Part shown: positions 1 through 64,000 of the stretch, one piece after another
Numbering within the stretch: position 1 is the first letter of the stretch
Layout of the letters: each line of letters opens with the position of its first letter
DNA from: Enterococcus rotai
GTDB lineage: Bacteria; Bacillota; Bacilli; Lactobacillales; Enterococcaceae
Length of the DNA stretch: 64,000 nt
Reading direction: 5' to 3'
Assembly (NCBI RefSeq): GCF_001465345.1
Contig: NZ_CP013655.1
Span: 1,724,673-1,788,672, forward strand
The notes under the pieces: model-generated
The model's database searches: none
The model's input: the letters and a program-made list of their open reading frames with translations, nothing else
Told to the model about the DNA's origin: nothing
Made by a program: the position numbers and the translations under genes

Positions 1-224
1 AAGACTCTCTTGAACGAAATAATAAAGGTACTCTTCTGTTCTTTGTTTTTTATAACTTTACCACCAGTTTTTCTGCCTGTCAACCATTGATTGTATAGAA
101 TATTCAGAAAATATTTCTTTTAAGCATAAAAGTTACTGATTCAATGAATTTAGGGTAAAATAGTATTAGTTATTCACTTTTAAAAAGTAAGTAAACGGTG
201 ATAGTTAAAAACTATCGCACAGCC

Positions 225-285
225 TTGATTTGTACTATCCTTTCACCTATATATCTGATAAACTATGTACAATTATTATCAGATA
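225..285 (+). promoter_or_regulatory. Promoter with an inverted repeat over the start region
   Basis: TTGATT (225-230) and TATATA (248-253) are 17 nt apart. A perfect 10-bp inverted repeat, TATCTGATAA (252-261) and TTATCAGATA (276-285), begins at the -10 and ends just before the AAGGAG ribosome binding site. A second repeat, GATAGTT/AACTATC, lies at 200-216. The arrangement suits an operator or a leader hairpin for the amidotransferase-type gene. No regulator is identified. The first 200 bases hold no gene that I can support. Confidence 0.4.
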
Positions 286-305
286 GTAAAAAGGAGTGGT
301 GTTGA

Positions 306-1028
306 TTGAGACGGTCAATTATAGGAATTGCAGCGAATGAGATTAATGATGCGGGAGCAAAGTTGTATCATTTACCGATCAGTTACACACCTTGCGGTTA
401 TGTAAAAGCCGTTCAAAATGCTGGTGGATTGCCATTAGTTTTACCAGTTGGCTCTCCTGTTTTAGCCAGAGAGTATATAAATCAAATCGATAAGTTGATT
501 TTAGCAGGTGGGCAAAATGTCTCACCCAGATTATATGGAGAAACGATTCAAGTTGAAGAAGCGTCGTTATCTGAAGAACGTGATCAATTTGAATTAGCTT
601 TGATTGAAGAAGCTATCAAGCAAAAAAAACCTATTTTTGCAGTTTGTCGCGGGCTACAGTTAGTCAATGTAGCACTTGGGGGGAGTTTGCATCAAGATAT
701 CAGTCATTTGAACAAGAGTACTATTGCGCACATGCAAGCACCAATAGCTAGAGAAATTCCCGCACATCAGATTCGGACAGAAGCTGGAAGTGTTTTACGT
801 AAAATTTATGGGAAAGAAACAATTGTTAATTCATTTCATTTTCAAGCAGTAAAAGAGTTAGCGGAGGAATTAAGTGTTACAGCTCTTAGTGAAGATGGCA
901 TTATCGAAGGTGTGGAAAGTAACGATCCTAGTTTAGCTTTTTTAGGCGTACAGTGGCATCCTGATTTTGCCTATGATCATTTAAAACAAGAGCAGGCGGT
1001 TTTTCGTTATGTTGTTGAAGAATTATAA
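306..1028 (+). CDS. Class I glutamine amidotransferase-like hydrolase (gamma-glutamyl-GABA hydrolase family)
   Basis: The protein has 240 residues, the usual size for the PuuD/peptidase C26 family, which hydrolyses gamma-glutamyl amide bonds in the cytoplasm. The nucleophile Cys114 sits in AVCRGLQ and the catalytic His218 in GVQWHPD. The oxyanion region is LAGGQNVSP near residues 66-74. The TTG start at 306 is chosen because AAGGAG (291-296) lies 9 nt upstream. The gene is monocistronic or loosely linked to the peptide-binding lipoprotein 73 bp downstream. That neighbour could mean processing of imported gamma-glutamyl peptides, which is inference. The exact substrate cannot be told from sequence. 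Confidence 0.85.
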   Translation: MRRSIIGIAANEINDAGAKLYHLPISYTPCGYVKAVQNAGGLPLVLPVGSPVLAREYINQIDKLILAGGQNVSPRLYGETIQVEEASLSEERDQFELALIEEAIKQKKPIFAVCRGLQLVNVALGGSLHQDISHLNKSTIAHMQAPIAREIPAHQIRTEAGSVLRKIYGKETIVNSFHFQAVKELAEELSVTALSEDGIIEGVESNDPSLAFLGVQWHPDFAYDHLKQEQAVFRYVVEEL

Positions 1029-1101
1029 AGTATTTAGCTTGACAGAACCATTCAAGCATTAAGTGTTCTATTCAGCTTTAAAAAAGAGGAGGAATTAGAA
1101 A

Positions 1102-2748
1102 ATGAAGAAAAAATTTGGTGTTTTTGTTTTAGCAGCAGGATTGTTATTAACGGCTTGTGGCGGTGGTAATGGGGCAACGGATACGTCTGGTAAAAAAGAT
1201 GACGGAAAAACAGCAGAGACGCAAGTAATCAAAGTTGCTTCGGGCGGCGAATTGTCAACACTGGATAGTGCTCATTACACAGATGTTTATAGCTCAGATA
1301 TGATCGGTCAAGTGGTCGAAGGTCTTTATAGAATGGATAAAAATCATGATCCAGAGTTAGCAGTTGCAGCAAGTGAACCAACTGTTAGTGATGATGGACT
1401 TGTTTATACCTTCAAACTAAAAGAAACCAAATGGAGCAACGGCGATCCAGTTATCGCTGGCGATTTTGTATCTGCATTTAAAAATGTTGTTGACCCAAGT
1501 TTTGGTTCAAGTAGCAGTAATCAAATGGATATTTTTAAAAATGGTCGAAAAATTCGTGAAGGACAAGCAAAGTTGGATGAACTTGGTGTGAAAGCTGTCG
1601 ATGATCAAACCTTGGAAATGACATTGGAATACCCAATTCCTTATTTAGCTCAAGTCTTAGTTGGGACACCATTTATGCCTAAAAACGAAAAATTCGTCAA
1701 AGAAAAAGGCGATGCGTATGGTACCTCTACGGATAACTTTGTTGGAAATGGTCCATTTGTCATTTCTGGTTGGGACGGGAATACAGAAAATTGGACATTG
1801 ACAAAAAATAAAGATTATTGGGATCAAAAAAATGTCAAACTAGATACGATCGATGTTAATGTTGTGAAAGAAATCGGTACGGGTACAAATTTATTTGATG
1901 CAGGCGATTTGGATTATACTGTTTTAGCAGATACTTATGCATTGCAATATAAAGATTCACCTCAAGCACATTTTACGCCTAAAGCCATGGTTGGCTATTT
2001 GAGTCCTAACCATAAACGTGAAGTTACGGGAAATGTAAATGTTCGCAAAGCGATTTTACAAGCAATCGATAAAGATACGTTTGCAAAAGATATCTTAGGT
2101 GATGGTTCAACGGCAATCAACGGTTTTGTACCTAAAGATTTTGCAAAAGATCCAGAGAATGGTGAAGATTTCCGCAAAGAAAATGGAGATTTCTTGCCAT
2201 TTGATTTAAAAGCGGCTCAAAAAAGTTGGGAAACAGCTAAGAAAGAATTAGGCAAAGAAGAAATCGAATTAGAATTGCTTTCAGCTGATTCTGCGCTGGC
2301 TAAAAAAACAATTGAATATGTTCAAGGGCAATTACAACAAAATCTACCTGGTTTAAAAATTACATTAAAATCAGTACCACTGCAAAATCGTTTAGATTTA
2401 CAAACAGCTAGCAACTTTGATTTAGTTTTTGGTACATGGACACCAGATTACGCTGACCCAATCAATTTCTTAGAATTCTATGATTCTAAAAGTGGATTGA
2501 ATACGGCAGGCTATAATAATCCAGAATATGATAAAGGGCTGAATGATGCAAGAATCACTCTAGCTAATGAACCAGAAAAACGCTGGGATAAACTGAAAGA
2601 ATTAGAAGAAACACTGATTGAAAAAGACGCCGCTGTACTTCCTTTGTATCAAGGTGCAATCGGCTATCTTAAGGCTGATAAATTAAAAGATCTACAGGTA
2701 TTCCCATTCGGAAGAACTGTTTCTTATCGTTTGGCTTATGTAGAGTAA
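1102..2748 (+). CDS. Peptide ABC transporter substrate-binding lipoprotein (OppA type, SBP_bac_5)
   Basis: The protein has 548 residues. A lipoprotein signal peptide ends in the lipobox LLTAC with lipidated Cys19, followed by a Gly/Ser/Asp-rich linker. The body is an SBP_bac_5 domain with the characteristic stretch around residues 75-110 (EGLYR, DGLVYTFKLK). It captures oligopeptides at the outer membrane face and passes them to an Opp-type permease. No permease or ATPase genes are adjacent, so it is an orphan binding protein that probably shares an Opp system encoded elsewhere or serves in peptide pheromone uptake. AGGAGGAA lies just upstream of the ATG and a strong terminator follows. Confidence 0.9.
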   Translation: MKKKFGVFVLAAGLLLTACGGGNGATDTSGKKDDGKTAETQVIKVASGGELSTLDSAHYTDVYSSDMIGQVVEGLYRMDKNHDPELAVAASEPTVSDDGLVYTFKLKETKWSNGDPVIAGDFVSAFKNVVDPSFGSSSSNQMDIFKNGRKIREGQAKLDELGVKAVDDQTLEMTLEYPIPYLAQVLVGTPFMPKNEKFVKEKGDAYGTSTDNFVGNGPFVISGWDGNTENWTLTKNKDYWDQKNVKLDTIDVNVVKEIGTGTNLFDAGDLDYTVLADTYALQYKDSPQAHFTPKAMVGYLSPNHKREVTGNVNVRKAILQAIDKDTFAKDILGDGSTAINGFVPKDFAKDPENGEDFRKENGDFLPFDLKAAQKSWETAKKELGKEEIELELLSADSALAKKTIEYVQGQLQQNLPGLKITLKSVPLQNRLDLQTASNFDLVFGTWTPDYADPINFLEFYDSKSGLNTAGYNNPEYDKGLNDARITLANEPEKRWDKLKELEETLIEKDAAVLPLYQGAIGYLKADKLKDLQVFPFGRTVSYRLAYVE

Positions 2749-2760
2749 GTAAAAAAACAA

Positions 2761-2801
2761 GTTGAATGACTATGGTGAAAACTGTATCATTCAACTTTTT
2801 T
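2761..2801 (+). terminator. Rho-independent terminator after the peptide-binding lipoprotein
   Basis: GTTGAATGA (2761-2769) pairs perfectly with TCATTCAAC (2787-2795), followed by a run of seven T. Confidence 0.85.
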
Positions 2802-2891
2802 TGTGAGTTAATTTATTTGCTTGAACGAACTCATACCAGTGTTTACAAGAGGAATACAGCCTGGAAATCAGACAAGAGGTATGCGTATCTT

Positions 2892-2920
2892 TTGTAATTA
2901 TCGGAAAATGAGTTTAACAT
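2892..2920 (+). promoter_or_regulatory. Promoter of the gls24 operon
   Basis: TTGTAA (2892-2897) and TAACAT (2915-2920) are separated by 17 nt, about 57 nt before the amaP start. This resembles a vegetative sigma-A promoter. Enterococci are not known to have SigB. Confidence 0.5.
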
Positions 2921-2976
2921 AAAATGTAGATATGGGAATAGAAATAGTTGAAAAAATAACGTTGGAGGGACATTCT

Positions 2977-3540
2977 ATGCGAGTGATCAAAGGACTTATT
3001 GCTTTACTGTTAATAGCAGGCATTTTTGGTATTGTTGGCTTGTATTCTCAATTGGAAAACCTAGGCGTTGTGACGACATTTTTCCAAGATTTATCGTTTC
3101 AGTACGATTGGTTGTTCTATTTTTATCAAGTGGTTATGTTCACGCTATTAGCGATTTTAGTTTTAGCATTTGGGGTGGTTTTATTCAAGCAAATCCGCAA
3201 AAAAGAAATCTATCTGAAAAAAGAAATGGGTCAAGTAAATGTACCATTACGCTCATTAGAATCAATTGCTAGAGTTTCGCTACGTGACATTGTCAACATT
3301 GAGGAGACACAGGTGAAAATAAGACTGACAAAACACCAAAAAGCGGATGTCGAAGTCACCGTAATCGACGAAAAACAGCAACAACTTTTGAGTAAAGGAA
3401 AACAAATCCAAGAGCAAATCCCGCAAGCATTACAGCAGATGGCCAAACTTGAGACAAATAAGACGAAAGTTGTTTTTAAAAAACGTAAAGCAGACGCTTC
3501 TTTGTTGCCAAGCAATAAAAAGGGCTCGCGTGTGATTTAA
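2977..3540 (+). CDS. amaP: Alkaline shock response membrane anchor protein AmaP
   Basis: This 187-residue protein has two N-terminal membrane segments (about residues 4-22 and 46-70) and a basic cytoplasmic C-terminal region ending in a Lys-rich tail. In staphylococci AmaP tethers Asp23-type proteins to the membrane. An in-frame ATG exists at 2932, but GGAGGG (2964-2969) sits 7 nt before the ATG at 2977, and translation from there gives the expected hydrophobic N terminus. It is the first gene of a four-gene operon with DUF2273, gls24 and glsB, with a 13-nt gap to the next gene. That order supports an envelope-stress role. Confidence 0.88.
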   Translation: MRVIKGLIALLLIAGIFGIVGLYSQLENLGVVTTFFQDLSFQYDWLFYFYQVVMFTLLAILVLAFGVVLFKQIRKKEIYLKKEMGQVNVPLRSLESIARVSLRDIVNIEETQVKIRLTKHQKADVEVTVIDEKQQQLLSKGKQIQEQIPQALQQMAKLETNKTKVVFKKRKADASLLPSNKKGSRVI

Positions 3541-3553
3541 AGGAGGAATTGGC

Positions 3554-3769
3554 TTGAAAAAACTAAAGACATTAGCTCCTTACCGAAACCAGCTTCTTTT
3601 TACAAGTTTGTTTATTGTCGCAGCGATTCTTTTGATGACGATTGGTTTTTGGAAAACTGTTTTACTCATTCTATTTCCTTGCATTGGTTATTTTATTGGA
3701 ACGATGCAAGATGAACAACGTTCTATCTCTTCAATTTTAGCGTCTATACAAGCTTTTTTTGAAAGATGA
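3554..3769 (+). CDS. DUF2273 family small membrane protein
   Basis: This 71-residue protein has a basic N terminus and two closely spaced hydrophobic segments (about residues 13-31 and 33-48). That is typical of the DUF2273 proteins encoded between amaP and asp23/gls24 in many Firmicutes. The TTG start at 3554 follows AGGAGGAATTGGC. Its biochemical function is unknown. Its fixed position in the operon suggests it takes part in membrane anchoring of the Gls24 layer. Confidence 0.8.
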   Translation: MKKLKTLAPYRNQLLFTSLFIVAAILLMTIGFWKTVLLILFPCIGYFIGTMQDEQRSISSILASIQAFFER

Positions 3770-3808
3770 AAATAAATTGAAACAAATCACAGAAAGGTTG
3801 AGAAGAAA

Positions 3809-4279
3809 ATGGATAACAAAGCAAATGTGAACACAACTGAAGGAACAAATGCAACAGGAATCAAAACGAAACTAACATTTGACGATCAAGTCGTGAAAAA
3901 AATTGCTGGTATCGCCGTATCTGAAATTCCTGGTATTTTAGGATTGAGCGGAAATGCCATTACTAACTTGACCGAAAAATTTACGAATGGCAATAATCCG
4001 ACGAAAGGCATCAGTGCCGAAGTAGGGACGAAGCAAGTGGCGATTGATTTGGATGTCATTGGCGAATATGGTAAAAATATTGCCCAAGTATTTGACACTG
4101 CTACGAAAAAAGTTGCAGAAGAAGTGAAGAATATGACAGGGTTAGATGTGATTGAATTCAATATGAATGTTGATGATATCATGACGAAAGATCAGTATGC
4201 AGAAAAGTTTGAGAATAAGAAAAAAGAGGACAACGATACGGAAAAGGCAGCAGAAAATAATACCCGTACATTAGAATAA
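3809..4279 (+). CDS. gls24: Asp23/Gls24 family envelope stress response protein
   Basis: The 156-residue protein carries the Asp23 domain from about residue 20 to 125, including the region VVKKIAGIAVSEIPGI and the pattern VDLDVIGEYG. A charged, disordered tail rich in Lys, Glu and Asn follows. Gls24 in E. faecalis is a general stress protein linked to bile tolerance and virulence, and the family forms a layer under the membrane held by AmaP. It is the third gene of the operon, 39 nt after the DUF2273 gene, with its own AGAAAGGTTG ribosome binding site. Confidence 0.92.
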   Translation: MDNKANVNTTEGTNATGIKTKLTFDDQVVKKIAGIAVSEIPGILGLSGNAITNLTEKFTNGNNPTKGISAEVGTKQVAIDLDVIGEYGKNIAQVFDTATKKVAEEVKNMTGLDVIEFNMNVDDIMTKDQYAEKFENKKKEDNDTEKAAENNTRTLE

Positions 4280-4314
4280 TAAATCATTATTTTTATTAGA
4301 GGAGGAAAATTGTT

Positions 4315-4563
4315 ATGTTAAGTTTTATTTGGTCATTAATCGTAGGTGGCGTGCTAGGTGCGATTGCCGGAGCGATTTTAGGGAGAGATGTGCCAGGTGG
4401 TGTAATCGGCAATATTATTGTTGGTTTTATCGGAAGCTGGGTCGGTACGATGTTATTAGGGAATTTTGGCCCGATTATCGGCGGATTTCCAATTATTTCC
4501 GCTTTAATCGGTGCAGTAATCTGTATTGCAATTTATTCATTTATTGCAAAACGAATGGCTTAA
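4315..4563 (+). CDS. glsB: GlsB/YeaQ/YmgE family stress response membrane protein
   Basis: The protein has 82 residues and is almost entirely hydrophobic and Gly-rich, with three predicted membrane segments and the family pattern GGVLGAIAGAILGRD and FIGSWVG. The ribosome binding site AGAGGAGGAAA precedes the ATG. It directly follows gls24, as in E. faecalis, where glsB is co-transcribed with gls24. It closes the operon, and a strong terminator follows within 10 nt. Its molecular activity is not known. Confidence 0.9.
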   Translation: MLSFIWSLIVGGVLGAIAGAILGRDVPGGVIGNIIVGFIGSWVGTMLLGNFGPIIGGFPIISALIGAVICIAIYSFIAKRMA

Positions 4564-4572
4564 TAGTAAAAA

Positions 4573-4620
4573 AACAGTTCTGTCGGCGTATAAAAGCACG
4601 TCAGAACTGTTTTTTTTTTT
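4573..4620 (+). terminator. Terminator of the gls24 operon
   Basis: AACAGTTCTG (4573-4582) pairs with CAGAACTGTT (4602-4611), followed by a long T run to 4622. The A run on the left arm could also let it stop the convergent DUF960-like gene. Confidence 0.85.
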
Positions 4621-4623
4621 TTG

Positions 4624-4944
4624 CTATTCCAACATTTCTGCGGGAAGTAAGATCGTCTCTTTATTTCCATCATCAAAAGCAAAAACTTGAGATGGATACT
4701 CTTCATAGTAAGGAAAAGGCAAATCAACGGCCATTTGAACATCACTGATTTCTTGTGAAAAATGAATCGTTACTTTTCCGCCATTATCAATCAAATCAAA
4801 ATATAACATGTTCGTCAGAGGAATGACTCCTTTTAAATCCAAATCAATAATCAGCCAGATACTGTCGATCAAAGCACCTGGTAAGCTTTCAACCACACCA
4901 AGAGAAGCATAACGACTACGTTGACTATCAAAACTTTCAACCAT
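4624..4944 (-). CDS. DUF960-like protein
   Basis: This is a 106-residue soluble, acidic protein. The N-terminal pattern RYASLGVVESLPGALIDSIW resembles the DUF960 family of staphylococci, streptococci and enterococci, whose members start with a similar RYASRGV-type motif. That assignment is from memory of the family and is moderate. The start is fixed by AGGAGG 6-8 nt upstream of the ATG on the minus strand. The gene stands alone, convergent to the gls24 operon. No function is known. Confidence 0.6.
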   Translation of the reverse strand: MVESFDSQRSRYASLGVVESLPGALIDSIWLIIDLDLKGVIPLTNMLYFDLIDNGGKVTIHFSQEISDVQMAVDLPFPYYEEYPSQVFAFDDGNKETILLPAEMLE

Positions 4945-5055
4945 TTATTTGACCTCCTTTAGCTATCTACTATCCATAGTATACCTTATTTAGTCAAAAC
5001 TAGCTTCTGTCATGTTTGATGAAAAAATCAAGTAGAATGCTTGTTAAATGAAAGA

Positions 5056-5087
5056 AAAGAGATAAGGTCAAACGACCCTATCTCTTT
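5056..5087 (-). terminator. Terminator of the L25 gene
   Basis: AAAGAGATAAGGTC (5056-5069) pairs with GACCCTATCTCTTT (5074-5087) around an AAAC loop, with one A/C mismatch. Read on the minus strand the stem is followed by TTTTCTTTCATTT, an interrupted T run. Confidence 0.7.
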
Positions 5088-5110
5088 AAAAGTATAGTTA
5101 ATGCAGCTAA

Positions 5111-5725
5111 TTATTCTGGTTTTTCACCGATCACTGTTGGTTCAGCGGTAGCTTCAGAAGTTTCTTCTTCAGTTGCAGATTTTGCTTCAACAACCGCTGC
5201 GATTTGTTCTTCGCCATCCGTTACAATGTCGTACTCTTTATTAACTGGTAAATCAGCAACTGTGATAGCATCACCAATAGCGAGTTTTGTAATGTCTACT
5301 TCAACACGTTCTGGTAATTTATCAGGTGTCGCTGAAACTAAAACATTATATAAGTTTTGTGCTAGCTCACCACCGGCTTTTACCCCTTCAGCTTCACCGA
5401 CAAGAACGATCTCAGCTTCGACTTCTGTTGTTTCTTTCATGTTTACAGCCAGAAATTCAATATGTTTCATTTGATTTGTAAAGGTGTCCAATTGTGCTTT
5501 AAACACTAACGTATTGATTTTTTTACCACCAATCGTCATTGTGATTACGGCATTGGCACCATTATCTCGTAAAATTTTTGTTAATTCTTTTTGATCAACT
5601 GAAACAGGTGTGCTTTCGATATCATACCCATAAACGACTGCAGGAACTTGACCAGAGTGACGTAGTTGATTTCTTAGGGAACGTGGACGGACAGCTCTTT
5701 CTTTAACTTCTAATGATACTGACAT
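5111..5725 (-). CDS. rplY: 50S ribosomal protein L25 / general stress protein Ctc (long form)
   Basis: The protein has 204 residues from the ATG at 5725. An L25 5S-rRNA-binding domain occupies about residues 1-92 (RPRSLRNQLRHSGQVPAVVYG), followed by the TL5/CTC C-terminal domain at about 100-180 and an acidic Glu/Thr-rich tail. It binds 5S rRNA in the 50S subunit, and the Ctc form is stress-induced in Bacillus. The reading frame stays open to 5815, but AGGAGG at 5735-5740 lies 8-9 nt before the chosen ATG. The leader just upstream contains CCGCTTTAAATTTAAGG, which matches the right end of the dispersed hairpin element described below. Confidence 0.93.
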   Translation of the reverse strand: MSVSLEVKERAVRPRSLRNQLRHSGQVPAVVYGYDIESTPVSVDQKELTKILRDNGANAVITMTIGGKKINTLVFKAQLDTFTNQMKHIEFLAVNMKETTEVEAEIVLVGEAEGVKAGGELAQNLYNVLVSATPDKLPERVEVDITKLAIGDAITVADLPVNKEYDIVTDGEEQIAAVVEAKSATEEETSEATAEPTVIGEKPE

Positions 5726-5860
5726 AACCAAAATCCTCCTTAAATTTAAAGCGGAACAAATCCCTTGATCCTGTAGAAAATTAGGAAATGGACATTGAGG
5801 TGTTTTTTGTCTCATTGCAATTTATCTATTTTCCTAAGGATTGATTTGAGCAGCTCGATG

Positions 5861-5987
5861 TGATTTATTGCTGAACGAGCTCGTTTAGTCTCGACAGAAA
5901 AATAGGCAAATATGTTTGTGACGCTTTTTGTCATAGGCATATTTTATCTTTTTTTCGAAAGGCTAGCTCGTGAAGCTAAATAAATCA
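5861..5987 (-). repeat. Dispersed hairpin element, single copy (minus orientation)
   Basis: The whole segment folds on itself. The outer arms TGATTTATT and AATAAATCA pair, then the inner arms ACGAGCT and AGCTCGT. The conserved blocks GAAAAATAGG and ATCTTTTTTTCG pair imperfectly, and a central stem-loop reads TTTGTGACGCTTTTTGTCATA. It is the reverse complement of the layout at 14722, 22288, 33193 and 56731. Confidence 0.75.
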
Positions 5988-6424
5988 AAATGAATTTGTA
6001 TTTGGTTATCTGCAAAAGGCAAAATGATGGAAAATAGGAGTCTTACTTGTTGCTGTGAATCCATGTAAAAGCAATTACTTAGCTAAGCATTCCTGTCCAG
6101 ATAAAAATTGAACAAAGAGCTTCTACAAAATGCACTGCAAAAACAAAAAATCCCGAATAATTGTGCACAATTATCCAGGGGGAAATTCCTATAATACGTT
6201 ATTCTCTCCCAGGTCATTACGCTGTTTTTGAGAAACCTTATTCACTTTCTATATCAACCATAACGCGAATCCAAAGTTAAGTCAAGGGAAGTGAAGAATA
6301 GAAGGAAGTCTTTTAAACATTACTTAAAGTTTGTTTTGTCAAAATGTGTGTCGTTTTTGAATCCTGTTTCCTTTTCATTCTCCAAAGTTTATACTAAACT
6401 ATTAGTTGAAATGAGGAAAAATAG
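5988..6424. other. Gene-free region with an 18-bp palindrome
   Basis: No convincing gene lies between the hairpin element and rsuA. A perfect palindrome, ATAATTGTGCACAATTAT, spans 6157-6174, and TATAAT lies at 6190-6195, 15 nt downstream of it. TATACT at 6390-6395 could be the -10 of rsuA, although no good -35 is visible. The rest is AT-rich without obvious structure. Confidence 0.4.
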
Positions 6425-7180
6425 ATGCGTTTAGATAAATTATTGGAACTAGAAAAGATTGGTTCTAGAAGAAGAGTCAAAGCACTGATTCGCAGTAAAC
6501 AAGTTACAGTGGATGGACAGATCATACTAGATGAAAGCCAAAACGTAGATGCGAAGCTGCAAGATATCTATGTTGGTAATAAAAAAATCAAGCGAAGCGC
6601 TCATGTTTATTATATGTTGAATAAGCCTCAAGGTGTGGTGACTGCAGTCAAGGATGCACACCATCAAACGGTCATTGATCTACTGGATGTAAAGGATCAA
6701 AGAGCAGGAATCTATCCGATTGGGCGGTTGGATCGTGATACAGAAGGGCTGTTGTTACTTACTGATAATGGTCAGTTGGGCTATCAATTGCTACTTCCAC
6801 ACAAAAAAGTAACGAAACGCTATGAGGTTGTGGTGAATGAACGATTGACTGAAGCTGATTGTGAAGCCTTTGCGGACGGAATCATTTTTTCAGACGGTAA
6901 AAAATGTAAGCCAGCAGAATTGACGATTTTATCTTCAGAAACACAGAAAAGTCGTGCATACTTAGATATTACGGAAGGCAAATTTCATCAGGTCAAAAAA
7001 ATGTTTTTATCTGTTGGGAAAAAAGTGATTCATTTAAAACGTTTATCCATGGGACCGATCCAATTGGACCCTTCCCTTAGTTTAGGCGAGTATCGTTCGT
7101 TGAACCAAGAAGAATTAAAGACGCTACTGCCTTATTTTACGATTCATAAAAAAGAAAAGAGTGTGGACTATGAAATTTAA
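6425..7180 (+). CDS. rsuA: 16S rRNA pseudouridine synthase, RsuA/RluB family
   Basis: The protein has 251 residues with an N-terminal S4 RNA-binding domain (1-60, MRLDKLLELEKIGSRRRVKA) and a pseudouridine synthase core. The catalytic Asp lies in GRLDRDTEGLLLLT near residue 103. The later motif GKFHQVKKMF is typical of the RsuA branch, which modifies U516 in E. coli 16S rRNA. The final 11 nt overlap the start of the HAD phosphatase gene, so the two are probably co-translated. The distinction between RsuA and RluB is by length and motif only. Confidence 0.87.
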   Translation: MRLDKLLELEKIGSRRRVKALIRSKQVTVDGQIILDESQNVDAKLQDIYVGNKKIKRSAHVYYMLNKPQGVVTAVKDAHHQTVIDLLDVKDQRAGIYPIGRLDRDTEGLLLLTDNGQLGYQLLLPHKKVTKRYEVVVNERLTEADCEAFADGIIFSDGKKCKPAELTILSSETQKSRAYLDITEGKFHQVKKMFLSVGKKVIHLKRLSMGPIQLDPSLSLGEYRSLNQEELKTLLPYFTIHKKEKSVDYEI

Positions 7181-7853
7181 AACCTTATTATTTGATGTTG
7201 ATGATACACTACTAGATTTTCAAGCAACAGAAAAAAAAGCATTACAAGCACTGTTTGAAGAAGAGGAAGTAACATTGACAGATGAAATAGAAGCAACCTA
7301 TAAAAAAATCAATAGCCAATTATGGCGGGAATTTGAACAAGGAAAGACAGACAAAAAAACAGTTACAGATACTCGCTTTAGCTTATTATTTGATCAGTTG
7401 AATAAGTCAGTTGATGGCAAAAAAATGGGGGAGCGATATCGTTATCATTTAAGTCAAGGACACGATTTACTAGGCAACAGCAAATCGATTATTGAGCGTC
7501 TTAAACCTGATTATGATTTGTATATTGTGACAAACGGTGTAGCAAAAACGCAGTATCAACGACTAAAAGATTCAAATATGACTGAATTTTTTAATGATAT
7601 TTTTGTGTCAGAAGAGGTAGGCTATCAAAAACCAATGAAAGAATATTTTGATTATGTTTTTGACCGAATTCCTAATTTTGAACATGAAAAAACAATGATC
7701 ATTGGGGATTCCTTGGCTTCAGATATTCAAGGTGGGAATCTAGCTAATATTCAAACACTGTGGTTAAACCCATCAAAACAACCAGCTCATTCAGAGATTC
7801 AGCCAACGTATGAAATTAGTCGTTTGGATGAGATTTTTACTATATTAGAATAA
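7170..7853 (+). CDS. YjjG-type noncanonical pyrimidine nucleotidase (HAD hydrolase)
   Basis: This is a 227-residue HAD phosphatase. Motif I is FDVDDTLLDF with the nucleophile Asp near residue 9, motif II is IVTNG and motif IV is MIIGDSLASDIQGG. The family removes phosphate from dUMP, UMP and non-standard pyrimidine nucleotides. A GTG at 7161 is in frame, but the ATG at 7170 gives the normal family N terminus. It overlaps the rsuA stop by 11 nt, which suggests translational coupling. A terminator follows within 6 nt. Confidence 0.85.
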   Translation: MKFKTLLFDVDDTLLDFQATEKKALQALFEEEEVTLTDEIEATYKKINSQLWREFEQGKTDKKTVTDTRFSLLFDQLNKSVDGKKMGERYRYHLSQGHDLLGNSKSIIERLKPDYDLYIVTNGVAKTQYQRLKDSNMTEFFNDIFVSEEVGYQKPMKEYFDYVFDRIPNFEHEKTMIIGDSLASDIQGGNLANIQTLWLNPSKQPAHSEIQPTYEISRLDEIFTILE

Positions 7854-7858
7854 TAAAA

Positions 7859-7896
7859 AAAGAGGACAAGCACTTTGTGAAGGGGCTTGTCCTCTT
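7859..7896 (+). terminator. Bidirectional terminator between convergent genes
   Basis: AAGAGGACAAGC (7859-7870) pairs with GCTTGTCCTCTT (7885-7896). An A run precedes it and a pyrimidine-rich run follows, so it can serve both the HAD gene and the convergent acetyltransferase. Confidence 0.8.
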
Positions 7897-7903
7897 CTTT
7901 AGG

Positions 7904-8356
7904 TTACACATCAATACTTAAACGAACCATATCTTTTAAAATCAGCTTATTTTCCACGATTTCTTCTTCATAGTGGCGAAGAAAAAAGTCTCGATCAATA
8001 CTAGTCATCCGGAAGCCGCATTTTTGATACAGGTATAATTGGCCAAAACTAGTGCTGCCCGTGCCGATTTCTACCGTTTTGTACTGGCTATTTTTAGCAT
8101 AACTCAGTGCAAATTGAAGTAATTTCTCGCCGATTCCTTGACCTTGATATGTTTTAGCTACAGCAATATTGACGATTTCCAAGGTTTCTGGCCTAGTAGG
8201 AAGCAAAGCTAAAATACCTGCTTCAGTACCATTAAATATAGCTTCAAAACAAACGCTACGTTTGACATAGTTTTCAACTAAATGTTTGTCTGGATCGGCT
8301 AATAATAATAGGTCGAAGTGGACAGCTTGAAGTTCTTGGATTTCTCTAATTATCAT
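7904..8356 (-). CDS. GNAT family N-acetyltransferase
   Basis: This 150-residue protein has a single acetyltransferase fold. The acetyl-CoA-binding motif A appears as VAKTYQGQGIGEKLLQFA near residues 77-94, preceded by the beta strand LEIVNIAV. The substrate is unknown. The size and single domain fit small-molecule or ribosomal-protein acetyltransferases, but no subfamily is recognisable. It stands alone and is convergent with the HAD gene. On its upstream side the uridine kinase gene runs in the opposite direction. Confidence 0.82.
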   Translation of the reverse strand: MIIREIQELQAVHFDLLLLADPDKHLVENYVKRSVCFEAIFNGTEAGILALLPTRPETLEIVNIAVAKTYQGQGIGEKLLQFALSYAKNSQYKTVEIGTGSTSFGQLYLYQKCGFRMTSIDRDFFLRHYEEEIVENKLILKDMVRLSIDV

Positions 8357-8440
8357 CGAATTGTTCCTTTCTAATAAATGGGTTGAATAAATGAACAGTT
8401 TTTTTTAATTAAATAGATAAAATTGTAGCTTTCTTGCTCG

Positions 8441-8458
8441 TTTCTATTATAATAGAAA
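8441..8458 (+). promoter_or_regulatory. Palindrome over the presumed -10 of uridine kinase
   Basis: TTTCTATTATAATAGAAA (8441-8458) is a perfect 18-bp palindrome containing TATAAT (8448-8453). A weak TTGTAG lies at 8423-8428 with a 19-nt spacer. It could be a promoter overlapped by an operator. In such AT-rich sequence chance is a real alternative. Confidence 0.35.
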
Positions 8459-8501
8459 AAGGTTATTATGACTATTACACATAAGAGAGAGGTTTCGTTG
8501 A

Positions 8502-9131
8502 ATGAAAAATACTCAACCAATCGTGATTGGTGTTACTGGCGGTTCCGGAAGTGGGAAAACCAGTGTTAGTCGGGCGATTTTCAATCATTTCCCCAATCAT
8601 TCGATCATGATGTTGGAACAAGATTCTTATTATAAAGATCAAAGCCATCTGAGTTTTGAAGAAAGACTGGCCACGAATTATGACCATCCGTTTGCTTTTG
8701 ATACGGATCTGTTGATCAAACATTTACAGCAGTTGATAAACTATCAGACGATTGAAAAACCAGTGTATGATTATGTTGCCCATACAAGAAGTTCGGATAT
8801 CATTATTCAAGAACCAAAAGAAGTGATTATTTTAGAAGGTATTTTAATTTTAGAAGATAGCCGTTTAAGAGAATTAATGGATATTAAACTGTATGTCGAT
8901 ACTGATGATGATATTCGGATCATCCGCAGAATCAAACGTGATATGGAAGAGCGTGGTAGAACATTAGACTCTGTTATTGAACAGTATCTAACTGTTGTAA
9001 AACCAATGTACCATCAATTTATTGAACCAACAAAACGCTATGCAGATGTAATCGTTCCAGAAGGTGGCGAAAATCACGTAGCCATTGATTTGATCACAAC
9101 AAAAGTAGCTAGCATTTTACATGACTCTTGA
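8502..9131 (+). CDS. udk: Uridine kinase
   Basis: The protein has 209 residues, the full family length. The P-loop [12 protein letters not shown] (residues 10-21) is followed by the pyrimidine-salvage motif [11 protein letters not shown] and the lid region [14 protein letters not shown]. It phosphorylates uridine and cytidine to UMP and CMP in nucleotide salvage. GAGAGAGG upstream of the ATG serves as ribosome binding site. It is a single-gene unit between the divergent acetyltransferase and the two-component system, and ends in its own terminator. Confidence 0.93.
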
Positions 9132-9149
9132 CTAAATAAAGGCTAATAA

Positions 9150-9197
9150 AAAATAGCAGTCGTATTGGGCTATCCCTAATATGAATGCTATTTTTTT
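9150..9197 (+). terminator. Terminator after uridine kinase
   Basis: AAATAGCA (9151-9158) pairs with TGCTATTT (9185-9192), and inner arms TATTGGG and CCTAATA extend the stem. A T run follows. Confidence 0.75.
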
Positions 9198-9308
9198 GTT
9201 ATTTTATATTGATCCTGAAAAATGAAACATAGACAAATCATTCTTGTGTGTAGTATCTTATGAGATAACTATTCAGCAATGTCAGTTAGTTTGAAAGGAA
9301 CAGGGCAG

Positions 9309-9977
9309 ATGAGAATTTTAATTATTGAAGACAATCGAGAATTAGCATTAACTGTACAAAAAGGATTGGAGCGGGGAAAATTCATAGTAGACTTGGCTTT
9401 TTCAGGCATGGACGGAGAAGAAAAAGCATATGTAAATACATACGATGCTATCTTACTAGACTTAAATTTACCAGATAAAGATGGATTGTCGATTTTACAT
9501 TTTTTAAGAGAGTCAATGATCGACACACCAATTATTATTATCACGGCCCGAGATGAGATCGAAGAACGGGCGAAAGGCTTGGACTTTGGGGCAGATGATT
9601 ATTTGGTAAAACCTTTTGAATTATTAGAATTAGTAGCCCGCATTCGTGCGGTTATTCGGCGTTTCCATGGACGAACGTCTCCCCATATTAAAATCAACCA
9701 ACTCATGATCGATCCAGTTAAACGTTTTGTCAGTTATGGCGGTGCAGAGATTGTCTTAAAACCGAAAGAATTTGATATTTTATTGTGTATTGCCCAAAAG
9801 CATCCGGCTGTTGTCTCTACAGAAGAGATTGCAGAACATGTGTATGACGAACATTTTGACCCGTTTTCTTCTGTTTTACGTGTCCATCTGGCTAGAGTAA
9901 AAAAACAGCTTGCACAAGCATCGGGCAAGGAAATGCTAAAAACCATTCGAGGGAAGGGCTATCAACTATGCGAGTAA
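9309..9977 (+). CDS. OmpR-family response regulator
   Basis: This 222-residue regulator has an N-terminal receiver domain with phospho-acceptor Asp51 in AILLDLNLPDKDG, Asp7/Asn9 in the acidic pocket and Lys in LVKPFELLEL near residue 102. A winged-helix DNA-binding domain occupies about 125-220. The frame opens at 9279, but the ATG at 9309 gives the standard MRILIIEDN start. It overlaps the kinase gene by 10 nt. Its target is probably the ABC transporter operon just downstream, where GTTAACA occurs as a direct repeat with an 11-bp period (11055-11072). Confidence 0.9.
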   Translation: MRILIIEDNRELALTVQKGLERGKFIVDLAFSGMDGEEKAYVNTYDAILLDLNLPDKDGLSILHFLRESMIDTPIIIITARDEIEERAKGLDFGADDYLVKPFELLELVARIRAVIRRFHGRTSPHIKINQLMIDPVKRFVSYGGAEIVLKPKEFDILLCIAQKHPAVVSTEEIAEHVYDEHFDPFSSVLRVHLARVKKQLAQASGKEMLKTIRGKGYQLCE

Positions 9978-11059
9978 ATTTAAAAATCAGTTTAACCGTA
10001 TTAACATTTGCTTTTTTTGTCATGTTGATTATTAGCGGCGGCTTTTTTGCGGTAAAGAGTAATTGGAGTTCAATGAACGTTGGTCAATCGCTAGGGACTG
10101 CTGTTTATGTTATCAATGATTCTACAGAATTAACTGCTCAGCCAGCAACAACATTAGAGATTAGATCAGATGAAGTAGTGAGTACAACAGTCTTGGATGA
10201 TATTTACTTAAACAGCTTTTTAAAGTATTTGCCAATGATTATTTTAGTTGTCTGTTCTGCTTTGTTGGTCTTGACCATGACATTATGGTACGTTTTACGT
10301 CGAATTTATACCAAACAAATGGTCACGATTATCCACGATCTGCAATTTCTAGAAAAATTTTCAGAAGATAAAGTGGAAGATCAAGCAGTAGCCGAAGCAT
10401 TTAAACAGCTTAAGGATAAATTCGATGGCCATTTGAACGACTATAAACGGTTAAGCAGCTATCTGACTCATGAACAAAAAAATGCCATTGCTATTTTAAG
10501 AGCTAATTTAGAGTTAGAACAAAATGAAACAGCTAACCTACATATTTTGGATCGTCTGACCGATAGTATCGATGACATTTTAACCTTATCTAACAGTACT
10601 GGCGAAGCTATGAGTGAACAAGTTGATGTTTCATTGATTTGTGCAGAAGTTTGCGATACGTATCGTAAAAGTTATCCAGCGCTGTCATTTTCGTTTGATG
10701 AAGCCGGCTCCACAGTGATTTTAGGAAAAAATCGCTGGATTTATCGAGCAGTCTCAAATTTAGTGGATAATGCAATAAAATATGGGGAGCAAAAACCTAT
10801 AATGGTCTCTGTCAACAACCGTAAAGGAAGCATTATTGTTGAAATCAAAGATCAAGGCAAAGGAATCGATCCTAAGGTACATGCTACTATTTTTGATCAT
10901 AATTATCGGATCAATGGATTGAAACAAGATGGTTATGGGATCGGGTTGTCTGTTGTCTCTCATGTATGTGATTTATGTCAGGGTTTTGTTTACGTTGAAA
11001 GTAAGAAAAATATAGGGTCTACTTTTTATCTGTCATTTCCACAAATGGTTGAAAGTTAA
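9968..11059 (+). CDS. Membrane sensor histidine kinase
   Basis: The protein has 363 residues. TM1 is at about 7-29, a short extracellular loop of roughly 55 residues follows, and TM2 is at about 87-110. The phospho-accepting His168 lies in SYLTHEQKNAIA. The ATPase domain carries the N box NLVDNAIKYG, the G1 box DQGKGIDP and the G2 box GYGIGLSVV. The small loop is typical of kinases that sense through a partner transporter, as in BceS-type systems, but this is inference. It is co-translated with the response regulator and followed after 57 nt by the FtsX-type permease. Confidence 0.9.
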   Translation: MRVNLKISLTVLTFAFFVMLIISGGFFAVKSNWSSMNVGQSLGTAVYVINDSTELTAQPATTLEIRSDEVVSTTVLDDIYLNSFLKYLPMIILVVCSALLVLTMTLWYVLRRIYTKQMVTIIHDLQFLEKFSEDKVEDQAVAEAFKQLKDKFDGHLNDYKRLSSYLTHEQKNAIAILRANLELEQNETANLHILDRLTDSIDDILTLSNSTGEAMSEQVDVSLICAEVCDTYRKSYPALSFSFDEAGSTVILGKNRWIYRAVSNLVDNAIKYGEQKPIMVSVNNRKGSIIVEIKDQGKGIDPKVHATIFDHNYRINGLKQDGYGIGLSVVSHVCDLCQGFVYVESKKNIGSTFYLSFPQMVES

Positions 11060-11097
11060 CATTCAGTTAACAATTGATTTGGTATTGTAGTTATAAG
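11055..11097 (+). promoter_or_regulatory. Candidate response-regulator box and promoter for the ABC operon
   Basis: GTTAACA occurs at 11055-11061 and again at 11066-11072, an 11-bp period as expected for OmpR-family dimers. The first copy overlaps the kinase stop codon. TTAACA (11067-11072) could be the -35, with TATAAG (11092-11097) as the -10 at a 19-nt spacing. Confidence 0.4.
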
Positions 11098-11116
11098 AAA
11101 GGAGGAGAGCAAGAAG

Positions 11117-12463
11117 ATGTTCGTCTTAAAACATGCTTTCTTAAATCTTAAAAGACATAGTTGGAATTATTTACTTGTTTGCATAATGTTATTTGTGTTG
11201 ATTTTAGGTTTAATGGTTACAAACATCATCTATACTTCAGCTAAATTATTTGCAAATGATTACAGTAAACAATTTCCCACGATTGTGTCGGTTTTAGAAC
11301 CAGATTTAAGTAATACAACGCATGACAAAAAACTAACAAAAGAGCAATACCTCAAATTTGGAGAATCTAAGTACGTAGCAGGGGTAAAAATGGTAGCTAG
11401 CGTGCCCATTTCATTGAATCCCCTGAAAACAATCGACATGCCTAGCCCAGTTCAGTTTCAAAAACTGGAGGGAAATGAAGGAGCTAACAACTTTTATCAA
11501 GCAACAGCAAATTGGCTTGGGGCATCAGCGGATGATCTTATTGAAGGACTCAATGACAGCAATATGGAAATCGTAACTGGGAGTCCGAAGCTAAAGTTAA
11601 ATGAGTGTTTAATCAGCAGTGAATTGGCACAGTTGAATCAACTGAAAACAGGAGATACGATTCAACTAACAGTAACAGGAAATGGAATAACAGAATATCA
11701 GACACTAACTATCGCTGGAATCTATCAGCCCAAAAAACTAGCCGAATCAGCTGAGTTCAAAGAGTTGATGATGACTCAGGAAAACAATGTTTTTACGAAT
11801 TGGGAAACCATCCATGCTTTGGAAAACTTTGATCGTTTAGGCTACAACAACATTTCTTATGAATTAAAAAATCAGAAGAATTTTGATCGCTTTCTAAAAG
11901 AGATGCAAACAAAAGGGATGCCGAGTGAATATCAAGTAATGACCAATGAAGTAAGTTTGGAAATGCTTTTGAGTCCCGTCAATGGAGTTGGCACTTTGGC
12001 TGGAACGATTTTATTAGGCTTGTTTATTTTCGGTAATTTTAGTCTGTTATTATTTTCACTTCGGAACTTTAGACAAAGACAGACAGAAATTTGCGTTTTG
12101 CGTAATCATGGCATTACAAAAAAACAACTGATTGAAAGCCGAGTACTTGAATTGTTTGTCGTTGCTGGGGTTAGTTTCATTATCGCTTTGATCGTTACAA
12201 ACTGGGTTGTACAACCAATCGCTAATTGGCAGTTGCAGAATCAAAAGATGCTGATGGGAAACATTGATCCGCTATTCAGTAGTACATCTAGTGGAAACGT
12301 AGAAACGATAAAATCAATTCCAATGATGTTCACTAAAGGAACATTCATCAATACGCTTGGACTTACCGCATTGTTTTTGACCACGATTATATTCATTGAT
12401 AGTTATAAACTTTTCAAATTTGAATCAATTGAATGTTTGTTAGAAAGGAAAATAGACGAGTAA
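11117..12463 (+). CDS. FtsX-like ABC transporter permease (first)
   Basis: The protein has 448 residues with the FtsX/MacB layout: one TM near residues 15-38, a large extracellular domain to about 285, then three TMs near 290-315, 345-370 and 413-433. The cytoplasmic loop RNFRQRQTEICVLRNHGITKK is the typical coupling segment of this family. AAAGGAGG precedes the ATG. The last bases overlap the next start (TAATG), so it is tightly coupled to the degenerate ATPase. Members export or sense peptides, or drive periplasmic conformational work instead of transport. The substrate is unknown. Confidence 0.85.
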   Translation: MFVLKHAFLNLKRHSWNYLLVCIMLFVLILGLMVTNIIYTSAKLFANDYSKQFPTIVSVLEPDLSNTTHDKKLTKEQYLKFGESKYVAGVKMVASVPISLNPLKTIDMPSPVQFQKLEGNEGANNFYQATANWLGASADDLIEGLNDSNMEIVTGSPKLKLNECLISSELAQLNQLKTGDTIQLTVTGNGITEYQTLTIAGIYQPKKLAESAEFKELMMTQENNVFTNWETIHALENFDRLGYNNISYELKNQKNFDRFLKEMQTKGMPSEYQVMTNEVSLEMLLSPVNGVGTLAGTILLGLFIFGNFSLLLFSLRNFRQRQTEICVLRNHGITKKQLIESRVLELFVVAGVSFIIALIVTNWVVQPIANWQLQNQKMLMGNIDPLFSSTSSGNVETIKSIPMMFTKGTFINTLGLTALFLTTIIFIDSYKLFKFESIECLLERKIDE

Positions 12464-13134
12464 TGATTCTCTCTCTTAAAAATATAGTATATACGCATAA
12501 AAAGAACAAAGAGACTGTGTTAGACGATGTCACGATCGATTTTTCATTGGGGAAGGTCTATGGCATTTTAGGGAAAAGTGGTGTGGGGAAAACCACGTTG
12601 CTTGCCTTGATCGCTGGAATGGACAAGGTCAGTTCAGGTGAACTTCTTTTCAAAAGATGCAACCTAACTAAACTCGATCGTGACCGTTATCGCCGACAAG
12701 AAATTGGGGCGATTTTCCAACAGTACAATGTTCTGTCTAATGAAACGGCTGTAACCATGCTCAAATTGTGCACGCTCAATTCCGACACACAAAGAAAAAG
12801 TGACGGTTATTTTTATGAAGCGTTAAGAAAAGTCGGACTAGATGAGAAATTGGCAAACCAAAAAATAAAAAAAATGTCTGTTTCGAATCGGCAAAGAGTC
12901 TATTTAGCTCAAGCGGTAATCAATGATCCTAAGATTATGTTGATCGATGATCCGGTTGAGTCACTAAGTGAACTTTCATTAGACGTGGTCATGGAATACA
13001 TACGTATATATGCAAAAAATGAAGACAAGTGTATTATCATCGCCTCACGATCAAAAGTGATCGCAGAGTATGTTGATGAGTTATGGGGATTGAATGGTGG
13101 GAAACTATCATTTATTAAAGACAATGTAGAATAA
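12463..13134 (+). CDS. Divergent ABC ATPase with degenerate catalytic motifs
   Basis: The start is the ATG of the TAATG overlap with the permease, after GAAAGGAAA, giving 223 residues. Walker A is intact (GKSGVGKTT, 37-45) and the Q-loop is present (IFQQYN). The signature that should read LSGGQ is MSVSN (138-142). The catalytic Glu after Walker B is Asp163 (LIDDP), and the switch His is replaced by Ser195 (IIASRSK). It should bind ATP but probably hydrolyses it poorly. A canonical ATPase of the same family lies 1.7 kb downstream, so the two may form an asymmetric pair. Sequencing error is unlikely because the frame is clean. Confidence 0.85.
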   Translation: MILSLKNIVYTHKKNKETVLDDVTIDFSLGKVYGILGKSGVGKTTLLALIAGMDKVSSGELLFKRCNLTKLDRDRYRRQEIGAIFQQYNVLSNETAVTMLKLCTLNSDTQRKSDGYFYEALRKVGLDEKLANQKIKKMSVSNRQRVYLAQAVINDPKIMLIDDPVESLSELSLDVVMEYIRIYAKNEDKCIIIASRSKVIAEYVDELWGLNGGKLSFIKDNVE

Positions 13135-13240
13135 AAAACGTTTTAAAGGATATCGAAGGTTGTTGTTGATTCGACTGAATAGTGTAATGATATCTGACTA
13201 AGCCGTTTCTTCATTGTTTTTAAGTAGGAAGGAAGACTAT

Positions 13241-14725
13241 ATGAACTATTGGAATCGAGCATTATGCAGTGTTACAAGAAGAAAAGGAAAATCAATTATT
13301 TTATTTGCAGTTATTTTTATATTAGGCAATGTGATTGCAGGAGCGATCGCGATACAGCAATCAACCGCAAATGTCGAAAAGAAAATTAAACATGACCTAG
13401 GTGCGACAGTCAGTGTTGAGTTAGATTATCAAAAAATGATGGATGAAGGTCAGTCATTTTCACCAGATGCCTTAAAAGTCGAGGACATTAAAAAATTAGG
13501 CGATTCGACGTATGTTAAAGAATTTGACTATAATGTAAAAGCCAATCTTTTTGTGAAAAAAATCAAAACGTATGAAATGGAAAATGCTTCAACTATGGGC
13601 AATATGCCAAAAACCTTGAGTCTTAAAGGGAATAATTTACTCGAACCTTTGGACTTTAAGGATAAAAAAGTGAAATTAGTCGAGGGACGAACGTTTAAAC
13701 AAGATGAGATCAATAGTGGCAAAGATGTTGCAATCATTTCAAAGAAAGTTGCCGAAGCAAATGGATTTAATGTTGGCGACAAAGTTGTTTTAGATAGTTC
13801 TGTCATGGATTTTAAGCAAGATGGATCAATGGAAGAACTGGCTAGTCAAGACCACCCCGTTGAAATCATTGGGATATTTGAACCTACAAGTGTTGAGAAG
13901 AAAAAGTCAGATGGCAAAGATCAAAAGGGCTTCGAAGCACAATTTATGGAGACAGAGCAGTTTAATACGGTTTATATGCCAAACGAAGCTGTGATGACTA
14001 TTAATAAAGTCGAATTTGAAAAAGGGAAAGCATTAGTGCCTGATCGCTATAAAAAGGCCGATGGCACAGATGCAGCTGCAGAAGATATGAATCAAATTAC
14101 CCCTATCTACGTGCTTAAATCGCCAGAAGATGTGGAGGCCTTTAAAGAAGAAGCGAAATCTTCGATTCCAGAGGGGTATAAATTGACCGCATCGACCGAT
14201 CAGTATGATCAAGTTGGCGGTACGTTTAAAAAAATGTCACAAATTTCTGGTTATGTAGTTCTTTTAGCGATTGGCGCAACCTTATTGATTATTTCATTAG
14301 TCGTTATTCTCTTCTTGCGTGACCGTAAGCATGAATTGGGCATTTACTTATCGCTAGGTGAAACAAGGACAAAAGTGATGCAGCAGATTCTAATCGAATT
14401 ATTGTTGATCAGTTTAGTAGCGATGTGCTTATCGTTGATCACTGGAAATCTGCTTGGAAAAATGGTTTCAGAATCGTTGATTGCGAGTGATGCCTTTGCT
14501 CAAGCAGGAGACGCAGCAAATAGTGGTGGTACCATGATGATTGGAGGGGCCGGAGCGAGTATGCCGACTTTAACAACGGAAGATGTTTCCAGCGCATATG
14601 AAGTGAAATTTTCAATCAGCTATATCCTGACATTCTTGATTGCAGGATTAAGTACGGTTCTATTATCTGCGGTTTTACCTTTAACCTATGTTTTGCGGTT
14701 GAATCCAAAGAAAATCATGATGTAG
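13241..14725 (+). CDS. FtsX-like ABC transporter permease (second)
   Basis: This 494-residue protein has TM1 near residues 15-38, a large Lys- and Asp-rich extracellular domain to about 340, and three C-terminal TMs near 345-365, 385-405 and 465-488. The coupling loop is RDRKHELGIYLSLGETRTK, as in the MacB/FtsX family. AGGAAGGA precedes the ATG at 13241; the frame is open further upstream without a better site. It differs from the first permease in size and loop sequence, so the operon encodes two permeases with two ATPases. Its natural partner is likely the canonical ATPase after it. Confidence 0.87.
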   Translation: MNYWNRALCSVTRRKGKSIILFAVIFILGNVIAGAIAIQQSTANVEKKIKHDLGATVSVELDYQKMMDEGQSFSPDALKVEDIKKLGDSTYVKEFDYNVKANLFVKKIKTYEMENASTMGNMPKTLSLKGNNLLEPLDFKDKKVKLVEGRTFKQDEINSGKDVAIISKKVAEANGFNVGDKVVLDSSVMDFKQDGSMEELASQDHPVEIIGIFEPTSVEKKKSDGKDQKGFEAQFMETEQFNTVYMPNEAVMTINKVEFEKGKALVPDRYKKADGTDAAAEDMNQITPIYVLKSPEDVEAFKEEAKSSIPEGYKLTASTDQYDQVGGTFKKMSQISGYVVLLAIGATLLIISLVVILFLRDRKHELGIYLSLGETRTKVMQQILIELLLISLVAMCLSLITGNLLGKMVSESLIASDAFAQAGDAANSGGTMMIGGAGASMPTLTTEDVSSAYEVKFSISYILTFLIAGLSTVLLSAVLPLTYVLRLNPKKIMM

Positions 14726-14840
14726 CTACATCATAAGTCAGCATCTCGGAAAAATGATAAAACATGAATGTGACAAGAAACGTCATATTCATATTTTCCT
14801 ATTTTTCGTTGATGCTAAACGGGATTATTCAGCTTTTAAA
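14722..14840 (+). repeat. Dispersed hairpin element in the leader of the second ATPase
   Basis: GCATC (14741-14745) and GATGC (14811-14815) close a hairpin. Inside it GAAAAATGATAAAA faces TTTTCCTATTTTTC, and the central stem ATGAATGTGAC faces GTCATATTCAT around AAGAAAC. It starts at the permease stop codon and ends with TTCAGCTTTTAAAA just before the ribosome binding site of the next gene. Confidence 0.75.
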
Positions 14841-14857
14841 ACGAGGAGGAAACGAAT

Positions 14858-15532
14858 ATGACAATTTTACAAACAAAGAATGTGAGCTATTTTTATCAAG
14901 ACGGAGATAAACGTCGCATGATTTTACAAGATACATCGATAAATTTTGAACAAGGACAATTCTATACGATTTTAGGACAGTCTGGTTCTGGTAAAACAAC
15001 CTTCTTGTCATTGATCAGTGCCTTGGATGAACCTAAATCTGGGGAAGTTCTTTATAAAGGGCAAAATATTAAATCGATCGGATTAGAGAAATACCGCCGA
15101 GACGATATTAGTATTATTTTCCAAAGTTATAATTTAGTTCCTTATTTAACTGCTCTAGAAAATGTGCTAGTAGCAATGTCGATCACAGATAATGACATGC
15201 CAAAAGATAATCGCGAAGTAGCCTATAACTTATTAGATTATATTGGGATCAATAAAGCAAAGGCAGATCGTTTGGTCGGTCAGTTATCAGGTGGTGAGCA
15301 GCAGCGGGTAGCGATTGCCAGAGCTTTGGCAACAAACGTTGATATCATTCTTGCAGATGAACCAACCGGAAATTTAGATGAAGGGATGGAGCAAGAAATT
15401 GTTGATATCTTTAAAGATTTAGCCGAAACCCATAACAAATGTGTAATCGTTGTAACACACTCAAATGAAATAGCAAAGCAATCAGATAAAACCTATTTTT
15501 TAAAGCAAGGTGAGTTGATGCTGAATGAGTGA
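14858..15532 (+). CDS. ABC transporter ATPase (MacB/LolD-like, canonical)
   Basis: The protein has 224 residues with every motif intact: Walker A GQSGSGKTT (40-48), signature LSGGEQQR, Walker B ILADEPTGNLD and switch His in VVTHSNE. It should power the FtsX-type permease upstream. CGAGGAGGAAACG precedes the ATG. The stop overlaps the PASTA gene by 8 nt, so the two are co-translated. The hairpin element in its leader separates it from the permease and could uncouple expression of ATPase and PASTA protein from the upstream part. Confidence 0.92.
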   Translation: MTILQTKNVSYFYQDGDKRRMILQDTSINFEQGQFYTILGQSGSGKTTFLSLISALDEPKSGEVLYKGQNIKSIGLEKYRRDDISIIFQSYNLVPYLTALENVLVAMSITDNDMPKDNREVAYNLLDYIGINKAKADRLVGQLSGGEQQRVAIARALATNVDIILADEPTGNLDEGMEQEIVDIFKDLAETHNKCVIVVTHSNEIAKQSDKTYFLKQGELMLNE

Positions 15533-17012
15533 TTTTTTATCTAATTTCAATAAATCGAATTATGATAATACCAAAGAGAAAAAATTACAAGATGGCTCTG
15601 ATAAAAAAGAACAAACCAAACAGGAATCAGAAAGATCATCATCGAACGAACGAATTAGCGAAAAGAAAGATCCTGCTCAAGAGTCGATCGGGCCAGTTAA
15701 TGTAACGGAGCCGAAAAAGGATCAGGATAAAATAGAGCAAGAACCAATGACACAAACAAGGAGTAGTCAGCCAGATGATGGAACCGAAATAGACCCAACT
15801 TACCATAAGAGAAGAAAACAAAAATTTAGATTGATTGGTATTGGGACCTTTGTAGCACTTTGTCTCCTGTATTTTGGCTACTATCAAATGACCCACGTAA
15901 AACTACCAGATTTTACTGGTAAAGATCTATCGGAAGCACGAGCATGGGCAACTGAAAATAAACTGAAATTAAAAGTTGATCAAACCTATAATAACAAGAT
16001 AGAGACCAATAAAATTATTTCACAAAAGCCGAAAAAAGAGAGCAAAATTAAAAAAGGTTCCGAATTAATAGTAGAATCAAGTTTAGGGGCTGACCCAGAA
16101 GAAAAATTGACATTGCCAGATTTTATGACAATGAAAAAATCAGATGCGGAAAAGTGGATCAAAGAAAATAAAGCAGAGAATATTTCTTTGATCGATGAAT
16201 ACAACGAGACGTTAGAAAAAGGCAAGCCAGCTCGATTTGAAATCGTTAATAAAGAGGTCACAAAAGAGAATTACAAACGCAAAGACAAAGCGAATATGTA
16301 TTATTCTAAAGGAAAAGAGACCTTTGAAAAAAATATTTCTGTCCCCGATTTTACTAAAAAAATGAAGACGGAAGTTGAAAGCTGGGCTAAAACAAATGAT
16401 ATAAAAGTAACCTATGAAGAAGCCAGTTCAGCAGAAATTCCAGCAGAAAGCATTATATCTCAAAGTGTTGCCAAAGACCAAAAGGTGGCTAAAAAAGATA
16501 GTTTAACGGTGACGGTATCTTTAGGTAAAGGTTACACAGTTCCTAATTTCGCTGACTATACACAAGAAGAAGCTGGAACTGCTGTAGATGGATTAACAGT
16601 TCAAGCCAAAAGTATTTTTACAAATAATGTACCGTACGGCCAGTTGATTTCTCAAAGTGTTGAGGCAGGAACTCAGTTGACAAGTAAAGATGATTTGAAA
16701 GTCAAAGTGTATTATTCTGCTGGTCAACCTTATCTCAAAGATTTGAGAGGAAACACAGTAGAAGGGGATCTACAAAAAAAATTCTATGAAGAATTCCAAT
16801 CAAAAGGTGCAAATATTCAGTACACAGTCAAATACGTTGATTCAGCAGAACCTAAAGGAACTGTTGTCGGCATGAGTGCATACAATCTATATGTACCGTT
16901 AGAGTACACGGTGAATCTAGAAATTAGTTTGGGCAACCTAGCAGGCGGGTCAAATTACTCCCCTAAATCTCCTGAAAAAGGTTCTGAGGAGAAGGACATG
17001 TCACAGCCATAA
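15525..17012 (+). CDS. Membrane-anchored PASTA-repeat protein
   Basis: The protein has 495 residues. A charged, disordered cytoplasmic region spans 1-98 and one TM 101-121. The outside part carries about four PASTA-like repeats beginning near 125 (LPDFTGKDLSEA), 197, 267 (VPDFTKKMKTEV) and 336 (VPNFADYTQEEA), plus a divergent C-terminal repeat near 400-475. A Ser/Pro/Lys tail ends the protein. PASTA domains usually sense muropeptides or lipid II in Stk/PknB kinases or PBPs, but here there is no kinase or transpeptidase domain. Its overlap with the ABC ATPase and the upstream kinase pair suggest a cell-wall sensing or protective module. No function is known for this arrangement. Confidence 0.82.
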   Translation: MSDFLSNFNKSNYDNTKEKKLQDGSDKKEQTKQESERSSSNERISEKKDPAQESIGPVNVTEPKKDQDKIEQEPMTQTRSSQPDDGTEIDPTYHKRRKQKFRLIGIGTFVALCLLYFGYYQMTHVKLPDFTGKDLSEARAWATENKLKLKVDQTYNNKIETNKIISQKPKKESKIKKGSELIVESSLGADPEEKLTLPDFMTMKKSDAEKWIKENKAENISLIDEYNETLEKGKPARFEIVNKEVTKENYKRKDKANMYYSKGKETFEKNISVPDFTKKMKTEVESWAKTNDIKVTYEEASSAEIPAESIISQSVAKDQKVAKKDSLTVTVSLGKGYTVPNFADYTQEEAGTAVDGLTVQAKSIFTNNVPYGQLISQSVEAGTQLTSKDDLKVKVYYSAGQPYLKDLRGNTVEGDLQKKFYEEFQSKGANIQYTVKYVDSAEPKGTVVGMSAYNLYVPLEYTVNLEISLGNLAGGSNYSPKSPEKGSEEKDMSQP

Positions 17013-17017
17013 TCTAG

Positions 17018-17058
17018 AAAAAGGAGGCAAGAAAGGAGTTTTCTTGCCTCCTTTTTTT
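17018..17058 (+). terminator. Terminator of the ABC-PASTA operon
   Basis: AAAAAGGAGGCAAGAAA (17018-17034) pairs with TTTCTTGCCTCCTTTTT from 17040, with a T run to 17058. It is a very strong hairpin. Confidence 0.9.
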
Positions 17059-17515
17059 CATTTTTCTAAAACTATAAAATAAAATTTTGGTGAGAAATAG
17101 AATTTTATTGAACGAGAGGTCAAAATTAAGCAGCATAGATAAATGAAAAAAATTATAAAGAAATACTATTTTTGATGGAAATGACAAAAAATAAGAATGC
17201 TTTTTGATAATGATTATTTATTTATTGTTTTCACCTGAATATAGCTAATAAAGTGATTTTAAATTATGTATGATAATTTTTATGATTTAAATTTCTATTT
17301 TTTTCTTTATTTAATGGTTTTAGCACTTATTTATTTAGAGATTATTATTTTTTTCAAATGAAATGAAAGTGACGATTTTTTCTCATGAAATCCTCTTTTT
17401 TGTAGAGTTTATCAAAGTTTTCAGGAGTGGGTACAAAATATTGAAAAATTCCTCAATAAAAGCATGATATAATTTACACAAGTGCAGTTTTGTTAGTTAG
17501 GGGTGATAAACTATT
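17059..17515. other. AT-rich gene-free region upstream of the mazF-like gene
   Basis: About 450 nt of very AT-rich sequence without a supported gene. TGATAATGATTATTT (17205-17219) matches 13 of 15 positions of a Fur-type box, but base composition makes chance matches likely. TGATATAAT (17465-17473) is an extended -10 for the mazF-like gene, with TTGAAA at 17441 at a poor distance. Confidence 0.4.
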
Positions 17516-17857
17516 ATGATGCGAAGGGGAGAAATTTTTTATGCTAATCTCTCACCTGTTGTTGGTTCAGAGCAAGGAGGAATTAGACCAGTATTGATTA
17601 TTCAAAATAATAAGGGGAACTTATTTAGTCCAACGTTGATCGTTGCACCTATTACGCGGAATGTGAATAAGAAAATGCAGCCGACTCAGGTCAAAGTGGA
17701 TATACCTCATGACGATCGTATGACGCCGTCATTGGTATTACTAGAACAAATCCGAACATTGGATAAGGAACGAATCCTTCACAAAATTTGTCAGCTACAG
17801 GAAGAGGATATGTTGAAGGTCAATCAAGCATTGAAAATAAGTATTGGGATTCGTTGA
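17516..17857 (+). CDS. MazF/PemK-family mRNA interferase, no antitoxin visible
   Basis: This 113-residue protein has the MazF fold signature [29 protein letters not shown] and LLEQIRTLDKERI. Members cleave mRNA at short motifs. It is a paralogue of the gene at 39830, with an almost identical [10 protein letters not shown] core. Type II toxins normally follow an antitoxin gene, but no small upstream ORF is present in 450 nt and a terminator lies downstream. Two ATG codons (17516, 17519) follow GGGGTGAT. It may be a solitary or trans-controlled toxin, or a degenerate housekeeping RNase. Confidence 0.85.
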   Translation: MMRRGEIFYANLSPVVGSEQGGIRPVLIIQNNKGNLFSPTLIVAPITRNVNKKMQPTQVKVDIPHDDRMTPSLVLLEQIRTLDKERILHKICQLQEEDMLKVNQALKISIGIR

Positions 17858-18003
17858 ATGGGAGTAGTACATAGATAAAGATATACATAAATATTCGTGG
17901 ACAATGGATTGAATAAATTAGGGTGTATGGAATGATTAGACCAAACGATTCGCGAATATGCTTTTTTTATCAGATGAATGAGCCGTCATTTATTTGTATT
18001 TAG

Positions 18004-18055
18004 GGTGTGAAACAAAAGTGTTTTTTACTTTTGTCTCACACCTGTTTGTTTTTTA
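18004..18055 (+). terminator. Terminator between the mazF-like gene and the oxidoreductase
   Basis: GGTGTGA-ACAAAAGT (18004-18019) pairs with ACTTTTGT-TCACACC (18027-18042) around a T-rich loop. TGTTTGTTTTTT follows. Confidence 0.75.
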
Positions 18056-18132
18056 TGAAGGAATCATCTCAAAGAAACTTTTTGAAATTTTCTCTGTTTA
18101 TCGCTATAGTAGGATCAAAGGAGTCGATCAAG

Positions 18133-19107
18133 ATGAAGGAAATTCACTATGGGATTTTGAGTACCGCCCAAATCGTGCCGCGCTTTGTAGAAGGAATCAA
18201 AAAAAGCCGGATGGGACAAGCAACCGCAATTGCATCAAGAAGCCTAGAAAAAGCAGAAAAGCTGGCAAAAGAGCTGGCTATTCCTAGAGCCTATGGTAGT
18301 TACGAAGAATTATGTATGGATGATGAGATAGATGTTGTCTATATTGCAACCTATAATAAAGGTCATTACGCAGCTGCAAAAATGGCATTGGCACATCACA
18401 AGCATGTTTTAGTTGAAAAGCCTTTTACATTACAGACTGATCAAGCAGAAGAATTATTTAAACTGGCAGAAAAAAATAGTTGTTTTTTGATGGAAGCACA
18501 GAAATCAGTCTTTTTACCAATTAGTTTACAAGTAAAAGAAGCGATCAAAACGAATAAAATTGGAAAGGTTCATTGGCTACAGTCGATTACAGCTTACCCA
18601 AATGTGGATCACATCAGTTGGTTTCACTCACTTGAAGCTGGCGGAGGAACCTTACATGGATCGGGAAGTTATCCGATCCAGTATATGCAATTTCTATTAG
18701 ATCAGCCAATCAAAGAGACCAGTGGTAGCGTGACGAGACAAAAAGGTGCAACGGATGATCAAGTAAATTTAACGTTGAAGTTTCAAAATCAAACAGTAGC
18801 CAATATTTTTATTTCAGTAAAATTAGCTATTCCGAGTAAAATGACGATCTATGGTGAAAAAGGGCGGATAGAAATTCCCTATTTCTGGAAAACGAAACAA
18901 GCAACCATTTATTATGAAGATGGCAGCCAAGAAAAACTGACTGGCGATTTTGAAAGTGAATTCGTTTTTGAAGTTGAACACGTGAATGAATGCCTGCAAA
19001 ATCATTTTTTGGAAAGCCCAGTAATGACAAGAAGAATGACTTTAGAAACAGTAAGCATAGTCGAACAACTCTATTCGGGTTGGCTGATAGAAGATGAGCA
19101 AGCATAA
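18133..19107 (+). CDS. Gfo/Idh/MocA family NAD(P)-dependent oxidoreductase
   Basis: The protein has 324 residues: an N-terminal Rossmann domain ([15 protein letters not shown], 6-20), the family motif EKPFTLQ near residue 98, where the Lys is catalytic, and a C-terminal alpha/beta domain. It oxidises or reduces a sugar, inositol or dihydrodiol-like substrate. The exact substrate cannot be assigned. The frame is open from 18007, but AAAGGAG (18117-18123) precedes the ATG at 18133 by 9 nt, and the upstream part overlaps the terminator. It is a single gene; the sugar-acid cluster starts 500 nt downstream, and a functional link is only possible. Confidence 0.87.
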
Positions 19108-19318
19108 AGAGGTTGCAAACAAGGTATATCTGTGTTAAAGTAATCCTCATGCGACGAGTTGACTTAATCAGACAGTTTCGACTGTTCCGTTTTGACGGCT
19201 AGTGATTAACAAAACAACAGAGGCACATATGTTAAATCATACCTACCGGATGTAGGCGTGTCGGATAAATATTTTTGTGGAGAAGATGTTATCTATTTAT
19301 TTTTATAAATACTGTGGT
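19108..19318. other. Gene-free 3' region with no assigned function
   Basis: About 210 nt between the oxidoreductase stop and a strong terminator at 19319. It contains small self-complementary stretches such as CAGACAGTTTCGACTGTTC and CTACCGGATGTAGG but no ORF. It may be a long 3' untranslated region or a small RNA ending at the terminator. I recognise no RNA family. Confidence 0.3.
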
Positions 19319-19346
19319 AAAAAAGAAGACTTCGGTCTTCTTTTTT
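19319..19346 (+). terminator. Strong terminator after the oxidoreductase region
   Basis: AAAAAAGAAGAC (19319-19330), loop TTCG, then GTCTTCTTTTTT (19335-19346). It is a perfect 12-bp stem with a UUCG tetraloop. Confidence 0.9.
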
Positions 19347-19500
19347 GCTTATTAGCGTTATTTTATCTTTTTGAAATAGAGTTAGTTTGAGTTGGTGCAA
19401 AAAGCATTCAATAAGGGATAATTTTTATTGCACTAAAAAAAAGCGAGTATCCACGGTTAAAATACTAGGGTAAAGTAGTATTAAATAACGAATGATAGAA

Positions 19501-19563
19501 TTTAAATAGGCCACTAAAAATAGTATACTAATAAAGTTGCACTTGTGTAAGTGCAACTTTTTT
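19501..19563 (+). promoter_or_regulatory. Promoter and immediate hairpin before the PRD regulator
   Basis: TTTAAA (19501-19506) and TATACT (19524-19529) are 17 nt apart. The predicted start falls at about 19536, where a perfect hairpin begins: GTTGCACTT, loop GTGT, AAGTGCAAC, then six T (19558-19563). The transcript would therefore begin with a terminator-like stem-loop. Confidence 0.45.
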
Positions 19564-19616
19564 GTGTTGTTATGGGATAAAAATCAAGCTATAGTTCAAG
19601 TGTAAGGGAAAGAAAG

Positions 19617-21506
19617 TTGGTGAGTAGGATGTCGCTGCACTTATCAAAACGGGAAATAAAAATTTTGCTGCTGCTTTTAGATTTAGAAGACAGCGTGACA
19701 ACAAAAGAATTGGCAGAAACCTTTCAAGTTAGTGTGCGGACAATTAAATATGATTTAGAAAATGTCCGGGATTGGTTTAACGAACAAAACGTATTGCTAC
19801 AAACCCGCCGCAACAAAGGGATTTGGTTGGAAATACCTGATTCAGAACGTTTGACCTTGAAAAATGAAATTATCGAAGTTGAGAGATTTGAAACCTATCC
19901 TGATCAAGAATTACGGGTTAATCAGTTGATTTTCCGTTTGTTGTTAGCCCAATCAGCCTTGACTTCTCAGGAGTTGGCGGATGAACTGCAGGTGAGTAGA
20001 AATACCATCATTAATGATTTGGACCGTGTAGATGAGTTGATTCAACACTACAATCTAAAACTTAATCGTCAAAGTCGCCAAGGATTTTCGATCATTGGTG
20101 AAGAAAGCAAGATTCGTTTGCTGATGGAATATATCACGCAAAAGGAAATAACCGAATATGATATTTATCAAATCATGAGTTACTTTGTTCAGTCCGGACA
20201 ACAGAAAAAAATGCAGGAAGTCCATGTTGGTGTCAATACGATTTTTCAAAAAATCTACCAAGTTGCGCTAAAAGAAATGACAGGACTTTTGGATCCTTCT
20301 TTATTCGATCAATTTAACTATGCTGAAATTCTTTCGATCACATTGCGAGTGGCGATTGCGTCATCTAGAATGCAGCTCCATCATACGGTCGGGACTTATA
20401 AGATGTTGACGAATCAAAAAGTGTTGCAGCAAAAGCAAGAGTTGCCGTTTTTATTGATGAAAAAAGTTTTCGATCATTATGAATTACCGCTTTTAGCAGA
20501 TGAATATTTCTATATTTATAGCGATGTCTTTGTAGCGAATAATCAGCAGGACATCGTAGGGCTGACAGAAGAGTTGATCAAGGATGTCTCAGAAGAAATC
20601 AAATTTCCCTTTTATCGAGATCGGCAATTATTTACAAATCTTTTTGCTCATTTATCCTTACGATTAACTAAGAAACACCTCTTTATAAATGAGTACAATC
20701 CGTTTGTTGATGATATCAAGGCAAAGTATCCACAATTATTTTCAGCGATCCAGCTGGCTAGTCAAAGTGATATTGTCGGATCAGCATTGTTGATCAATGA
20801 TTCATTTATCGCCTATATTGCGTTGCACTTTTTGGTGGCTTACGAGAAAAATCTTCATGAAGTCAATGTTGTCCGAATTGTCTATGTTTGTTCCACAGGT
20901 TTAGGGGTAACGAGTTTGATCGAGCAAAAAATTTTAGAAGAAGTTTCAAATGTTGAAATTGCTGGGTTTGCTTCTGTTTTAAATGCAGTTGATGTAATAG
21001 AAGAAAAAAATCCCGACTTAGTTTTGAGTATTTTTCCAATAGAAATCGTGAATCGTCCGTTTATCAAAGTGAATCCGCTACCGACACAAGCAGATCTTAA
21101 TACTGTTCAAGAAGAGGTCAATAAAATTTTGACACACACGAAATCAGGAAAAGTACCACGCTTGATTCCTCGACAACAGGTTAAAGAAAAACAAGGAATC
21201 GAGGCGGAAAGCCGAGATATTCTTGTACGAGCCTATGTGATTTATGAAGAGCTGCTCAAGGCTTTTGCAGAGAAATTGACTCAAGAGTATAAGGAAGCAT
21301 TTTTACTACACGTGATGTTGATGGTCCACCGGATTACGTTTGATAGTCAATATGAAAATGAAGGCAATATTGTGAAAGAAACCTTATTAGCTCAACAAGA
21401 ACTGGTAGAACAAATCGAACGGATTTTTGCTAAGAATGATTTGATGGTTAATCAAGCAGAAATTACTGCTTTATTGAATTATATAAGAGAGGAGGAGCAC
21501 GTATGA
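19617..21506 (+). CDS. PRD-containing transcriptional regulator of the sugar-acid cluster (MtlR/LicR type)
   Basis: The protein has 629 residues. Two N-terminal HTH domains lie at about 8-65 (TTKELAETFQVSVRTIKYDL) and 100-150 (QELADELQVSRNTIINDL). Two PRD-like regions follow, then an EIIB-like domain with Cys in VCSTGLGVTS near residue 424, and a C-terminal region that resembles another PRD. Such activators are controlled by PTS phosphorylation of PRD His and EIIB Cys residues. TTG 19617 follows AAGGGA at 7 nt; GTG 19620 and ATG 19629 are alternatives. The stop overlaps the small PRD gene by ATGA. It most likely controls the twelve genes downstream. Confidence 0.85.
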   Translation: MVSRMSLHLSKREIKILLLLLDLEDSVTTKELAETFQVSVRTIKYDLENVRDWFNEQNVLLQTRRNKGIWLEIPDSERLTLKNEIIEVERFETYPDQELRVNQLIFRLLLAQSALTSQELADELQVSRNTIINDLDRVDELIQHYNLKLNRQSRQGFSIIGEESKIRLLMEYITQKEITEYDIYQIMSYFVQSGQQKKMQEVHVGVNTIFQKIYQVALKEMTGLLDPSLFDQFNYAEILSITLRVAIASSRMQLHHTVGTYKMLTNQKVLQQKQELPFLLMKKVFDHYELPLLADEYFYIYSDVFVANNQQDIVGLTEELIKDVSEEIKFPFYRDRQLFTNLFAHLSLRLTKKHLFINEYNPFVDDIKAKYPQLFSAIQLASQSDIVGSALLINDSFIAYIALHFLVAYEKNLHEVNVVRIVYVCSTGLGVTSLIEQKILEEVSNVEIAGFASVLNAVDVIEEKNPDLVLSIFPIEIVNRPFIKVNPLPTQADLNTVQEEVNKILTHTKSGKVPRLIPRQQVKEKQGIEAESRDILVRAYVIYEELLKAFAEKLTQEYKEAFLLHVMLMVHRITFDSQYENEGNIVKETLLAQQELVEQIERIFAKNDLMVNQAEITALLNYIREEEHV

Positions 21507-21841
21507 AGTTAACGGACGATGCTCAAAAAATCATTGATGAAAGTCCGAATAAAGTTGAGTTGGAGGCAGCACTTGAACAAATCAACGAGTTATTAGAAGA
21601 ACAAGTAATTCAACCGACTGAATTACAATGGACGATTTTGATCAATCACGTTAATGAAATGATCAAACGGTCGATTGCAGGAGAAAAAATGTCTGGGGTC
21701 GATCCACAAATGTTTGAAGAAGTATCTAAAGAGGCACTAATGATTTCAGATAAAGTTGTTCAACACATCGGTAATTTACCGCAAGATGAAATGTACGTAT
21801 TATCCATTCATTTTGAAGCAGCTAGACAAAATGAATCATGA
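21503..21841 (+). CDS. Small single-PRD protein (EF_0829-type family)
   Basis: This 112-residue protein is little more than one PRD domain, with candidate phospho-acceptor His49 (ILINHVNEM) and His103 (VLSIHFEAA). It starts inside the stop of the large regulator (ATGA). I recall an unnamed conserved family represented by E. faecalis EF_0829 that always accompanies the next genes. Lacking any DNA-binding domain, it may act as a phosphorylation relay or as a modulator of the regulator. This role is inference. Confidence 0.75.
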   Translation: MKLTDDAQKIIDESPNKVELEAALEQINELLEEQVIQPTELQWTILINHVNEMIKRSIAGEKMSGVDPQMFEEVSKEALMISDKVVQHIGNLPQDEMYVLSIHFEAARQNES

Positions 21842-21862
21842 GAAAGACTCGCTATTATTAGA

Positions 21863-21909
21863 TTTAAAAACTATCTAGCTTTGCAGGCTAGCCTGTTCAG
21901 CTTTTAAAA
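21863..21909 (+). repeat. Internally deleted copy of the dispersed hairpin element
   Basis: Only the ends of the element remain: TTTAAAAACTATCTAGCTT joined to CAGGCTAGCCTGTTCAGC and TTTTAAAAATT. CAGGCT and AGCCTG still pair. It sits directly before the GGAGGAA ribosome binding site of the next gene. Confidence 0.65.
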
Positions 21910-21924
21910 ATTGGAGGAATTATT

Positions 21925-22278
21925 ATGATAACAGTAGTAATCGCAGATCGCTTAGGAAAAGGTCAAAATGTAGCAAAAGGGGTAGAAGCCGCAGGAGGAA
22001 AAGCAGTTGTTGTTCCAGGAATGGGTGCAGATATGCGTTTAGGTGACGTGATGCAGCAAGAAAATGCAGATCTTGGCATCTCATTTTGTGGAAGTGGTGG
22101 TGCTGGAGCGTTAACAGCAGCAACAAAATATGGGTATCCAGAACGTCATGGTATGCGTTCAATCGATGAAGGTGTAACGGCGATCAATGATGGCAAAACA
22201 GTTTTAGGCTTTGGTTTTATGGATCAAGAAGAATTAGGTAAGCGGATTGTTGAAGCGTATATGAAAAAGAATGGCTGA
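21925..22278 (+). CDS. Glycine-rich SFCGS family protein
   Basis: The protein has 117 residues and is soluble, with an alternating beta/alpha pattern. The hallmark SFCGSGGAGALTAATKYG has the conserved Cys55. It belongs to the unnamed family I recall as EF_0830. The Cys followed by a Gly/Ser-rich loop resembles the phospho-Cys loop of PTS EIIB proteins (for instance C-G-x-G-x-x-S/T). In EIIB the Cys is near the N terminus, so homology is unproven. The conserved neighbours (PRD protein, DUF4312, DUF4311, DUF4310) suggest a shared complex. TTGGAGGAA precedes the ATG. Confidence 0.8.
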   Translation: MITVVIADRLGKGQNVAKGVEAAGGKAVVVPGMGADMRLGDVMQQENADLGISFCGSGGAGALTAATKYGYPERHGMRSIDEGVTAINDGKTVLGFGFMDQEELGKRIVEAYMKKNG

Positions 22279-22287
22279 TTAGCGGCT

Positions 22288-22470
22288 GGTATCTAGCTAC
22301 GCGGGCTAGCACTATGCTCTGCTTCGATCTCATCAATTCCTAAGAGCTAAAGCTCCAAGGATTGAAGGTCTTCGGAAAAAAGATAAAATCTGCCTGTGGC
22401 AAAAAGCGCCACAAACATATTTTCCTATTTTTCTGTCAGAGCTGAACGAGCCCGTTCCGCTTTTAAATTT
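22288..22470 (+). repeat. Dispersed hairpin element, long copy with an internal insertion
   Basis: The ends are TATCTAGCTACGCGGGCTAG and GAACGAGCCCGTTCCGC, where CGGGCT pairs with AGCCCG. The conserved TCGGAAAAAAGATAAAA and TTTTCCTATTTTTC flank the stem TGTGGC, loop AAAAAGC, GCCACA. About 58 nt are inserted at 22311-22368 and contain their own small hairpin (GAGCTAAAGCTC). It ends at the ribosome binding site of the DUF4312 gene. Confidence 0.7.
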
Positions 22471-22485
22471 AGGAGGGAAAAACCA

Positions 22486-22860
22486 ATGGAGAAAGTAACT
22501 GTAAAAAAACGTCAGGTCATTCAGGTCGAAGGAACAGGAAAAGAGAAGAATCTAGCCTTTGCTAATGCTCTAAATCAAATTCATAATCGTGTCTTAAAAG
22601 AAAAAGATGATGTGATCGTTAGAATCGAGCCGCTTGATATTCAAATTGTAAAGGCAGAACAAGAAACCTTTACAGAACGTTTTTTCTTTTTCTTCTTACC
22701 GCGAACACGGGCTGATTATCGTGTGTTGCTGGATGTTGAGGTAGAAATCACCTTGATCGAAATGGAGACAGTTCCGTTTGTAGAGAAAAGAGTTGCTGAT
22801 CCAAACGGTCTTCCCCTCCCTTTTGGCAAGAAAAAACGAATGCAGAAGGAGGCAAATTAA
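22486..22860 (+). CDS. DUF4312 family protein
   Basis: The protein has 124 residues. The N-terminal half is amphipathic (RQVIQVEGTGKEKNLAFANA), followed by a hydrophobic patch RFFFFFLPRTRADYR and a basic C terminus. It could bind the membrane surface. AGGAGGG (22471-22477) sets the ATG at 22486; the longer frame upstream runs through the hairpin element and is not credible. The gene abuts DUF4311 with no gap (TAA then ATG), so the two are coupled. Function is unknown; it is known to me only as part of this conserved cluster. Confidence 0.78.
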   Translation: MEKVTVKKRQVIQVEGTGKEKNLAFANALNQIHNRVLKEKDDVIVRIEPLDIQIVKAEQETFTERFFFFFLPRTRADYRVLLDVEVEITLIEMETVPFVEKRVADPNGLPLPFGKKKRMQKEAN

Positions 22861-23643
22861 ATGGATGTTTTAGTCGTTTTACTCAAGTCTTTATTGATTG
22901 GGGGAGTAGTTGGATTTGCGGCAGGAGCAGGAGCTGCCAGAATGTTTCATGCACCGAGCACACAGGGATTAGGTGCATTTAGAACATTAGGTGAGATGAA
23001 TGCCTGTGAGGGAGATGCAGCGAGTCATTTTTCTTTTGGGCTAGGGTTCTTCTTTAATGCTTGGGCGTCAACAGTGGGTGCTGGAGCCTTTACACAAGAT
23101 GTAGATCATCGTGTAATACCTAACTGGGCAGCTGCAGCTTTATTAGTAAAAAATAAAAATGTTGCTGAAACAATGCATAATCCTAAGAAAATGGGGATTT
23201 CAGGTGCAATCATTGGGATGTTGGTCGTTGCATTCTTAAATACGACAGCTTCAGCAATTCCTGAGTCACTACAAGTAACGGCAGTCGCTGTCTTAGTGCC
23301 AGCAGCAAATCTTTTGATCAACACAGTAATGCCAGTTTTATTCTGGTTAGCAGCAATCGATGCTGGTAAACGTTCAGGTCTTTGGGCAACAATTTTTGGC
23401 GGACTTGCAACGATGATCATGGGCAATGCTGTTCCTGGTGTTGTACTTGGAATTTTGATTGGTAAAGGTGTAGATGAAATTGGTTGGAACAAGGTAACGA
23501 AAAGTATGATGGCGGCAGTTATTCTATTATTTGTCTTTAGTGCCTTTTTCCGTGGCTTTGATTTACAAATGATTGAAAGCTTCCGCTTACAGATTCCAGG
23601 CTGGCTACAAAATATGCATGATGTTTTTAGTATTGGTAAATAA
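22861..23643 (+). CDS. DUF4311 family integral membrane protein
   Basis: The protein has 260 residues with about six or seven membrane segments rich in Gly and Ala. The N-terminal region holds the unusual polar motif LGEMNACEGDAASHFSFG (residues 43-60), and the segment NAWASTVGAGAFTQDVDHRV is also striking. Charged and Cys residues inside a membrane protein suggest a translocation path or cofactor site. It is paired with DUF4310, another Gly/Ala-rich membrane protein, and I infer that the two form the channel of a transporter. No established transporter family is recognised by eye. Confidence 0.78.
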   Translation: MDVLVVLLKSLLIGGVVGFAAGAGAARMFHAPSTQGLGAFRTLGEMNACEGDAASHFSFGLGFFFNAWASTVGAGAFTQDVDHRVIPNWAAAALLVKNKNVAETMHNPKKMGISGAIIGMLVVAFLNTTASAIPESLQVTAVAVLVPAANLLINTVMPVLFWLAAIDAGKRSGLWATIFGGLATMIMGNAVPGVVLGILIGKGVDEIGWNKVTKSMMAAVILLFVFSAFFRGFDLQMIESFRLQIPGWLQNMHDVFSIGK

Positions 23644-23667
23644 TTCAGAAGAAAGTGAGGAACTGAA

Positions 23668-24330
23668 ATGGATGAAATAGTAGAGTTGGAAAAAAAGAAT
23701 TTTTGGTTTGCTGATTGGTCATTTCCGATTTTAGTTGGCTTATTGTCAGCAGGTGTTTTTGCTGGAACACATATGTATATTGAACATGGTGTGGGAGCTT
23801 TTAATGAGGTAGCGATCGTGGCTATGTTAAAAGCTGGAATGGACGGTGGTTCATATGGTGCAGCTGCAGCATTTGGTGCAAGTTTCTTATTTGCCCGAAT
23901 TTTGGAAGGATCACTTGTTGGAATTTTAGATATTGGCGGTGCGATCTTAACAGGAGTTGGAATTGGCGTTCCAGCGATTCTATTGAGTATGGGGATCACA
24001 GCACCTGTTGAAAATTTTGGACTTTCCTTATTAACTGGGATGGTTCTTGGTTTAATTATCGGTGGCATTATTATTGTGATTCGCAAATTTACGATCAACC
24101 AGTCAAATTCCACTTTTGGTGCAGATGTTATGATGGGCGCTGGAAATGCTTCAGGTAGATTCTTAGGTCCTTTGATCATTATTAGCGCGTGTGGTGCTTC
24201 TGCACCAATCGGTATTGGCTCGATTATTGGCGCTGTGATTTTCTATGTGTGGAAAAAGCCGATTGCTGGTGGCGCAATACTCGGTGCAATGATCTTTGGT
24301 GCAATATTCCCGGTTGATTTACCTAGTTAA
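23668..24330 (+). CDS. DUF4310 family integral membrane protein
   Basis: The protein has 220 residues with about five or six membrane segments. The N terminus is acidic and cytoplasmic (MDEIVELEKKNFWFADWS). Gly/Ala-rich helices follow, with motifs GMDGGSYGAAAAFGASF and SACGASAPIGIGSIIG. GAAAGTGAGG precedes the ATG, 24 nt after the DUF4311 stop. Together with DUF4311, DUF4312, the SFCGS protein and the PRD protein it makes the conserved core of an uncharacterised cluster. A transport role is inference from topology and from the catabolic enzymes downstream. Confidence 0.78.
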   Translation: MDEIVELEKKNFWFADWSFPILVGLLSAGVFAGTHMYIEHGVGAFNEVAIVAMLKAGMDGGSYGAAAAFGASFLFARILEGSLVGILDIGGAILTGVGIGVPAILLSMGITAPVENFGLSLLTGMVLGLIIGGIIIVIRKFTINQSNSTFGADVMMGAGNASGRFLGPLIIISACGASAPIGIGSIIGAVIFYVWKKPIAGGAILGAMIFGAIFPVDLPS

Positions 24331-24355
24331 AGATGAAGAAATGTTGCACTTTCCT

Positions 24356-24379
24356 TTTGAAAACCGTTTACATTATAAT
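24356..24379 (+). promoter_or_regulatory. Internal promoter with a cre-like site before EIIC
   Basis: GAAAACCGTTTACA (24360-24365 and flanks) matches 12 of 14 positions of a catabolite-responsive element but lacks the leading TG in register. TATAAT lies at 24374-24379. Position and sequence suit CcpA control of the second half of the cluster. The -35 is poor. Confidence 0.35.
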
Positions 24380-24454
24380 GTTACCATGTTATTATGAATG
24401 GGAAATAATTTGATTTTTTATTCATATTAATTTTTTGAACGGAGGACAAAAGAA

Positions 24455-25774
24455 ATGAATGGTTTTGTGCAGTGGATGGAAGTAAAATTGATGCCGATTG
24501 CCAATAAATTTGGCTCTCAAAGACACATGACAGCAATTAGAAAGGGACTTATCGCAACGATGCCTTTGACAATTGTTGGTGCCTTTTTCACCGTATTTCA
24601 GAATATTCCAATTGATGCTTATATGAAGTTTATTGAGCCTTATCAAGCAGTGTTGGATATTCCATCTCGTTATACAATGGGGATTTTGGCGTTGTATGCA
24701 ACTTTTGGGATTGCCTCTTCCTTGGCAACAAGTTACAAATTGGATTCTTTGACTTGTGGCATCTTGGCGGTGATGGCCTTTTTGGTCACAGCAGCACCCC
24801 CAACAAGAGTTTTTGAAGATGTTAAAGATGTTATCGGGGCTGGGCGTTATATTAATTTAGCGAATATTGGTTCAGCTTCATTATTTGGGGCAATCGTGAC
24901 AGCACTTGTCTCTGTTGAAATTTATCGTTTCTTTATTCAAAAGGATATTACAATCAAAATGCCAGATGGTGTTCCACCAGAAGTATCTAATTCATTTATC
25001 GCGTTGATTCCTGGCGCTGTGATTTTATTGTTATTCTGGGTGATTCGTCATGTGATTGGTTTTGATTTAAATGGTTTCCTAAGTACTTTATTAATGCCAT
25101 TGAAAGATACGTTAGCCGGAAATAGTTTATTTGGTGGACTACTTACAGTCTTCTTGATCTGTTTCTTCTGGGTTTTAGGGATTCACGGACCAGCGATTAT
25201 GGGACCTGTTATCAGACCGTTTTGGGATATGTCGATTGCAGAAAATACACTTGCTTTCCAAGAAGGTGCCTCTGTTCATCATTTACCGAATATCTTTACT
25301 GAACAATTTTTACAATGGTTTATCTGGATCGGCGGTGCTGGTACTACTTTAGCTTTAGTCGTTTTAATGATGTTTTCTAAATCAACGTACCTGAAAAGTT
25401 TAGGTCGTTTATCTTTCTTACCAGGTTTATTCAATATTAATGAACCAGTGATTTTTGGTACACCGATTGTCATGAACCCGATCTTAGGGATTCCATTTAT
25501 CGTGGCACCTTTGATCACAACAACATTTTCTTACTTTTTAACGGTCACAAATGTCATCCCGATGATGGCGGCCCGTTTACCATTTGCCATACCGGCACCT
25601 GTTGCTGCTTGGATGAGTACAAACTGGAGTGTTCCAGCAGCCCTACTTGTCTGTGTCAACTTTGCAATTACTTTGGCGATCTACTACCCGTTCTTCAAAG
25701 TATACGAAAAACAACAATTAGACAAAGAAGCAGAAGAGTTAGCAGCTGAACAAAAAGCGAAAGCAGCTGCTTAA
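24455..25774 (+). CDS. PTS transporter EIIC, lactose/cellobiose family
   Basis: The protein has 439 residues and around ten membrane segments. The family motifs GIHGPAIMG near residue 244 and NINEPVIFGTPIVMNP near 328-343 mark the sugar-binding region. The C terminus is a Lys/Glu/Ala-rich tail. EIIC moves the sugar while EIIB phosphorylates it, yet no EIIA or EIIB gene lies in the cluster. It must borrow them from elsewhere, or cooperate with the SFCGS protein as an unusual EIIB. It follows DUF4310 after 124 nt with its own promoter-like signals. Confidence 0.9.
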   Translation: MNGFVQWMEVKLMPIANKFGSQRHMTAIRKGLIATMPLTIVGAFFTVFQNIPIDAYMKFIEPYQAVLDIPSRYTMGILALYATFGIASSLATSYKLDSLTCGILAVMAFLVTAAPPTRVFEDVKDVIGAGRYINLANIGSASLFGAIVTALVSVEIYRFFIQKDITIKMPDGVPPEVSNSFIALIPGAVILLLFWVIRHVIGFDLNGFLSTLLMPLKDTLAGNSLFGGLLTVFLICFFWVLGIHGPAIMGPVIRPFWDMSIAENTLAFQEGASVHHLPNIFTEQFLQWFIWIGGAGTTLALVVLMMFSKSTYLKSLGRLSFLPGLFNINEPVIFGTPIVMNPILGIPFIVAPLITTTFSYFLTVTNVIPMMAARLPFAIPAPVAAWMSTNWSVPAALLVCVNFAITLAIYYPFFKVYEKQQLDKEAEELAAEQKAKAAA

Positions 25775-25779
25775 TTAAA

Positions 25780-26088
25780 ATGAGAGGGAGGGTAGTCGCT
25801 GTACTACCCTCTTTGGTGATTAAGGTCATGATAATTTGGTTCATCGTATTTTTTATTCTTAGTCAAGTAATGATTGAAAGAAACTGGCTGCCTACAAGAT
25901 TTACAGATTTACGCTTGCTTCATCTATGTGTGGCTTCAATAGGGGTGATTTTTCTAGCGATCGTAGTTGGGATTTTAGTTAAACAACCGCTATTCATAGT
26001 AGGAAGTGTCACCATTTTGTGCAGCTCAGTTATTTCTTGGAAGTACAGACATAAATTCGACCATATAAAGCGAGGGCAAAATCAATGA
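25780..26088 (+). CDS. Small hydrophobic membrane protein of unknown function
   Basis: The 102-residue protein has two or three hydrophobic segments (about 13-31, 42-62 and 66-84) and a basic tail. It begins 5 nt after the EIIC stop without a clear ribosome binding site, and ends with an ATGA overlap into the DUF871 gene, so it is translated by coupling. A perfect 9-bp hairpin (GAGGGTAGT 25788-25796, ACTACCCTC 25803-25811) lies in its first codons. Later starts at 25816 (GTG) or 25828 (ATG) are possible. I recognise no family. Confidence 0.55.
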   Translation: MRGRVVAVLPSLVIKVMIIWFIVFFILSQVMIERNWLPTRFTDLRLLHLCVASIGVIFLAIVVGILVKQPLFIVGSVTILCSSVISWKYRHKFDHIKRGQNQ

Positions 26089-27173
26089 AAAGAGCATTAG
26101 GGGTATCTGTTTACCCAGATCATAGTGAAATAGAAAAAGATAAAGCTTATTTAAAAAAGGCAAGTGAATGTGGATTTTCACGGATCTTTATGAGTATGTT
26201 GGAAGTAACTGAAGGAAAAGAAGTAGTGAAAGAAAAGTTTAAGTCATTGATTTCCTATGCAAAAGGTTTAGGCTACGAAACGATTTTAGATGTAGCACCG
26301 AATATTTTTGACGAATTAGAAATTTCGTATGATGATTTAACCTTCTTTTATGAAACGGGCGCTGATGGCATTCGTTTGGATGTAGGATTTGATGGTAATA
26401 AAGAAGCAAAGTTGACCTTTAATCCTTTTGATTTAGCGATCGAATTGAATATGAGTAATGATGTGGCTTATCTAGATAATATTTTGACTTATGAAGCCAA
26501 TGTGCCATTTCTTTACGGTTGTCATAATTTTTATCCGCAAGAAGGTACGGCATTGCCGTATGATTTCTTTGAGCGTTGTAGTGTTCGCTTCAAAAAGCAT
26601 GGCATTCGCACAGCAGCGTTTATCAATTCTCAAGCAGGCAAAATCGGTCCATGGGATGTCAATGATGGGTTGCCAACATTAGAAATGCACCGACATTTAC
26701 CAGTAGATGTTCAAACGAAACATTTATTTGCGACAGGTCTGATCGATGATGTGATTATAGGCAATGCTTATGCGTCAGATGAAGAATTAGAGTTGTTAGG
26801 TAGCTTAAATCGTTATCAATTAGAATTAGCAGTGGAATTTACGAAAGAGGCAAGTGACGTTGAAAAAGAAATTACATTGACAGAACAGCATTTTCGCCGT
26901 GGAGACATTACAGATCAAGTGGTTCGTTCTACTGAAGTTCGTAAAAAATACCAACATAAAGCCAATCCAGCGCATGATAATACCCAAGAGTTTCAAGTAG
27001 GTGATGTTGTGATCGGTAATGATGCATTCGGGAAATACAAAAATGAACTGCAAATTGTTTTACAGCCGCATTCAGACGACCGTAAAAATAAAGTAGGGCA
27101 AATAACAGAGAAAGAATTGTTGTTGTTAGATTTTGTAAAACCCTGGACAAAATTTAGATTTACAGAAAAGTAG
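26085..27173 (+). CDS. DUF871 / MupG-like TIM-barrel glycosidase
   Basis: The protein has 362 residues. The N terminus RALGVSVYPDHSE and the pattern GFSRIFMSML are typical of the DUF871 family. A TIM barrel fills about 1-235 and a cyclophilin-like domain 245-360. MupG of Staphylococcus aureus in this family hydrolyses MurNAc-6-phosphate-GlcNAc, a phosphorylated muropeptide disaccharide delivered by a PTS. Here it follows an EIIC, which suggests that a phosphorylated disaccharide is split in the cytoplasm. Its start overlaps the previous stop (ATGA), and the amidohydrolase gene follows after 8 nt. Confidence 0.85.
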   Translation: MKRALGVSVYPDHSEIEKDKAYLKKASECGFSRIFMSMLEVTEGKEVVKEKFKSLISYAKGLGYETILDVAPNIFDELEISYDDLTFFYETGADGIRLDVGFDGNKEAKLTFNPFDLAIELNMSNDVAYLDNILTYEANVPFLYGCHNFYPQEGTALPYDFFERCSVRFKKHGIRTAAFINSQAGKIGPWDVNDGLPTLEMHRHLPVDVQTKHLFATGLIDDVIIGNAYASDEELELLGSLNRYQLELAVEFTKEASDVEKEITLTEQHFRRGDITDQVVRSTEVRKKYQHKANPAHDNTQEFQVGDVVIGNDAFGKYKNELQIVLQPHSDDRKNKVGQITEKELLLLDFVKPWTKFRFTEK

Positions 27174-27181
27174 GGGATAAA

Positions 27182-28291
27182 ATGAGTTACGACTTAATTA
27201 TAAAAAATGGCAAAACCATTGAAGGAAAACCGATAGAAGTAGCAATCAATGCTGGAAAAATCGTAAAAATTTCAGAAAAAATCGAAGCAGATAGTAAAGA
27301 ACAAATCGAATTAGCCACTGATACTTATCTATCAGCTGGTTGGATTGACGATCATGTTCATTGTTTTGAAAAAATGACTTTATACTACGATTTTCCAGAT
27401 GAAATTGGTGTTAAAAAAGGCGTAACAACCGTAATTGATGCGGGTACGACAGGTGCAGAAAATATCCATGAATTTTATGACTTAGCCAAAAAAGCGAAAA
27501 CCAATGTGTATGCTTTAGTGAATATTTCAAAATGGGGGATTGTTGAACAAGACGAATTGGCAGATCTTAGTAAGGTGAAAAAAGAATTAGTTCATAAAGC
27601 ATTGACTGAACTGCCAGATTTTGTTGTAGGAATCAAAGCCCGCATGAGTAAAACGGTGATTGGGGACAATGGGATCACTCCTTTAGAAATGGCTAAGAAG
27701 ATTCAAAAAGCAAACAATGATCTGCCTCTGATGGTGCATATCGGCTCGGCTCCACCAGAATTGGATGAAATCCTAGCAAATATGTCTAAAGGTGACGTAC
27801 TGACCCATTGTTTCAATGGCAAACCAAACGGGATTTTGGATCAATCAACAGATAAGATTAAAAAATTTGCATGGGAAGCCTATGATAAAGGGATTGTTTT
27901 TGATATTGGTCACGGAACGGACAGTTTCAATTTTCGTGTTGCTGAAACGGCATTATCTGAAGGCATGAAAGCAACATCAATCAGCACAGATATTTATATC
28001 CGCAATCGTGAAAAAGGACCTGTGCATGATTTAGCTACTACAATGGAAAAATTACGTGTAGTTGGTTATGACTGGTCTGAAATCATTGAAAAAGTAACCA
28101 TTGCTCCTGCTGAAAATTTTCGATTTGAGTCAAAAGGTCAGTTGAAAGAAGGATATGATGCTGATATCACGATCTTTACAATTGAAGCAGGTCAAAAGAT
28201 CTTGACGGATTCCAACGGATTTACCAGAGAAGCAAAAGAATTGATCAAACCTGTAAATACCATTATTGGAGGAACAGTCTATGACAATTAG
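27182..28291 (+). CDS. Amidohydrolase / deacetylase family metallohydrolase (EF_0837 type)
   Basis: The protein has 369 residues and the TIM-barrel amidohydrolase layout. The metal ligands His58 and His60 lie in GWIDDHVHC, a Lys in VVGIKARM is the likely carbamylated bridge, and later ligands occur in LMVHIGSAP, VLTHCFNG and DIGHGTDSF. It resembles dihydroorotase and D-aminoacylase relatives. In this operon a role in removing an N-acyl group from an amino-sugar acid before the DgaE step is plausible. The start codon follows GGGGATAA. The last 11 nt overlap the DgaE start. Confidence 0.87.
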   Translation: MSYDLIIKNGKTIEGKPIEVAINAGKIVKISEKIEADSKEQIELATDTYLSAGWIDDHVHCFEKMTLYYDFPDEIGVKKGVTTVIDAGTTGAENIHEFYDLAKKAKTNVYALVNISKWGIVEQDELADLSKVKKELVHKALTELPDFVVGIKARMSKTVIGDNGITPLEMAKKIQKANNDLPLMVHIGSAPPELDEILANMSKGDVLTHCFNGKPNGILDQSTDKIKKFAWEAYDKGIVFDIGHGTDSFNFRVAETALSEGMKATSISTDIYIRNREKGPVHDLATTMEKLRVVGYDWSEIIEKVTIAPAENFRFESKGQLKEGYDADITIFTIEAGQKILTDSNGFTREAKELIKPVNTIIGGTVYDN

Positions 28292-29375
28292 TTATGAAAA
28301 ATTCAACCTAAAAGAAGTCATCAATGCCTCAGGTAGAATGACGATTTTAGGGGTATCAAAAGTGTCAGAAAATGTCTTAGCTGCTCAAAAATTTGGCGGC
28401 GAACATTTCTTTGAAATGAGCGAGTTAAGTATTCATACAGGTGCTTATTTAGCGAAACTTTTAGGAGTTGAAGATGCCCAAGTCGTTTCTTCTGCATCTG
28501 CCGGAATTGCGCAATGTGTGGCAGCGTTGATCGGTGAAGGGTCCGTTTATCACGCTTATCATCCGTATACTGATAAAGTGACCAAACGTGAAATCATCCT
28601 ACCAAAAGGGCATAATGTCGATTACGGCACACCTGTCGAAGTAATGGTCGAACAAGGTGGTGGTCAAGTTGTAGAGGCTGGTTACGCTAATATGTGTTCA
28701 CCAGAACATATCGACATGATGATCACGGATCAAACAGCTGCGATTCTTTATATCAAGAGTCATCATACTGTTCAAAAAAGTATGTTAAGTGTTGAAGAAG
28801 CAGCAACCATAGCGCAGAAACATAAGTTACCGTTGATTGTGGATGCTGCAGCAGAAGAGGACCTGTTCAAATACATCAAAGCAGGTGCAGATTTAGTGAT
28901 TTATAGTGGTGCAAAGGCTATCGAAGGTCCAAGTGCCGGACTGGTGATCGGGAAAAAAGACTACATCGAGTGGATCCGTCTCCAAGGCAAAGGCATCGGC
29001 CGTGCAATGAAAATCGGCAAAGACAATATCTTAGGCTTTACCCAAGCTGTGGAAGATTACGTGAAAAACGGCAGTGAATCAGGCGAGTCGATGCAAGCAC
29101 GATTATCACCATTTATTGAGGGACTGAATCAGATCACAAATATTGAAGCCAAAAGCGTTCAAGATGGAGCGGGCAGAGATATTTACCGTGCTAGTATCAA
29201 AGTAAGCGGCACAAAATCAGCCAAAGAAGTCATCCAAGAACTAAGCGCTGAGAGCCCAGCAATATATACTCGTGAATACCAAGCCAACAACGGTATCATC
29301 GAATTCGATATCCGTTCAGTCAATGAAGAAGAAATGAATAAAATCGTGACTCGTTTAACCGAAATCATGAAATAA
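28281..29375 (+). CDS. dgaE: DgaE-family PLP-dependent ammonia-lyase
   Basis: The protein has 364 residues, a fold type I PLP enzyme related to SelA. The Schiff-base Lys212 lies in VIYSGAKAIEGPSAG and the PLP-binding Asp188 in LPLIVDAAAEED. DgaE of Salmonella converts D-glucosaminate 6-phosphate to 2-keto-3-deoxy-6-phosphogluconate plus ammonia. Here the same reaction is inferred from family and from the adjacent DgaF. The start at 28281 follows TGGAGGAACA. The frame opens 5 codons earlier. It is not a selenocysteine synthase: it lacks the long N-terminal domain, and no selenium genes are near. Confidence 0.85.
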   Translation: MTISYEKFNLKEVINASGRMTILGVSKVSENVLAAQKFGGEHFFEMSELSIHTGAYLAKLLGVEDAQVVSSASAGIAQCVAALIGEGSVYHAYHPYTDKVTKREIILPKGHNVDYGTPVEVMVEQGGGQVVEAGYANMCSPEHIDMMITDQTAAILYIKSHHTVQKSMLSVEEAATIAQKHKLPLIVDAAAEEDLFKYIKAGADLVIYSGAKAIEGPSAGLVIGKKDYIEWIRLQGKGIGRAMKIGKDNILGFTQAVEDYVKNGSESGESMQARLSPFIEGLNQITNIEAKSVQDGAGRDIYRASIKVSGTKSAKEVIQELSAESPAIYTREYQANNGIIEFDIRSVNEEEMNKIVTRLTEIMK

Positions 29376-29403
29376 AAAAATTATAAACAGGAGTGAATCA
29401 ATC

Positions 29404-30147
29404 ATGACATTAACACCAAATTATTTAGAAAACCGTATTTGCCTAAACGTCCTAGCCAACTCAGTAGAAAATGCGAAAGACTGTTATGAAGCAGCAGAAG
29501 GACACATTGTATTAGGTGTATTATCTAAAAACTATCCAACCGATGAAGCCGCGATCGAAGACATGAAAAAATACGCCGCTGCAACAAACAATGCTTTATC
29601 AGTTGGTTTAGGTGCAGGTGATCCAAATCAAAGCCAAATGGTATCAAGAATTTCAAAAGAATTACAACCCCAACACGTAAACCAAGTCTTTACAGGTGTA
29701 GGTACATCACGTGCATTATTAGGCCAAAACGAAACAATCGTCAATGGTTTAGTATCACCAACAGGTAAAGTAGGTATTGTCAATATCGCTACAGGTCCTC
29801 TAAGCTCACAAACCCCAGCAGGAGAAGTGACGATCGAAACAGCGATTCGTTTATTACAAGACATGGGCGGCAGCTCAATCAAATTCTTCCCAATGAAAGG
29901 TTTAGCACATATCGAAGAATATAAGGCAGTCGCTGAAGCGTGTGCTAAATATGACTTCTACCTAGAGCCAACAGGGGGAATCGATTTAGAAAACTTTGAA
30001 GAAATCGTACAAATCGCAGTAGATGCCGGCGTGAAAAAGATTATCCCTCACGTATACAGCTCAATCATCGATTCCGCAACAGGGGATACAAGACCAGAAG
30101 ATGTGAAAACATTACTTGGTATGATCAAAAATACATTGGAAAAATAA
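29404..30147 (+). CDS. dgaF: DgaF-family 2-keto-3-deoxy-6-phosphogluconate aldolase
   Basis: The protein has 247 residues, a TIM barrel of the KDGP aldolase family. It has a probable Schiff-base Lys in SSIKFFPMKG near residue 160 and the phosphate-binding stretch EPTGGIDLENF. The reaction is cleavage of KDPG to pyruvate and glyceraldehyde 3-phosphate. CAGGAGTG precedes the ATG, 28 nt after dgaE. DgaE and DgaF side by side match the D-glucosaminate pathway of Salmonella, but the transporter here is different. The codon choice looks like that of well-expressed genes. Confidence 0.87.
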   Translation: MTLTPNYLENRICLNVLANSVENAKDCYEAAEGHIVLGVLSKNYPTDEAAIEDMKKYAAATNNALSVGLGAGDPNQSQMVSRISKELQPQHVNQVFTGVGTSRALLGQNETIVNGLVSPTGKVGIVNIATGPLSSQTPAGEVTIETAIRLLQDMGGSSIKFFPMKGLAHIEEYKAVAEACAKYDFYLEPTGGIDLENFEEIVQIAVDAGVKKIIPHVYSSIIDSATGDTRPEDVKTLLGMIKNTLEK

Positions 30148-30276
30148 AAGCTGAGTGAGCTCGTTCAGCGTTGACAGAAAAATAGGAAAATATGCCTCGT
30201 TCATATTTTGTCTTTTTTCCGAAACGCAAGCTCACAAAGCTAGATAAAAATAAAAGCTGAACGAACTCGTGAAGCT
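30147..30276 (-). repeat. Dispersed hairpin element between aldolase and kinase
   Basis: GTGAGCT and AGCTCAC form the outer arms, and CAGAAAAATAGGAAAA faces TCTTTTTTCCG. The central stem is shortened to AATATG, loop CCTCGTT, CATATT. A small extra hairpin, AGCTGAACGAACTCGTGAAGCT, follows. Its left end touches the aldolase stop codon. Confidence 0.7.
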
Positions 30277-30297
30277 AAGAAATAGGCAGGGATCGAC

Positions 30298-31308
30298 ATG
30301 AGAATTGCGGCATTTGGTGAAATAATGATGCGTTTGACGCCACCAGAATATCTGATGTTGGAACAAACCAAAGAATTACGTTTAGACTTTACAGGAACAG
30401 GAGTTAATATTTTAAGTAACCTCGCTCATTTTGGCTGTCAAACAAGTTTACTGACAAATCTTCCTAATAACCGATTGGGTGAAGCAGCTAAAGCAAGTGT
30501 CCGCCAGTTAGGGATTCAAGATCGTTGGATTGGTTTTTCTGGTGATCATATTGGTTCTTATTTTGCAGAAATGGGGTTTGGACCAAGACCGACACAAGTA
30601 ACGTATCAAAATCGTCGAAACAGTTCATTTGGTGTGAGTGGCGCTTCTAATTATGATTTTGATGCTTTTTTAGCTGAAACTGATTTAGTGCATATTTGCG
30701 GGATTTCGTTAAGTTTGACAAAGGAAACACGCGAAGCAGCTTTTGTTTTAGCTGAAAAGGCTCATGCATTAGGAAAAAAAGTTTGTTTTGATTTTAATTT
30801 TCGACCTAGTTTGAATGAAGTACATGGTGTTGCTTTTATGAAGGAACAATATGAAAAAATGTTACCCTATTGTGATTTAGTTTTTGGCAGTCAGCGAGAT
30901 TTGACTGATCTCTTAGACATGCCGCTAAGTGAAACCGTGGATTGTGCGAATCAGTTTGAAGAATTAGTTCATCGATTTATGACGAAATATCAGATTGAGC
31001 GTTTTGCTGGAACTATCCGTCAAGGCGAAGGGGATAAACATTATTTGACAGGATTTCTATTTGATTCAGAAAACTACGTACAGGCAGCTCCAAGAGAAAT
31101 CATTCATTTAGATCGGATCGGGGCTGGTGATGGCTATGCTGCTGGAATTTTACTTGGATATAGTGAATCCTGGTCATTAGTTGAAAGTGTAGAGTTTGCC
31201 ACAGCAAATGGTGTTTTAGCGCATACGATCCAAGGTGATGTGCCTTTAACAACGCGTAAACAAGTCCGACATATCATGGAACAACCGACAGTGGATTTGA
31301 TCCGTTAA
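30298..31308 (+). CDS. PfkB-family carbohydrate kinase (probable 2-keto-3-deoxygluconate kinase)
   Basis: The 336-residue ribokinase-fold protein has the ATP/substrate motif DRIGAGDGYAAGI near residue 275, where the Asp of GAGD is catalytic. The N-terminal motif FGEIMMRLTPPEYL and the sugar loop TGTGVNILSNL are shared with KdgK relatives. It would phosphorylate 2-keto-3-deoxygluconate to feed the DgaF aldolase. It is the last gene of the cluster, separated from dgaF by a hairpin element and closed by a terminator. The ribosome binding site GGCAGGGA is mediocre. Confidence 0.83.
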   Translation: MRIAAFGEIMMRLTPPEYLMLEQTKELRLDFTGTGVNILSNLAHFGCQTSLLTNLPNNRLGEAAKASVRQLGIQDRWIGFSGDHIGSYFAEMGFGPRPTQVTYQNRRNSSFGVSGASNYDFDAFLAETDLVHICGISLSLTKETREAAFVLAEKAHALGKKVCFDFNFRPSLNEVHGVAFMKEQYEKMLPYCDLVFGSQRDLTDLLDMPLSETVDCANQFEELVHRFMTKYQIERFAGTIRQGEGDKHYLTGFLFDSENYVQAAPREIIHLDRIGAGDGYAAGILLGYSESWSLVESVEFATANGVLAHTIQGDVPLTTRKQVRHIMEQPTVDLIR

Positions 31309-31310
31309 TA

Positions 31311-31370
31311 AAAAGAGTGGAATGAAATAGTGTAAATGCGTTTATACTACTTTCGTTCTACTCTTTTTTT
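31311..31370 (+). terminator. Terminator of the sugar-acid cluster
   Basis: AAAAGAGTGGAA (31311-31322) pairs with TTCTACTCTTTT from 31357, with one G-U pair. The inner arms TAGTGTAAA and TTTATACTA extend the stem, and a T run follows. Confidence 0.85.
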
Positions 31371-31502
31371 CATTATAATAAGAAGCGTAGGTAATTTAGC
31401 GAAACCATTTACGTAGCTCAGATAAATTGGTATGCTTAAGATCGACAGTTATTATTTTGTACGTTATTTAGATAGGAAAATCTGTTTACAGGAGGAGATC
31501 GT

Positions 31503-32513
31503 ATGACCGATGAAAATATTTGGAGAGCACTAGATGATGATGTTTTGAAAGATAGTATTCGAAAACGACCAAGTATGTACATTGGTGGGATTGGTCCGAC
31601 TGGCTTAGAGAGCATGGTCCTGCAAGTGTTGGATCATCTACTGCAATTAGCAGTTGATTTAAAGCAAACAGAACTTTCGATCGAGCTTTCTGAAAAACAA
31701 TTTATTTTTTCTTTTTTTAGTAAAAAAGGACTATTTTTAGATAAAACTCCAGAAGAACAATATACACCGCCCTATCTTTTTCTATCGGTGGTCAATGCTT
31801 TATCGGAACAATTAGGTTTTGGGGTGGAAAAATTAGGTAAGCGGACGATCCAAATCTATCAAAATGGACAGCTGAATAAAAAAGCATTGATCCCTTCTGA
31901 AGATGAGGGGCAACGAATCGAACTCGCTTTCACACCGGATGAAACATTATTTGGAAACAAGCCATTATCTTATTTTATCTTATTCAATCGCTGTCAAGAG
32001 CTTGCTATGTTGAACAGTGGTTTGACGATTTCACTAACGGATGGGAAGCAGCAAAAAAATTATTTTCATTATGAACAAGGGCTTGTAGACTATATTTTTC
32101 AAAAAGATGATAGCATTACGAGAAGCGGTCAGCCGTTGATTATCAATACGATCAGTGAAGGCGTCACGATCCAAGCTGTAATTTCTAAAAATGGTTCGAC
32201 TAGTATTAAAGACAGCTTTGTCAATGGTCATTTGCCTTCAGATGGTGGGACGCACCTTGATGGCTTTATTCAAGGAACGGTGGATGCTATCAATCAGTTT
32301 TTAGAAGAAACCAATCGCTTGAAATATCTGACCATAGATAATTTTCCTGAACGATTCGATGTTGTGCTTTCAATTAAAGTCAAACGACCAAGGTACACTG
32401 GGGCAATCAAAAAGAAAATCAGGAATCCAGAGCTGTATAAAATCGTGAAGGAAGCTGTTTTTGCGGAAGTAGCAACCTTTTTAAAACGGCATCCAGCTTG
32501 GTATTTAAATTAA
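31503..32513 (+). CDS. GyrB/ParE-like protein without ATPase residues or TOPRIM domain
   Basis: The 336-residue protein aligns with the N-terminal half of GyrB. RKRPSMYIGGIGPTGLESMV matches the GyrB start, SVVNALSEQLG a later strand, and SDGGTHLDGFIQGTVDAIN the transducer domain. The catalytic Glu and Mg-binding Asn of GyrB (EIVDN) are Gln41 and His45 here (QVLDH), and the ATP-lid Gly motif is absent. No TOPRIM or C-terminal domain follows. It is therefore a pseudo-ATPase. It could bind gyrase or topoisomerase IV as a regulator, but that is speculation. AGGAGGAG precedes the ATG, and YaiI follows after 23 nt. Confidence 0.82.
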   Translation: MTDENIWRALDDDVLKDSIRKRPSMYIGGIGPTGLESMVLQVLDHLLQLAVDLKQTELSIELSEKQFIFSFFSKKGLFLDKTPEEQYTPPYLFLSVVNALSEQLGFGVEKLGKRTIQIYQNGQLNKKALIPSEDEGQRIELAFTPDETLFGNKPLSYFILFNRCQELAMLNSGLTISLTDGKQQKNYFHYEQGLVDYIFQKDDSITRSGQPLIINTISEGVTIQAVISKNGSTSIKDSFVNGHLPSDGGTHLDGFIQGTVDAINQFLEETNRLKYLTIDNFPERFDVVLSIKVKRPRYTGAIKKKIRNPELYKIVKEAVFAEVATFLKRHPAWYLN

Positions 32514-32536
32514 ATCCAAACCGCTGAAAGGGAACG

Positions 32537-32980
32537 ATGATGAGAATTTTTATTGATGGTGATGGCTCACCAGTAAAAGACACGACAATTGACGTTGCAA
32601 GAACTTACTCGCTCGATGTTGTGATCGTAACAAGCATCGATCACTATTCACTGAAAGAATACCCTAAAAATGTTTCTTTTGTTTATGTAGACAAGGGAGC
32701 CGATGCAGCAGATTATAAGATTGTTCAGCTGATCGGGGAAAGCGATATTTTAGTAACCCAAGACTATGGACTGGCTTCTTTAGTATTACCGAAAGGGGTG
32801 CGGGTACTTCATCAACTAGGCTATGAATATACTGGGGAAAATATGGACGGTTTATTGGAGCAACGCTATTTTAGTGCAAAAGCCCGAAAAAGTGGTGGGC
32901 GTACGAAAGGACCAAAGGCTTTCACACAGGATGATCGGGAGAAATTTAAAGCGAAACTAGTGACTTTGATTACGGAATAA
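32537..32980 (+). CDS. YaiI/YqxD family (DUF188) protein
   Basis: The 147-residue protein has a PIN-like fold signature: the N-terminal FIDGDGSPVKD with acidic residues, VYVDKGADAADYKIV in the middle and TQDYGLASLVL. The basic C terminus RKSGGRTKGPKAF is typical of the family. Function is not established; the acidic residues suggest a nuclease. A second ATG at 32540 is better spaced from AAAGGGAA. It is probably co-transcribed with the GyrB-like gene. Confidence 0.85.
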   Translation: MMRIFIDGDGSPVKDTTIDVARTYSLDVVIVTSIDHYSLKEYPKNVSFVYVDKGADAADYKIVQLIGESDILVTQDYGLASLVLPKGVRVLHQLGYEYTGENMDGLLEQRYFSAKARKSGGRTKGPKAFTQDDREKFKAKLVTLITE

Positions 32981-33192
32981 GTTAAATTTGTTCTATCAAA
33001 GTTTTATATGATTAAAAGCTGTCAGAGAAAGTAAATAAAAATAGTCTTCTCGTTCGAAACAACAGTAATTATGAAACTTTTTCTTTTATTTGATGATTTG
33101 TTTCTATTCGGACTAGTTCTTTTATGCTAAAATATGAAAGAGTTATTTTGGATTTCTTTGTTGAATATAGGAGCCTTGTGATATCTGGATAC
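32981..33192. other. Leader region upstream of the ddl hairpin array
   Basis: No gene. TGCTAAAAT (33125-33133) could contain the -10 of the ddl transcript, though no matching -35 is seen. If so, the ddl mRNA leader is about 450 nt long and includes the whole tandem hairpin array. Confidence 0.35.
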
Positions 33193-33569
33193 TTTAAAAA
33201 TTATCTAGCTTCAAGAGCTAGTCTTTCGGGAAAAAGATAAAAATGGAATGTGCCAAAGAACGTCACAGTCAATTTTCCCTATTTTCCTGTCAAGACTAAC
33301 CAAGCTCTTTCAGCTTTAAAAATTATCTAGCTTCGTGAGCTAGTCTCTCGGAAAAAAGATGAAAATGGAATGTGCCGAAATGCGTCACAGTCAATTTTCC
33401 CTATTTTTCATTCGAGACGAATCAAGCTCACTACGCTTTAAAAATTATCTAGCTTCAAGAGCTAGTCTTTCGGGAAAAAGATAAAAATGGAATGTGCCAA
33501 AGAACGTCACAGTCAATTTTTCCTATTTTCCTGTCAAGACTAACCAAGCTCTTTCAGCTTTAAAAATTA
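33193..33569 (+). repeat. Three tandem hairpin elements (122-nt period) in front of ddl
   Basis: Units begin at TTTAAAAATTATCTAG at 33193, 33315 and 33437, and the motif TTTAAAAATTA recurs at 33559 before AGGAGG. Units 1 and 3 are almost identical and unit 2 differs. In units 1 and 3 AAGAGCT pairs with AGCTCTT; in unit 2 both arms change to GTGAGCT and AGCTCAC. The array ends at the ddl ribosome binding site. Confidence 0.85.
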
Positions 33570-33582
33570 GGAGGAAAAGCAT

Positions 33583-34659
33583 TTGAAGATTACTTTGCTA
33601 TATGGTGGGAGAAGTGAGGAGCATGATGTTTCGATATTATCTGCTTATTCAGTTTTAAATGCGATTTATTATAATTATTATCAAGTTCAATTGGTTTTTA
33701 TTAGTAAAGATGGTGAATGGATCAAAGGGCCGCTTTTATCAGAAAAACCTGAGAGTAAGGATATTCTTAAATTGACTTGGTCTAAAGATGGTGAAGTAGA
33801 TAAGTGGGGCGAATTCACAGGTCGTGTGATCATGCCGTGTGAAATCAAGGAAGAAGATACAATCGTTTTCCCTGTTTTACATGGGCCTAACGGAGAAGAT
33901 GGTACGATCCAGGGCTTTTTAGAAACTTTAGGACTACCCTATGTTGGTGCAGGCGTTTTAGCAAGTGCAAATGCAATGGATAAGATCATGACTAAATATT
34001 TACTACAAACAGCTGGGATCCCTCAGGTGCCATTTGTTCCCGTACTAAGAAGTGATTGGAAAGAAAATCCTAAAAAAGTCTTTGAACAATGTGAAGGTTC
34101 ATTGATTTATCCAGTCTTTGTCAAACCTGCTAATATGGGTTCTAGTGTAGGAATCAGTAAAGCTGAAAATCGTGAAGAACTACAAAATGCGTTAGAAGAA
34201 GCTTACCGTTATGATTCCAGAGCGATTGTTGAGCAAGGAATCGAAGCACGTGAAATCGAAGTAGCGATTTTAGGTAATGAAGATGTGCGCACAACATTAC
34301 CAGGCGAAATTGTTAAAGATGTTGAGTTTTATGATTACAATTCAAAATATATTGATAACCAAATCACGATGCAAATTCCAGCTGAAGTGCCCGATGAAGT
34401 ACATCAAAAAGCACAGGAATTTGCTAAAAAAGCCTATACTATATTAGACGGCAGTGGTTTAAGCCGATGTGATTTCTTTTTAACAAGTAAGAATGAGTTA
34501 TTCTTAAATGAGCTAAACACAATGCCTGGTTTTACAGAATTTAGTATGTATCCATTATTGTGGGAAAACATGGGCTTGAAATATAACGATTTGATCGAAG
34601 AACTAATTCAATTAGCGTTAAATCGATTCAAACAAAGACAAAGTTTTTACGAAAGATAA
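33583..34659 (+). CDS. ddl: D-alanine--D-alanine ligase
   Basis: The 358-residue ATP-grasp enzyme has all family landmarks: LLYGGRSEEHDVSI at the N terminus, VFPVLHGPNGEDG, VFVKPANMGSSVGISKA and NELNTMPGFTEFSMYP. The region FYDYNSKYID suits an ordinary D-Ala-D-Ala ligase and not a D-Ala-D-Lac (VanA) type. It makes the terminal dipeptide of peptidoglycan precursors. The TTG start at 33583 lies 8 nt after AGGAGG. It is followed by murF, as in E. faecalis. Confidence 0.95.
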   Translation: MKITLLYGGRSEEHDVSILSAYSVLNAIYYNYYQVQLVFISKDGEWIKGPLLSEKPESKDILKLTWSKDGEVDKWGEFTGRVIMPCEIKEEDTIVFPVLHGPNGEDGTIQGFLETLGLPYVGAGVLASANAMDKIMTKYLLQTAGIPQVPFVPVLRSDWKENPKKVFEQCEGSLIYPVFVKPANMGSSVGISKAENREELQNALEEAYRYDSRAIVEQGIEAREIEVAILGNEDVRTTLPGEIVKDVEFYDYNSKYIDNQITMQIPAEVPDEVHQKAQEFAKKAYTILDGSGLSRCDFFLTSKNELFLNELNTMPGFTEFSMYPLLWENMGLKYNDLIEELIQLALNRFKQRQSFYER

Positions 34660-34665
34660 GCGACC

Positions 34666-34710
34666 AAAAGGGAGGAGACAAAACGGAATCAGTTTTGTTT
34701 CAGCCCTTTT
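34666..34710 (+). terminator. Hairpin between ddl and murF
   Basis: AAAAGGG (34666-34672) pairs with CCCTTTT (34704-34710), and inner arms ACAAAAC and GTTTTGT extend it. The T run is only four bases, so termination may be partial. Confidence 0.55.
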
Positions 34711-34772
34711 ATGTATGAGTAGCTGTTTATAAAAAAACGTTGATGTTAAAGGAAATCTAAGGAGAGAGACCA

Positions 34773-36140
34773 ATGAAACTTACTTTTTGGGAAGCAGCCA
34801 AAGCAGTACAAGCGACAAACGACTGGAGACAATGGGCAGATTTTGAATTGACAGGTATCGAGTTTGACAGCCGATTGATTGGACCTGGAAATCTTTTTGT
34901 TCCGTTGAAAGGTGAAAATGACGGGCATTCATTTATTAAAAGTGCTATGGATAAAGGAGCACATGCAGCCTTTTGGAGCAAAACAGAGGCCGCACCTGCT
35001 CAATTACCGATCTTACAAGTAGCAGACACATTGAAGGCTATGCAGGACTTAGCTGTGTATTATCTAAAGAAAATGCAGCCAACCGTGATTGCGATTACAG
35101 GAAGCAATGGTAAAACGACAACAAAAGATATGACCGAAGCCGTTTTAGCGAAACAGTTCAAAACCTATAAAACACAAGGGAATTATAATAATGATATCGG
35201 GCTACCGTATACTATTTTACATATGCCGGATGAAACTGAAAAACTGATTTTAGAAATGGGTATGGATCATGCGAATGAGATCGATTTTTTATCCCAATTG
35301 GCTCAGCCGGATGTAGCAGCAATTACAATGATCGGTGAAGCCCATATTGAAAATCTGGGATCAAGAGCAGGTATTGCCAAAGCAAAAATGGAGATCATAT
35401 CAGGTCTTGCTAAAAATGGTCTGCTGATCATTCCAGCGGATGAACCCTTGCTAGTATCGCTGACAAAAGAGCAACCACAAACAATCAAAACATTTGGTTT
35501 AGGAGCAGCAGATCGTCAGGCTCAAATCATAGAAGCAAAAAAAGAATACACTTCTTTTAAAGTCAATGGGTCAAAAACACTGTTTATGATCCCCGTTCCA
35601 GGGAAATACAACGTTGGCAATGCCTTGATTGCAATCACTATTGGGCAATGGTTCGATTTATCAGAAGAAAAAATTCAAGCAGGGTTATCTGAATTTCAAT
35701 TAACAAAAAATCGGACGGAATGGTTAAAAAGTAGTAAAGGCATCGAAATTTTAAGTGATGTTTACAATGCGAATCCAACCGCTATGAAATTAGTTTTAGA
35801 TAGTTTTAGCCAAATGCCTACACAAGGCAAGAGAGTAGCCGTGTTAGGAGATATGCTTGAATTAGGACCCGATTCAGCACTGATGCACGCTTCTGTGAGT
35901 GAGCATTTAAATCCTGCTGAGGTCACAGAGGTTATTCTCTACGGAACTGAAATGCAGGCATTACATGATGAAATTAAGAAAAAATATCAAGAAGATAAGA
36001 TCCACTATTTTGATAAAGAAGAAAAAGAAAAAGTGATAAACACATTAAAGTTACTCCTTGAACCAGAAGATATGGTTGTTTTAAAAGCAAGTAACGGTAT
36101 GGGATTAAATGAAGTCGTTACAAAACTTCTTGAAATGTAG
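34773..36140 (+). CDS. murF: UDP-N-acetylmuramoyl-tripeptide--D-alanyl-D-alanine ligase
   Basis: The protein has 455 residues in the standard three domains. The ATP-binding loop AITGSNGKTTTKDM spans 107-120, the Mur-ligase motif NYNNDIGLPYT and the residues EMGMDHANEIDFL follow, and the C-terminal domain contains LSDVYNANPTAM. It adds the dipeptide made by Ddl to UDP-MurNAc-tripeptide in the cytoplasm. GGAGAGAG precedes the ATG. A 113-nt gap with a weak terminator-like hairpin separates it from ddl, which suggests partial read-through. Confidence 0.95.
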   Translation: MKLTFWEAAKAVQATNDWRQWADFELTGIEFDSRLIGPGNLFVPLKGENDGHSFIKSAMDKGAHAAFWSKTEAAPAQLPILQVADTLKAMQDLAVYYLKKMQPTVIAITGSNGKTTTKDMTEAVLAKQFKTYKTQGNYNNDIGLPYTILHMPDETEKLILEMGMDHANEIDFLSQLAQPDVAAITMIGEAHIENLGSRAGIAKAKMEIISGLAKNGLLIIPADEPLLVSLTKEQPQTIKTFGLGAADRQAQIIEAKKEYTSFKVNGSKTLFMIPVPGKYNVGNALIAITIGQWFDLSEEKIQAGLSEFQLTKNRTEWLKSSKGIEILSDVYNANPTAMKLVLDSFSQMPTQGKRVAVLGDMLELGPDSALMHASVSEHLNPAEVTEVILYGTEMQALHDEIKKKYQEDKIHYFDKEEKEKVINTLKLLLEPEDMVVLKASNGMGLNEVVTKLLEM

Positions 36141-36156
36141 CAAGCTTTCATAAAAC

Positions 36157-36185
36157 TTGCTGAAAATATAAAACTATGCTAAAAT
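36157..36185 (+). promoter_or_regulatory. Promoter of cshA
   Basis: TTGCTG (36157-36162) and TAAAAT (36180-36185) lie 17 nt apart. The start would be near 36192, giving a leader of about 280 nt before the TTG start codon. Confidence 0.5.
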
Positions 36186-36473
36186 AACCTATTGCCGGAA
36201 GATCGAAGTAGATAAATCGAAAGTACCTATTGAAGATACTTTTCTATCATATAAAGATTAAAAAAGCTGAACGAACTCGTTTGGCTTTTCTAGTGCCTGT
36301 AGCTTCATAAGGTGGATTTTTCGGTAACGCTAATGAGAAAATAAACTAAACCTAAGTAGAAGGTTTAATGACTCCATGAACATTTTCAAAATTAGTGAAA
36401 GTCAAATCACCTGTAACATCATTTTTAGAAGAATCTATTTCTTCTGCAACAAACATTATTAGGAGGATATCAT
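36186..36473 (+). other. Long leader of the helicase gene with an element remnant
   Basis: No gene is visible. AAAAAGCTGAACGAACTCG (36261-36279) followed by TTTGGCTTTTCTAG is a remnant of one arm of the dispersed hairpin element. AGAAGAATCTATTTCTTCT (36429-36447) forms a 7-bp hairpin shortly before AGGAGG. The length is reminiscent of cold-shock helicase leaders, which is inference. Confidence 0.35.
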
Positions 36474-38015
36474 TTGAAATTTAAAGAACTAGGCTTAGAA
36501 CCAGACTTATTGGCAGCAATCGAGCGTTCAGGATTTGAAGAAGCAACACCGATTCAAGAGGAAACAATCCCTCTAGCATTACAAGGTAAAGACGTAATTG
36601 GACAAGCACAAACAGGAACTGGTAAAACAGCTGCTTTTGGTCTTCCAATGTTACAAAAAATTGACACATCAAACCGTGTCGTGCAAGGAATTGTTATTGC
36701 CCCGACTCGTGAATTAGCGATCCAAACACAAGAAGAATTATACCGTTTAGGCCGCGACAAAAAAATCCGTGTACAAGCAGTTTATGGCGGAGCTGATATT
36801 GGCCGTCAAATTCGTGGACTAAAAGAAAACCCACATGTTGTTGTCGGAACACCAGGACGTTTATTAGATCACATCAATCGTCGCACACTAAAACTAGATA
36901 CGATCGAAACATTAGTTTTAGATGAAGCAGATGAAATGTTGAACATGGGATTCTTAGAAGATATCGAAAAAATCATCTCTAAAATTCCATCAGCTCGTCA
37001 AACATTACTATTTTCAGCAACAATGCCACCAGCAATCAAAAACATCGGCGTGAAGTTCATGAAAGAACCAGAACACGTGAAAATCAAAGCTAAAGAAATG
37101 ACTGCTGATTTGATCGATCAATACTATGTTCGTTCAAAAGACTTCGAAAAATTCGATGTAATGACTCGCTTATTAGACGTTCAAACACCAGAATTAACAA
37201 TCGTGTTCGGTCGTACAAAACGTCGTGTAGATGAATTAGCTCGTGGATTAGAAGCACGCGGCTATAAAGCTGAAGGGATCCACGGAGACCTGTCACAACA
37301 AAAACGTATGAGCGTTTTACGTTCATTCAAGAGCGGAAACTTAGATATTTTAGTTGCAACAGACGTTGCGGCTCGTGGATTAGATATTTCAGGAGTAACA
37401 CACGTTTACAACTACGATATCCCACAAGATCCTGAAAGCTATGTTCACCGTATCGGCCGTACTGGTCGTGCTGGTAAAGGCGGAATGTCGGTGACTTTCG
37501 TTACACCAAACGAAATGGGCTATTTGCACGTCATTGAAGAATTAACGAAAAAACGTATGACACCATTACGTCCACCAAATGAACAAGAAGCATTTAAAGG
37601 ACAATTGGGTGCCGCAATCGAAACAGTCGAAGAAAAAATGGCAGAAAATGGTCTAGATAATTACTTGCCTGCTGCTAAAGATCTTTTAGAAAAATATTCT
37701 GCAGAAGATTTAGCTGCATTATTACTAAAAACAATTTCTAAAGACCCATCAGATGCTGTACCAGTTAAAATTACACCAGAACGCCCATTACCATCAAATA
37801 AAAAAGGGTTCAACAAAAACAATCGCAGCGGTGGCGGTGGTAACAGCCGTAACCGTAACAAAAATGGCGGTGGCGGTTATCGTGGCAACAAAAATAACAA
37901 AGGCACAGGCGGCAGCGGAAACGGCGGCGGCTACAATAAGAGCAAAGACAATCGTTCAGCAAAACGCCATAACGATAAAAAACGTAGCTTTGTTATTAGA
38001 GATAACTCAAACTAA
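36474..38015 (+). CDS. cshA: DEAD-box RNA helicase
   Basis: The 513-residue protein carries all DEAD-box motifs: Q motif TPIQEETIP, motif [12 protein letters not shown], motif [10 protein letters not shown], motif III SATMPP, motif [15 protein letters not shown] and motif [15 protein letters not shown]. The last 80 residues are rich in Gly, Asn and Arg/Lys ([14 protein letters not shown]), an RNA-binding tail. CshA unwinds RNA in degradosome, ribosome assembly and cold adaptation. The TTG start follows AGGAGGATATCA. It stands alone with its own promoter and terminator. Confidence 0.94.
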
Positions 38016-38068
38016 TAAAATCAATAAAAAATAAAAGCTACTTTATTTTAGTTGATCATTGAATTTTG

Positions 38069-38112
38069 AGAGGGCAGAACAAAGCTTAAATGCTGTGTTC
38101 TGTCCTCTTTTA
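38069..38112 (+). terminator. Terminator after cshA
   Basis: AGAGGGCAGAACA (38069-38081) pairs with TGTTCTGTCCTCT (38096-38108), one G-T pair, followed by TTTTATTT. Confidence 0.8.
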
Positions 38113-38128
38113 TTTATCCTAATTGATG

Positions 38129-38154
38129 AGTTGAACGAACTTGTTCAGCTTTTT
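38129..38154 (+). repeat. Fragment of the dispersed hairpin element
   Basis: GTTGAACGAACTTGTTCAGC is the outer right arm of the element, here folding on itself (TGAAC with GTTCA). It is a short remnant in the cshA-acpS gap. Confidence 0.4.
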
Positions 38155-38243
38155 ATTAATTTTTTACATTATTATGTGGAAAAATTGCTAAAATTTGATA
38201 GAATAAGAGTAATTTATAAAATAAAAAAAAAGGACGCAAAAGG

Positions 38244-38597
38244 ATGATTAAGGGAATTGGTATAGACATGGTTGAATTGTCGAGAATCGAAAAAATTATT
38301 GAAAATAAAACGTCTTTTGTTCGAAGAGTTCTTACCGATAACGAATATGTCCTCTTTCAAAAACTACCTCATAAACGTCAAGTAGAGTTTTTAGCAGGTC
38401 GTTTTGCTTGTAAAGAAGCTTTTTCAAAAGCTTGGGGAACAGGAATCGGAAGCGTTGGATTACAGGATATCGAAGTGTTAAAAGAAGACAACGGCGCTCC
38501 TAAAGTGACGAAATCACCACATGATGGAAAGGTTTTTGTATCCATTTCACATACGGATACTGTTGCAGTTGCACAGATTATTTTGGAGATCGACTAA
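38244..38597 (+). CDS. acpS: Holo-[acyl-carrier-protein] synthase
   Basis: The 117-residue protein shows the AcpS motifs GIGIDMVELSRIEK (Asp8 binds magnesium) and FLAGRFACKEAFSKAWGTG, and the C-terminal VSISHTDTVAVAQ. It transfers phosphopantetheine from CoA to acyl carrier protein. AAAGGACGCAAAAGG precedes the ATG. It opens the conserved trio acpS-alr-mazF, which is widespread in Firmicutes; the gap to alr is 98 nt. Confidence 0.93.
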   Translation: MIKGIGIDMVELSRIEKIIENKTSFVRRVLTDNEYVLFQKLPHKRQVEFLAGRFACKEAFSKAWGTGIGSVGLQDIEVLKEDNGAPKVTKSPHDGKVFVSISHTDTVAVAQIILEID

Positions 38598-38695
38598 AAA
38601 AAGTTATATCGAATAACGGTTGAGATAGACGTTACCAACTAGAAATACTAGTAAAAACAATTTTTATCTCGATCAAAAAAGAAAGAAGGACACAT

Positions 38696-39814
38696 ATGGC
38701 AGTAGGATGGCATCGTCCCACCAAATTAGTAATCGATACACAAGCGATCAAGGAAAATGTTTACAATGAAGTACAACGAATGCCGCAAGGAACTGAATTG
38801 TTTGCTGTAGTGAAAGCAAATGGTTATGGACATGGGGCTGTTCAAACGGCTAAAGCAGCCATTCAAGGAGGCGCTACAGGTTTTTGTGTAGCAATCTTGG
38901 ATGAAGCGATAGAACTACGTGAAGCGGGTATTACAGAGCCGATACTCATTTTAAGTATCGTGGATGTTTCTTACATAGGGTTGCTGCTGAAATATGACCT
39001 GTCTGTCACAGTCGCAACTCAAGAGTGGCTGGAACAAGCAATTGATCGCTTAAATCATATAGAAACGCAAACACCATTAAAAATACATATAAAAGTGGAT
39101 ACAGGTATGGGGCGGATTGGATTTAGGACCCCAAAAGATGTAAAAAAAGCAGTTGAATTCGTGCAATCAACACAGATGGTGGTTTGGGAAGGACTATTTA
39201 CTCATTTTTCAACAGCAGATGAACAAGACGTCAGCTATTTTGAAAAACAAACAGAACGTTTTCAGGCAGTCTTATCTGAGCTTTTTGAGTTGCCAAAATA
39301 TGTCCATGTGAGCAATAGTGCAACGGCGCTGTGGCATCCGGATAATGTAGGAAATATGATCCGCTTTGGTATAGCAATGTATGGATTAAATCCATCTGGG
39401 CATGTGCTGGATGAAGTCTATCCTTTGAAACCTGCATTGCGTTTAGAGTCGAAATTGATTCACGTAAAAGAACTAGCTACTGGTGAAGGAATTGGTTATG
39501 GCAACACGTACACAACACCAAAAAATGAGTGGATCGGTACTGTACCGATTGGATATGCAGATGGTTGGTTACGCCACTTACAAGGTTTTTCAGTATTAGT
39601 GAATGGGCAAAAGTGTGAAATTGTCGGAAGAATTTGCATGGACCAATGTATGATTCGATTACCAGAAAAAACGGCAGTAGGAACACGAGTCACGTTGATT
39701 GGGCACGATCATGGAGCAGATGTCACAATGCAAATGGTGGCAGATAAATTGGAGACGATTCATTACGAAGTGGCATGTATGTTTTCAGAGCGTATTCCAA
39801 GGGAGTACAAATAG
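38696..39814 (+). CDS. alr: Alanine racemase
   Basis: The 372-residue protein has the PLP Lys40 in FAVVKANGYGHG, a TIM barrel, and the C-terminal beta domain with the second catalytic Tyr in the region GIGYGNTYTT. It converts L-Ala to D-Ala for peptidoglycan and so supplies Ddl, encoded 5 kb upstream. AAGAAAGGACAC is the ribosome binding site. Only 15 nt separate its stop from the mazF start. Confidence 0.95.
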   Translation: MAVGWHRPTKLVIDTQAIKENVYNEVQRMPQGTELFAVVKANGYGHGAVQTAKAAIQGGATGFCVAILDEAIELREAGITEPILILSIVDVSYIGLLLKYDLSVTVATQEWLEQAIDRLNHIETQTPLKIHIKVDTGMGRIGFRTPKDVKKAVEFVQSTQMVVWEGLFTHFSTADEQDVSYFEKQTERFQAVLSELFELPKYVHVSNSATALWHPDNVGNMIRFGIAMYGLNPSGHVLDEVYPLKPALRLESKLIHVKELATGEGIGYGNTYTTPKNEWIGTVPIGYADGWLRHLQGFSVLVNGQKCEIVGRICMDQCMIRLPEKTAVGTRVTLIGHDHGADVTMQMVADKLETIHYEVACMFSERIPREYK

Positions 39815-39829
39815 AATAGGAGGCTTCAA

Positions 39830-40210
39830 ATGGTCAAAAGGGGTGACATATATTTTGCAGACTTATCCCCTGTTGTAGGATCAGAACAAGGGGGAGTACG
39901 TCCAGTACTAGTCATACAGAATAATTTAGGCAATCATTTTAGTCCAACAATTATCGTAGCCGCGATTACAGCAAAGATGGCTAAACCGAAGTTGCCAACA
40001 CATATAGGCATCAATTCAGAAGAAACTGGAATCGAACGAGATTCAGTAATATTACTGGAACAGATCCGCACCATTGATAAAATACGTTTAAAAGAAAAAG
40101 TTTGCCATTTAGGAATCGACATCATGGATTCAGTCGACCGTGCGTTAGGGGTTAGCGTAGGTATTTTTGAAGCAGAGCTAGAAGAAGAAAATCTTGGTAC
40201 ATATCGATAA
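39830..40210 (+). CDS. mazF: MazF/NdoA-type endoribonuclease directly after alr
   Basis: The 126-residue protein has the MazF signature [29 protein letters not shown] and [16 protein letters not shown]. In Bacillus an antitoxin gene (ndoAI) lies between alr and ndoA, but here the 15-nt gap holds only the AGGAGG ribosome binding site. The acidic C-terminal tail [13 protein letters not shown] is a small extension. Either an antitoxin is encoded elsewhere, or the enterococcal version works without one. A paralogue lies at 17516. Confidence 0.9.
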
Positions 40211-40601
40211 AAGTATCGGATGTTTGAATAGAAGAACATAAGACAGAGCAATTGCATAAGTACAGGAACAGTTGTTTACAACCACATAATCTTACTTGGA
40301 AGTCGTTGTTATTTTTACTATTAATTAATAATTAGTAAAAATACTAACATCAAAAAGAATAAACTGTAAATTAACAGCATAATACATGCCTTTATTCGAA
40401 TGAAATGATAAAAAAACACTAAAATTTACTAGTTGAACTCCTATTTTTATTGACTTTTCGTTGTGTTTATAAAAAAAAGTTGGCAATAACGTAACGTAAT
40501 GTTACAATAAACTATGTATAATTGGGTAGAAAGTGGATAACTTTCAAAAAAATAGATATATTTAGTGTTTTTTTATTAAGGGATAAAGGAGTTTATATTT
40601 G
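40211..40601 (+). other. Gene-free region with an inverted repeat near a -10
   Basis: About 390 nt of AT-rich sequence. GTAACGTAATGTTAC (40491-40505) is an interrupted palindrome placed 11 nt upstream of TATAAT (40517-40522), so it could be an operator for the envelope trio that follows. No canonical -35 is seen. No terminator of the alr-mazF unit is clear. Confidence 0.4.
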
Positions 40602-41303
40602 ATGACGATTTTCATGTTTGTATTAGTAGTAATACTGTTTCTTTTTTTCAGTTATCAGTTGTACGTCCGATTCCAGCTGGAGAGCTTGGATTCTGATAGT
40701 CCAAAAATGAAACGCAAGATCAATTTTTATAAATATCAAGAGAATAATCGATCATTATTATTTTTGATGATTGCAGCAATTATATTTTGCTTACTATTTT
40801 TGGGGATACTTTACAATCAAGATACTTTGAGAAAAGATAATAAAGATTTAGAGTTGAAGATAGAAGAGGTCAAAGATGCCAGAGGTACAGCTTCTGGCGC
40901 TGAAATCGAGAGCTATAAAGAGAACTCATTGAAACTGGCTGAATTTCCTTGGAAAAAAGTCGTGGAAAGCCGAGATGCTCAAGCACTGGATAACTACGAA
41001 CTTCAGCTTCTAAGAGATTGGCAGCCCTTTTTTGGAGAAGCAAATGTAGCAATTTTGATTAGCCAAAAAACAGAGACATTAACAGTTTCAGTCTTTCCAA
41101 CAGCATTGACATTTAGTGATTTCCAAACAGCTGAGAAAAATATCGAAACCTTTATCAAAGAGTTGCAGCCAGTAAAAGAAATCACGATGATTGATTTTAA
41201 CTTTACATATCGAGATAAAACAAACAAACTATCTAAAAAGTCAATTATTTATACAAGAGAGTCTAAAGACAATAACTTAGAAAAAGTAACATTAGATAAA
41301 TAG
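40602..41303 (+). CDS. Two-TM membrane protein of unknown function
   Basis: The 233-residue protein has TM1 at about 2-20, a basic loop, TM2 at about 51-70 and a coiled-coil stretch (RKDNKDLELKIEEVKDA). An extracytoplasmic domain of about 150 residues follows. No family is recognised. It is the first of three tightly spaced genes with a coiled-coil protein and a LysM protein, which points to a cell envelope or division role. AAAGGAG (40585-40591) serves either ATG 40602 or TTG 40599. Confidence 0.7.
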   Translation: MTIFMFVLVVILFLFFSYQLYVRFQLESLDSDSPKMKRKINFYKYQENNRSLLFLMIAAIIFCLLFLGILYNQDTLRKDNKDLELKIEEVKDARGTASGAEIESYKENSLKLAEFPWKKVVESRDAQALDNYELQLLRDWQPFFGEANVAILISQKTETLTVSVFPTALTFSDFQTAEKNIETFIKELQPVKEITMIDFNFTYRDKTNKLSKKSIIYTRESKDNNLEKVTLDK

Positions 41304-41339
41304 AGTAAGCTAGAAATAAAAGACGGGGTGTAAAAAAGG

Positions 41340-42695
41340 ATGGCAAAGAGACGGTTAATTAAAAAAATTAACGAGGTTTCTGAGGAAGAATTGACGCAAG
41401 ATATCGAGTTCAATTCGGAAGAGGAACAACGACCAGTTTCAGTAACGACAACAAATAATAGCAGCTTATTGGCTGAACAAGAACAAGAGATCACACGCTT
41501 AAGAGAATTGATCGAAGAATATAGATTACAAGAATCTGAATTTGAACAAAATAAAGAGGAAAACTTCCGTTTATCTCAACAAAACAAACAATTGGTCATC
41601 AAGGTTGAAAGCAACCAAAATGAACTAGAATTGCTAAAAGAAAAAAATGATGAGTTGGCAACACAATTGAACCAAAAAGAAACAGAGATCTTCGAGCTGG
41701 AAGATGCCAATGAATCCGCTGATTCTACAGAAGAAATCAATCGCTTAAAAGCGCAAATCGAAGAGCTGAAAAAAGAAAATACCAATGGGCAAGAACAAAT
41801 TGCTTACTTAGAAACAGCACTTGTTGAAAAAGACAAAGCATTAGATACACAAATTCTTGAAAAAGAAAAAGAAATCCAACAATTACAAGCAGATCTAGCA
41901 GCCCGAGGAACAATCGGAGAAAAACAAGAAGCATTGGAGACGGTGAAGATGGAATTAGAATCATTGAATGAAAAACTTCAAACTACTGATAAAGAAAATC
42001 AAGAGTTAACACAAAAACTTGCTGATCTTCAAGCACAAATGCACCAATTACAACAAGAAAACCAAGACTTAAAAGATAAAGAAATCACGTTGTCAACAAG
42101 CAGTGATGCCTCTGTAGACAATAGCCGTGTGGAAGAATTGAAGAAAGAATTAGAATCAGTTCTTAAAGAGAAAAGTGATTTAGAAACAAATCTTGGCCGT
42201 ATCCAAGGCTTGAATGATAAATACTCTATCCAAAAAAATGTATTTGAATCTGAATTAGCTGGATTAAGAAGTATTTACAAAGAAAAAGAAGAAGAATTAG
42301 AAAACCTAAATGCAGAGCTTGAAACAATGCGCAGCATGTCAACAACAGGTGAAGCAACTGGTAACCAATTAGCGGAGTTACTACAAGCGAAACAACAAAT
42401 CAATGACTTATTATTGAAAAACCAATCATTACAAGAAGAAGCCTTGAAATCACAACAAGAAATTGGTGAAGTAATGGTTTCTGCTAAGAAAGAAGCGAAC
42501 CGCATTATCAGTGAAGCACAAGTTGAAGCGAAACACATGGTCAACTCAGCTGAACTTGAAATGTTGAATATTGGTAACCGTGCGAAGAACATTTCGAATG
42601 AAGTAGAAGAATCTAAGAATGAAGTTATGACGATTTATCGTGAATTAGAAGAACGCTTAAGCAAATTATCACGTCTAGATAAAACTGGAAACTAA
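41340..42695 (+). CDS. Long coiled-coil protein with a DivIVA-like tail
   Basis: The 451-residue protein is almost wholly heptad-rich coiled coil from about residue 40 to 350, with no membrane segment. The C-terminal part (AKKEANRIISEAQVEAKHMV and EVEESKNEVMTIYRELEERL) resembles the tails of DivIVA-type scaffold proteins. No N-terminal DivIVA membrane-binding motif is evident. It lies 36 nt after the two-TM protein and 36 nt before the LysM protein, so it may be a cytoplasmic scaffold for them. Function is unknown. Confidence 0.72.
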   Translation: MAKRRLIKKINEVSEEELTQDIEFNSEEEQRPVSVTTTNNSSLLAEQEQEITRLRELIEEYRLQESEFEQNKEENFRLSQQNKQLVIKVESNQNELELLKEKNDELATQLNQKETEIFELEDANESADSTEEINRLKAQIEELKKENTNGQEQIAYLETALVEKDKALDTQILEKEKEIQQLQADLAARGTIGEKQEALETVKMELESLNEKLQTTDKENQELTQKLADLQAQMHQLQQENQDLKDKEITLSTSSDASVDNSRVEELKKELESVLKEKSDLETNLGRIQGLNDKYSIQKNVFESELAGLRSIYKEKEEELENLNAELETMRSMSTTGEATGNQLAELLQAKQQINDLLLKNQSLQEEALKSQQEIGEVMVSAKKEANRIISEAQVEAKHMVNSAELEMLNIGNRAKNISNEVEESKNEVMTIYRELEERLSKLSRLDKTGN

Positions 42696-42731
42696 ACGAT
42701 CGATCAGTGATCGAATGAAGGGAAGAACAAT

Positions 42732-43100
42732 ATGAAAAAACGAATCAATAAAAAATATCTTATCCTGTTGATTTCTTCTGCAATATTGTTTAGTACTGCT
42801 ATTTACTTTATGTCTAGTTCAATGATCTTGGGCGCATCGGTAGGTGGCGGTGAAGTTGTAACACCAGTAGCTCCGATTCCAACGACACAGACAGCAGAAA
42901 AGCCAAAGGCAACTGAAGCTGAAAATGCTAGTGTTGTGAGTAAGGAAAAAGAAGTACCTAAAGAGGTCTACATCGTAAAAGAAGGTCAGACATTATGGGA
43001 AATTGCTCAAGATTCAGGTGTATCGATACAAACATTAATGAACAAAAATCAGCTTAGTAGTAGTGTTATTGTTGAGGGACAAGAATTAGTATTCGATTGA
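42732..43100 (+). CDS. LysM-domain peptidoglycan-binding membrane protein
   Basis: The 122-residue protein has a basic N terminus, one TM or uncleaved signal at about 8-28, a Pro/Thr/Ala-rich spacer, and a single LysM motif at about 76-120 (YIVKEGQTLWEIAQDSGVSI). LysM binds N-acetylglucosamine in peptidoglycan. As last gene of the trio it would connect the membrane complex to the wall. There is no catalytic domain. GAAGGGAAGAAC precedes the ATG and a terminator follows. Confidence 0.85.
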   Translation: MKKRINKKYLILLISSAILFSTAIYFMSSSMILGASVGGGEVVTPVAPIPTTQTAEKPKATEAENASVVSKEKEVPKEVYIVKEGQTLWEIAQDSGVSIQTLMNKNQLSSSVIVEGQELVFD

Positions 43101-43120
43101 TAGTACGTTTAGTTGTGGGG

Positions 43121-43162
43121 GGGGAGCAAAACTTTTAGAGTTTTGCTTAGCTCCCCTTTTTT
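43121..43162 (+). terminator. Terminator after the LysM gene
   Basis: GGGGAGCAAAACT (43121-43133) pairs with AGTTTTGCTTAGCTCCCC (43139-43156) with a two-base bulge, then TTTTTT. Confidence 0.85.
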
Positions 43163-43275
43163 ATTACGAAGAGAACTTACGGCAAGATTTTGATTAGCTA
43201 GTTTTTATATGGAAAAATGGACAGCAGTCTGTTATCCTTAATTGAGAGTATTAATCGGTATGATTGAGGTGTATC

Positions 43276-44118
43276 ATGGATGAAATAAAGGAATATTTTG
43301 AACGACTAAAACGAAAAATAAAACGAAAATTTGCTAAAAAACAAAAAGTGAAAAACAACACGAAGAATAGAAAACGCCCACCAACGGGTACTAAAAAGAA
43401 ACGTCCACAACCTAGAGAACGCATTGAAGGCATTCGAGAAGAACCTAGAGGTAGTGCAAGACCAAAAGTAGAACTAGATAGAAAAGCTGTGCCAAACAAG
43501 AAAAAGCGAAAAAAGAAAAAATTAACCAAAGAAGAATTTGAAAAAAGAAAAAAGAAAAAAAGAAAAGAAAATATCATTGAAATCATTAAATTTATGCTTC
43601 CAGTTGTATTATTTGCCGTTTTGGTCTTTTTCTTTATTTTAAATACGTCACCACATATGGTTGATGGAGATTCGATGAAACCCACTATGCTCAATGGCGA
43701 TCGTGTCATTGTTCGTCGTACAAAGGAACCTAAACGATATGAGATCATTACATTTAAACCACCTGTGAAAAGTGAATTTCAATATGTAAAGCGAGTGATT
43801 GGGATGCCAGGAGATCTAGTTTGGACGGAAGGAAACGATTTGTTTATTAATCACCAAGCCGAGTCTTTACCTAAAGCTTCTGAGTTATCTGCTGCAAATG
43901 AATTGCCAGATGGTACAATCAAAGTAAATCTGTCGCAGGATAGTTTGGATCAAATGGCACAATTTAAAAAAATCCCGAAAGGATACTATTTTGTTTTGGG
44001 AGATAATCGTAATAATTCGAGTGATAGTAGAACCTTTGGATTGGTTGATGGACAGGCAATTGAGGGAGTTGTTTCCTTTAGATTTGCACCATTTAATAGT
44101 ATTGGGTGGATTAAATAG
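43276..44118 (+). CDS. lepB: Signal peptidase I with a long basic N-terminal extension
   Basis: The 280-residue protein is a type I signal peptidase. The catalytic Ser133 lies in VDGDSMKPTML, the general base Lys172 in YVKRVIGMPGD, and box E is LGDNRNNSSDSR. One TM lies near 99-118. The first 95 residues are extremely Lys/Arg-rich (KKKRKKKKLTKEEFEKRKKK), much longer than the short cytoplasmic N terminus of most Gram-positive Sip proteins. The ATG at 43276 follows GAGGTG; a TTG at 43264 is also in frame. It removes signal peptides at the outer membrane face. Confidence 0.9.
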   Translation: MDEIKEYFERLKRKIKRKFAKKQKVKNNTKNRKRPPTGTKKKRPQPRERIEGIREEPRGSARPKVELDRKAVPNKKKRKKKKLTKEEFEKRKKKKRKENIIEIIKFMLPVVLFAVLVFFFILNTSPHMVDGDSMKPTMLNGDRVIVRRTKEPKRYEIITFKPPVKSEFQYVKRVIGMPGDLVWTEGNDLFINHQAESLPKASELSAANELPDGTIKVNLSQDSLDQMAQFKKIPKGYYFVLGDNRNNSSDSRTFGLVDGQAIEGVVSFRFAPFNSIGWIK

Positions 44119-44123
44119 AGTTT

Positions 44124-44170
44124 GAGAGCGAAACAAAACTAATTTTAGTCTTGTTTCGCTCTTTTTCTTT
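44124..44170 (+). terminator. Terminator after signal peptidase I
   Basis: AGAGCGAAACAA (44125-44136) pairs with TTGTTTCGCTCT (44151-44162), followed by a T-rich run. Confidence 0.85.
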
Positions 44171-44353
44171 TTTTAAATACTAAAAAAATTAGAATTAAAA
44201 ATAATCATAAAATAAAAATAAATAGATTAATAATAAAATTTCTGAATTTACGATTATTCTCATTAAATTTAATAGGTACAAAGAAAACAGAGAACATAAG
44301 GTATACATTCTCTGTTATAATTTCAATTAGTGATAGTTGGAACAAGCGTCAGG

Positions 44354-45835
44354 CTATCGCGTGTCGATCAACTGAATAATCAATTTCTCAATTTCGGTCA
44401 TATCATAACTATTTCCAATATCTGAAAAAATATAAACTAATTCTTGTTTTTCAGAAATCGTTTCACTATAGATATTGGAAAGTAAGATATCATAATGACT
44501 GTCTTCTTTGAATGCTTCTGTTTTAATTGGATATTTATGACCTAAAACATTTGTCAAATGTTGAATAACCAATTCACCAATAAATGGATTGAGTGAGTGG
44601 TAGACACCGATTGCAATTTTTTCTTCATTTAATTCAGCAATATGATTTAAGATGATCGTATAGTGAATTTCAGTGAATTTATTTTTATAACTACCTTTTT
44701 CACCATCTTGATCAAACTTTTTTGTAGCGATATCCATCAATTCAAAAACTTCATTACCGGAAAACGGATGACGATGTGCGTTGACGATGGACTTCACTGT
44801 CCAGTTATCAAAGGCCAAGATAAATCCGTCAAAGTAATAAAGCTGAGAATGAAGTTGAAACAATAGATTTTCAATATACAGTAAACGAGCAGAAGAAGCG
44901 TAACTCGATAAATACCCTTGCTGTTTTAGATATTTTAAAATCACTTTATTCATATAGTTTAAGTAAGAACTTTCTCTACGTTGCTTTTCTGCCAATCTAA
45001 AAGCAAAAGCAGAATTAGGCGAAAAATTATTCATAGAACAAAAGAAGTCATAAAACATGTATGCTTCATAAATAGTATATGGACGGTCGATTTTTTTCAT
45101 ATATGTATGTAAGGCTAAATTAATTTCTTCAAATAACGGTCGATCAGGATAATCATAGTTGGGACTAATAACTGGGTTGTACTCTGTAGTCAGTCGTCTG
45201 AAGGATATTTTCATCCATAATTTAATTTGCAGGACTTCGGTCGGATCAAAAACCAAGTTAAGCGATTCTTTTAAAATATCTACAAAGCCAAGATACTGAT
45301 TGGCTGTTTCCTTCTCCAAACTTGTTTTATCCTCAAAAAGAAACCAGAAAAAACAAAAGAAAAAATAACGGATTTGTTTTTCTTCTCCAATAAGTTTTCC
45401 ACGTTTGATTTGAAGGCGAAATTCCTTTAAAAGATCATTTAGCTCAGTGATTTTTCGATAATACGTTGCAGAACTGATCGCATAGTTCAGCTGAAAATAG
45501 TCACAAGTCAATTCTCCTTTCGAAAATAACTGATTGACCATTTGAAACTTGATCGACTTTTCCAGAAAAAGGACAACAACTTTTTTCAATGGAAAAGTTG
45601 GTTCTTTTTTCAAAGAGATATTTTCACCGTTTAATGTTATTTCAACTTGCTCGTTCACCTGATTTTCTTCAAGAAAACTTTGCAGGAAAGACAAGTATTC
45701 ATTTAATGTTGGCAAGCTAATTTGAAATTCACTGACTAGCTCGTTTTTTGTTGCGTGGCCTTGATTGTTGTATAAAAATAATAATATATCATTCATATAA
45801 TCAAAGGGCTTTTCTAAAAAATCTCGTTTCAGCAT
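44354..45835 (-). CDS. Mga-like helix-turn-helix regulator
   Basis: The 493-residue protein has an N-terminal HTH (residues about 18-60, GHATKNELVSEFQISLPTLN) and a second HTH-like region near 120-150 (YAISSATYYRKITELNDLL). A large alpha-helical PRD-like middle and a C-terminal EIIB-like fold follow. This is the Mga/AtxA layout, which is tuned by PTS phosphorylation. GAGGTG lies 6 nt before the ATG at 45835; GTG 45844 is an alternative. It is divergent from the flavoprotein gene, its probable target. Confidence 0.78.
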   Translation of the reverse strand: MLKRDFLEKPFDYMNDILLFLYNNQGHATKNELVSEFQISLPTLNEYLSFLQSFLEENQVNEQVEITLNGENISLKKEPTFPLKKVVVLFLEKSIKFQMVNQLFSKGELTCDYFQLNYAISSATYYRKITELNDLLKEFRLQIKRGKLIGEEKQIRYFFFCFFWFLFEDKTSLEKETANQYLGFVDILKESLNLVFDPTEVLQIKLWMKISFRRLTTEYNPVISPNYDYPDRPLFEEINLALHTYMKKIDRPYTIYEAYMFYDFFCSMNNFSPNSAFAFRLAEKQRRESSYLNYMNKVILKYLKQQGYLSSYASSARLLYIENLLFQLHSQLYYFDGFILAFDNWTVKSIVNAHRHPFSGNEVFELMDIATKKFDQDGEKGSYKNKFTEIHYTIILNHIAELNEEKIAIGVYHSLNPFIGELVIQHLTNVLGHKYPIKTEAFKEDSHYDILLSNIYSETISEKQELVYIFSDIGNSYDMTEIEKLIIQLIDTR

Positions 45836-45920
45836 AATAGACACCTCACTTTAAGGATACTTGATTCATGGGGAAATGGCAATACGCAACTTATAAAAAT
45901 AAATTTACTGACTATTATTA

Positions 45921-45949
45921 TTTAAAAAAAACGAATTTTTATATATAAT
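45921..45949 (+). promoter_or_regulatory. Promoter of the flavoprotein gene
   Basis: TTTAAA (45921-45926) and TATAAT (45944-45949) are 17 nt apart in the 190-nt divergent region shared with the Mga-like regulator. Confidence 0.45.
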
Positions 45950-46026
45950 GGGATGTAATGTTGTTATTATTTTGTATATATATAAACATAGCGATGGCAT
46001 AGTCGATTGAAGGGAGAAGAACTTTA

Positions 46027-47373
46027 GTGAAAGTAGTAATTATCGGAGCCTCCCATGGGGGACTTCAGGCAGCATTAACATTAAAGAGATTAAATCCTCA
46101 AACCGAGGTTATTCTAATTGAAAAAAGAAGTGAGATCAGTTTTGTTTCAAGCGGAATCGTATTGAAAATGAATCAATTGGTTGATGAATTGGACAAAGTG
46201 AGGTATCTGACTCTAGAAGAATTGAATAATAAAGGGGTAGACGTTTTAATTAATGCAACAGTTACTACAATAGATCCAGAGAAAAAATACATCGTTTATG
46301 AGGACGCTTCTAACAACGTGATTGAAATTAGCTATGAAAAGCTGATCCTTGCAACGGGCTCAAATCAATTTTCAACAAATATAACATTACCAAGTAAAGA
46401 TAAAGTAACTGTATTCAAAAGCTATCCTAGCTCTGTAGAAGTATTGGAAAAATTGGAACAGTCAAAATCGATCTCAATTGTTGGCGGAGGCTACATTGGT
46501 GTAGAATTGTGCGATGCATTGAAAGATCAAGGCAAAGAAATTCATTTGATTGAAAGTGCAGGTTCAGTTCTTTTTCGATACTTAGATAAGGAACTTTCTT
46601 CACTGATTGAAGAAAAAATCGTTGCATCTGGTGTGAAACTTCATTTAAATGAAAGTGTTATTAGCTTCTCAGAATTAGAAGAAGAGCTATTTGTTACAAA
46701 TACAACGAATGAAGAAATTAGAAATAATTATGTAATTATAGCGGTAAACGCTCGTCCAGATAGTCGATTAGTCAAAGAGTTTTTAGATTTAAATGCTAAT
46801 GGAACGATACGAGTCAACGAACATATGCAAACAAGTGATCCAGATATATTTGCTTTAGGTGACGTGATTTCTTATCCAGTTCGTAATAGCTACCGTAAAT
46901 CGTTTGTTCCTTTAGTCAATAATGTTGTCAGAAGTGCAACAGTTGCGGCAATGAATGTTCTGGGACATATGATTAAATATAAAACGACTCAAAAAACAAC
47001 GGCAACGAAAATCTTCAACAGTTATGTTGCTAGCACAGGGTTAACAGAAGAAGAAGCAAAGTTTGAAGGAATCGAAGTGGAAAGTACCTTTTTAACATTG
47101 CCATGTCAACTACCTTATCTTGAATTACAAGAAGAAGTACATATCAAAATGGTTTTCGAAAAAGGAACGCACAAACTGATTGGTGGTCAATTAATGTCTG
47201 AAAAAGACATTACACAATCAATTAATACCTTATCTTTGGCAATTGAGAAAGAGACAACCTTAGAAGAATTAGTGACACTAGATTTTTATTTTAATCCAGG
47301 AATCAATCAGCCAATGGGAATTATAGGACGAGCAGCATATGAATTTTTGATAGAAAAGTATAAATCTCGATAA
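46027..47373 (+). CDS. NADH oxidase/peroxidase-like flavoprotein with Ser in place of the redox Cys
   Basis: The 448-residue protein has the layout of E. faecalis NADH peroxidase and NADH oxidase. The FAD site is VVIIGASHGGLQAA with active-site His10, the NADH site is SIVGGGYIGVEL, the second FAD motif is DIFALGDVIS, and a dimerisation domain follows from about 325. In Npr and Nox Cys42 (FLSCG) cycles as a sulfenic acid. Here position 42 is Ser (ISFVSSGIV). Such an enzyme could still oxidise NADH but would likely release hydrogen peroxide or use another acceptor. It starts at GTG 46027 after GGGAGAAG. Confidence 0.85.
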   Translation: MKVVIIGASHGGLQAALTLKRLNPQTEVILIEKRSEISFVSSGIVLKMNQLVDELDKVRYLTLEELNNKGVDVLINATVTTIDPEKKYIVYEDASNNVIEISYEKLILATGSNQFSTNITLPSKDKVTVFKSYPSSVEVLEKLEQSKSISIVGGGYIGVELCDALKDQGKEIHLIESAGSVLFRYLDKELSSLIEEKIVASGVKLHLNESVISFSELEEELFVTNTTNEEIRNNYVIIAVNARPDSRLVKEFLDLNANGTIRVNEHMQTSDPDIFALGDVISYPVRNSYRKSFVPLVNNVVRSATVAAMNVLGHMIKYKTTQKTTATKIFNSYVASTGLTEEEAKFEGIEVESTFLTLPCQLPYLELQEEVHIKMVFEKGTHKLIGGQLMSEKDITQSINTLSLAIEKETTLEELVTLDFYFNPGINQPMGIIGRAAYEFLIEKYKSR

Positions 47374-47456
47374 TTTAATAACATGTATTATTATATTTTT
47401 GAAATGATTGAGCACTTTAATTAAACATAAAAAATGGCTTGCCCGATTCGTTAGAG

Positions 47457-47497
47457 AAACAGCAAAACAACGTCCTTTTCGTTTTGTTGTTTTTTTG
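47457..47497 (+). terminator. Terminator after the flavoprotein gene
   Basis: AAACAGCAAAAC (47458-47469) pairs with GTTTTGTTGTTT (47481-47492) with one mismatch, followed by a T run. Confidence 0.7.
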
Positions 47498-47587
47498 CAT
47501 AATTGTTATTTTTGTAAATAAATCAAAATACTACTACTTATTGTTATTTAAGTTTATAATAGAATAAAATTCTAGGGGGCATCGCCG

Positions 47588-47815
47588 ATGAAAGCAGAGG
47601 AAAAGAAATTTTATGACTTCATAATGGATCGAACTAAACCAGATCATCAAGAAGACATGAAACATTTGCTGGCAGAATTGATGGAAAGAAAATCAACGGA
47701 TAAACTCGATAAAATGTACCTGATGAGTGTGGTTCCTAGAGCACTTTCTTATCTGGATCCTGATTCAGTAAACGAAGTCAAAAAAGTTGTATCAGAGTTT
47801 TCAGCAAAATTATAA
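47588..47815 (+). CDS. Small acidic hypothetical protein
   Basis: The 75-residue soluble protein is helix-rich and highly charged (MKAEEKKFYDFIMDRTKPDH), without Cys, TM or recognisable motif. A GGGGG-rich ribosome binding site (TAGGGGGCATCGCCG) lies upstream, and TATAAT at 47555-47560 could be its -10. It has its own terminator. It is small but bounded by regulatory signals on both sides, so I regard it as real. Function is unknown. Confidence 0.65.
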   Translation: MKAEEKKFYDFIMDRTKPDHQEDMKHLLAELMERKSTDKLDKMYLMSVVPRALSYLDPDSVNEVKKVVSEFSAKL

Positions 47816-47824
47816 GCAAAAAAA

Positions 47825-47866
47825 TAAAGGCAAGCTGATTCATTCGGATGAGTTTGTCTTTTTTTA
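47825..47866 (+). terminator. Terminator after the small acidic protein gene
   Basis: AAAGGCAAGCTGATTCAT pairs imperfectly with ATGAGTTTGTCTTT around TCGG, then a T run. Confidence 0.65.
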
Positions 47867-48065
47867 GGTGCTAGAAAGAATGAGTAGAAGAGGTAAATCA
47901 ATAAAAAATAGTTGGTTAAATGACGAAAACAAATACATAGAAGAACTCTCTACGACAGTTCTAGAAACTTGTCGTAGAAATAGACAAAAAATGGATTTTT
48001 CATTTGTTATTGATAAAAAAACTATGCTAAAGTATATCAGTCATTAAAAAGAGTAGGTGAGCAGG

Positions 48066-50765
48066 ATGAAACATATAAAAAATACATTCAAGTTATTTAA
48101 ATTAGATTGGCAACGCATTTTTAAGAACCCAATCGCTACATTTTTGATCATTGCCCTGATGATTATTCCATCACTTTATGCATGGTTCAATATCAAAGCT
48201 TTGTGGGATCCTTACGCAAACACTGGAGAATTGCCAATTGCGGTATACAGTGACGACAAAGCAGCAAGTTTTCAAGGTAAGGAAGTTGATATAGGGAAAG
48301 AAGTCCTGAAAAACCTTCATGAAAATAAACAATTAGGCTGGAAGTTTGTTGATTCAAAAGAAGAATTAGACAAAGGGGTAAAATCTGGTAAATATTTTGC
48401 TGGGATTTATTTACCGAAAGACTTTTCTAAAGATTTATTGAGTTTTACGACAGGTGAAATCGTCAAACCTAAAATAGAGTATTCTATCAATGAAAAAATC
48501 AATGCGATTGCACCAAAAATTGCAGAAAAAGGCGCTTCTTCTTTACAAGCCCAAATAACCGATCAATTTACCAAAACTGCAAGTAGTACCTTAGTTACGG
48601 TATTTAATGATATAGGCTATAATTTAGATTCTAATTTAGTCAGTATCACCAAAGTAAAAAATATGATTTTATCAACGGATGATAACATTGAGCAAATCGA
48701 CAAGTATACACAAGAAGTCGTAGCACTTCATGGCAAAATGCCAGAACTGAAAACAAAATTAGCAAAAGCCAATGAATTTGTGGACTATTTACCGCAAGTG
48801 GATGCTTTAGGAACAAAATTGGTGGATTTAAATGATAAAATGCCGACGATCAAAGAGCAGGCTAAAGTTATTTTAACCTTGCAAGAAAAAATTCCGGAAA
48901 TTCAAAATGCGGGTAAACAATTAGCGATGATCGATGAAGATTTTGCTTCCGTCGAACAAACCATGACTGATGGAATCAATGAAGCAAAACAAGGATTAAC
49001 GATCATCCAACAAGTTCAAACGGCTTTACCAGATATTGAAAAACTTGGAGATCAGGCAGATCAATTGGCGACAGCGACCAAAGATGGTGCAACAAAATTA
49101 CAAGAAGCGCTGCCAAGTATTACTAGCAGTATCAAAGTAACCTTAGAGTCTGTTCAAACCATTGGCTCCAATGTATCCGCAATTGCTGGACAAATCGAAC
49201 AATTATTGACAGACAATGAATTAACGCCAGATGAACGTGCAGCTTTAAAACAAATGTTGCAACAATTTAGCTATAGTTTAGGTAAACAACAAGTAGCGAT
49301 CGATCAATTAGCCGCGATGCTGACAGATATTCAAAATTCTTCTGGTAATCAAGATCTTCAACCAATCATTGATAGCTTGAACAATTTGAGCACACTAATC
49401 GGTGGCTTGAAAGCGAGAGTAGATAGTATCGATGCGGATTCAATTTCTGTGGATCAATTAAAAGCTGTTCTTGCTGAGATCGAAAGTATGGCTGGAAACA
49501 TTGCTGGGATTGCAGGTAGTATCAATGTCGATGCAGTTGCAGCGGATGTAAATGATATATTAACCAAACTAATCAATACGATTTCAACTGCACAAGGTCT
49601 GCTTAGTCAAGCAAAACAAATTGACTTTGCCACACTATTAAATTCAACTCAAGCGACTGTTGCCAATGCGATCGGTATTTTAGAAAAATATCAAGCAGAA
49701 TTACCAGCGATCAAACAAGAAGTTCATGATGCAAATGTATTACTGAACGGCCATATGGAGACGATCGTCAATGGTATCAATAAAGGCGCAGATCTTTATA
49801 ACAACGAGTTACCTGTAATAGAAGAAAAACTGGGCTTAGCAGCAAGCTTTATTAAAAATGATTACCCAGAAATCAAAGAAAACATTACTGGAACATTAAA
49901 AACAGTCAACGAAAAAATGCCAGATTTAGAATCTGCTTTAAACAAAGCCAATGATTTAGTTCAAAACGATTGGCCAAACATTAAAACAGGGCTTCATAAA
50001 GCCGCTGAAGCGATTCGTAAAGGTGAAAAGGACGTTGACCTTGGACAAGTGATAAAACTGCTTAAACTGGATGCTAACGCGGAAAGTGACTTCTTTGCAA
50101 AACCAGTTGAAGTATCTGAACATAAAATTTATCCAATTGCCAATAATGGTTCAGCTAGTACGCCGTTTTACACAGCATTGTGTCTGTGGGTCGGAGCCGT
50201 ATTATTTTCAAGTGTAGCAACCACTGATTTTTATTTAGATGAAAAAGACCGTGGTAAATATTCTAAACGGGAACAATTTTCTGCAAGAATGCTAACATTC
50301 TTAGTGATGGGCTTAGCGCAAGCCTTGATCGTGACTTTAGGGAATTACTTCGTACTAGGAGTAGATGTGAGACAGCCATTTTATAGTGTCTTGTTTGCCT
50401 TGTTGATCGCCTTTACGTTTATGATGATGGTTTATGTACTTGTGGCGCTGTTCGGCAATGTCGGAAAAGGTGCTGCGATCATTATCTTAGTCCTCTCCAT
50501 TTCGGGCGGGGGCGGAAATTATCCGATCCAAGTTTCCGGCAAGTTCTTCCAGTTTATCAATCCGTTTTTACCATTTACCCATGCGGTGAATTTATTACGG
50601 GAGTCAGCAGGCGGAATTTATTGGCCAAATGCCTGGAAAGCGATTATTATTTTAGCGATGATCGCGATTGTTTTCTGTGTATTAGGGATATTCTTATATC
50701 CTTATATTGAAGAAAAAACGAAGAAATTTGCAAAAGTTTCTCATGAAAGTCATATCTTCCACTGA
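48066..50765 (+). CDS. YhgE/Pip family large membrane protein
   Basis: The 899-residue protein has one N-terminal TM (about 24-43), an extracellular region of about 640 residues made largely of heptad-like helices, and a C-terminal ABC-2-type membrane domain with about six TMs from residue 690. This is the YhgE/Pip architecture; the Lactococcus member Pip is a phage receptor, and relatives occur near type VII secretion genes. GTG 48057 is in frame, but ATG 48066 gives the normal N terminus. It stands alone, closed by a hairpin terminator. Its cellular role is not known. Confidence 0.85.
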
Positions 50766-50791
50766 TCATTACGATTGAATTATAACAAAAG

Positions 50792-50828
50792 ATTGACATG
50801 ACCGATTACAAGGGCATGTCAATTTTTT
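50792..50828 (+). terminator. Terminator after the YhgE/Pip gene
   Basis: ATTGACATG (50792-50800) pairs with CATGTCAAT (50815-50823), followed by TTTTTTG. Confidence 0.8.
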
Positions 50829-50989
50829 GTTCATTTTTTCAAGGCAAACCTAACAAAAAAACAAAGAACGCCCATCAATCAACTTGGGTCTTTCTAAACA
50901 ATAAAAAGTCACTAATAAAAATAGGATTTCACTATACAAATGATCAGAATCATTTTATAGTCTTAAGATATGCTAAAAATGAGGTAGGG

Positions 50990-52159
50990 ATGATTATGAT
51001 AAATTTTTTAATAGATCGTTTTGAAAAAAGACAACCAAAAAATTCAGATACGCGAACAGCCTTTGGTATTTTTGCAGGAGTTGTCGGATTGTTATCTAAC
51101 TTACTTCTTTTTGTAGGGAAACTATTGATCGGCTTGGTTTCAGGCAGTGTGTCGATCATGGCCGATGCCATGAATAACTTGTCAGATACCGTTTCTTCGG
51201 TTTTAACTTTAGTTGGTTTTTATATTGCGGGCAAACCTGCAGATAAAGAGCATCCGTACGGTCATGAACGTTTTGAGTATATCAGTGGGATGTTAGTGTC
51301 ATTGTTGATCACATTTGTTGGTTTTCAATTCTTTATGACTTCAATCGAACGAATCAAAGCACCACAAAGTATCAAAGTGACGCCAGTGATTCTGATCATT
51401 TTAGTTTTGTCGATTTTGATCAAAGTTTGGCAAAGTGTGTTTTATAAACGGGTAGCCAAAAAAATTGATTCAAATACCCTTGTTGCAACAGCTAAAGATA
51501 GTTTAAACGACGTCTTCACAACGATTGCGGTTTTAGTCTCAGCAACGGTTGAAGGTGTTACGGGGCTAAAAATCGATGGCATCGTTGGTTTGGTCATTGC
51601 TTGTTATATTATTTTTAGTGGCTTGCAATTGATTCGTGAGTTTATAAATGAGTTGATGGGGTTACGCCCAGACCAAGCAGCGATCGATCAAATGAAATTG
51701 TATCTATCCTCTGTTTCAGAAATCGTGGGGTATCATGACTTGCTGATTCATCAATATGGACCAAACAAAACCTTTGCGTCAGTTCATATTGAAATTGATG
51801 ATCGCTGGGATTTGACCAAAGCACATGAAACAATTGATGAAATCGAGTTAGAGTTTAGGCAAAAGCTAGGCGTGGATCTAGTTTGCCATATCGATCCAGT
51901 AAATTTATATGACCAAAGACAACAGTTTATTCATCAGGAACTGAAAAAAATCATTAAAGGAATCGATAGTGAATTAAAAGGGCACGACATTCGTTTAGTT
52001 GAACATGGCGGTAAACCACGTATCTTATTTGACTTAGTCGTTCCAAATCAGTTTAAAGCAACAGATCAGGAATTAAAGATTCGGATTCAGGAACAAGTTT
52101 ACAGAAATATTGGTGACTATCCAGTGGAAGTAACCTTTGACCACAATTATTTACTCTAA
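50990..52159 (+). CDS. Cation diffusion facilitator family transporter
   Basis: The 389-residue protein has about six membrane segments in the first 215 residues. The metal-site motifs are SIMADAMNNLSD in TM2 and HPYGHERFEYI after TM3. A cytoplasmic C-terminal domain follows and seems duplicated or extended (about 220-389) compared with 300-residue CDF proteins. It exports a divalent metal such as Zn, Mn or Co in exchange for protons; the metal is not predictable here. GAGGTAGGG serves ATG 50990 or 50996. The frame upstream of that crosses a terminator and is not used. Confidence 0.87.
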   Translation: MIMINFLIDRFEKRQPKNSDTRTAFGIFAGVVGLLSNLLLFVGKLLIGLVSGSVSIMADAMNNLSDTVSSVLTLVGFYIAGKPADKEHPYGHERFEYISGMLVSLLITFVGFQFFMTSIERIKAPQSIKVTPVILIILVLSILIKVWQSVFYKRVAKKIDSNTLVATAKDSLNDVFTTIAVLVSATVEGVTGLKIDGIVGLVIACYIIFSGLQLIREFINELMGLRPDQAAIDQMKLYLSSVSEIVGYHDLLIHQYGPNKTFASVHIEIDDRWDLTKAHETIDEIELEFRQKLGVDLVCHIDPVNLYDQRQQFIHQELKKIIKGIDSELKGHDIRLVEHGGKPRILFDLVVPNQFKATDQELKIRIQEQVYRNIGDYPVEVTFDHNYLL

Positions 52160-52306
52160 ATATTTAGAAAATGATGAACTATAGATATAAATCTGTTTTA
52201 TTTTCTCAAAAAAAATATAAAATCAGTTGTTCTATCTAAAAAAATGAAAAAATAATCTTCTTTAACGTGGTACCATAGGGATGGATTGTTAGGAGGAATT
52301 AAAAAG

Positions 52307-52645
52307 ATGAATAGTGAGTTATTGATTGTTCTGTATTTTTTCGTTGTGGTGATCGTTGTGTTGACATTGGTGATTGTTAGAGATAAGCAATTTTTAAGGA
52401 CTTTATTAGAGAAAAAAGAGTTACACCAAGAGGAAATCACGGATTTAAAATTAGAAAAAGTCCGTTTGAAACATATTATAAAAATGCAGGATGAAACTAT
52501 TACCCACATGCTGAATTCAAGCCCGCAATACTCTAAAAAGCTAGAGCTAGAGTACTCAAAAAAAGCGATAGTAGAAGAACATGCACCCTTAGAGTGGGAT
52601 TTGGGTGAATATGAAAGTATGAACCAAGAGTATTACCAATCGTAA
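52307..52645 (+). CDS. Short membrane-anchored coiled-coil protein
   Basis: The 112-residue protein has an N-terminal TM (about 4-24) and then a charged coiled-coil region (EEITDLKLEKVRLKHIIKMQ). An acidic C-terminal tail follows. TAGGAGGAA fixes the ATG at 52307. No family is recognised. It stands alone between the CDF transporter and the MutS-like gene and has its own terminator. Confidence 0.65.
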   Translation: MNSELLIVLYFFVVVIVVLTLVIVRDKQFLRTLLEKKELHQEEITDLKLEKVRLKHIIKMQDETITHMLNSSPQYSKKLELEYSKKAIVEEHAPLEWDLGEYESMNQEYYQS

Positions 52646-52649
52646 AATA

Positions 52650-52712
52650 AAAAGAAGTGACTGAGCGATATCCACAAGGGATTTTCCTCAGTTGTTTCTT
52701 TTTTTTCTTGTA
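52650..52712 (+). terminator. Terminator after the short coiled-coil gene
   Basis: AAAGAAGTGACTGAG faces CTCAGTTGTTTCTTT across an 18-nt loop with a few mismatches, followed by eight T. Confidence 0.65.
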
Positions 52713-52758
52713 TCTAAATTCGCAAAATCATATACTGATTAAAAAAGGGGGATTTTGA

Positions 52759-54420
52759 ATGGAAGCACAATTGATTGTCCTTGGTTTTGTGGGACTGATT
52801 ATTTTAATCATCACTGTAATGGAAATCTATAATCGCCTAAAATTGAGAGCAATGGTTAAAAGTCAATGGGGGACGTTTCCAAGTTCGCGTTTCTTTGATA
52901 AAGAAGAAAGCTTGAAAGAAGCGTGGAGTCAGGCAAGAAAGTACCGAAATTACGATAGTGAAATCGATGATATTACTTGGTATGACTTAGACGGCTTTGC
53001 CTTATTTGAGCGAATCAATGGAACTTATTCAAGTATAGGATCAGAGGCACTGTATCAACGTTTACGAAATTTTAATTTTTCTAAAGAAAGCCATGATCGT
53101 TTGGAGAAATTAATCGATTATTATCAACAAAATCCGACTATTCGAGAAGAGCTGCAATTTCATTTTGCCTGTTTAGGGAAGCAAGATAAAAATAATGTAG
53201 AAAGCTATTTAAGTGAAACCAGAAGCCAAGAGTTGCCTAAAACAAAATTGTATCTATTCTGCGGGCTATTGCCAATTCTATTGCTGATAGTCGTGTTGGT
53301 ATTTCCAACGTCGTTATCTATTTTATTACTATTAGGCTCAATCTTATTCAACGTCATCTATTATCAAGTAAAAAAGGCAAAACTCCAACGTGAGCTGACT
53401 TGTATGGGCTATTTGGTTCAAACGGTTGCCTGTGCTAAGAAAATAGCGAAAATAAAAACACCTTTTCAAGAAGAGCTGACGAAAAATTTACGACCACTTG
53501 CTGCGATGACCAAGTTTGGTATTTCTTTTCGAATGAAGTCAAATAGTGATGCGGAGCTGATGTTTGATTATTTCGCGATGATTTTTATGTTACCATTTAT
53601 TTCCTATAATTTTGTTTTGGAAAAATTGAAGAATTATGAGTTGCAAGCAAAAGAAATGTGGCGTTTATTGGGAGAGCTAGAAGTAGCTGCCGCTGTGTTA
53701 AATTTTCGAATGGTCATGCCTGATACCAGTCAGCCGGTTTTTTCAGAAGAAATTCAAGTGCTAGGTGAAGAAGTCTATCATCCATTACTAACAGAACCGG
53801 TGCCAAATGAGGTGAATTGGACCAAAAATACGCTTGTAACAGGTTCTAATGCTTCAGGTAAGTCAACGTACGTCAAAAGTGTGGCAATCAGCTGTATCCT
53901 TTCTGCAACGATTCACACAGCTTTAGCAACGCACTTCCAATTACCATTTGGCCATATTTTAACATCAATGGCAGTGGAGGATGATATTTTTGAAGGGGAC
54001 AGCTATTTTATAGCAGAAATAAAATCGGTCAAACGCGTGCTGGACTTGGCTGAAACAACTGTTCCTTGTTTGTGTTTTATCGATGAAATATTAAAAGGTA
54101 CGAATACGATCGAGCGCATTGCTGCCTCATCTAGTATGGTGCATTGGTTAGATGCGTATCCGTCCTTAGCGTTTGTTGCGACGCATGATATTGAACTGAC
54201 AGAAATTTTAAAAGGATCGTGTGATAATGTTCATTTTGAAGAACAGGTTACTAAAGAACAAGGCGTGACCTTTGATTATCAATTGCGGCAAGGTCCTTCT
54301 ACAACAAGAAATGCTATTCAGTTGTTGGATGTGCTGAATTATCCCCAAAGCATTGTTGAACAAGCGAAAAAAGAAGCAGACTATTTTGATCAACATCGAT
54401 CATGGCAAATAATAGAATAG
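52759..54420 (+). CDS. Membrane-anchored MutS-like ATPase
   Basis: The 553-residue protein has a TM at about 5-24 and a hydrophobic double segment at about 164-205, while its C-terminal third is a MutS-type ABC ATPase: Walker A VTGSNASGKSTYVKS near 360-374, Walker B CFIDEILKGTNTIER near 439-453 and the switch THDIEL. The N-terminal mismatch-binding domain of MutS is missing, so a role in mismatch repair is unlikely. Comparable proteins of unknown role occur in other Firmicutes. GGGGGATT precedes the ATG. It is a single gene with a terminator. Confidence 0.83.
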   Translation: MEAQLIVLGFVGLIILIITVMEIYNRLKLRAMVKSQWGTFPSSRFFDKEESLKEAWSQARKYRNYDSEIDDITWYDLDGFALFERINGTYSSIGSEALYQRLRNFNFSKESHDRLEKLIDYYQQNPTIREELQFHFACLGKQDKNNVESYLSETRSQELPKTKLYLFCGLLPILLLIVVLVFPTSLSILLLLGSILFNVIYYQVKKAKLQRELTCMGYLVQTVACAKKIAKIKTPFQEELTKNLRPLAAMTKFGISFRMKSNSDAELMFDYFAMIFMLPFISYNFVLEKLKNYELQAKEMWRLLGELEVAAAVLNFRMVMPDTSQPVFSEEIQVLGEEVYHPLLTEPVPNEVNWTKNTLVTGSNASGKSTYVKSVAISCILSATIHTALATHFQLPFGHILTSMAVEDDIFEGDSYFIAEIKSVKRVLDLAETTVPCLCFIDEILKGTNTIERIAASSSMVHWLDAYPSLAFVATHDIELTEILKGSCDNVHFEEQVTKEQGVTFDYQLRQGPSTTRNAIQLLDVLNYPQSIVEQAKKEADYFDQHRSWQIIE

Positions 54421-54467
54421 TAAAAAAGACAAGGACTGGCATCAGAGCTGTTCTTGTCTTTTTTACT
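54419..54467 (+). terminator. Terminator after the MutS-like gene
   Basis: AGTAAAAAAGACAAG (54419-54433) pairs with CTTGTCTTTTTTACT (54453-54467), a perfect 15-bp outer stem. Confidence 0.85.
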
Positions 54468-54605
54468 AGCCTAAAAACAGCGTAAAAGTGGGATAGTTTT
54501 GATGAAAAGAGAATCTTGCTAAAATGTTAGAAACAATGTTCTAAGAATTTGTTAAATAGAGAAAGAGGAAGAGATAAATATTTCAATAGTTTAGCAGGTA
54601 AATAA

Positions 54606-54634
54606 TTGACAATCGTCATTTATGGGCGTAGCAT
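54606..54634 (+). promoter_or_regulatory. Promoter of kimA
   Basis: TTGACA (54606-54611), 17-nt spacer, TAGCAT (54629-54634). The leader of about 70 nt is too short for a c-di-AMP riboswitch. Confidence 0.55.
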
Positions 54635-54712
54635 ATGTGATTGTTTGCGGAAAAAGCATATTCTTTTCTGAAAATAAAATAGAAAAAAATCAAAGAAGGA
54701 GAGGTTGATCAA

Positions 54713-56536
54713 GTGGACTACTTAAAACGATTATTTATCGGAAAACCGTTAAAATCAACTGAAAACGATGAGCATAAGTTGAGTCGTTTTGCTGCACTGG
54801 CCTTATTGTCATCAGATGCACTATCATCAATTGCCTATGGGACAGAACAAATCGTTGTTGTACTGGTTACATTATCTGCTGCTGCTATTTGGTATTCGTT
54901 GCCCATCGCTGCTTTTGTTATTATTTTACTTATTTCATTAACGTTATCTTATCGGCAAATCATTCACGCCTATCCTCATGGTGGTGGCGCTTATGTTGTC
55001 AGTAGCGAAAATTTAGGGAAGAATGCCGGTTTAGTGGCTGGTGGTTCATTGCTGGTCGATTATATGCTGACCGTGGCCGTATCCGTTTCAGCAGGTGCTG
55101 AGGCAATCATTTCAGCGGTACCAGCATTGTATGGTCACCAAGTGGCTATCTCGATTGTGATCGTGTTGTTGATCATGTTGATGAATCTACGCGGATTGAG
55201 AGAATCTGCTAGTTTCTTGATGTTCCCTGTGTATAGTTTTATTGCAGTGATCACATTATTGATTGGGACTGGTTTGTTCAAAATCATGACAGGGGCGGTT
55301 CCTTTACACGCAACAGCCATACCAGGTACAGTTGTTCCAGGTATTACGATTGCGTTGGTGTTACGAGCCTTCTCTTCAGGCTCTTCTTCACTGACTGGAG
55401 TGGAAGCCATCAGTAATGCGGTACCGTTTTTCAAAAAGCCTAGAGCAAAAAATGCTGCAGGAACGTTAACGCTAATGGCTGCAATCTTAGGTTTTTTCTT
55501 TGTTGGAATCACCTTTATCAATTATTGGTATGGAATCGTGCCACAAAATGAAGTGACGGTATTAGCGCAAATTGGGAAAGCTGTTTTTGGTCAAAATATC
55601 CTTTATTATGTACTGCAATTTGCAACAGCATTGATTTTAGCTGTAGCAGCCAATACAGGTTTTTCAGCCTTTCCAGTGTTAGCCTATAACTTAGCCAAGG
55701 ATAAATTCATGCCCCATATGTACATGGATCGTGGAGATCGTTTAGGCTATTCAAATGGGATTTTGACCTTAGCGGCAGGTTCTGTCGTATTGTTATTGAT
55801 CTTCCAAGGGTCAACAGAACGCTTGATTCCGCTATATTCAATCGGGGTCTTTATTCCCTTTGCTTTATCTCAGACAGGTATGGTGCTGAAATGGCGGAAA
55901 GAAACGAAAAAATGGTTATCAAAATCAATTGCGAATATTGTTGGAGCCTTCATTTCTTATGCAATCATCGTTATTTTGTTCATGTATCGTTTAGGCGATA
56001 TCTGGCCGTTCTTTATTATTATGCCTGTGTTGATTTTTGTTTTTTACAGTATTCATACTCATTACCAAAATGTAGCGGAACAACTACGCTTAGAAGAAAC
56101 AGTCAAGCAGCAGGAATTTTATGGTAATACAGTGATTGTCTTAGTCGGAAATGCTACTCAAGCTAATGTGGGAGCTGTCAATTATGCTCGTTCAATCGGT
56201 GATTATGTAGTAGCGATGCATGTCTCCTTAGATGAAAACGTTGAAAAGGAAAAAGAAATCGAAGCCGCTTTTAAGCAACATTTTCCAGATATTCGTTTTT
56301 CTGTCGTCCATTCATCTTATCGTTCGATCACCAATCCAATTCTTCGTTATGTGGACTTAGTAAGTCGAAATTCAGCCAAACGGAATTACACGACAACTGT
56401 GTTGATTCCACAGTTTGTGCCTAATCGGCGCTGGCAAAATATTTTGCATAATCAGACGAGCTTGCGTTTACGTTTAAAATTATCATGGCGGGAAAATATT
56501 GTGGTTGCGACGTATAGTTATCATTTGAAGAAATAA
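54713..56536 (+). CDS. kimA: KimA-type potassium importer (APC superfamily)
   Basis: The 607-residue protein is exactly the length of Bacillus subtilis KimA (YdaO). It shares long stretches such as RFLIGKPLKS-like starts, SSDALSSIAYGTEQI, YPHGGGAYVVSSENLGKNAG and FSSGSSSLTGVEAISNA. Twelve membrane segments are followed by a cytoplasmic domain of about 150 residues that in KimA responds to c-di-AMP. It imports potassium with protons. The GTG start follows AAGGAGAGG. Its neighbour, the OpuC operon, also serves osmotic balance. Confidence 0.9.
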   Translation: MDYLKRLFIGKPLKSTENDEHKLSRFAALALLSSDALSSIAYGTEQIVVVLVTLSAAAIWYSLPIAAFVIILLISLTLSYRQIIHAYPHGGGAYVVSSENLGKNAGLVAGGSLLVDYMLTVAVSVSAGAEAIISAVPALYGHQVAISIVIVLLIMLMNLRGLRESASFLMFPVYSFIAVITLLIGTGLFKIMTGAVPLHATAIPGTVVPGITIALVLRAFSSGSSSLTGVEAISNAVPFFKKPRAKNAAGTLTLMAAILGFFFVGITFINYWYGIVPQNEVTVLAQIGKAVFGQNILYYVLQFATALILAVAANTGFSAFPVLAYNLAKDKFMPHMYMDRGDRLGYSNGILTLAAGSVVLLLIFQGSTERLIPLYSIGVFIPFALSQTGMVLKWRKETKKWLSKSIANIVGAFISYAIIVILFMYRLGDIWPFFIIMPVLIFVFYSIHTHYQNVAEQLRLEETVKQQEFYGNTVIVLVGNATQANVGAVNYARSIGDYVVAMHVSLDENVEKEKEIEAAFKQHFPDIRFSVVHSSYRSITNPILRYVDLVSRNSAKRNYTTTVLIPQFVPNRRWQNILHNQTSLRLRLKLSWRENIVVATYSYHLKK

Positions 56537-56537
56537 T

Positions 56538-56578
56538 AAAAGCAAGTAAGGATCTGAAGAGATTCTTACTTGCTTTTT
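56538..56578 (+). terminator. Terminator after kimA
   Basis: AAAAGCAAGTAAG (56538-56550) pairs with CTTACTTGCTTTT (56565-56577), with GATC-type inner arms. Confidence 0.85.
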
Positions 56579-56604
56579 ATGTTAGAGCTAAACAGACTCA
56601 TACG

Positions 56605-57100
56605 TTTTTACTTGATCCAGCTGCAACCGTTAAATCCTTCGGTGATAACGAAAACTAATTCACAGGGAAAAGCGCCCTGTTAAAATTATTTTTCTTATAT
56701 CACTCAGGATCTGAGCAAACGTGTTCCGCTTTTCTATGATCTAGCTACATGAACCAGCTCTTCGGAAAAAAGATAAATCCTGTTTGTGATAAAGAGCATC
56801 ACTAACAGGATTTCCTATTTTTCAGTCAGAGCAAAACGGCTCATTCTGCTTTTCTATGATCCAGCTGCACAAAACAGCCTTTGAGGAAAATAGATAATCT
56901 GGATAGAGAACAAAGAACGTTCTATATCCAGATTCCTAATTTTCTCTAAGGCTAAGCGTTTTGTTCCGCTTTTCTATGATCTAGCTATATGAACCAGCTC
57001 TTCGGAAAAAAGATAAATCCTGTTTGTGATAAAGAGCATCACTAACAGGATTTTCTATTTTTCAGGCAGAGCTAAACGGCTCATTCCGCTTTTCTATGAA
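56605..57100 (+). repeat. Tandem hairpin array (120-nt period) between kimA and opuCD
   Basis: Units start with TTTCTATGAT at 56731, 56851 and 56971, and the motif recurs at 57091, giving exactly 120 nt each. A degenerate unit precedes them at 56605-56730. Units 1 and 3 share the stem ATCCTGTT...AACAGGAT; unit 2 replaces it with ATCTGGATA...TATCCAGAT, still perfectly paired. The final motif overlaps the opuCD stop codon. Confidence 0.85.
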
Positions 57101-57762
57101 TGTTTACTCACCGGATCTAATCGGCGTTCGATCATGCCCAACACCCAGTCAGTAATGATCGCCATCAAAGCAGTTGGTAAAGCCCCAACAAGGATAATGG
57201 CGGTACCATCTGTGGCATTGGTTCCGCGGATGATGATATCACCCAGTCCACCAGCGCCAACAAAAGCACCAATTGCGGTGATTCCGATTGCGACAACTAA
57301 AGCATTTCGAATTCCTGCCATGATCACAGAAACAGAAAGCGGTAATTCTACCATGTAAAGTCGCTGCCATTTAGTCATCCCCATGCCTTTACCGACATCT
57401 AAAATATTTCGATCGACCTGGATCATCCCAGTATACGTATTTTTGATGATTGGCAATAATGAATAGAGAAAGACAGTGACAATAACAGTATTGACGCCAA
57501 GTCCTAGACCTAGCATCAAAATGGAAAGCATTGCTAGAGAAGGAACTGTTTGGATCAAGTTTGCAATACTTACGACCCAACCAGCCATTTTTCTTCTACG
57601 GGCAATGAAAATCCCGATTGGAATACCCACGATAGCGGCAAATAATACACCATAAATGGAAATCAGAAAATGTCGAACAAACTGACTCAAAACATAACTA
57701 CCGTTTTGCTCAAAGTAATAGAAGAACTGTTGCAGTAAATTCATATCTTGTAGGTTCTGCAT
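57094..57762 (-). CDS. opuCD: Osmoprotectant ABC transporter permease (OpuCD type)
   Basis: The 222-residue protein has about five or six TMs and the binding-protein-dependent permease signature around GMGMTKWQRLYMVELP (EAA loop) and IGAFVGAGGLGDIIIRG. It forms one half of the membrane channel for glycine betaine, carnitine or choline. It is last in the operon. Its ATG overlaps the binding-protein stop by one base, so it is translationally coupled. The stop codon lies in the tandem hairpin array. Confidence 0.9.
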   Translation of the reverse strand: MQNLQDMNLLQQFFYYFEQNGSYVLSQFVRHFLISIYGVLFAAIVGIPIGIFIARRRKMAGWVVSIANLIQTVPSLAMLSILMLGLGLGVNTVIVTVFLYSLLPIIKNTYTGMIQVDRNILDVGKGMGMTKWQRLYMVELPLSVSVIMAGIRNALVVAIGITAIGAFVGAGGLGDIIIRGTNATDGTAIILVGALPTALMAIITDWVLGMIERRLDPVSKHS

Positions 57763-58694
57763 TATTTTCCACCTCCTTCAGATTCGAAGAAATGGTGTTC
57801 TTTTAAGAAGTTGTCTGCAACAGTTTCTGGTTCCATCAAATCATTGTCTGCTTGATAGTTCAGTTTTTGCATCGTTTCCGTTGAAATTTTGCCTGATAAT
57901 TTAGCTAATACATCCTTCAGTTCAGGATGTTTTTTCAAGATTTCGTCTGTTGCAACCGCACAGGCATCATAAGGTGGGAAGAAGTGTAGATCATCTTCTA
58001 AAATCACCAAATCATAGCTGCCGATCCGACCGTCTGTTGAATAACCTAGAACAACATCCATCTTGTTAGCAGCAACAGCATCATAGACTAAACCAATCTG
58101 CATTGGGAAAACACGTTTAAAATCGAAGCCGTATGTTTCGGTGAAGCCTTTGTAGCCATCACCCTTACGATCGATCCAAGACGTATCAACACCAGCAGTC
58201 AATTGATCACCAACTTTTTTGAGGTCACTGATGGTTTTCAAATTATACTTTTTAGCGGTTTCTTGCGTTACCATAAAAGCATAGGTATTAGCAAATCCAT
58301 AGGAATTAAACCATTTTTGCTGAAATCTTTTTTGAAATTCAGATTGAACAACATCAAAGGCCTTTTTCGGATCTTTGATCGGTTCTAAGTTTAATGTTGT
58401 CGTTAAATCAGTTCCGGTATAACGGGCAGCTGAAATTTGTGCATCGCCATTCATCATAGCTTGATGATTGATCGTAGTTGTGGCTAAGTTGTTGATGATC
58501 GTCGTTTTTTCATCCGTATAATGTTCGATCATACCAGCAACTAAGCTGGCTAAGATTTGTGCTTCCGATGTGATTCCTCCGGTAATGGAAATGGTTGAAT
58601 CATCAGAGTTAGAAGCTAGTCCAGGTAAAGAACAGCCTGCTAATAGCAACGCACTGCAACAAGTTAACAGTAATAATTTAAGTTTTTGTTTCAT
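57762..58694 (-). CDS. opuCC: Osmoprotectant-binding lipoprotein (OpuCC type)
   Basis: The 310-residue protein is a lipoprotein: signal LLLLTCCSALLLAGC with lipobox Cys near residue 20, then an OpuAC-type binding domain with RYTGTDLTTTL, TSWIDRKGDGYKGF and LEDDLHFFPPYDA. It binds quaternary ammonium compatible solutes outside the cell. The aromatic box residues cannot be assigned surely from sequence alone. It is separated from the upstream permease by 2 nt and overlaps the downstream permease. Confidence 0.9.
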   Translation of the reverse strand: MKQKLKLLLLTCCSALLLAGCSLPGLASNSDDSTISITGGITSEAQILASLVAGMIEHYTDEKTTIINNLATTTINHQAMMNGDAQISAARYTGTDLTTTLNLEPIKDPKKAFDVVQSEFQKRFQQKWFNSYGFANTYAFMVTQETAKKYNLKTISDLKKVGDQLTAGVDTSWIDRKGDGYKGFTETYGFDFKRVFPMQIGLVYDAVAANKMDVVLGYSTDGRIGSYDLVILEDDLHFFPPYDACAVATDEILKKHPELKDVLAKLSGKISTETMQKLNYQADNDLMEPETVADNFLKEHHFFESEGGGK

Positions 58695-58696
58695 TA

Positions 58697-59332
58697 TTAT
58701 TCCGCCTCCCTTAATGCTTTAGGCGTTAATTTTTTCTCCAATAATCCAAGCAATAAATCCGCAGCTAGCGCTAAAATTGTGACAGGAATCGTTCCAGCGA
58801 AAATCAAATCAGGTTGGTAGTTGTTTAATCCACTGAAAATGAAATCGCCAAGACCACCAGCACCAATGTAAGAAGCAAGTGTCGCCCATGCAATCACATA
58901 GACTGCAGCTAGGCGAATCCCAGCCATGATTGTCGGCATAGCGATTGGTAATTCGACCATAAAAATCGATTGGACATTGGTCATCCCCATCCCTTTAGCA
59001 GCATCTTTATAATCCGAGCTGACTTCGCGGATACCGATATACGTATTTCGTAAAATAGGTAATAAGGAGTAAATAAACAATGCAATGATTGCTGGAATTT
59101 TTCCAACACCAAAAATTGGGATCATCAAAGCAAGTAAAGCCAGTGATGGAACGGTTTGTAAGGCACTGGTCAACCCGATAATGATTGCTGCGGTTCTTTT
59201 AGTTCTGGTCAACAGGATGCCAATCGGCACAGCAAACAAAATCCCCAGTAGCAGTGCTATCCCAGAAATAAAAATATGTTCACCAATTTTAGTGACAAGT
59301 TCATTTCCTCTTTCTAATAAAAACTGATTCAT
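58697..59332 (-). CDS. opuCB: Osmoprotectant ABC transporter permease (OpuCB type)
   Basis: The 211-residue protein has about five TMs, the EAA loop [19 protein letters not shown] and the segment [16 protein letters not shown]. It resembles the permease at 57094 and forms a heterodimer with it. The frame extends upstream into the ATPase gene, but the ATG at 59332 has GGAGGTG upstream and gives the family N terminus (MNQFLLERG). Four nt separate it from the ATPase stop. Confidence 0.9.
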
Positions 59333-59336
59333 TTTT

Positions 59337-60530
59337 TTACACCTCCGCTTGAGGCTGTTTGACATCAGTTGCTTCTGATTCATTTTGAGTTGGAGCAGTT
59401 TCTTCTGTTTCTTCTTCACCCCAGATAACATCGTAAACGATATCTACTAAGGAAGCTCTGGTTAAAATACCCACGACTTTTTGTTGGTCGTCTACAACAG
59501 GAACGTATTTTAAGCCACGTTTTAAAATTCGTTGCAACGTGTCGCGTAGTAAAGAAGATTTTTTTACAAAGAAGACTTTTGGATTCATGATATCACTAAC
59601 ACTGGTAGCCGTATTTCTGCGGCGATCAAGTGTTTCAACATCGATAAAGCCTTTTAAGACTCCAGCCCCATCAACAACTAAGAGTGTATCAACACGTTTT
59701 TCTCTCATTAGTTTGATTGCTTCTGATAATGATTTTTCTGGTGTGATCGTAATCGCATTGTTCAACATTACTTCACCAACTGTTGTAATATCTGGCTTGG
59801 CTTGGATCAAACGATCTTCACCAATTAATTCTTCGACAAATTCGTTGACTGGATGACGTAAAATATTATCCGGCGTATCAAATTGGATCACTTTACCTTC
59901 ACTCATAATGGCAATTCGATTCGATAATTTTAACGCTTCATCCATATCATGTGTTACAAATACAATTGTTTTTCCTAAACGTTCTTGTAAATCTTTGACT
60001 AAGTCTTGTAAAGAGTCTCTTGTAATTGGATCTAATGCACCAAAAGGTTCATCCATCAAGATAATATCTTGATTAGCTGCAAGAGCCCGAACAACGCCGA
60101 TTCGTTGTTGTTGTCCACCAGATAATTCGTTTGGATAACGATCAAGCATTTCTCTAGGTAGCTCCACTAAATCGATCATTTTTTCTGCGATTTTATTGCG
60201 CTCTTCAAGGTCTACTTTCAATAACTTCGGTACAAGTACGATGTTTTCTCTAATTGTCATATGCGGCATCAACCCGATATTTTGAATAACATACCCGATT
60301 TTTCTACGTAACTCCACTGGATTGATCGTTTGAATATCTTCACCATTGATCAAGATTTTTCCTTTTGATGGATCAGTCATTCGATTGATCATTCTCATAG
60401 AAGTTGTTTTTCCGCTACCACTGGTTCCGATAAAGCAGATAAATTCGCCTTTATCAAAAGACAGATTGATGTCATCTACAGCGATTTTGCCGCCTTTGTA
60501 AATTTTTGAAACATGTTGAAATTCGATCAA
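59337..60530 (-). CDS. opuCA: Osmoprotectant ABC transporter ATPase with CBS pair (OpuCA type)
   Basis: The protein has 397 residues. Walker A is [13 protein letters not shown], the signature [11 protein letters not shown], Walker [13 protein letters not shown] and the switch VTHDMDE. Two CBS domains follow (about 255-370), which in OpuA-type transporters sense ionic strength or nucleotides. TTG 60530 gives the normal start [14 protein letters not shown] after GGGGTGAG; GTG 60539 is an alternative. It is first in the four-gene operon. The last 40 residues are acidic. Confidence 0.9.
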
Positions 60531-60609
60531 CTTTCTCACCCCAAATTCTTTTTTCTTGGTCTCGTTTCTTACAGAATTACAGTGTTTCCTAACAAATGGT
60601 TCTACTACT

Positions 60610-60638
60610 AGTATGCTACAAAACAACGATTTGGACAA
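60610..60638 (-). promoter_or_regulatory. Promoter of the opuC operon
   Basis: On the minus strand TTGTCC and CATACT (extended by TAG) are 17 nt apart, about 70 nt before the opuCA start. It is back to back with the glycosyltransferase promoter 114 nt away. Confidence 0.5.
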
Positions 60639-60751
60639 ATCAGAGGTTTTTATGACCATTCTTAAGGTCAAAAATAATGAGATGATCAACATATTTTTCT
60701 AAGAAATGCTGGAAAAAGTTAGGGAAGAAGGACTTATCAACTATTATTCTA

Positions 60752-60780
60752 TTGACAATAGTTAGAAACCTTAGTATATT
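60752..60780 (+). promoter_or_regulatory. Strong promoter of the glycosyltransferase operon
   Basis: TTGACA (60752-60757), 17-nt spacer, TATATT (60775-60780), 53 nt before the start codon. Confidence 0.65.
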
Positions 60781-60832
60781 GTTGACTAGCAACTACTATT
60801 TTATGAATAATAGGAGGCGAAAAGGAGAGAAA

Positions 60833-62821
60833 ATGGAAAAATTTGGGTTATGGTATTTGGTATTTAGTTTGAGTTATTTGTTTTTATTTTATCTTGTAGC
60901 GAAGAGAAATGAAAATTATCGGAAATTTGTCTTAACTGGTTTTGTTATTATCCAATTTATTTACTTAGCTTGGCGGTTTGTTTATACGATTCCTAGTGGA
61001 AGTATTGTTGAAACGATTGCCGGGAGTTTATTATATCTGGCGGAATTTATGGGATTCATTCAGGCCTTTACTCTAGTGATCTTATTTTGGAAGCCGTATA
61101 AACGGAAAAAAAAAACAGTAGATGAATTAAAAGTGTTACCCACTGTTGATATTCTGATCGCTACCTATAATGAAAATATTGATATTTTAGAAAGAACTGT
61201 TGTAGGGTGTTTATCTATTGACTATCCTAAAGAGCTATTAAAGATCTATCTTTGTGATGATGGAGATCGCTCGATGGTAAAAAAATTAGCAGAAAAACAT
61301 CATGTTGAATTTATTGCTCGTCCTACACATGAGCATGCCAAAGCAGGGAATTTAAATTATGCACTAACCAAAACTAGCGGAGAAATTATTGTGACTCAAG
61401 ATGCAGATATGGTGCCTAAACGTGAGTTTTTACAACGAACGCTTGGGTATTTTGCGCAAGAAGATGTTGGGTTTATTCAAACACCGCAAACGTTTTTTAA
61501 TTCAGATATTTTTCAACATAATCTATATTTAGACAGTGAAATCAATAATGAACAAGACTTTTTTATGCGTAGTTTAGAAGAAGGCAAAGATCAATTCAAT
61601 GCAGTATTGTATGTAGGAAGCAATGCATTATTTAAGCGGGCGGCGTTAGATTCGATCGGTGGATTCACAACAGGTGTGATCACAGAAGATATGGCTACAG
61701 GTTTATTGTTGCAAAATAATGGATGGCAAGGCGTCTTTGTCAATGAAGCGCTCGCTTCAGGACTTTCTCCAGAAACGTTAGCAGATTATGTGAAACAACG
61801 GGATCGTTGGGGACGTGGTAATGTCCAAGTTGCTAAAAAGTATACATTAAAGAAACTGAAAAATTTAAGCTTCATTCAAAAATGGTTTTATCTTGATGGT
61901 GTGCTGTACTGGTATTCTGGCATGTATAAATTGATTTATTTACTATGCCCATTTTTATATTTGGTTTTTAACATTTCAAGTTTGAAAACGACGTTGGCGC
62001 AACTAGTGATATTTTGGCTACCGGCATTTTTATCGGGGAGTCTGATGTATAAGTCAGTTGCTAGAAAAAAATATAATTCCTTCATAAGTAACATTTATGA
62101 ACTTGTTACAGCACCGCAAGTTTCTTGGGCCGTTTGGAAAGAGACCTTGTTTAGTCCTAAAAAGAATAAAAAGTTCCATGTGACGATTAAAGGGATCCAA
62201 GGGGGAAAAGGCTACTTTGATTGGCGCAATTGCAAAATTCAGATTCTATTATTAGGGCTTAACTGCTTCGCTTTGATTTATTACATCTGGCAATTAGATC
62301 TAAGTCAGCTACAGTGGTGGAATGTGTTATCCATCAATGTTTATTGGTTGTTGTATAACATTGTTAGTTTGACCGTAGCCGTTTGTGTCGCATATGAACG
62401 ACCACGTTTACCAATGATCGTTCCAGTTGAGTATCAAGGCAAATTAATGAAAGAAGATCAAGAAATCCCCGTTCAAATCAATTATTTAGGTGAGAAAAGT
62501 GTGACCATCATTGCCAATCAACAAGATCCGCATCTAAGCATGTTGCTTGATCCAGAAGCAGGATTTCTGTCTTTTCAGAAAATAAAAAATGTAAAACTGG
62601 TTCGTTCGCGTACTATTAATGTAGCAGGAAAAGTTGAAATCACATTCAAAATTCAAAAGTTTTCACGAAAAAATCACTATCGTTGGTTAGGGCTGATTTA
62701 TTCTGATCCAACCTATGGAATTGGTGATATCCAGTCAATCAGAGTTAAATTTTATACGATTTTTAAATATATAGTCAAAAATAGAAAAGATGCACAAAAA
62801 AATCAACAGTTACTGTCATAA
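60833..62821 (+). CDS. Cellulose-synthase-like family 2 glycosyltransferase
   Basis: The 662-residue protein has N-terminal TMs (about 4-22, 30-50 and 60-85) and a GT2 domain with ATYNENIDILERT, the metal motif DADM (190-193), TEDM near 285-288 and QRDRW (322-326). C-terminal TMs follow, then a region near 540-600 resembling a PilZ domain without the classical RxxxR arginines. This is the BcsA-type processive synthase layout. It would make and export a beta-linked polysaccharide. The ATG follows AAAAGGAGAGA. No bcsB-like gene follows; a lipoprotein gene starts 17 nt later. Confidence 0.87.
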   Translation: MEKFGLWYLVFSLSYLFLFYLVAKRNENYRKFVLTGFVIIQFIYLAWRFVYTIPSGSIVETIAGSLLYLAEFMGFIQAFTLVILFWKPYKRKKKTVDELKVLPTVDILIATYNENIDILERTVVGCLSIDYPKELLKIYLCDDGDRSMVKKLAEKHHVEFIARPTHEHAKAGNLNYALTKTSGEIIVTQDADMVPKREFLQRTLGYFAQEDVGFIQTPQTFFNSDIFQHNLYLDSEINNEQDFFMRSLEEGKDQFNAVLYVGSNALFKRAALDSIGGFTTGVITEDMATGLLLQNNGWQGVFVNEALASGLSPETLADYVKQRDRWGRGNVQVAKKYTLKKLKNLSFIQKWFYLDGVLYWYSGMYKLIYLLCPFLYLVFNISSLKTTLAQLVIFWLPAFLSGSLMYKSVARKKYNSFISNIYELVTAPQVSWAVWKETLFSPKKNKKFHVTIKGIQGGKGYFDWRNCKIQILLLGLNCFALIYYIWQLDLSQLQWWNVLSINVYWLLYNIVSLTVAVCVAYERPRLPMIVPVEYQGKLMKEDQEIPVQINYLGEKSVTIIANQQDPHLSMLLDPEAGFLSFQKIKNVKLVRSRTINVAGKVEITFKIQKFSRKNHYRWLGLIYSDPTYGIGDIQSIRVKFYTIFKYIVKNRKDAQKNQQLLS

Positions 62822-62838
62822 AGGAGCCAATTAGACGT

Positions 62839-63528
62839 ATGAAAAAAAAGAGAATAATTATGATGCTAGCGTTTATAGTTGTTGTTTTCACTGGATGCGC
62901 AAAGAATGCTGATCCTAAAGAGGTCGCTACAGCTTTCATCAATAATATAATTTATGATCGAGATAAAGAAGCTGGGGAAAACTATTTTTATCAGTTAGAC
63001 GCACCTAGCCAAGAAGACTTGACACAAGACTTTTCTGAATTGTTCGGTCTTTCAAAAGAACAAGCAAAAGAGTTAGTAACGATCTATCAGGAGCGACTTG
63101 AAAAGGAAACTAGTTTTTCGGTAAAGGTAAAAAATAGCAAGGCGAAAAAACAAGAAGTAGAAGTGACGGTTACAGGACTGGATCAGACGGCATTTGATCA
63201 AGTCATTGATCAAAAAACCGATGAAGAATTGGTCCAATGGTTAAAGAATAAAGGCTATGATATGATCGGAAAATTAGATGATATCGACAAGATTTCTGAC
63301 GAAAAGCAATTAAATGGGATTTTAAAAGAATTAGATGCATTAAAAGATGAAGACCTTAATCAAATCCAATTTGAAGCACTGAAAAAAACGTTTAAAGAGT
63401 TGAAGGCTTCCAAAGAGTCAAAGACGATCCATTTAGAACTGGAACCAGATAAAAAAGAGCAGAAATATTGGATCATAGTAGATGAAGAAAAACGTTTTAA
63501 CGAATTGCTAGATGCTTTCCAAGGATAA
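62839..63528 (+). CDS. Lipoprotein of unknown function next to the synthase
   Basis: The 229-residue protein has a signal peptide and lipobox VFTGC (Cys20), then a mixed alpha/beta domain rich in Lys and Asp. It resembles the general DUF4878/DUF5105 type of lipoproteins with an NTF2-like fold (ADPKEVATAFINNIIYDRD), which I state with low certainty. Only 17 nt after the synthase, it is probably co-transcribed and may act as an extracellular accessory of the polysaccharide machine. AAAGGAGCC precedes the ATG. Confidence 0.7.
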   Translation: MKKKRIIMMLAFIVVVFTGCAKNADPKEVATAFINNIIYDRDKEAGENYFYQLDAPSQEDLTQDFSELFGLSKEQAKELVTIYQERLEKETSFSVKVKNSKAKKQEVEVTVTGLDQTAFDQVIDQKTDEELVQWLKNKGYDMIGKLDDIDKISDEKQLNGILKELDALKDEDLNQIQFEALKKTFKELKASKESKTIHLELEPDKKEQKYWIIVDEEKRFNELLDAFQG

Positions 63529-63566
63529 CTAGAGTAAAGAAATATGTTGATTAAGGAGAAGTTAGA

Positions 63567-64000
63567 ATGAAAAAATTTATAGTATTTTGCATAGCTCTTT
63601 TAATGATCGGGATCGGGACGACCCAGACGGTAAATACCGCAGATGCTGCTTTTTCAAAAGATGAGGCAGTTAGGGAACGGTTTGCTTTAAAAAGAGAAAG
63701 ACTAGCAGAAGTCGTGTCTAAAAAGATCGCTCATGTTGAGAACTCAATCAAGACAAAACTAAAAGAGCAAGAGGCAAAAAAAGTTCAAAAACAAAAAGAA
63801 GAGGCTGAAAAGAAAGAGGCCGCTACAAAAGCAGAAGAAGAAAAAGTAGCCAGTCAAGCTGCAGCTCAAGAAGCAGCAACTGAACAAGCAGCAGGATCAG
63901 GCCAAGCGACAGCCCAACAACCAGTAGAACAGGCCCAACCTCCACTAGCACCTGAAACTGTTGAGGAGCCTGAAGCGGTGTCTGGTGCCTCAGCTAATGG
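63567..64000 (+). CDS. Secreted protein with charged coiled coil, truncated by the window end
   Basis: The reading frame runs from ATG 63567 to the end of the window, at least 144 residues. A signal peptide (KKFIVFCIALLMIGIG, probable cleavage after NTADA) precedes a highly charged Lys/Glu/Ala coiled coil (about 55-110) and a Gln/Ala/Pro-rich linker. The C-terminal domain lies beyond the window. The pattern is common in secreted NlpC/P60 or CHAP cell-wall hydrolases, but no such domain is visible here. TAAGGAGAAG is the ribosome binding site, and the gene follows the lipoprotein by 38 nt. Confidence 0.75.
   Translation, partial: MKKFIVFCIALLMIGIGTTQTVNTADAAFSKDEAVRERFALKRERLAEVVSKKIAHVENSIKTKLKEQEAKKVQKQKEEAEKKEAATKAEEEKVASQAAAQEAATEQAAGSGQATAQQPVEQAQPPLAPETVEEPEAVSGASAN

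Follow-up and report, generated by a model that had tools for sequence, protein, structure and literature searches.

The window, a stretch of 64,000 nucleotides from Enterococcus rotai, contains between positions 19617 and 31308 a cluster of genes read from the + strand. All the genes named in the first-pass annotation were found, in the order given there, and their families were confirmed by matches to Pfam and NCBIfam profiles. The features are as follows.

19617..21506, + strand: REG, an HTH_11/Mga/PRD regulator (Pfam HTH_11/Mga/PRD) with a CSTG motif that we take to be EIIB-like
21503..21841, + strand: stand-alone PRD protein of the EF_0829 family (TIGR03582, 129 bits, cut-off 69)
21925..22278, + strand: SFCGS protein (PF14272, 212 bits)
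22396..22860, + strand: DUF4312 subunit (PF14189/TIGR03578, 104 bits)
22861..23643, + strand: DUF4311 membrane subunit (PF14188/TIGR03580, 392 bits)
23668..24330, + strand: DUF4310 membrane subunit (PF14187/TIGR03579, 352 bits)
24455..25774, + strand: PTS EIIC of the lactose/cellobiose family (PF02378, TIGR00410)
25780..26088, + strand: orf102, a small protein of the EIIC branch, with no Pfam family at E 0.01
26085..27173, + strand: MupG-type 6-phospho-glycosidase of the EIIC branch (PF19200, PF05913; PDB relative 1x7f)
27182..28291, + strand: AmiH, an EF_0837-type amidohydrolase/deacylase (TIGR03583; near PDB 2ics, E 5.5e-192)
28266..29375, + strand: DgaE-type PLP ammonia lyase (TIGR01437, 570 bits; PDB 7lc0, E 2.4e-83)
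29404..30147, + strand: DgaF, KDGP aldolase (PF07071, 366 bits; PDB 3lm7, E 1e-112)
30298..31308, + strand: PfkB sugar kinase (PF00294), which travels with MupG

The five small families and the amidohydrolase each score above their curated cut-off (TIGR03577-03580, 03582 and 03583). By judgement the true start of DUF4312 is probably at 22486, and that of DgaE is probably at 28281. The five small proteins that were said to precede EIIC are all present, but the PTS-type regulator REG, which is not among them, comes first in the interval. No EIIA or EIIB gene lies beside EIIC in the cluster.

Relatives of DUF4311 are encoded in at least 491 of the 596 candidate stretches from a search of genome contigs, and the conservation is therefore far beyond chance. 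When genomes are sampled evenly across the phylum, the module is rare: 6 of 299 pass the cut-off, the source genome being counted among the six. Gene sets were counted in 80 related loci and in 40 contexts of the DgaF aldolase, ten of which duplicate the first set and 30 of which are new. Among the related loci DUF4310 is present in 80/80, DUF4312 in 77/80 and a homologue of orf102 in 16/80. The association of the DUF set with enzymes for amino-sugar acids, guessed at first from a single cluster, is borne out by the occurrence of AmiH in 76, DgaE in 75 and DgaF in 72 of the 80 loci. Nor do the DUF genes regularly stand apart from these enzymes: AmiH is missing from four loci, one of which (L041) terminates at DUF4310, and only in the remaining three (L020, L027 and L029) does the sequence extend far enough downstream and still show no amino-sugar-acid enzymes of this pathway.

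The analysis of both sets shows three exchangeable importers in front of AmiH-DgaE-DgaF, namely a mannose-type PTS, EIIC-orf102-MupG with PfkB, and the putative importer PRD-SFCGS-DUF4312-DUF4311-DUF4310. Two importer systems stand side by side in L081, and the distribution of importer type on the DgaE tree requires at least 15 changes. The single linear path of import, splitting, deacylation, deamination and cleavage that had been read from the gene order is not borne out, since EIIC occurs with MupG but without the DUF genes in 15 of the 40 DgaF contexts and MupG is absent from 63 of the 80 loci with the DUF module. EIIC, orf102, MupG and PfkB are a separate importer branch, and the window is a merger of this branch with PRD-SFCGS-DUF4312-DUF4311-DUF4310. 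The DUF module appears to behave as an importer to which Pfam and the fold search give no known class, in agreement with the earlier suggestion of a transport complex outside the known ones.

PRD and SFCGS are more than soluble DUF proteins. Two histidines of PRD, His49 and His103, are invariant (74/74), and the predicted structure of SFCGS shows, by fold comparison, a Rossmann-type RpiB/LacAB fold with a reactive cysteine, Cys55, whose C55-G-S-G loop is found in 76/76 members. The two genes are less than 200 bp apart in 76 of 78 loci and are fused in a single natural case (L169). We propose that PRD may act as a His phosphocarrier, of a class that appears not to be among the known enzymes IIA, and that SFCGS may act as a Cys phosphocarrier. 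The RpiB/LacAB family PF02502 is matched by 15 of 31 SFCGS members (best E 0.0024; 12.1 bits for the window protein against a cut-off of 24.7) and Pfam DUF2620 by 14 of the 31, under its cut-off (best E 0.0048); PTS_IIB is absent from the 11 Pfam families matched by these 31 members at E up to 10. For DUF4311 the AlphaFold model consists of long helices (pLDDT 78.8), and a fold search with it returned no clear match. Of 35 members each of DUF4311 and DUF4310, none matched a PTS EIIC model at E up to 10; DUF2232, also an uncharacterised membrane family, is weakly matched by 34 of the 35 DUF4311 members (best E 1.9e-4; 13.9 bits for the window protein against a cut-off of 27.8).

With about even confidence, we propose that PRD-SFCGS-DUF4312-DUF4311-DUF4310 form a PTS-like importer that phosphorylates an N-acylated amino-sugar acid and whose parts belong to no known enzyme II class. 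The relay would start with passage of the phosphate from PEP through Enzyme I and HPr to His49 and/or His103 of PRD, continue to Cys55 of the RpiB-fold SFCGS and end on the sugar acid held by the DUF4311/DUF4310 membrane pair, with DUF4312 as a putative accessory subunit. The product would be a 6-phosphate, to be deacylated by AmiH and deaminated by DgaE to KDG-6-P, prior to its splitting by DgaF into pyruvate and glyceraldehyde-3-P. In the second branch of the window, EIIC would import a disaccharide that the MupG-type enzyme would cleave, and PfkB would phosphorylate the freed sugar acid or KDG. What the analysis shows directly is the gene sets, the swapping of importers, the conserved residues, the SFCGS fold as predicted, a block free of kinases and the occurrence of Enzyme I; transport, phosphorylation and the order of the relay are what we infer, and as to the substrate, our guess is N-acetyl-D-glucosaminate (GlcNAc1A).

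Against NF047797, the model of the proven D-glucosaminate-6-P lyase, DgaE reaches 355 bits where the cut-off is 600 bits, and it is therefore considered a relative of that enzyme. Its conserved lysine, presumably the PLP residue, occurs together with His162/His163 and the arginine triad of the phosphate site in 115/115 rows (104 distinct sequences). These arginines, Arg301/332/346, form the site where phosphate was docked in Salmonella DGL, according to the part of the published work drawn on here (PMC9529869), and all three are kept in the 61/61 distinct DgaE sequences of DUF-only loci. Between merged operons and the mannose-PTS copies of the same genomes, DgaE and DgaF share 98.9/100, 99.2/100, 95.9/97.2 and 82.4/90.2% identity. 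Such identities, along with the invariant arginines, would favour the 6-phosphate level. No kinase was found inside the DUF-only block, and no extra ORF of at least 100 aa in 64 blocks (59 distinct). PfkB is present in 1/63 loci without MupG versus 14/17 with MupG among the 80, and in 0/12 versus 18/18, respectively, among the 30 new contexts; in L056 it lies directly downstream of a DUF-only operon. A kinase may be encoded elsewhere in the genome, outside the DUF-only block. The N-domain of Enzyme I (PF05524) is present in 40/40 carrier genomes searched. In one genome draw, Enzyme I was found in 9/9 carriers versus 107/288 other genomes (p 1.7e-4, kinship ignored); when the comparison is narrowed to genomes that encode a sugar-acid dehydratase family, 52/85 of these have it (p 0.016, kinship ignored). 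Enzyme I alone proves little, because 21/21 carrier genomes checked own other EIIC genes.

These data bear on an alternative in which the DUF module imports the free sugar acid without phosphorylating it, and in which PRD and SFCGS do no more than gate or regulate the import. The phosphate would then come from a kinase with its gene elsewhere, at a step preceding or following that of DgaE, like KdgK in the Pseudoalteromonas ong pathway. This pathway, which handles GlcNAc1A, provides a precedent, as the portion of its description used here reports an SSS-family transporter, no early phosphorylation and phosphorylation by KdgK after deamination (PMC9537276). Furthermore, PRD may be regulatory, because its gene overlaps that of REG in the window and is its neighbour in 41 of 71 loci, with a fusion of the two in L020, and the PfkB gene of L056 would suit this alternative as well. 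The absence of a kinase from the 59 distinct DUF-only blocks, the invariant phosphate-site arginines, the near identity of DgaE/DgaF to mannose-PTS copies in some genomes and the possession of Enzyme I by every carrier searched nevertheless argue against it, and we consider it unlikely.

The fold of SFCGS is that of an isomerase and is unlike that of known enzyme IIB, and an enzymatic role is thus possible. SFCGS could be an RpiB-like isomerase or epimerase acting on an acyclic sugar-acid phosphate, leaving only DUF4312/4311/4310, with or without PRD, as the importer. With a joint profile of SFCGS and YhfU, its probable homologue in E. coli, hhalign aligns Cys55 to Cys66 of E. coli RpiB at 37% probability, SFCGS alone giving no match. 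However, the ring-opening His and its Asn neighbour of the RpiB/LacAB isomerases are not conserved, positions 88 and 89 being N/E/A/Q/R/K and D/E, respectively, in the one alignment on which both assignments rest. The known route from D-glucosaminate-6-P, in the part of its description drawn on here, needs no isomerase (PMC9529869), and YhfU sits among different enzymes, which makes this reading still less probable.

In REG, the PRD residues His345 and His404 are kept in 69/69 and 68/69 rows and the EIIB-like Cys425 in 57/69; no Pfam EIIB match was obtained in this protein. It is very improbable that the five genes are a membrane-bound sensor that steers REG via its PRD and EIIB-like parts while unlinked systems import: Cys425, the coupling of PRD to REG with its one fusion, and the modules of L020, L027 and L029 that have none of the pathway's catabolic enzymes alongside would be in line with it, but the module replaces bona fide importers ahead of the same enzymes, and the pair of PRD and small Cys protein is kept in yhf operons despite their other type of regulator.

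If the PTS-like importer that we propose is real, it would represent a new class of group translocation, where the classical IIA and IIB are replaced by a domain of regulatory type and an isomerase fold. Five families that occur in hundreds of loci of Bacillota and Proteobacteria, so far with no function assigned, would gain one, and there would be a starting point for work on the yhf operon of E. coli K-12, itself uncharacterised. It would also point to a way in which gut and environmental bacteria use oxidised amino sugars, which probably derive from chitin. More tentatively, and with somewhat less than even confidence, we suggest that the module is the first to be recognised in a new class of phosphotransferase permeases, with a stand-alone PRD as the His carrier, an RpiB-type isomerase fold as the Cys carrier and two membrane families distinct from the known enzymes IIC to move the sugar acid; E. 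coli yhf would be a second, divergent branch of this class.

Among known systems, the Salmonella dga system, in the part of its description drawn on here (PMC9529869), combines a mannose-family PTS (DgaABCD) with DgaE and DgaF. Both enzymes are homologous to those of the window, the phosphate-site arginines are kept, and the importer has soluble and membrane subunits, by analogy as in the DUF module; the window differs in its importer, in an added deacylase and in a DgaE under the equivalog cut-off. The ong pathway, set beside our proposal by its published description alone (PMC9537276), shares the logic of deacetylation and deamination to KDG-6-P, and its deaminase is described there as of fold-type III.

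The E. coli yhf operon is the set yhfZ-Y-U-T-php-W-X-S, to which the E. coli record annotates no function. YhfY belongs to the PRD proteins, and YhfU (DUF2620) is the probable homologue of SFCGS; both adjoin a membrane protein. The comparisons of PRD with YhfY and of SFCGS with YhfU gave 96.6% and 88.6% by hhalign, and E values of about 1e-7 by hmmsearch against small target sets (between a dozen and 76 sequences). The YhfY-YhfU pair lies beside YhfT in 12/12 yhf operons found via DUF2620, and the second PRD His is absent from 3 of 13 YhfY sequences. YhfT gave no significant profile match to DUF4311 or DUF4310, and the enzymes and regulator type of the operon differ from those of the window.

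Finally, NCBIfam already has names for the families from EF_0829/AHA_3910 to EF_0837, taken from their sets in E. faecalis and Aeromonas, and five of the six models give no function. What the present analysis adds to these families is the boundaries of the module, its exchange with two other importers, the RpiB fold and the His/Cys pair.

The cluster consists of thirteen genes on the + strand, and profile matches confirm the families named in the first-pass annotation. The genome is a single contig of 3,746,111 bases, whose nearest named relatives, in a DUF4311-based scan with one genome per species, are Enterococcus species.

Genes in order, 19617-31308, families confirmed
REG, + strand, PTS-type regulator
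PRD, + strand, stand-alone PRD protein
SFCGS, + strand
DUF4312, + strand
DUF4311, 22861-23643, + strand
DUF4310, + strand
EIIC, + strand, lactose/cellobiose family
orf102, + strand, 102 residues, no Pfam family matched
MupG, + strand, MupG-type glycosidase
AmiH, + strand, EF_0837-type amidohydrolase
DgaE, + strand, DgaE-type ammonia lyase
DgaF, + strand, KDGP aldolase
PfkB, + strand, kinase

Between an upstream oxidoreductase gene and REG lies the Enterococcus small RNA Ref68 (Rfam RF02840, 89.6 bits; 19150-19285, + strand), and immediately 5' of REG a terminator-like hairpin of 12 pairs with a T-rich tail (19533-19560, + strand), which could be the end of the upstream transcript or an attenuator.

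The scan confirmed at least 491 of 596 candidate stretches as DUF4311 relatives, and the best 80, the closest matches, form our locus set, in which some contigs stop inside the operon. The genes had been read as one linear pathway of import, splitting, deacylation, deamination to KDPG and cleavage. This is not borne out, since they fall into two modules: EIIC (17 loci, including L052, where it is part of a distinct operon that also encodes EIIA and EIIB), orf102 (16), MupG (17) and PfkB (15) are confined to 15-17 of the 80 loci, against 75 for DgaE. The remaining counts are REG 71, PRD 76, SFCGS 78, DUF4312 77, DUF4311 80, DUF4310 80, AmiH 76 and DgaF 72. The core REG-PRD-SFCGS-DUF4312-DUF4311-DUF4310-AmiH-DgaE-DgaF recurs, partly reordered, in Lactobacillales, Bacillus relatives, Enterobacterales, Aliivibrio, Chromobacterium and Iodobacter. 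When the phylum was sampled evenly, the module passed the cut-off in 6 of 299 genomes; four distant carriers (L167-L170; the PRD of L167 recognised by Pfam alone) have the order REG-AmiH-PRD-SFCGS-DUF4312-DUF4311-DUF4310-DgaE-DgaF, and one genome (G244, locus L027) has none of AmiH, DgaE and DgaF beside its DUF genes. Downstream space is available at L020, L027 and L029, yet none of these enzymes is there. At L020 (7030-9240, Vagococcus allomyrinae) REG and PRD are fused into a single 736-aa protein, with no pathway enzymes adjoining. An in-frame TAG splits DUF4311 of genome G274 (L169, 9102-9821, - strand; L006), in an operon that also has a PRD-SFCGS fusion. A stand-alone 336-aa protein, with DNA_gyraseB as sole domain match (window 31503-32513, + strand), has a homologue in 12 of the 80 loci.

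DgaF is present in 48 of 78 Enterococcaceae genomes. Among 40 DgaF contexts, picked by hand from 63 listed places and including 10 duplicates of the locus set, six combine a mannose-type PTS and a DgaR-type activator, without AmiH, 15 have MupG-AmiH-DgaE-DgaF-PfkB with EIIC and lack the DUFs, eight carry the DUF module but no MupG (among them L157, close to an unrelated EIIC operon), eight are merged as in the window, and three match no importer type. The mannose-type PTS, the EIIC-MupG-PfkB branch and the DUF module thus appear as three exchangeable importers before the same enzymes. On a quick DgaE tree (116 rows, 105 different, several long branches) importer type requires at least 15 changes, and at L081 a DUF operon adjoins a mannose-PTS/DgaR/DgaE/DgaF set. 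That the DUF module imports for an amino-sugar-acid pathway is, in our judgement, quite probable. AmiH points to an acylated form of the substrate and DgaE/DgaF to a D-glucosaminate-like acid, from which we infer that an acylated D-glucosaminate-like acid would be imported.

Whether this importer is phosphorylating and PTS-dependent we regard as evenly balanced. All 40 carrier genomes searched encode the Enzyme I N-domain; in a draw of 298 genomes it occurred in 9/9 carriers (own genome excluded) vs 107/288 others (p 1.7e-4, kinship uncorrected), and vs 52 of the 85 in which a sugar-acid dehydratase family occurs (p 0.016, kinship uncorrected). In a single case, G159, an Enzyme I gene follows the operon.

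The same protein pair appears in the yhf operon, where YhfU (DUF2620) is probably an SFCGS homologue and YhfY probably a PRD homologue. SFCGS and YhfU give 88.6% by hhalign (E 2.7e-6, single comparison) and match by hmmsearch at E ~1e-7 in both directions, with target sets of just a dozen to 76 sequences; DUF2620 is matched by 14 of 31 SFCGS proteins, all below the cut-off. PRD and YhfY give 96.6% by hhalign. The YhfU Cys is conserved in 13/13, the first YhfY His in 13/13 and the second in 10/13. Of 398 genomes from the phylum, 12 have DUF2620, the window's own among them, and in each of the 12 YhfY and YhfT adjoin it. The yhf regulator is YhfZ and not a PRD protein, which argues for pairing PRD with the SFCGS-type protein and not with the regulator. 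No relation between the membrane parts of the two systems was detected by hhalign or hmmsearch; the predicted DUF4311 model (pLDDT 78.8) has no PDB match, and 34 of 35 DUF4311 members weakly match DUF2232, an uncharacterised membrane family. A full relay from the PRD His through the SFCGS Cys to the sugar acid is a tentative proposal, somewhat less probable than PTS dependence itself. Both PRD/small-Cys modules coexist in the window's genome (yhf operon L102, G000:C1:3396000-3413000). Five yhf loci (L105, L106, L107, L110, L111) encode a 369-373-aa protein near yhfT with a GSSS/GSTS..GTDGGGSV-like motif, which we take to be amidase-signature-like.

With regard to the phosphate level of the pathway, DgaE/DgaF of the merged and mannose-PTS operons in four genomes are 98.9/100, 99.2/100, 95.9/97.2 and 82.4/90.2% identical; in other genomes DgaE copies are less similar (74.7-78.7%). 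Two genomes (L126/L127, L128/L129) carry two DgaE/DgaF copies in different operons, 99-100% identical, suggesting recent copying or gene conversion. For E. faecalis, ef_0839 and ef_2975 are described as identical (PMC2912369), dgaEF as duplicated (PMC7396535), and an amino-sugar role of EF0839/EF2975 was previously proposed (PMC7701990). D-glucosaminate-6-P is supplied to the lyase by DgaABCD, the substrate phosphate being docked close to Arg301, 332 and 346 (PMC9529869); all three are Arg in 115/115 DgaE rows (104 of them distinct, with 61 coming from DUF-only loci, which lack MupG). PfkB accompanies MupG, in 14/17 loci with it (of the three exceptions, L015 stops inside DgaF) vs 1/63 without (L056), and in 18/18 vs 0/12 of 30 new DgaF contexts. 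Since PfkB tracks MupG, the kinase would be provided where a glycosidase would release the sugar acid without a phosphate, but not at loci that import through the DUF module. These sequence features point to phosphorylation by the DUF module. In 64 DUF-only loci that carry all the enzymes (59 once repeats are removed), the block contains no extra ORF of at least 100 aa, ORFs overlapping core genes by more than 30% being left out; L169 was flagged solely because a DgaE fragment at another place lengthened its block. DUF-only operons hold no kinase inside the block; the ong pathway, by contrast, takes up GlcNAc1A in its free form and requires KdgK (PMC9537276).
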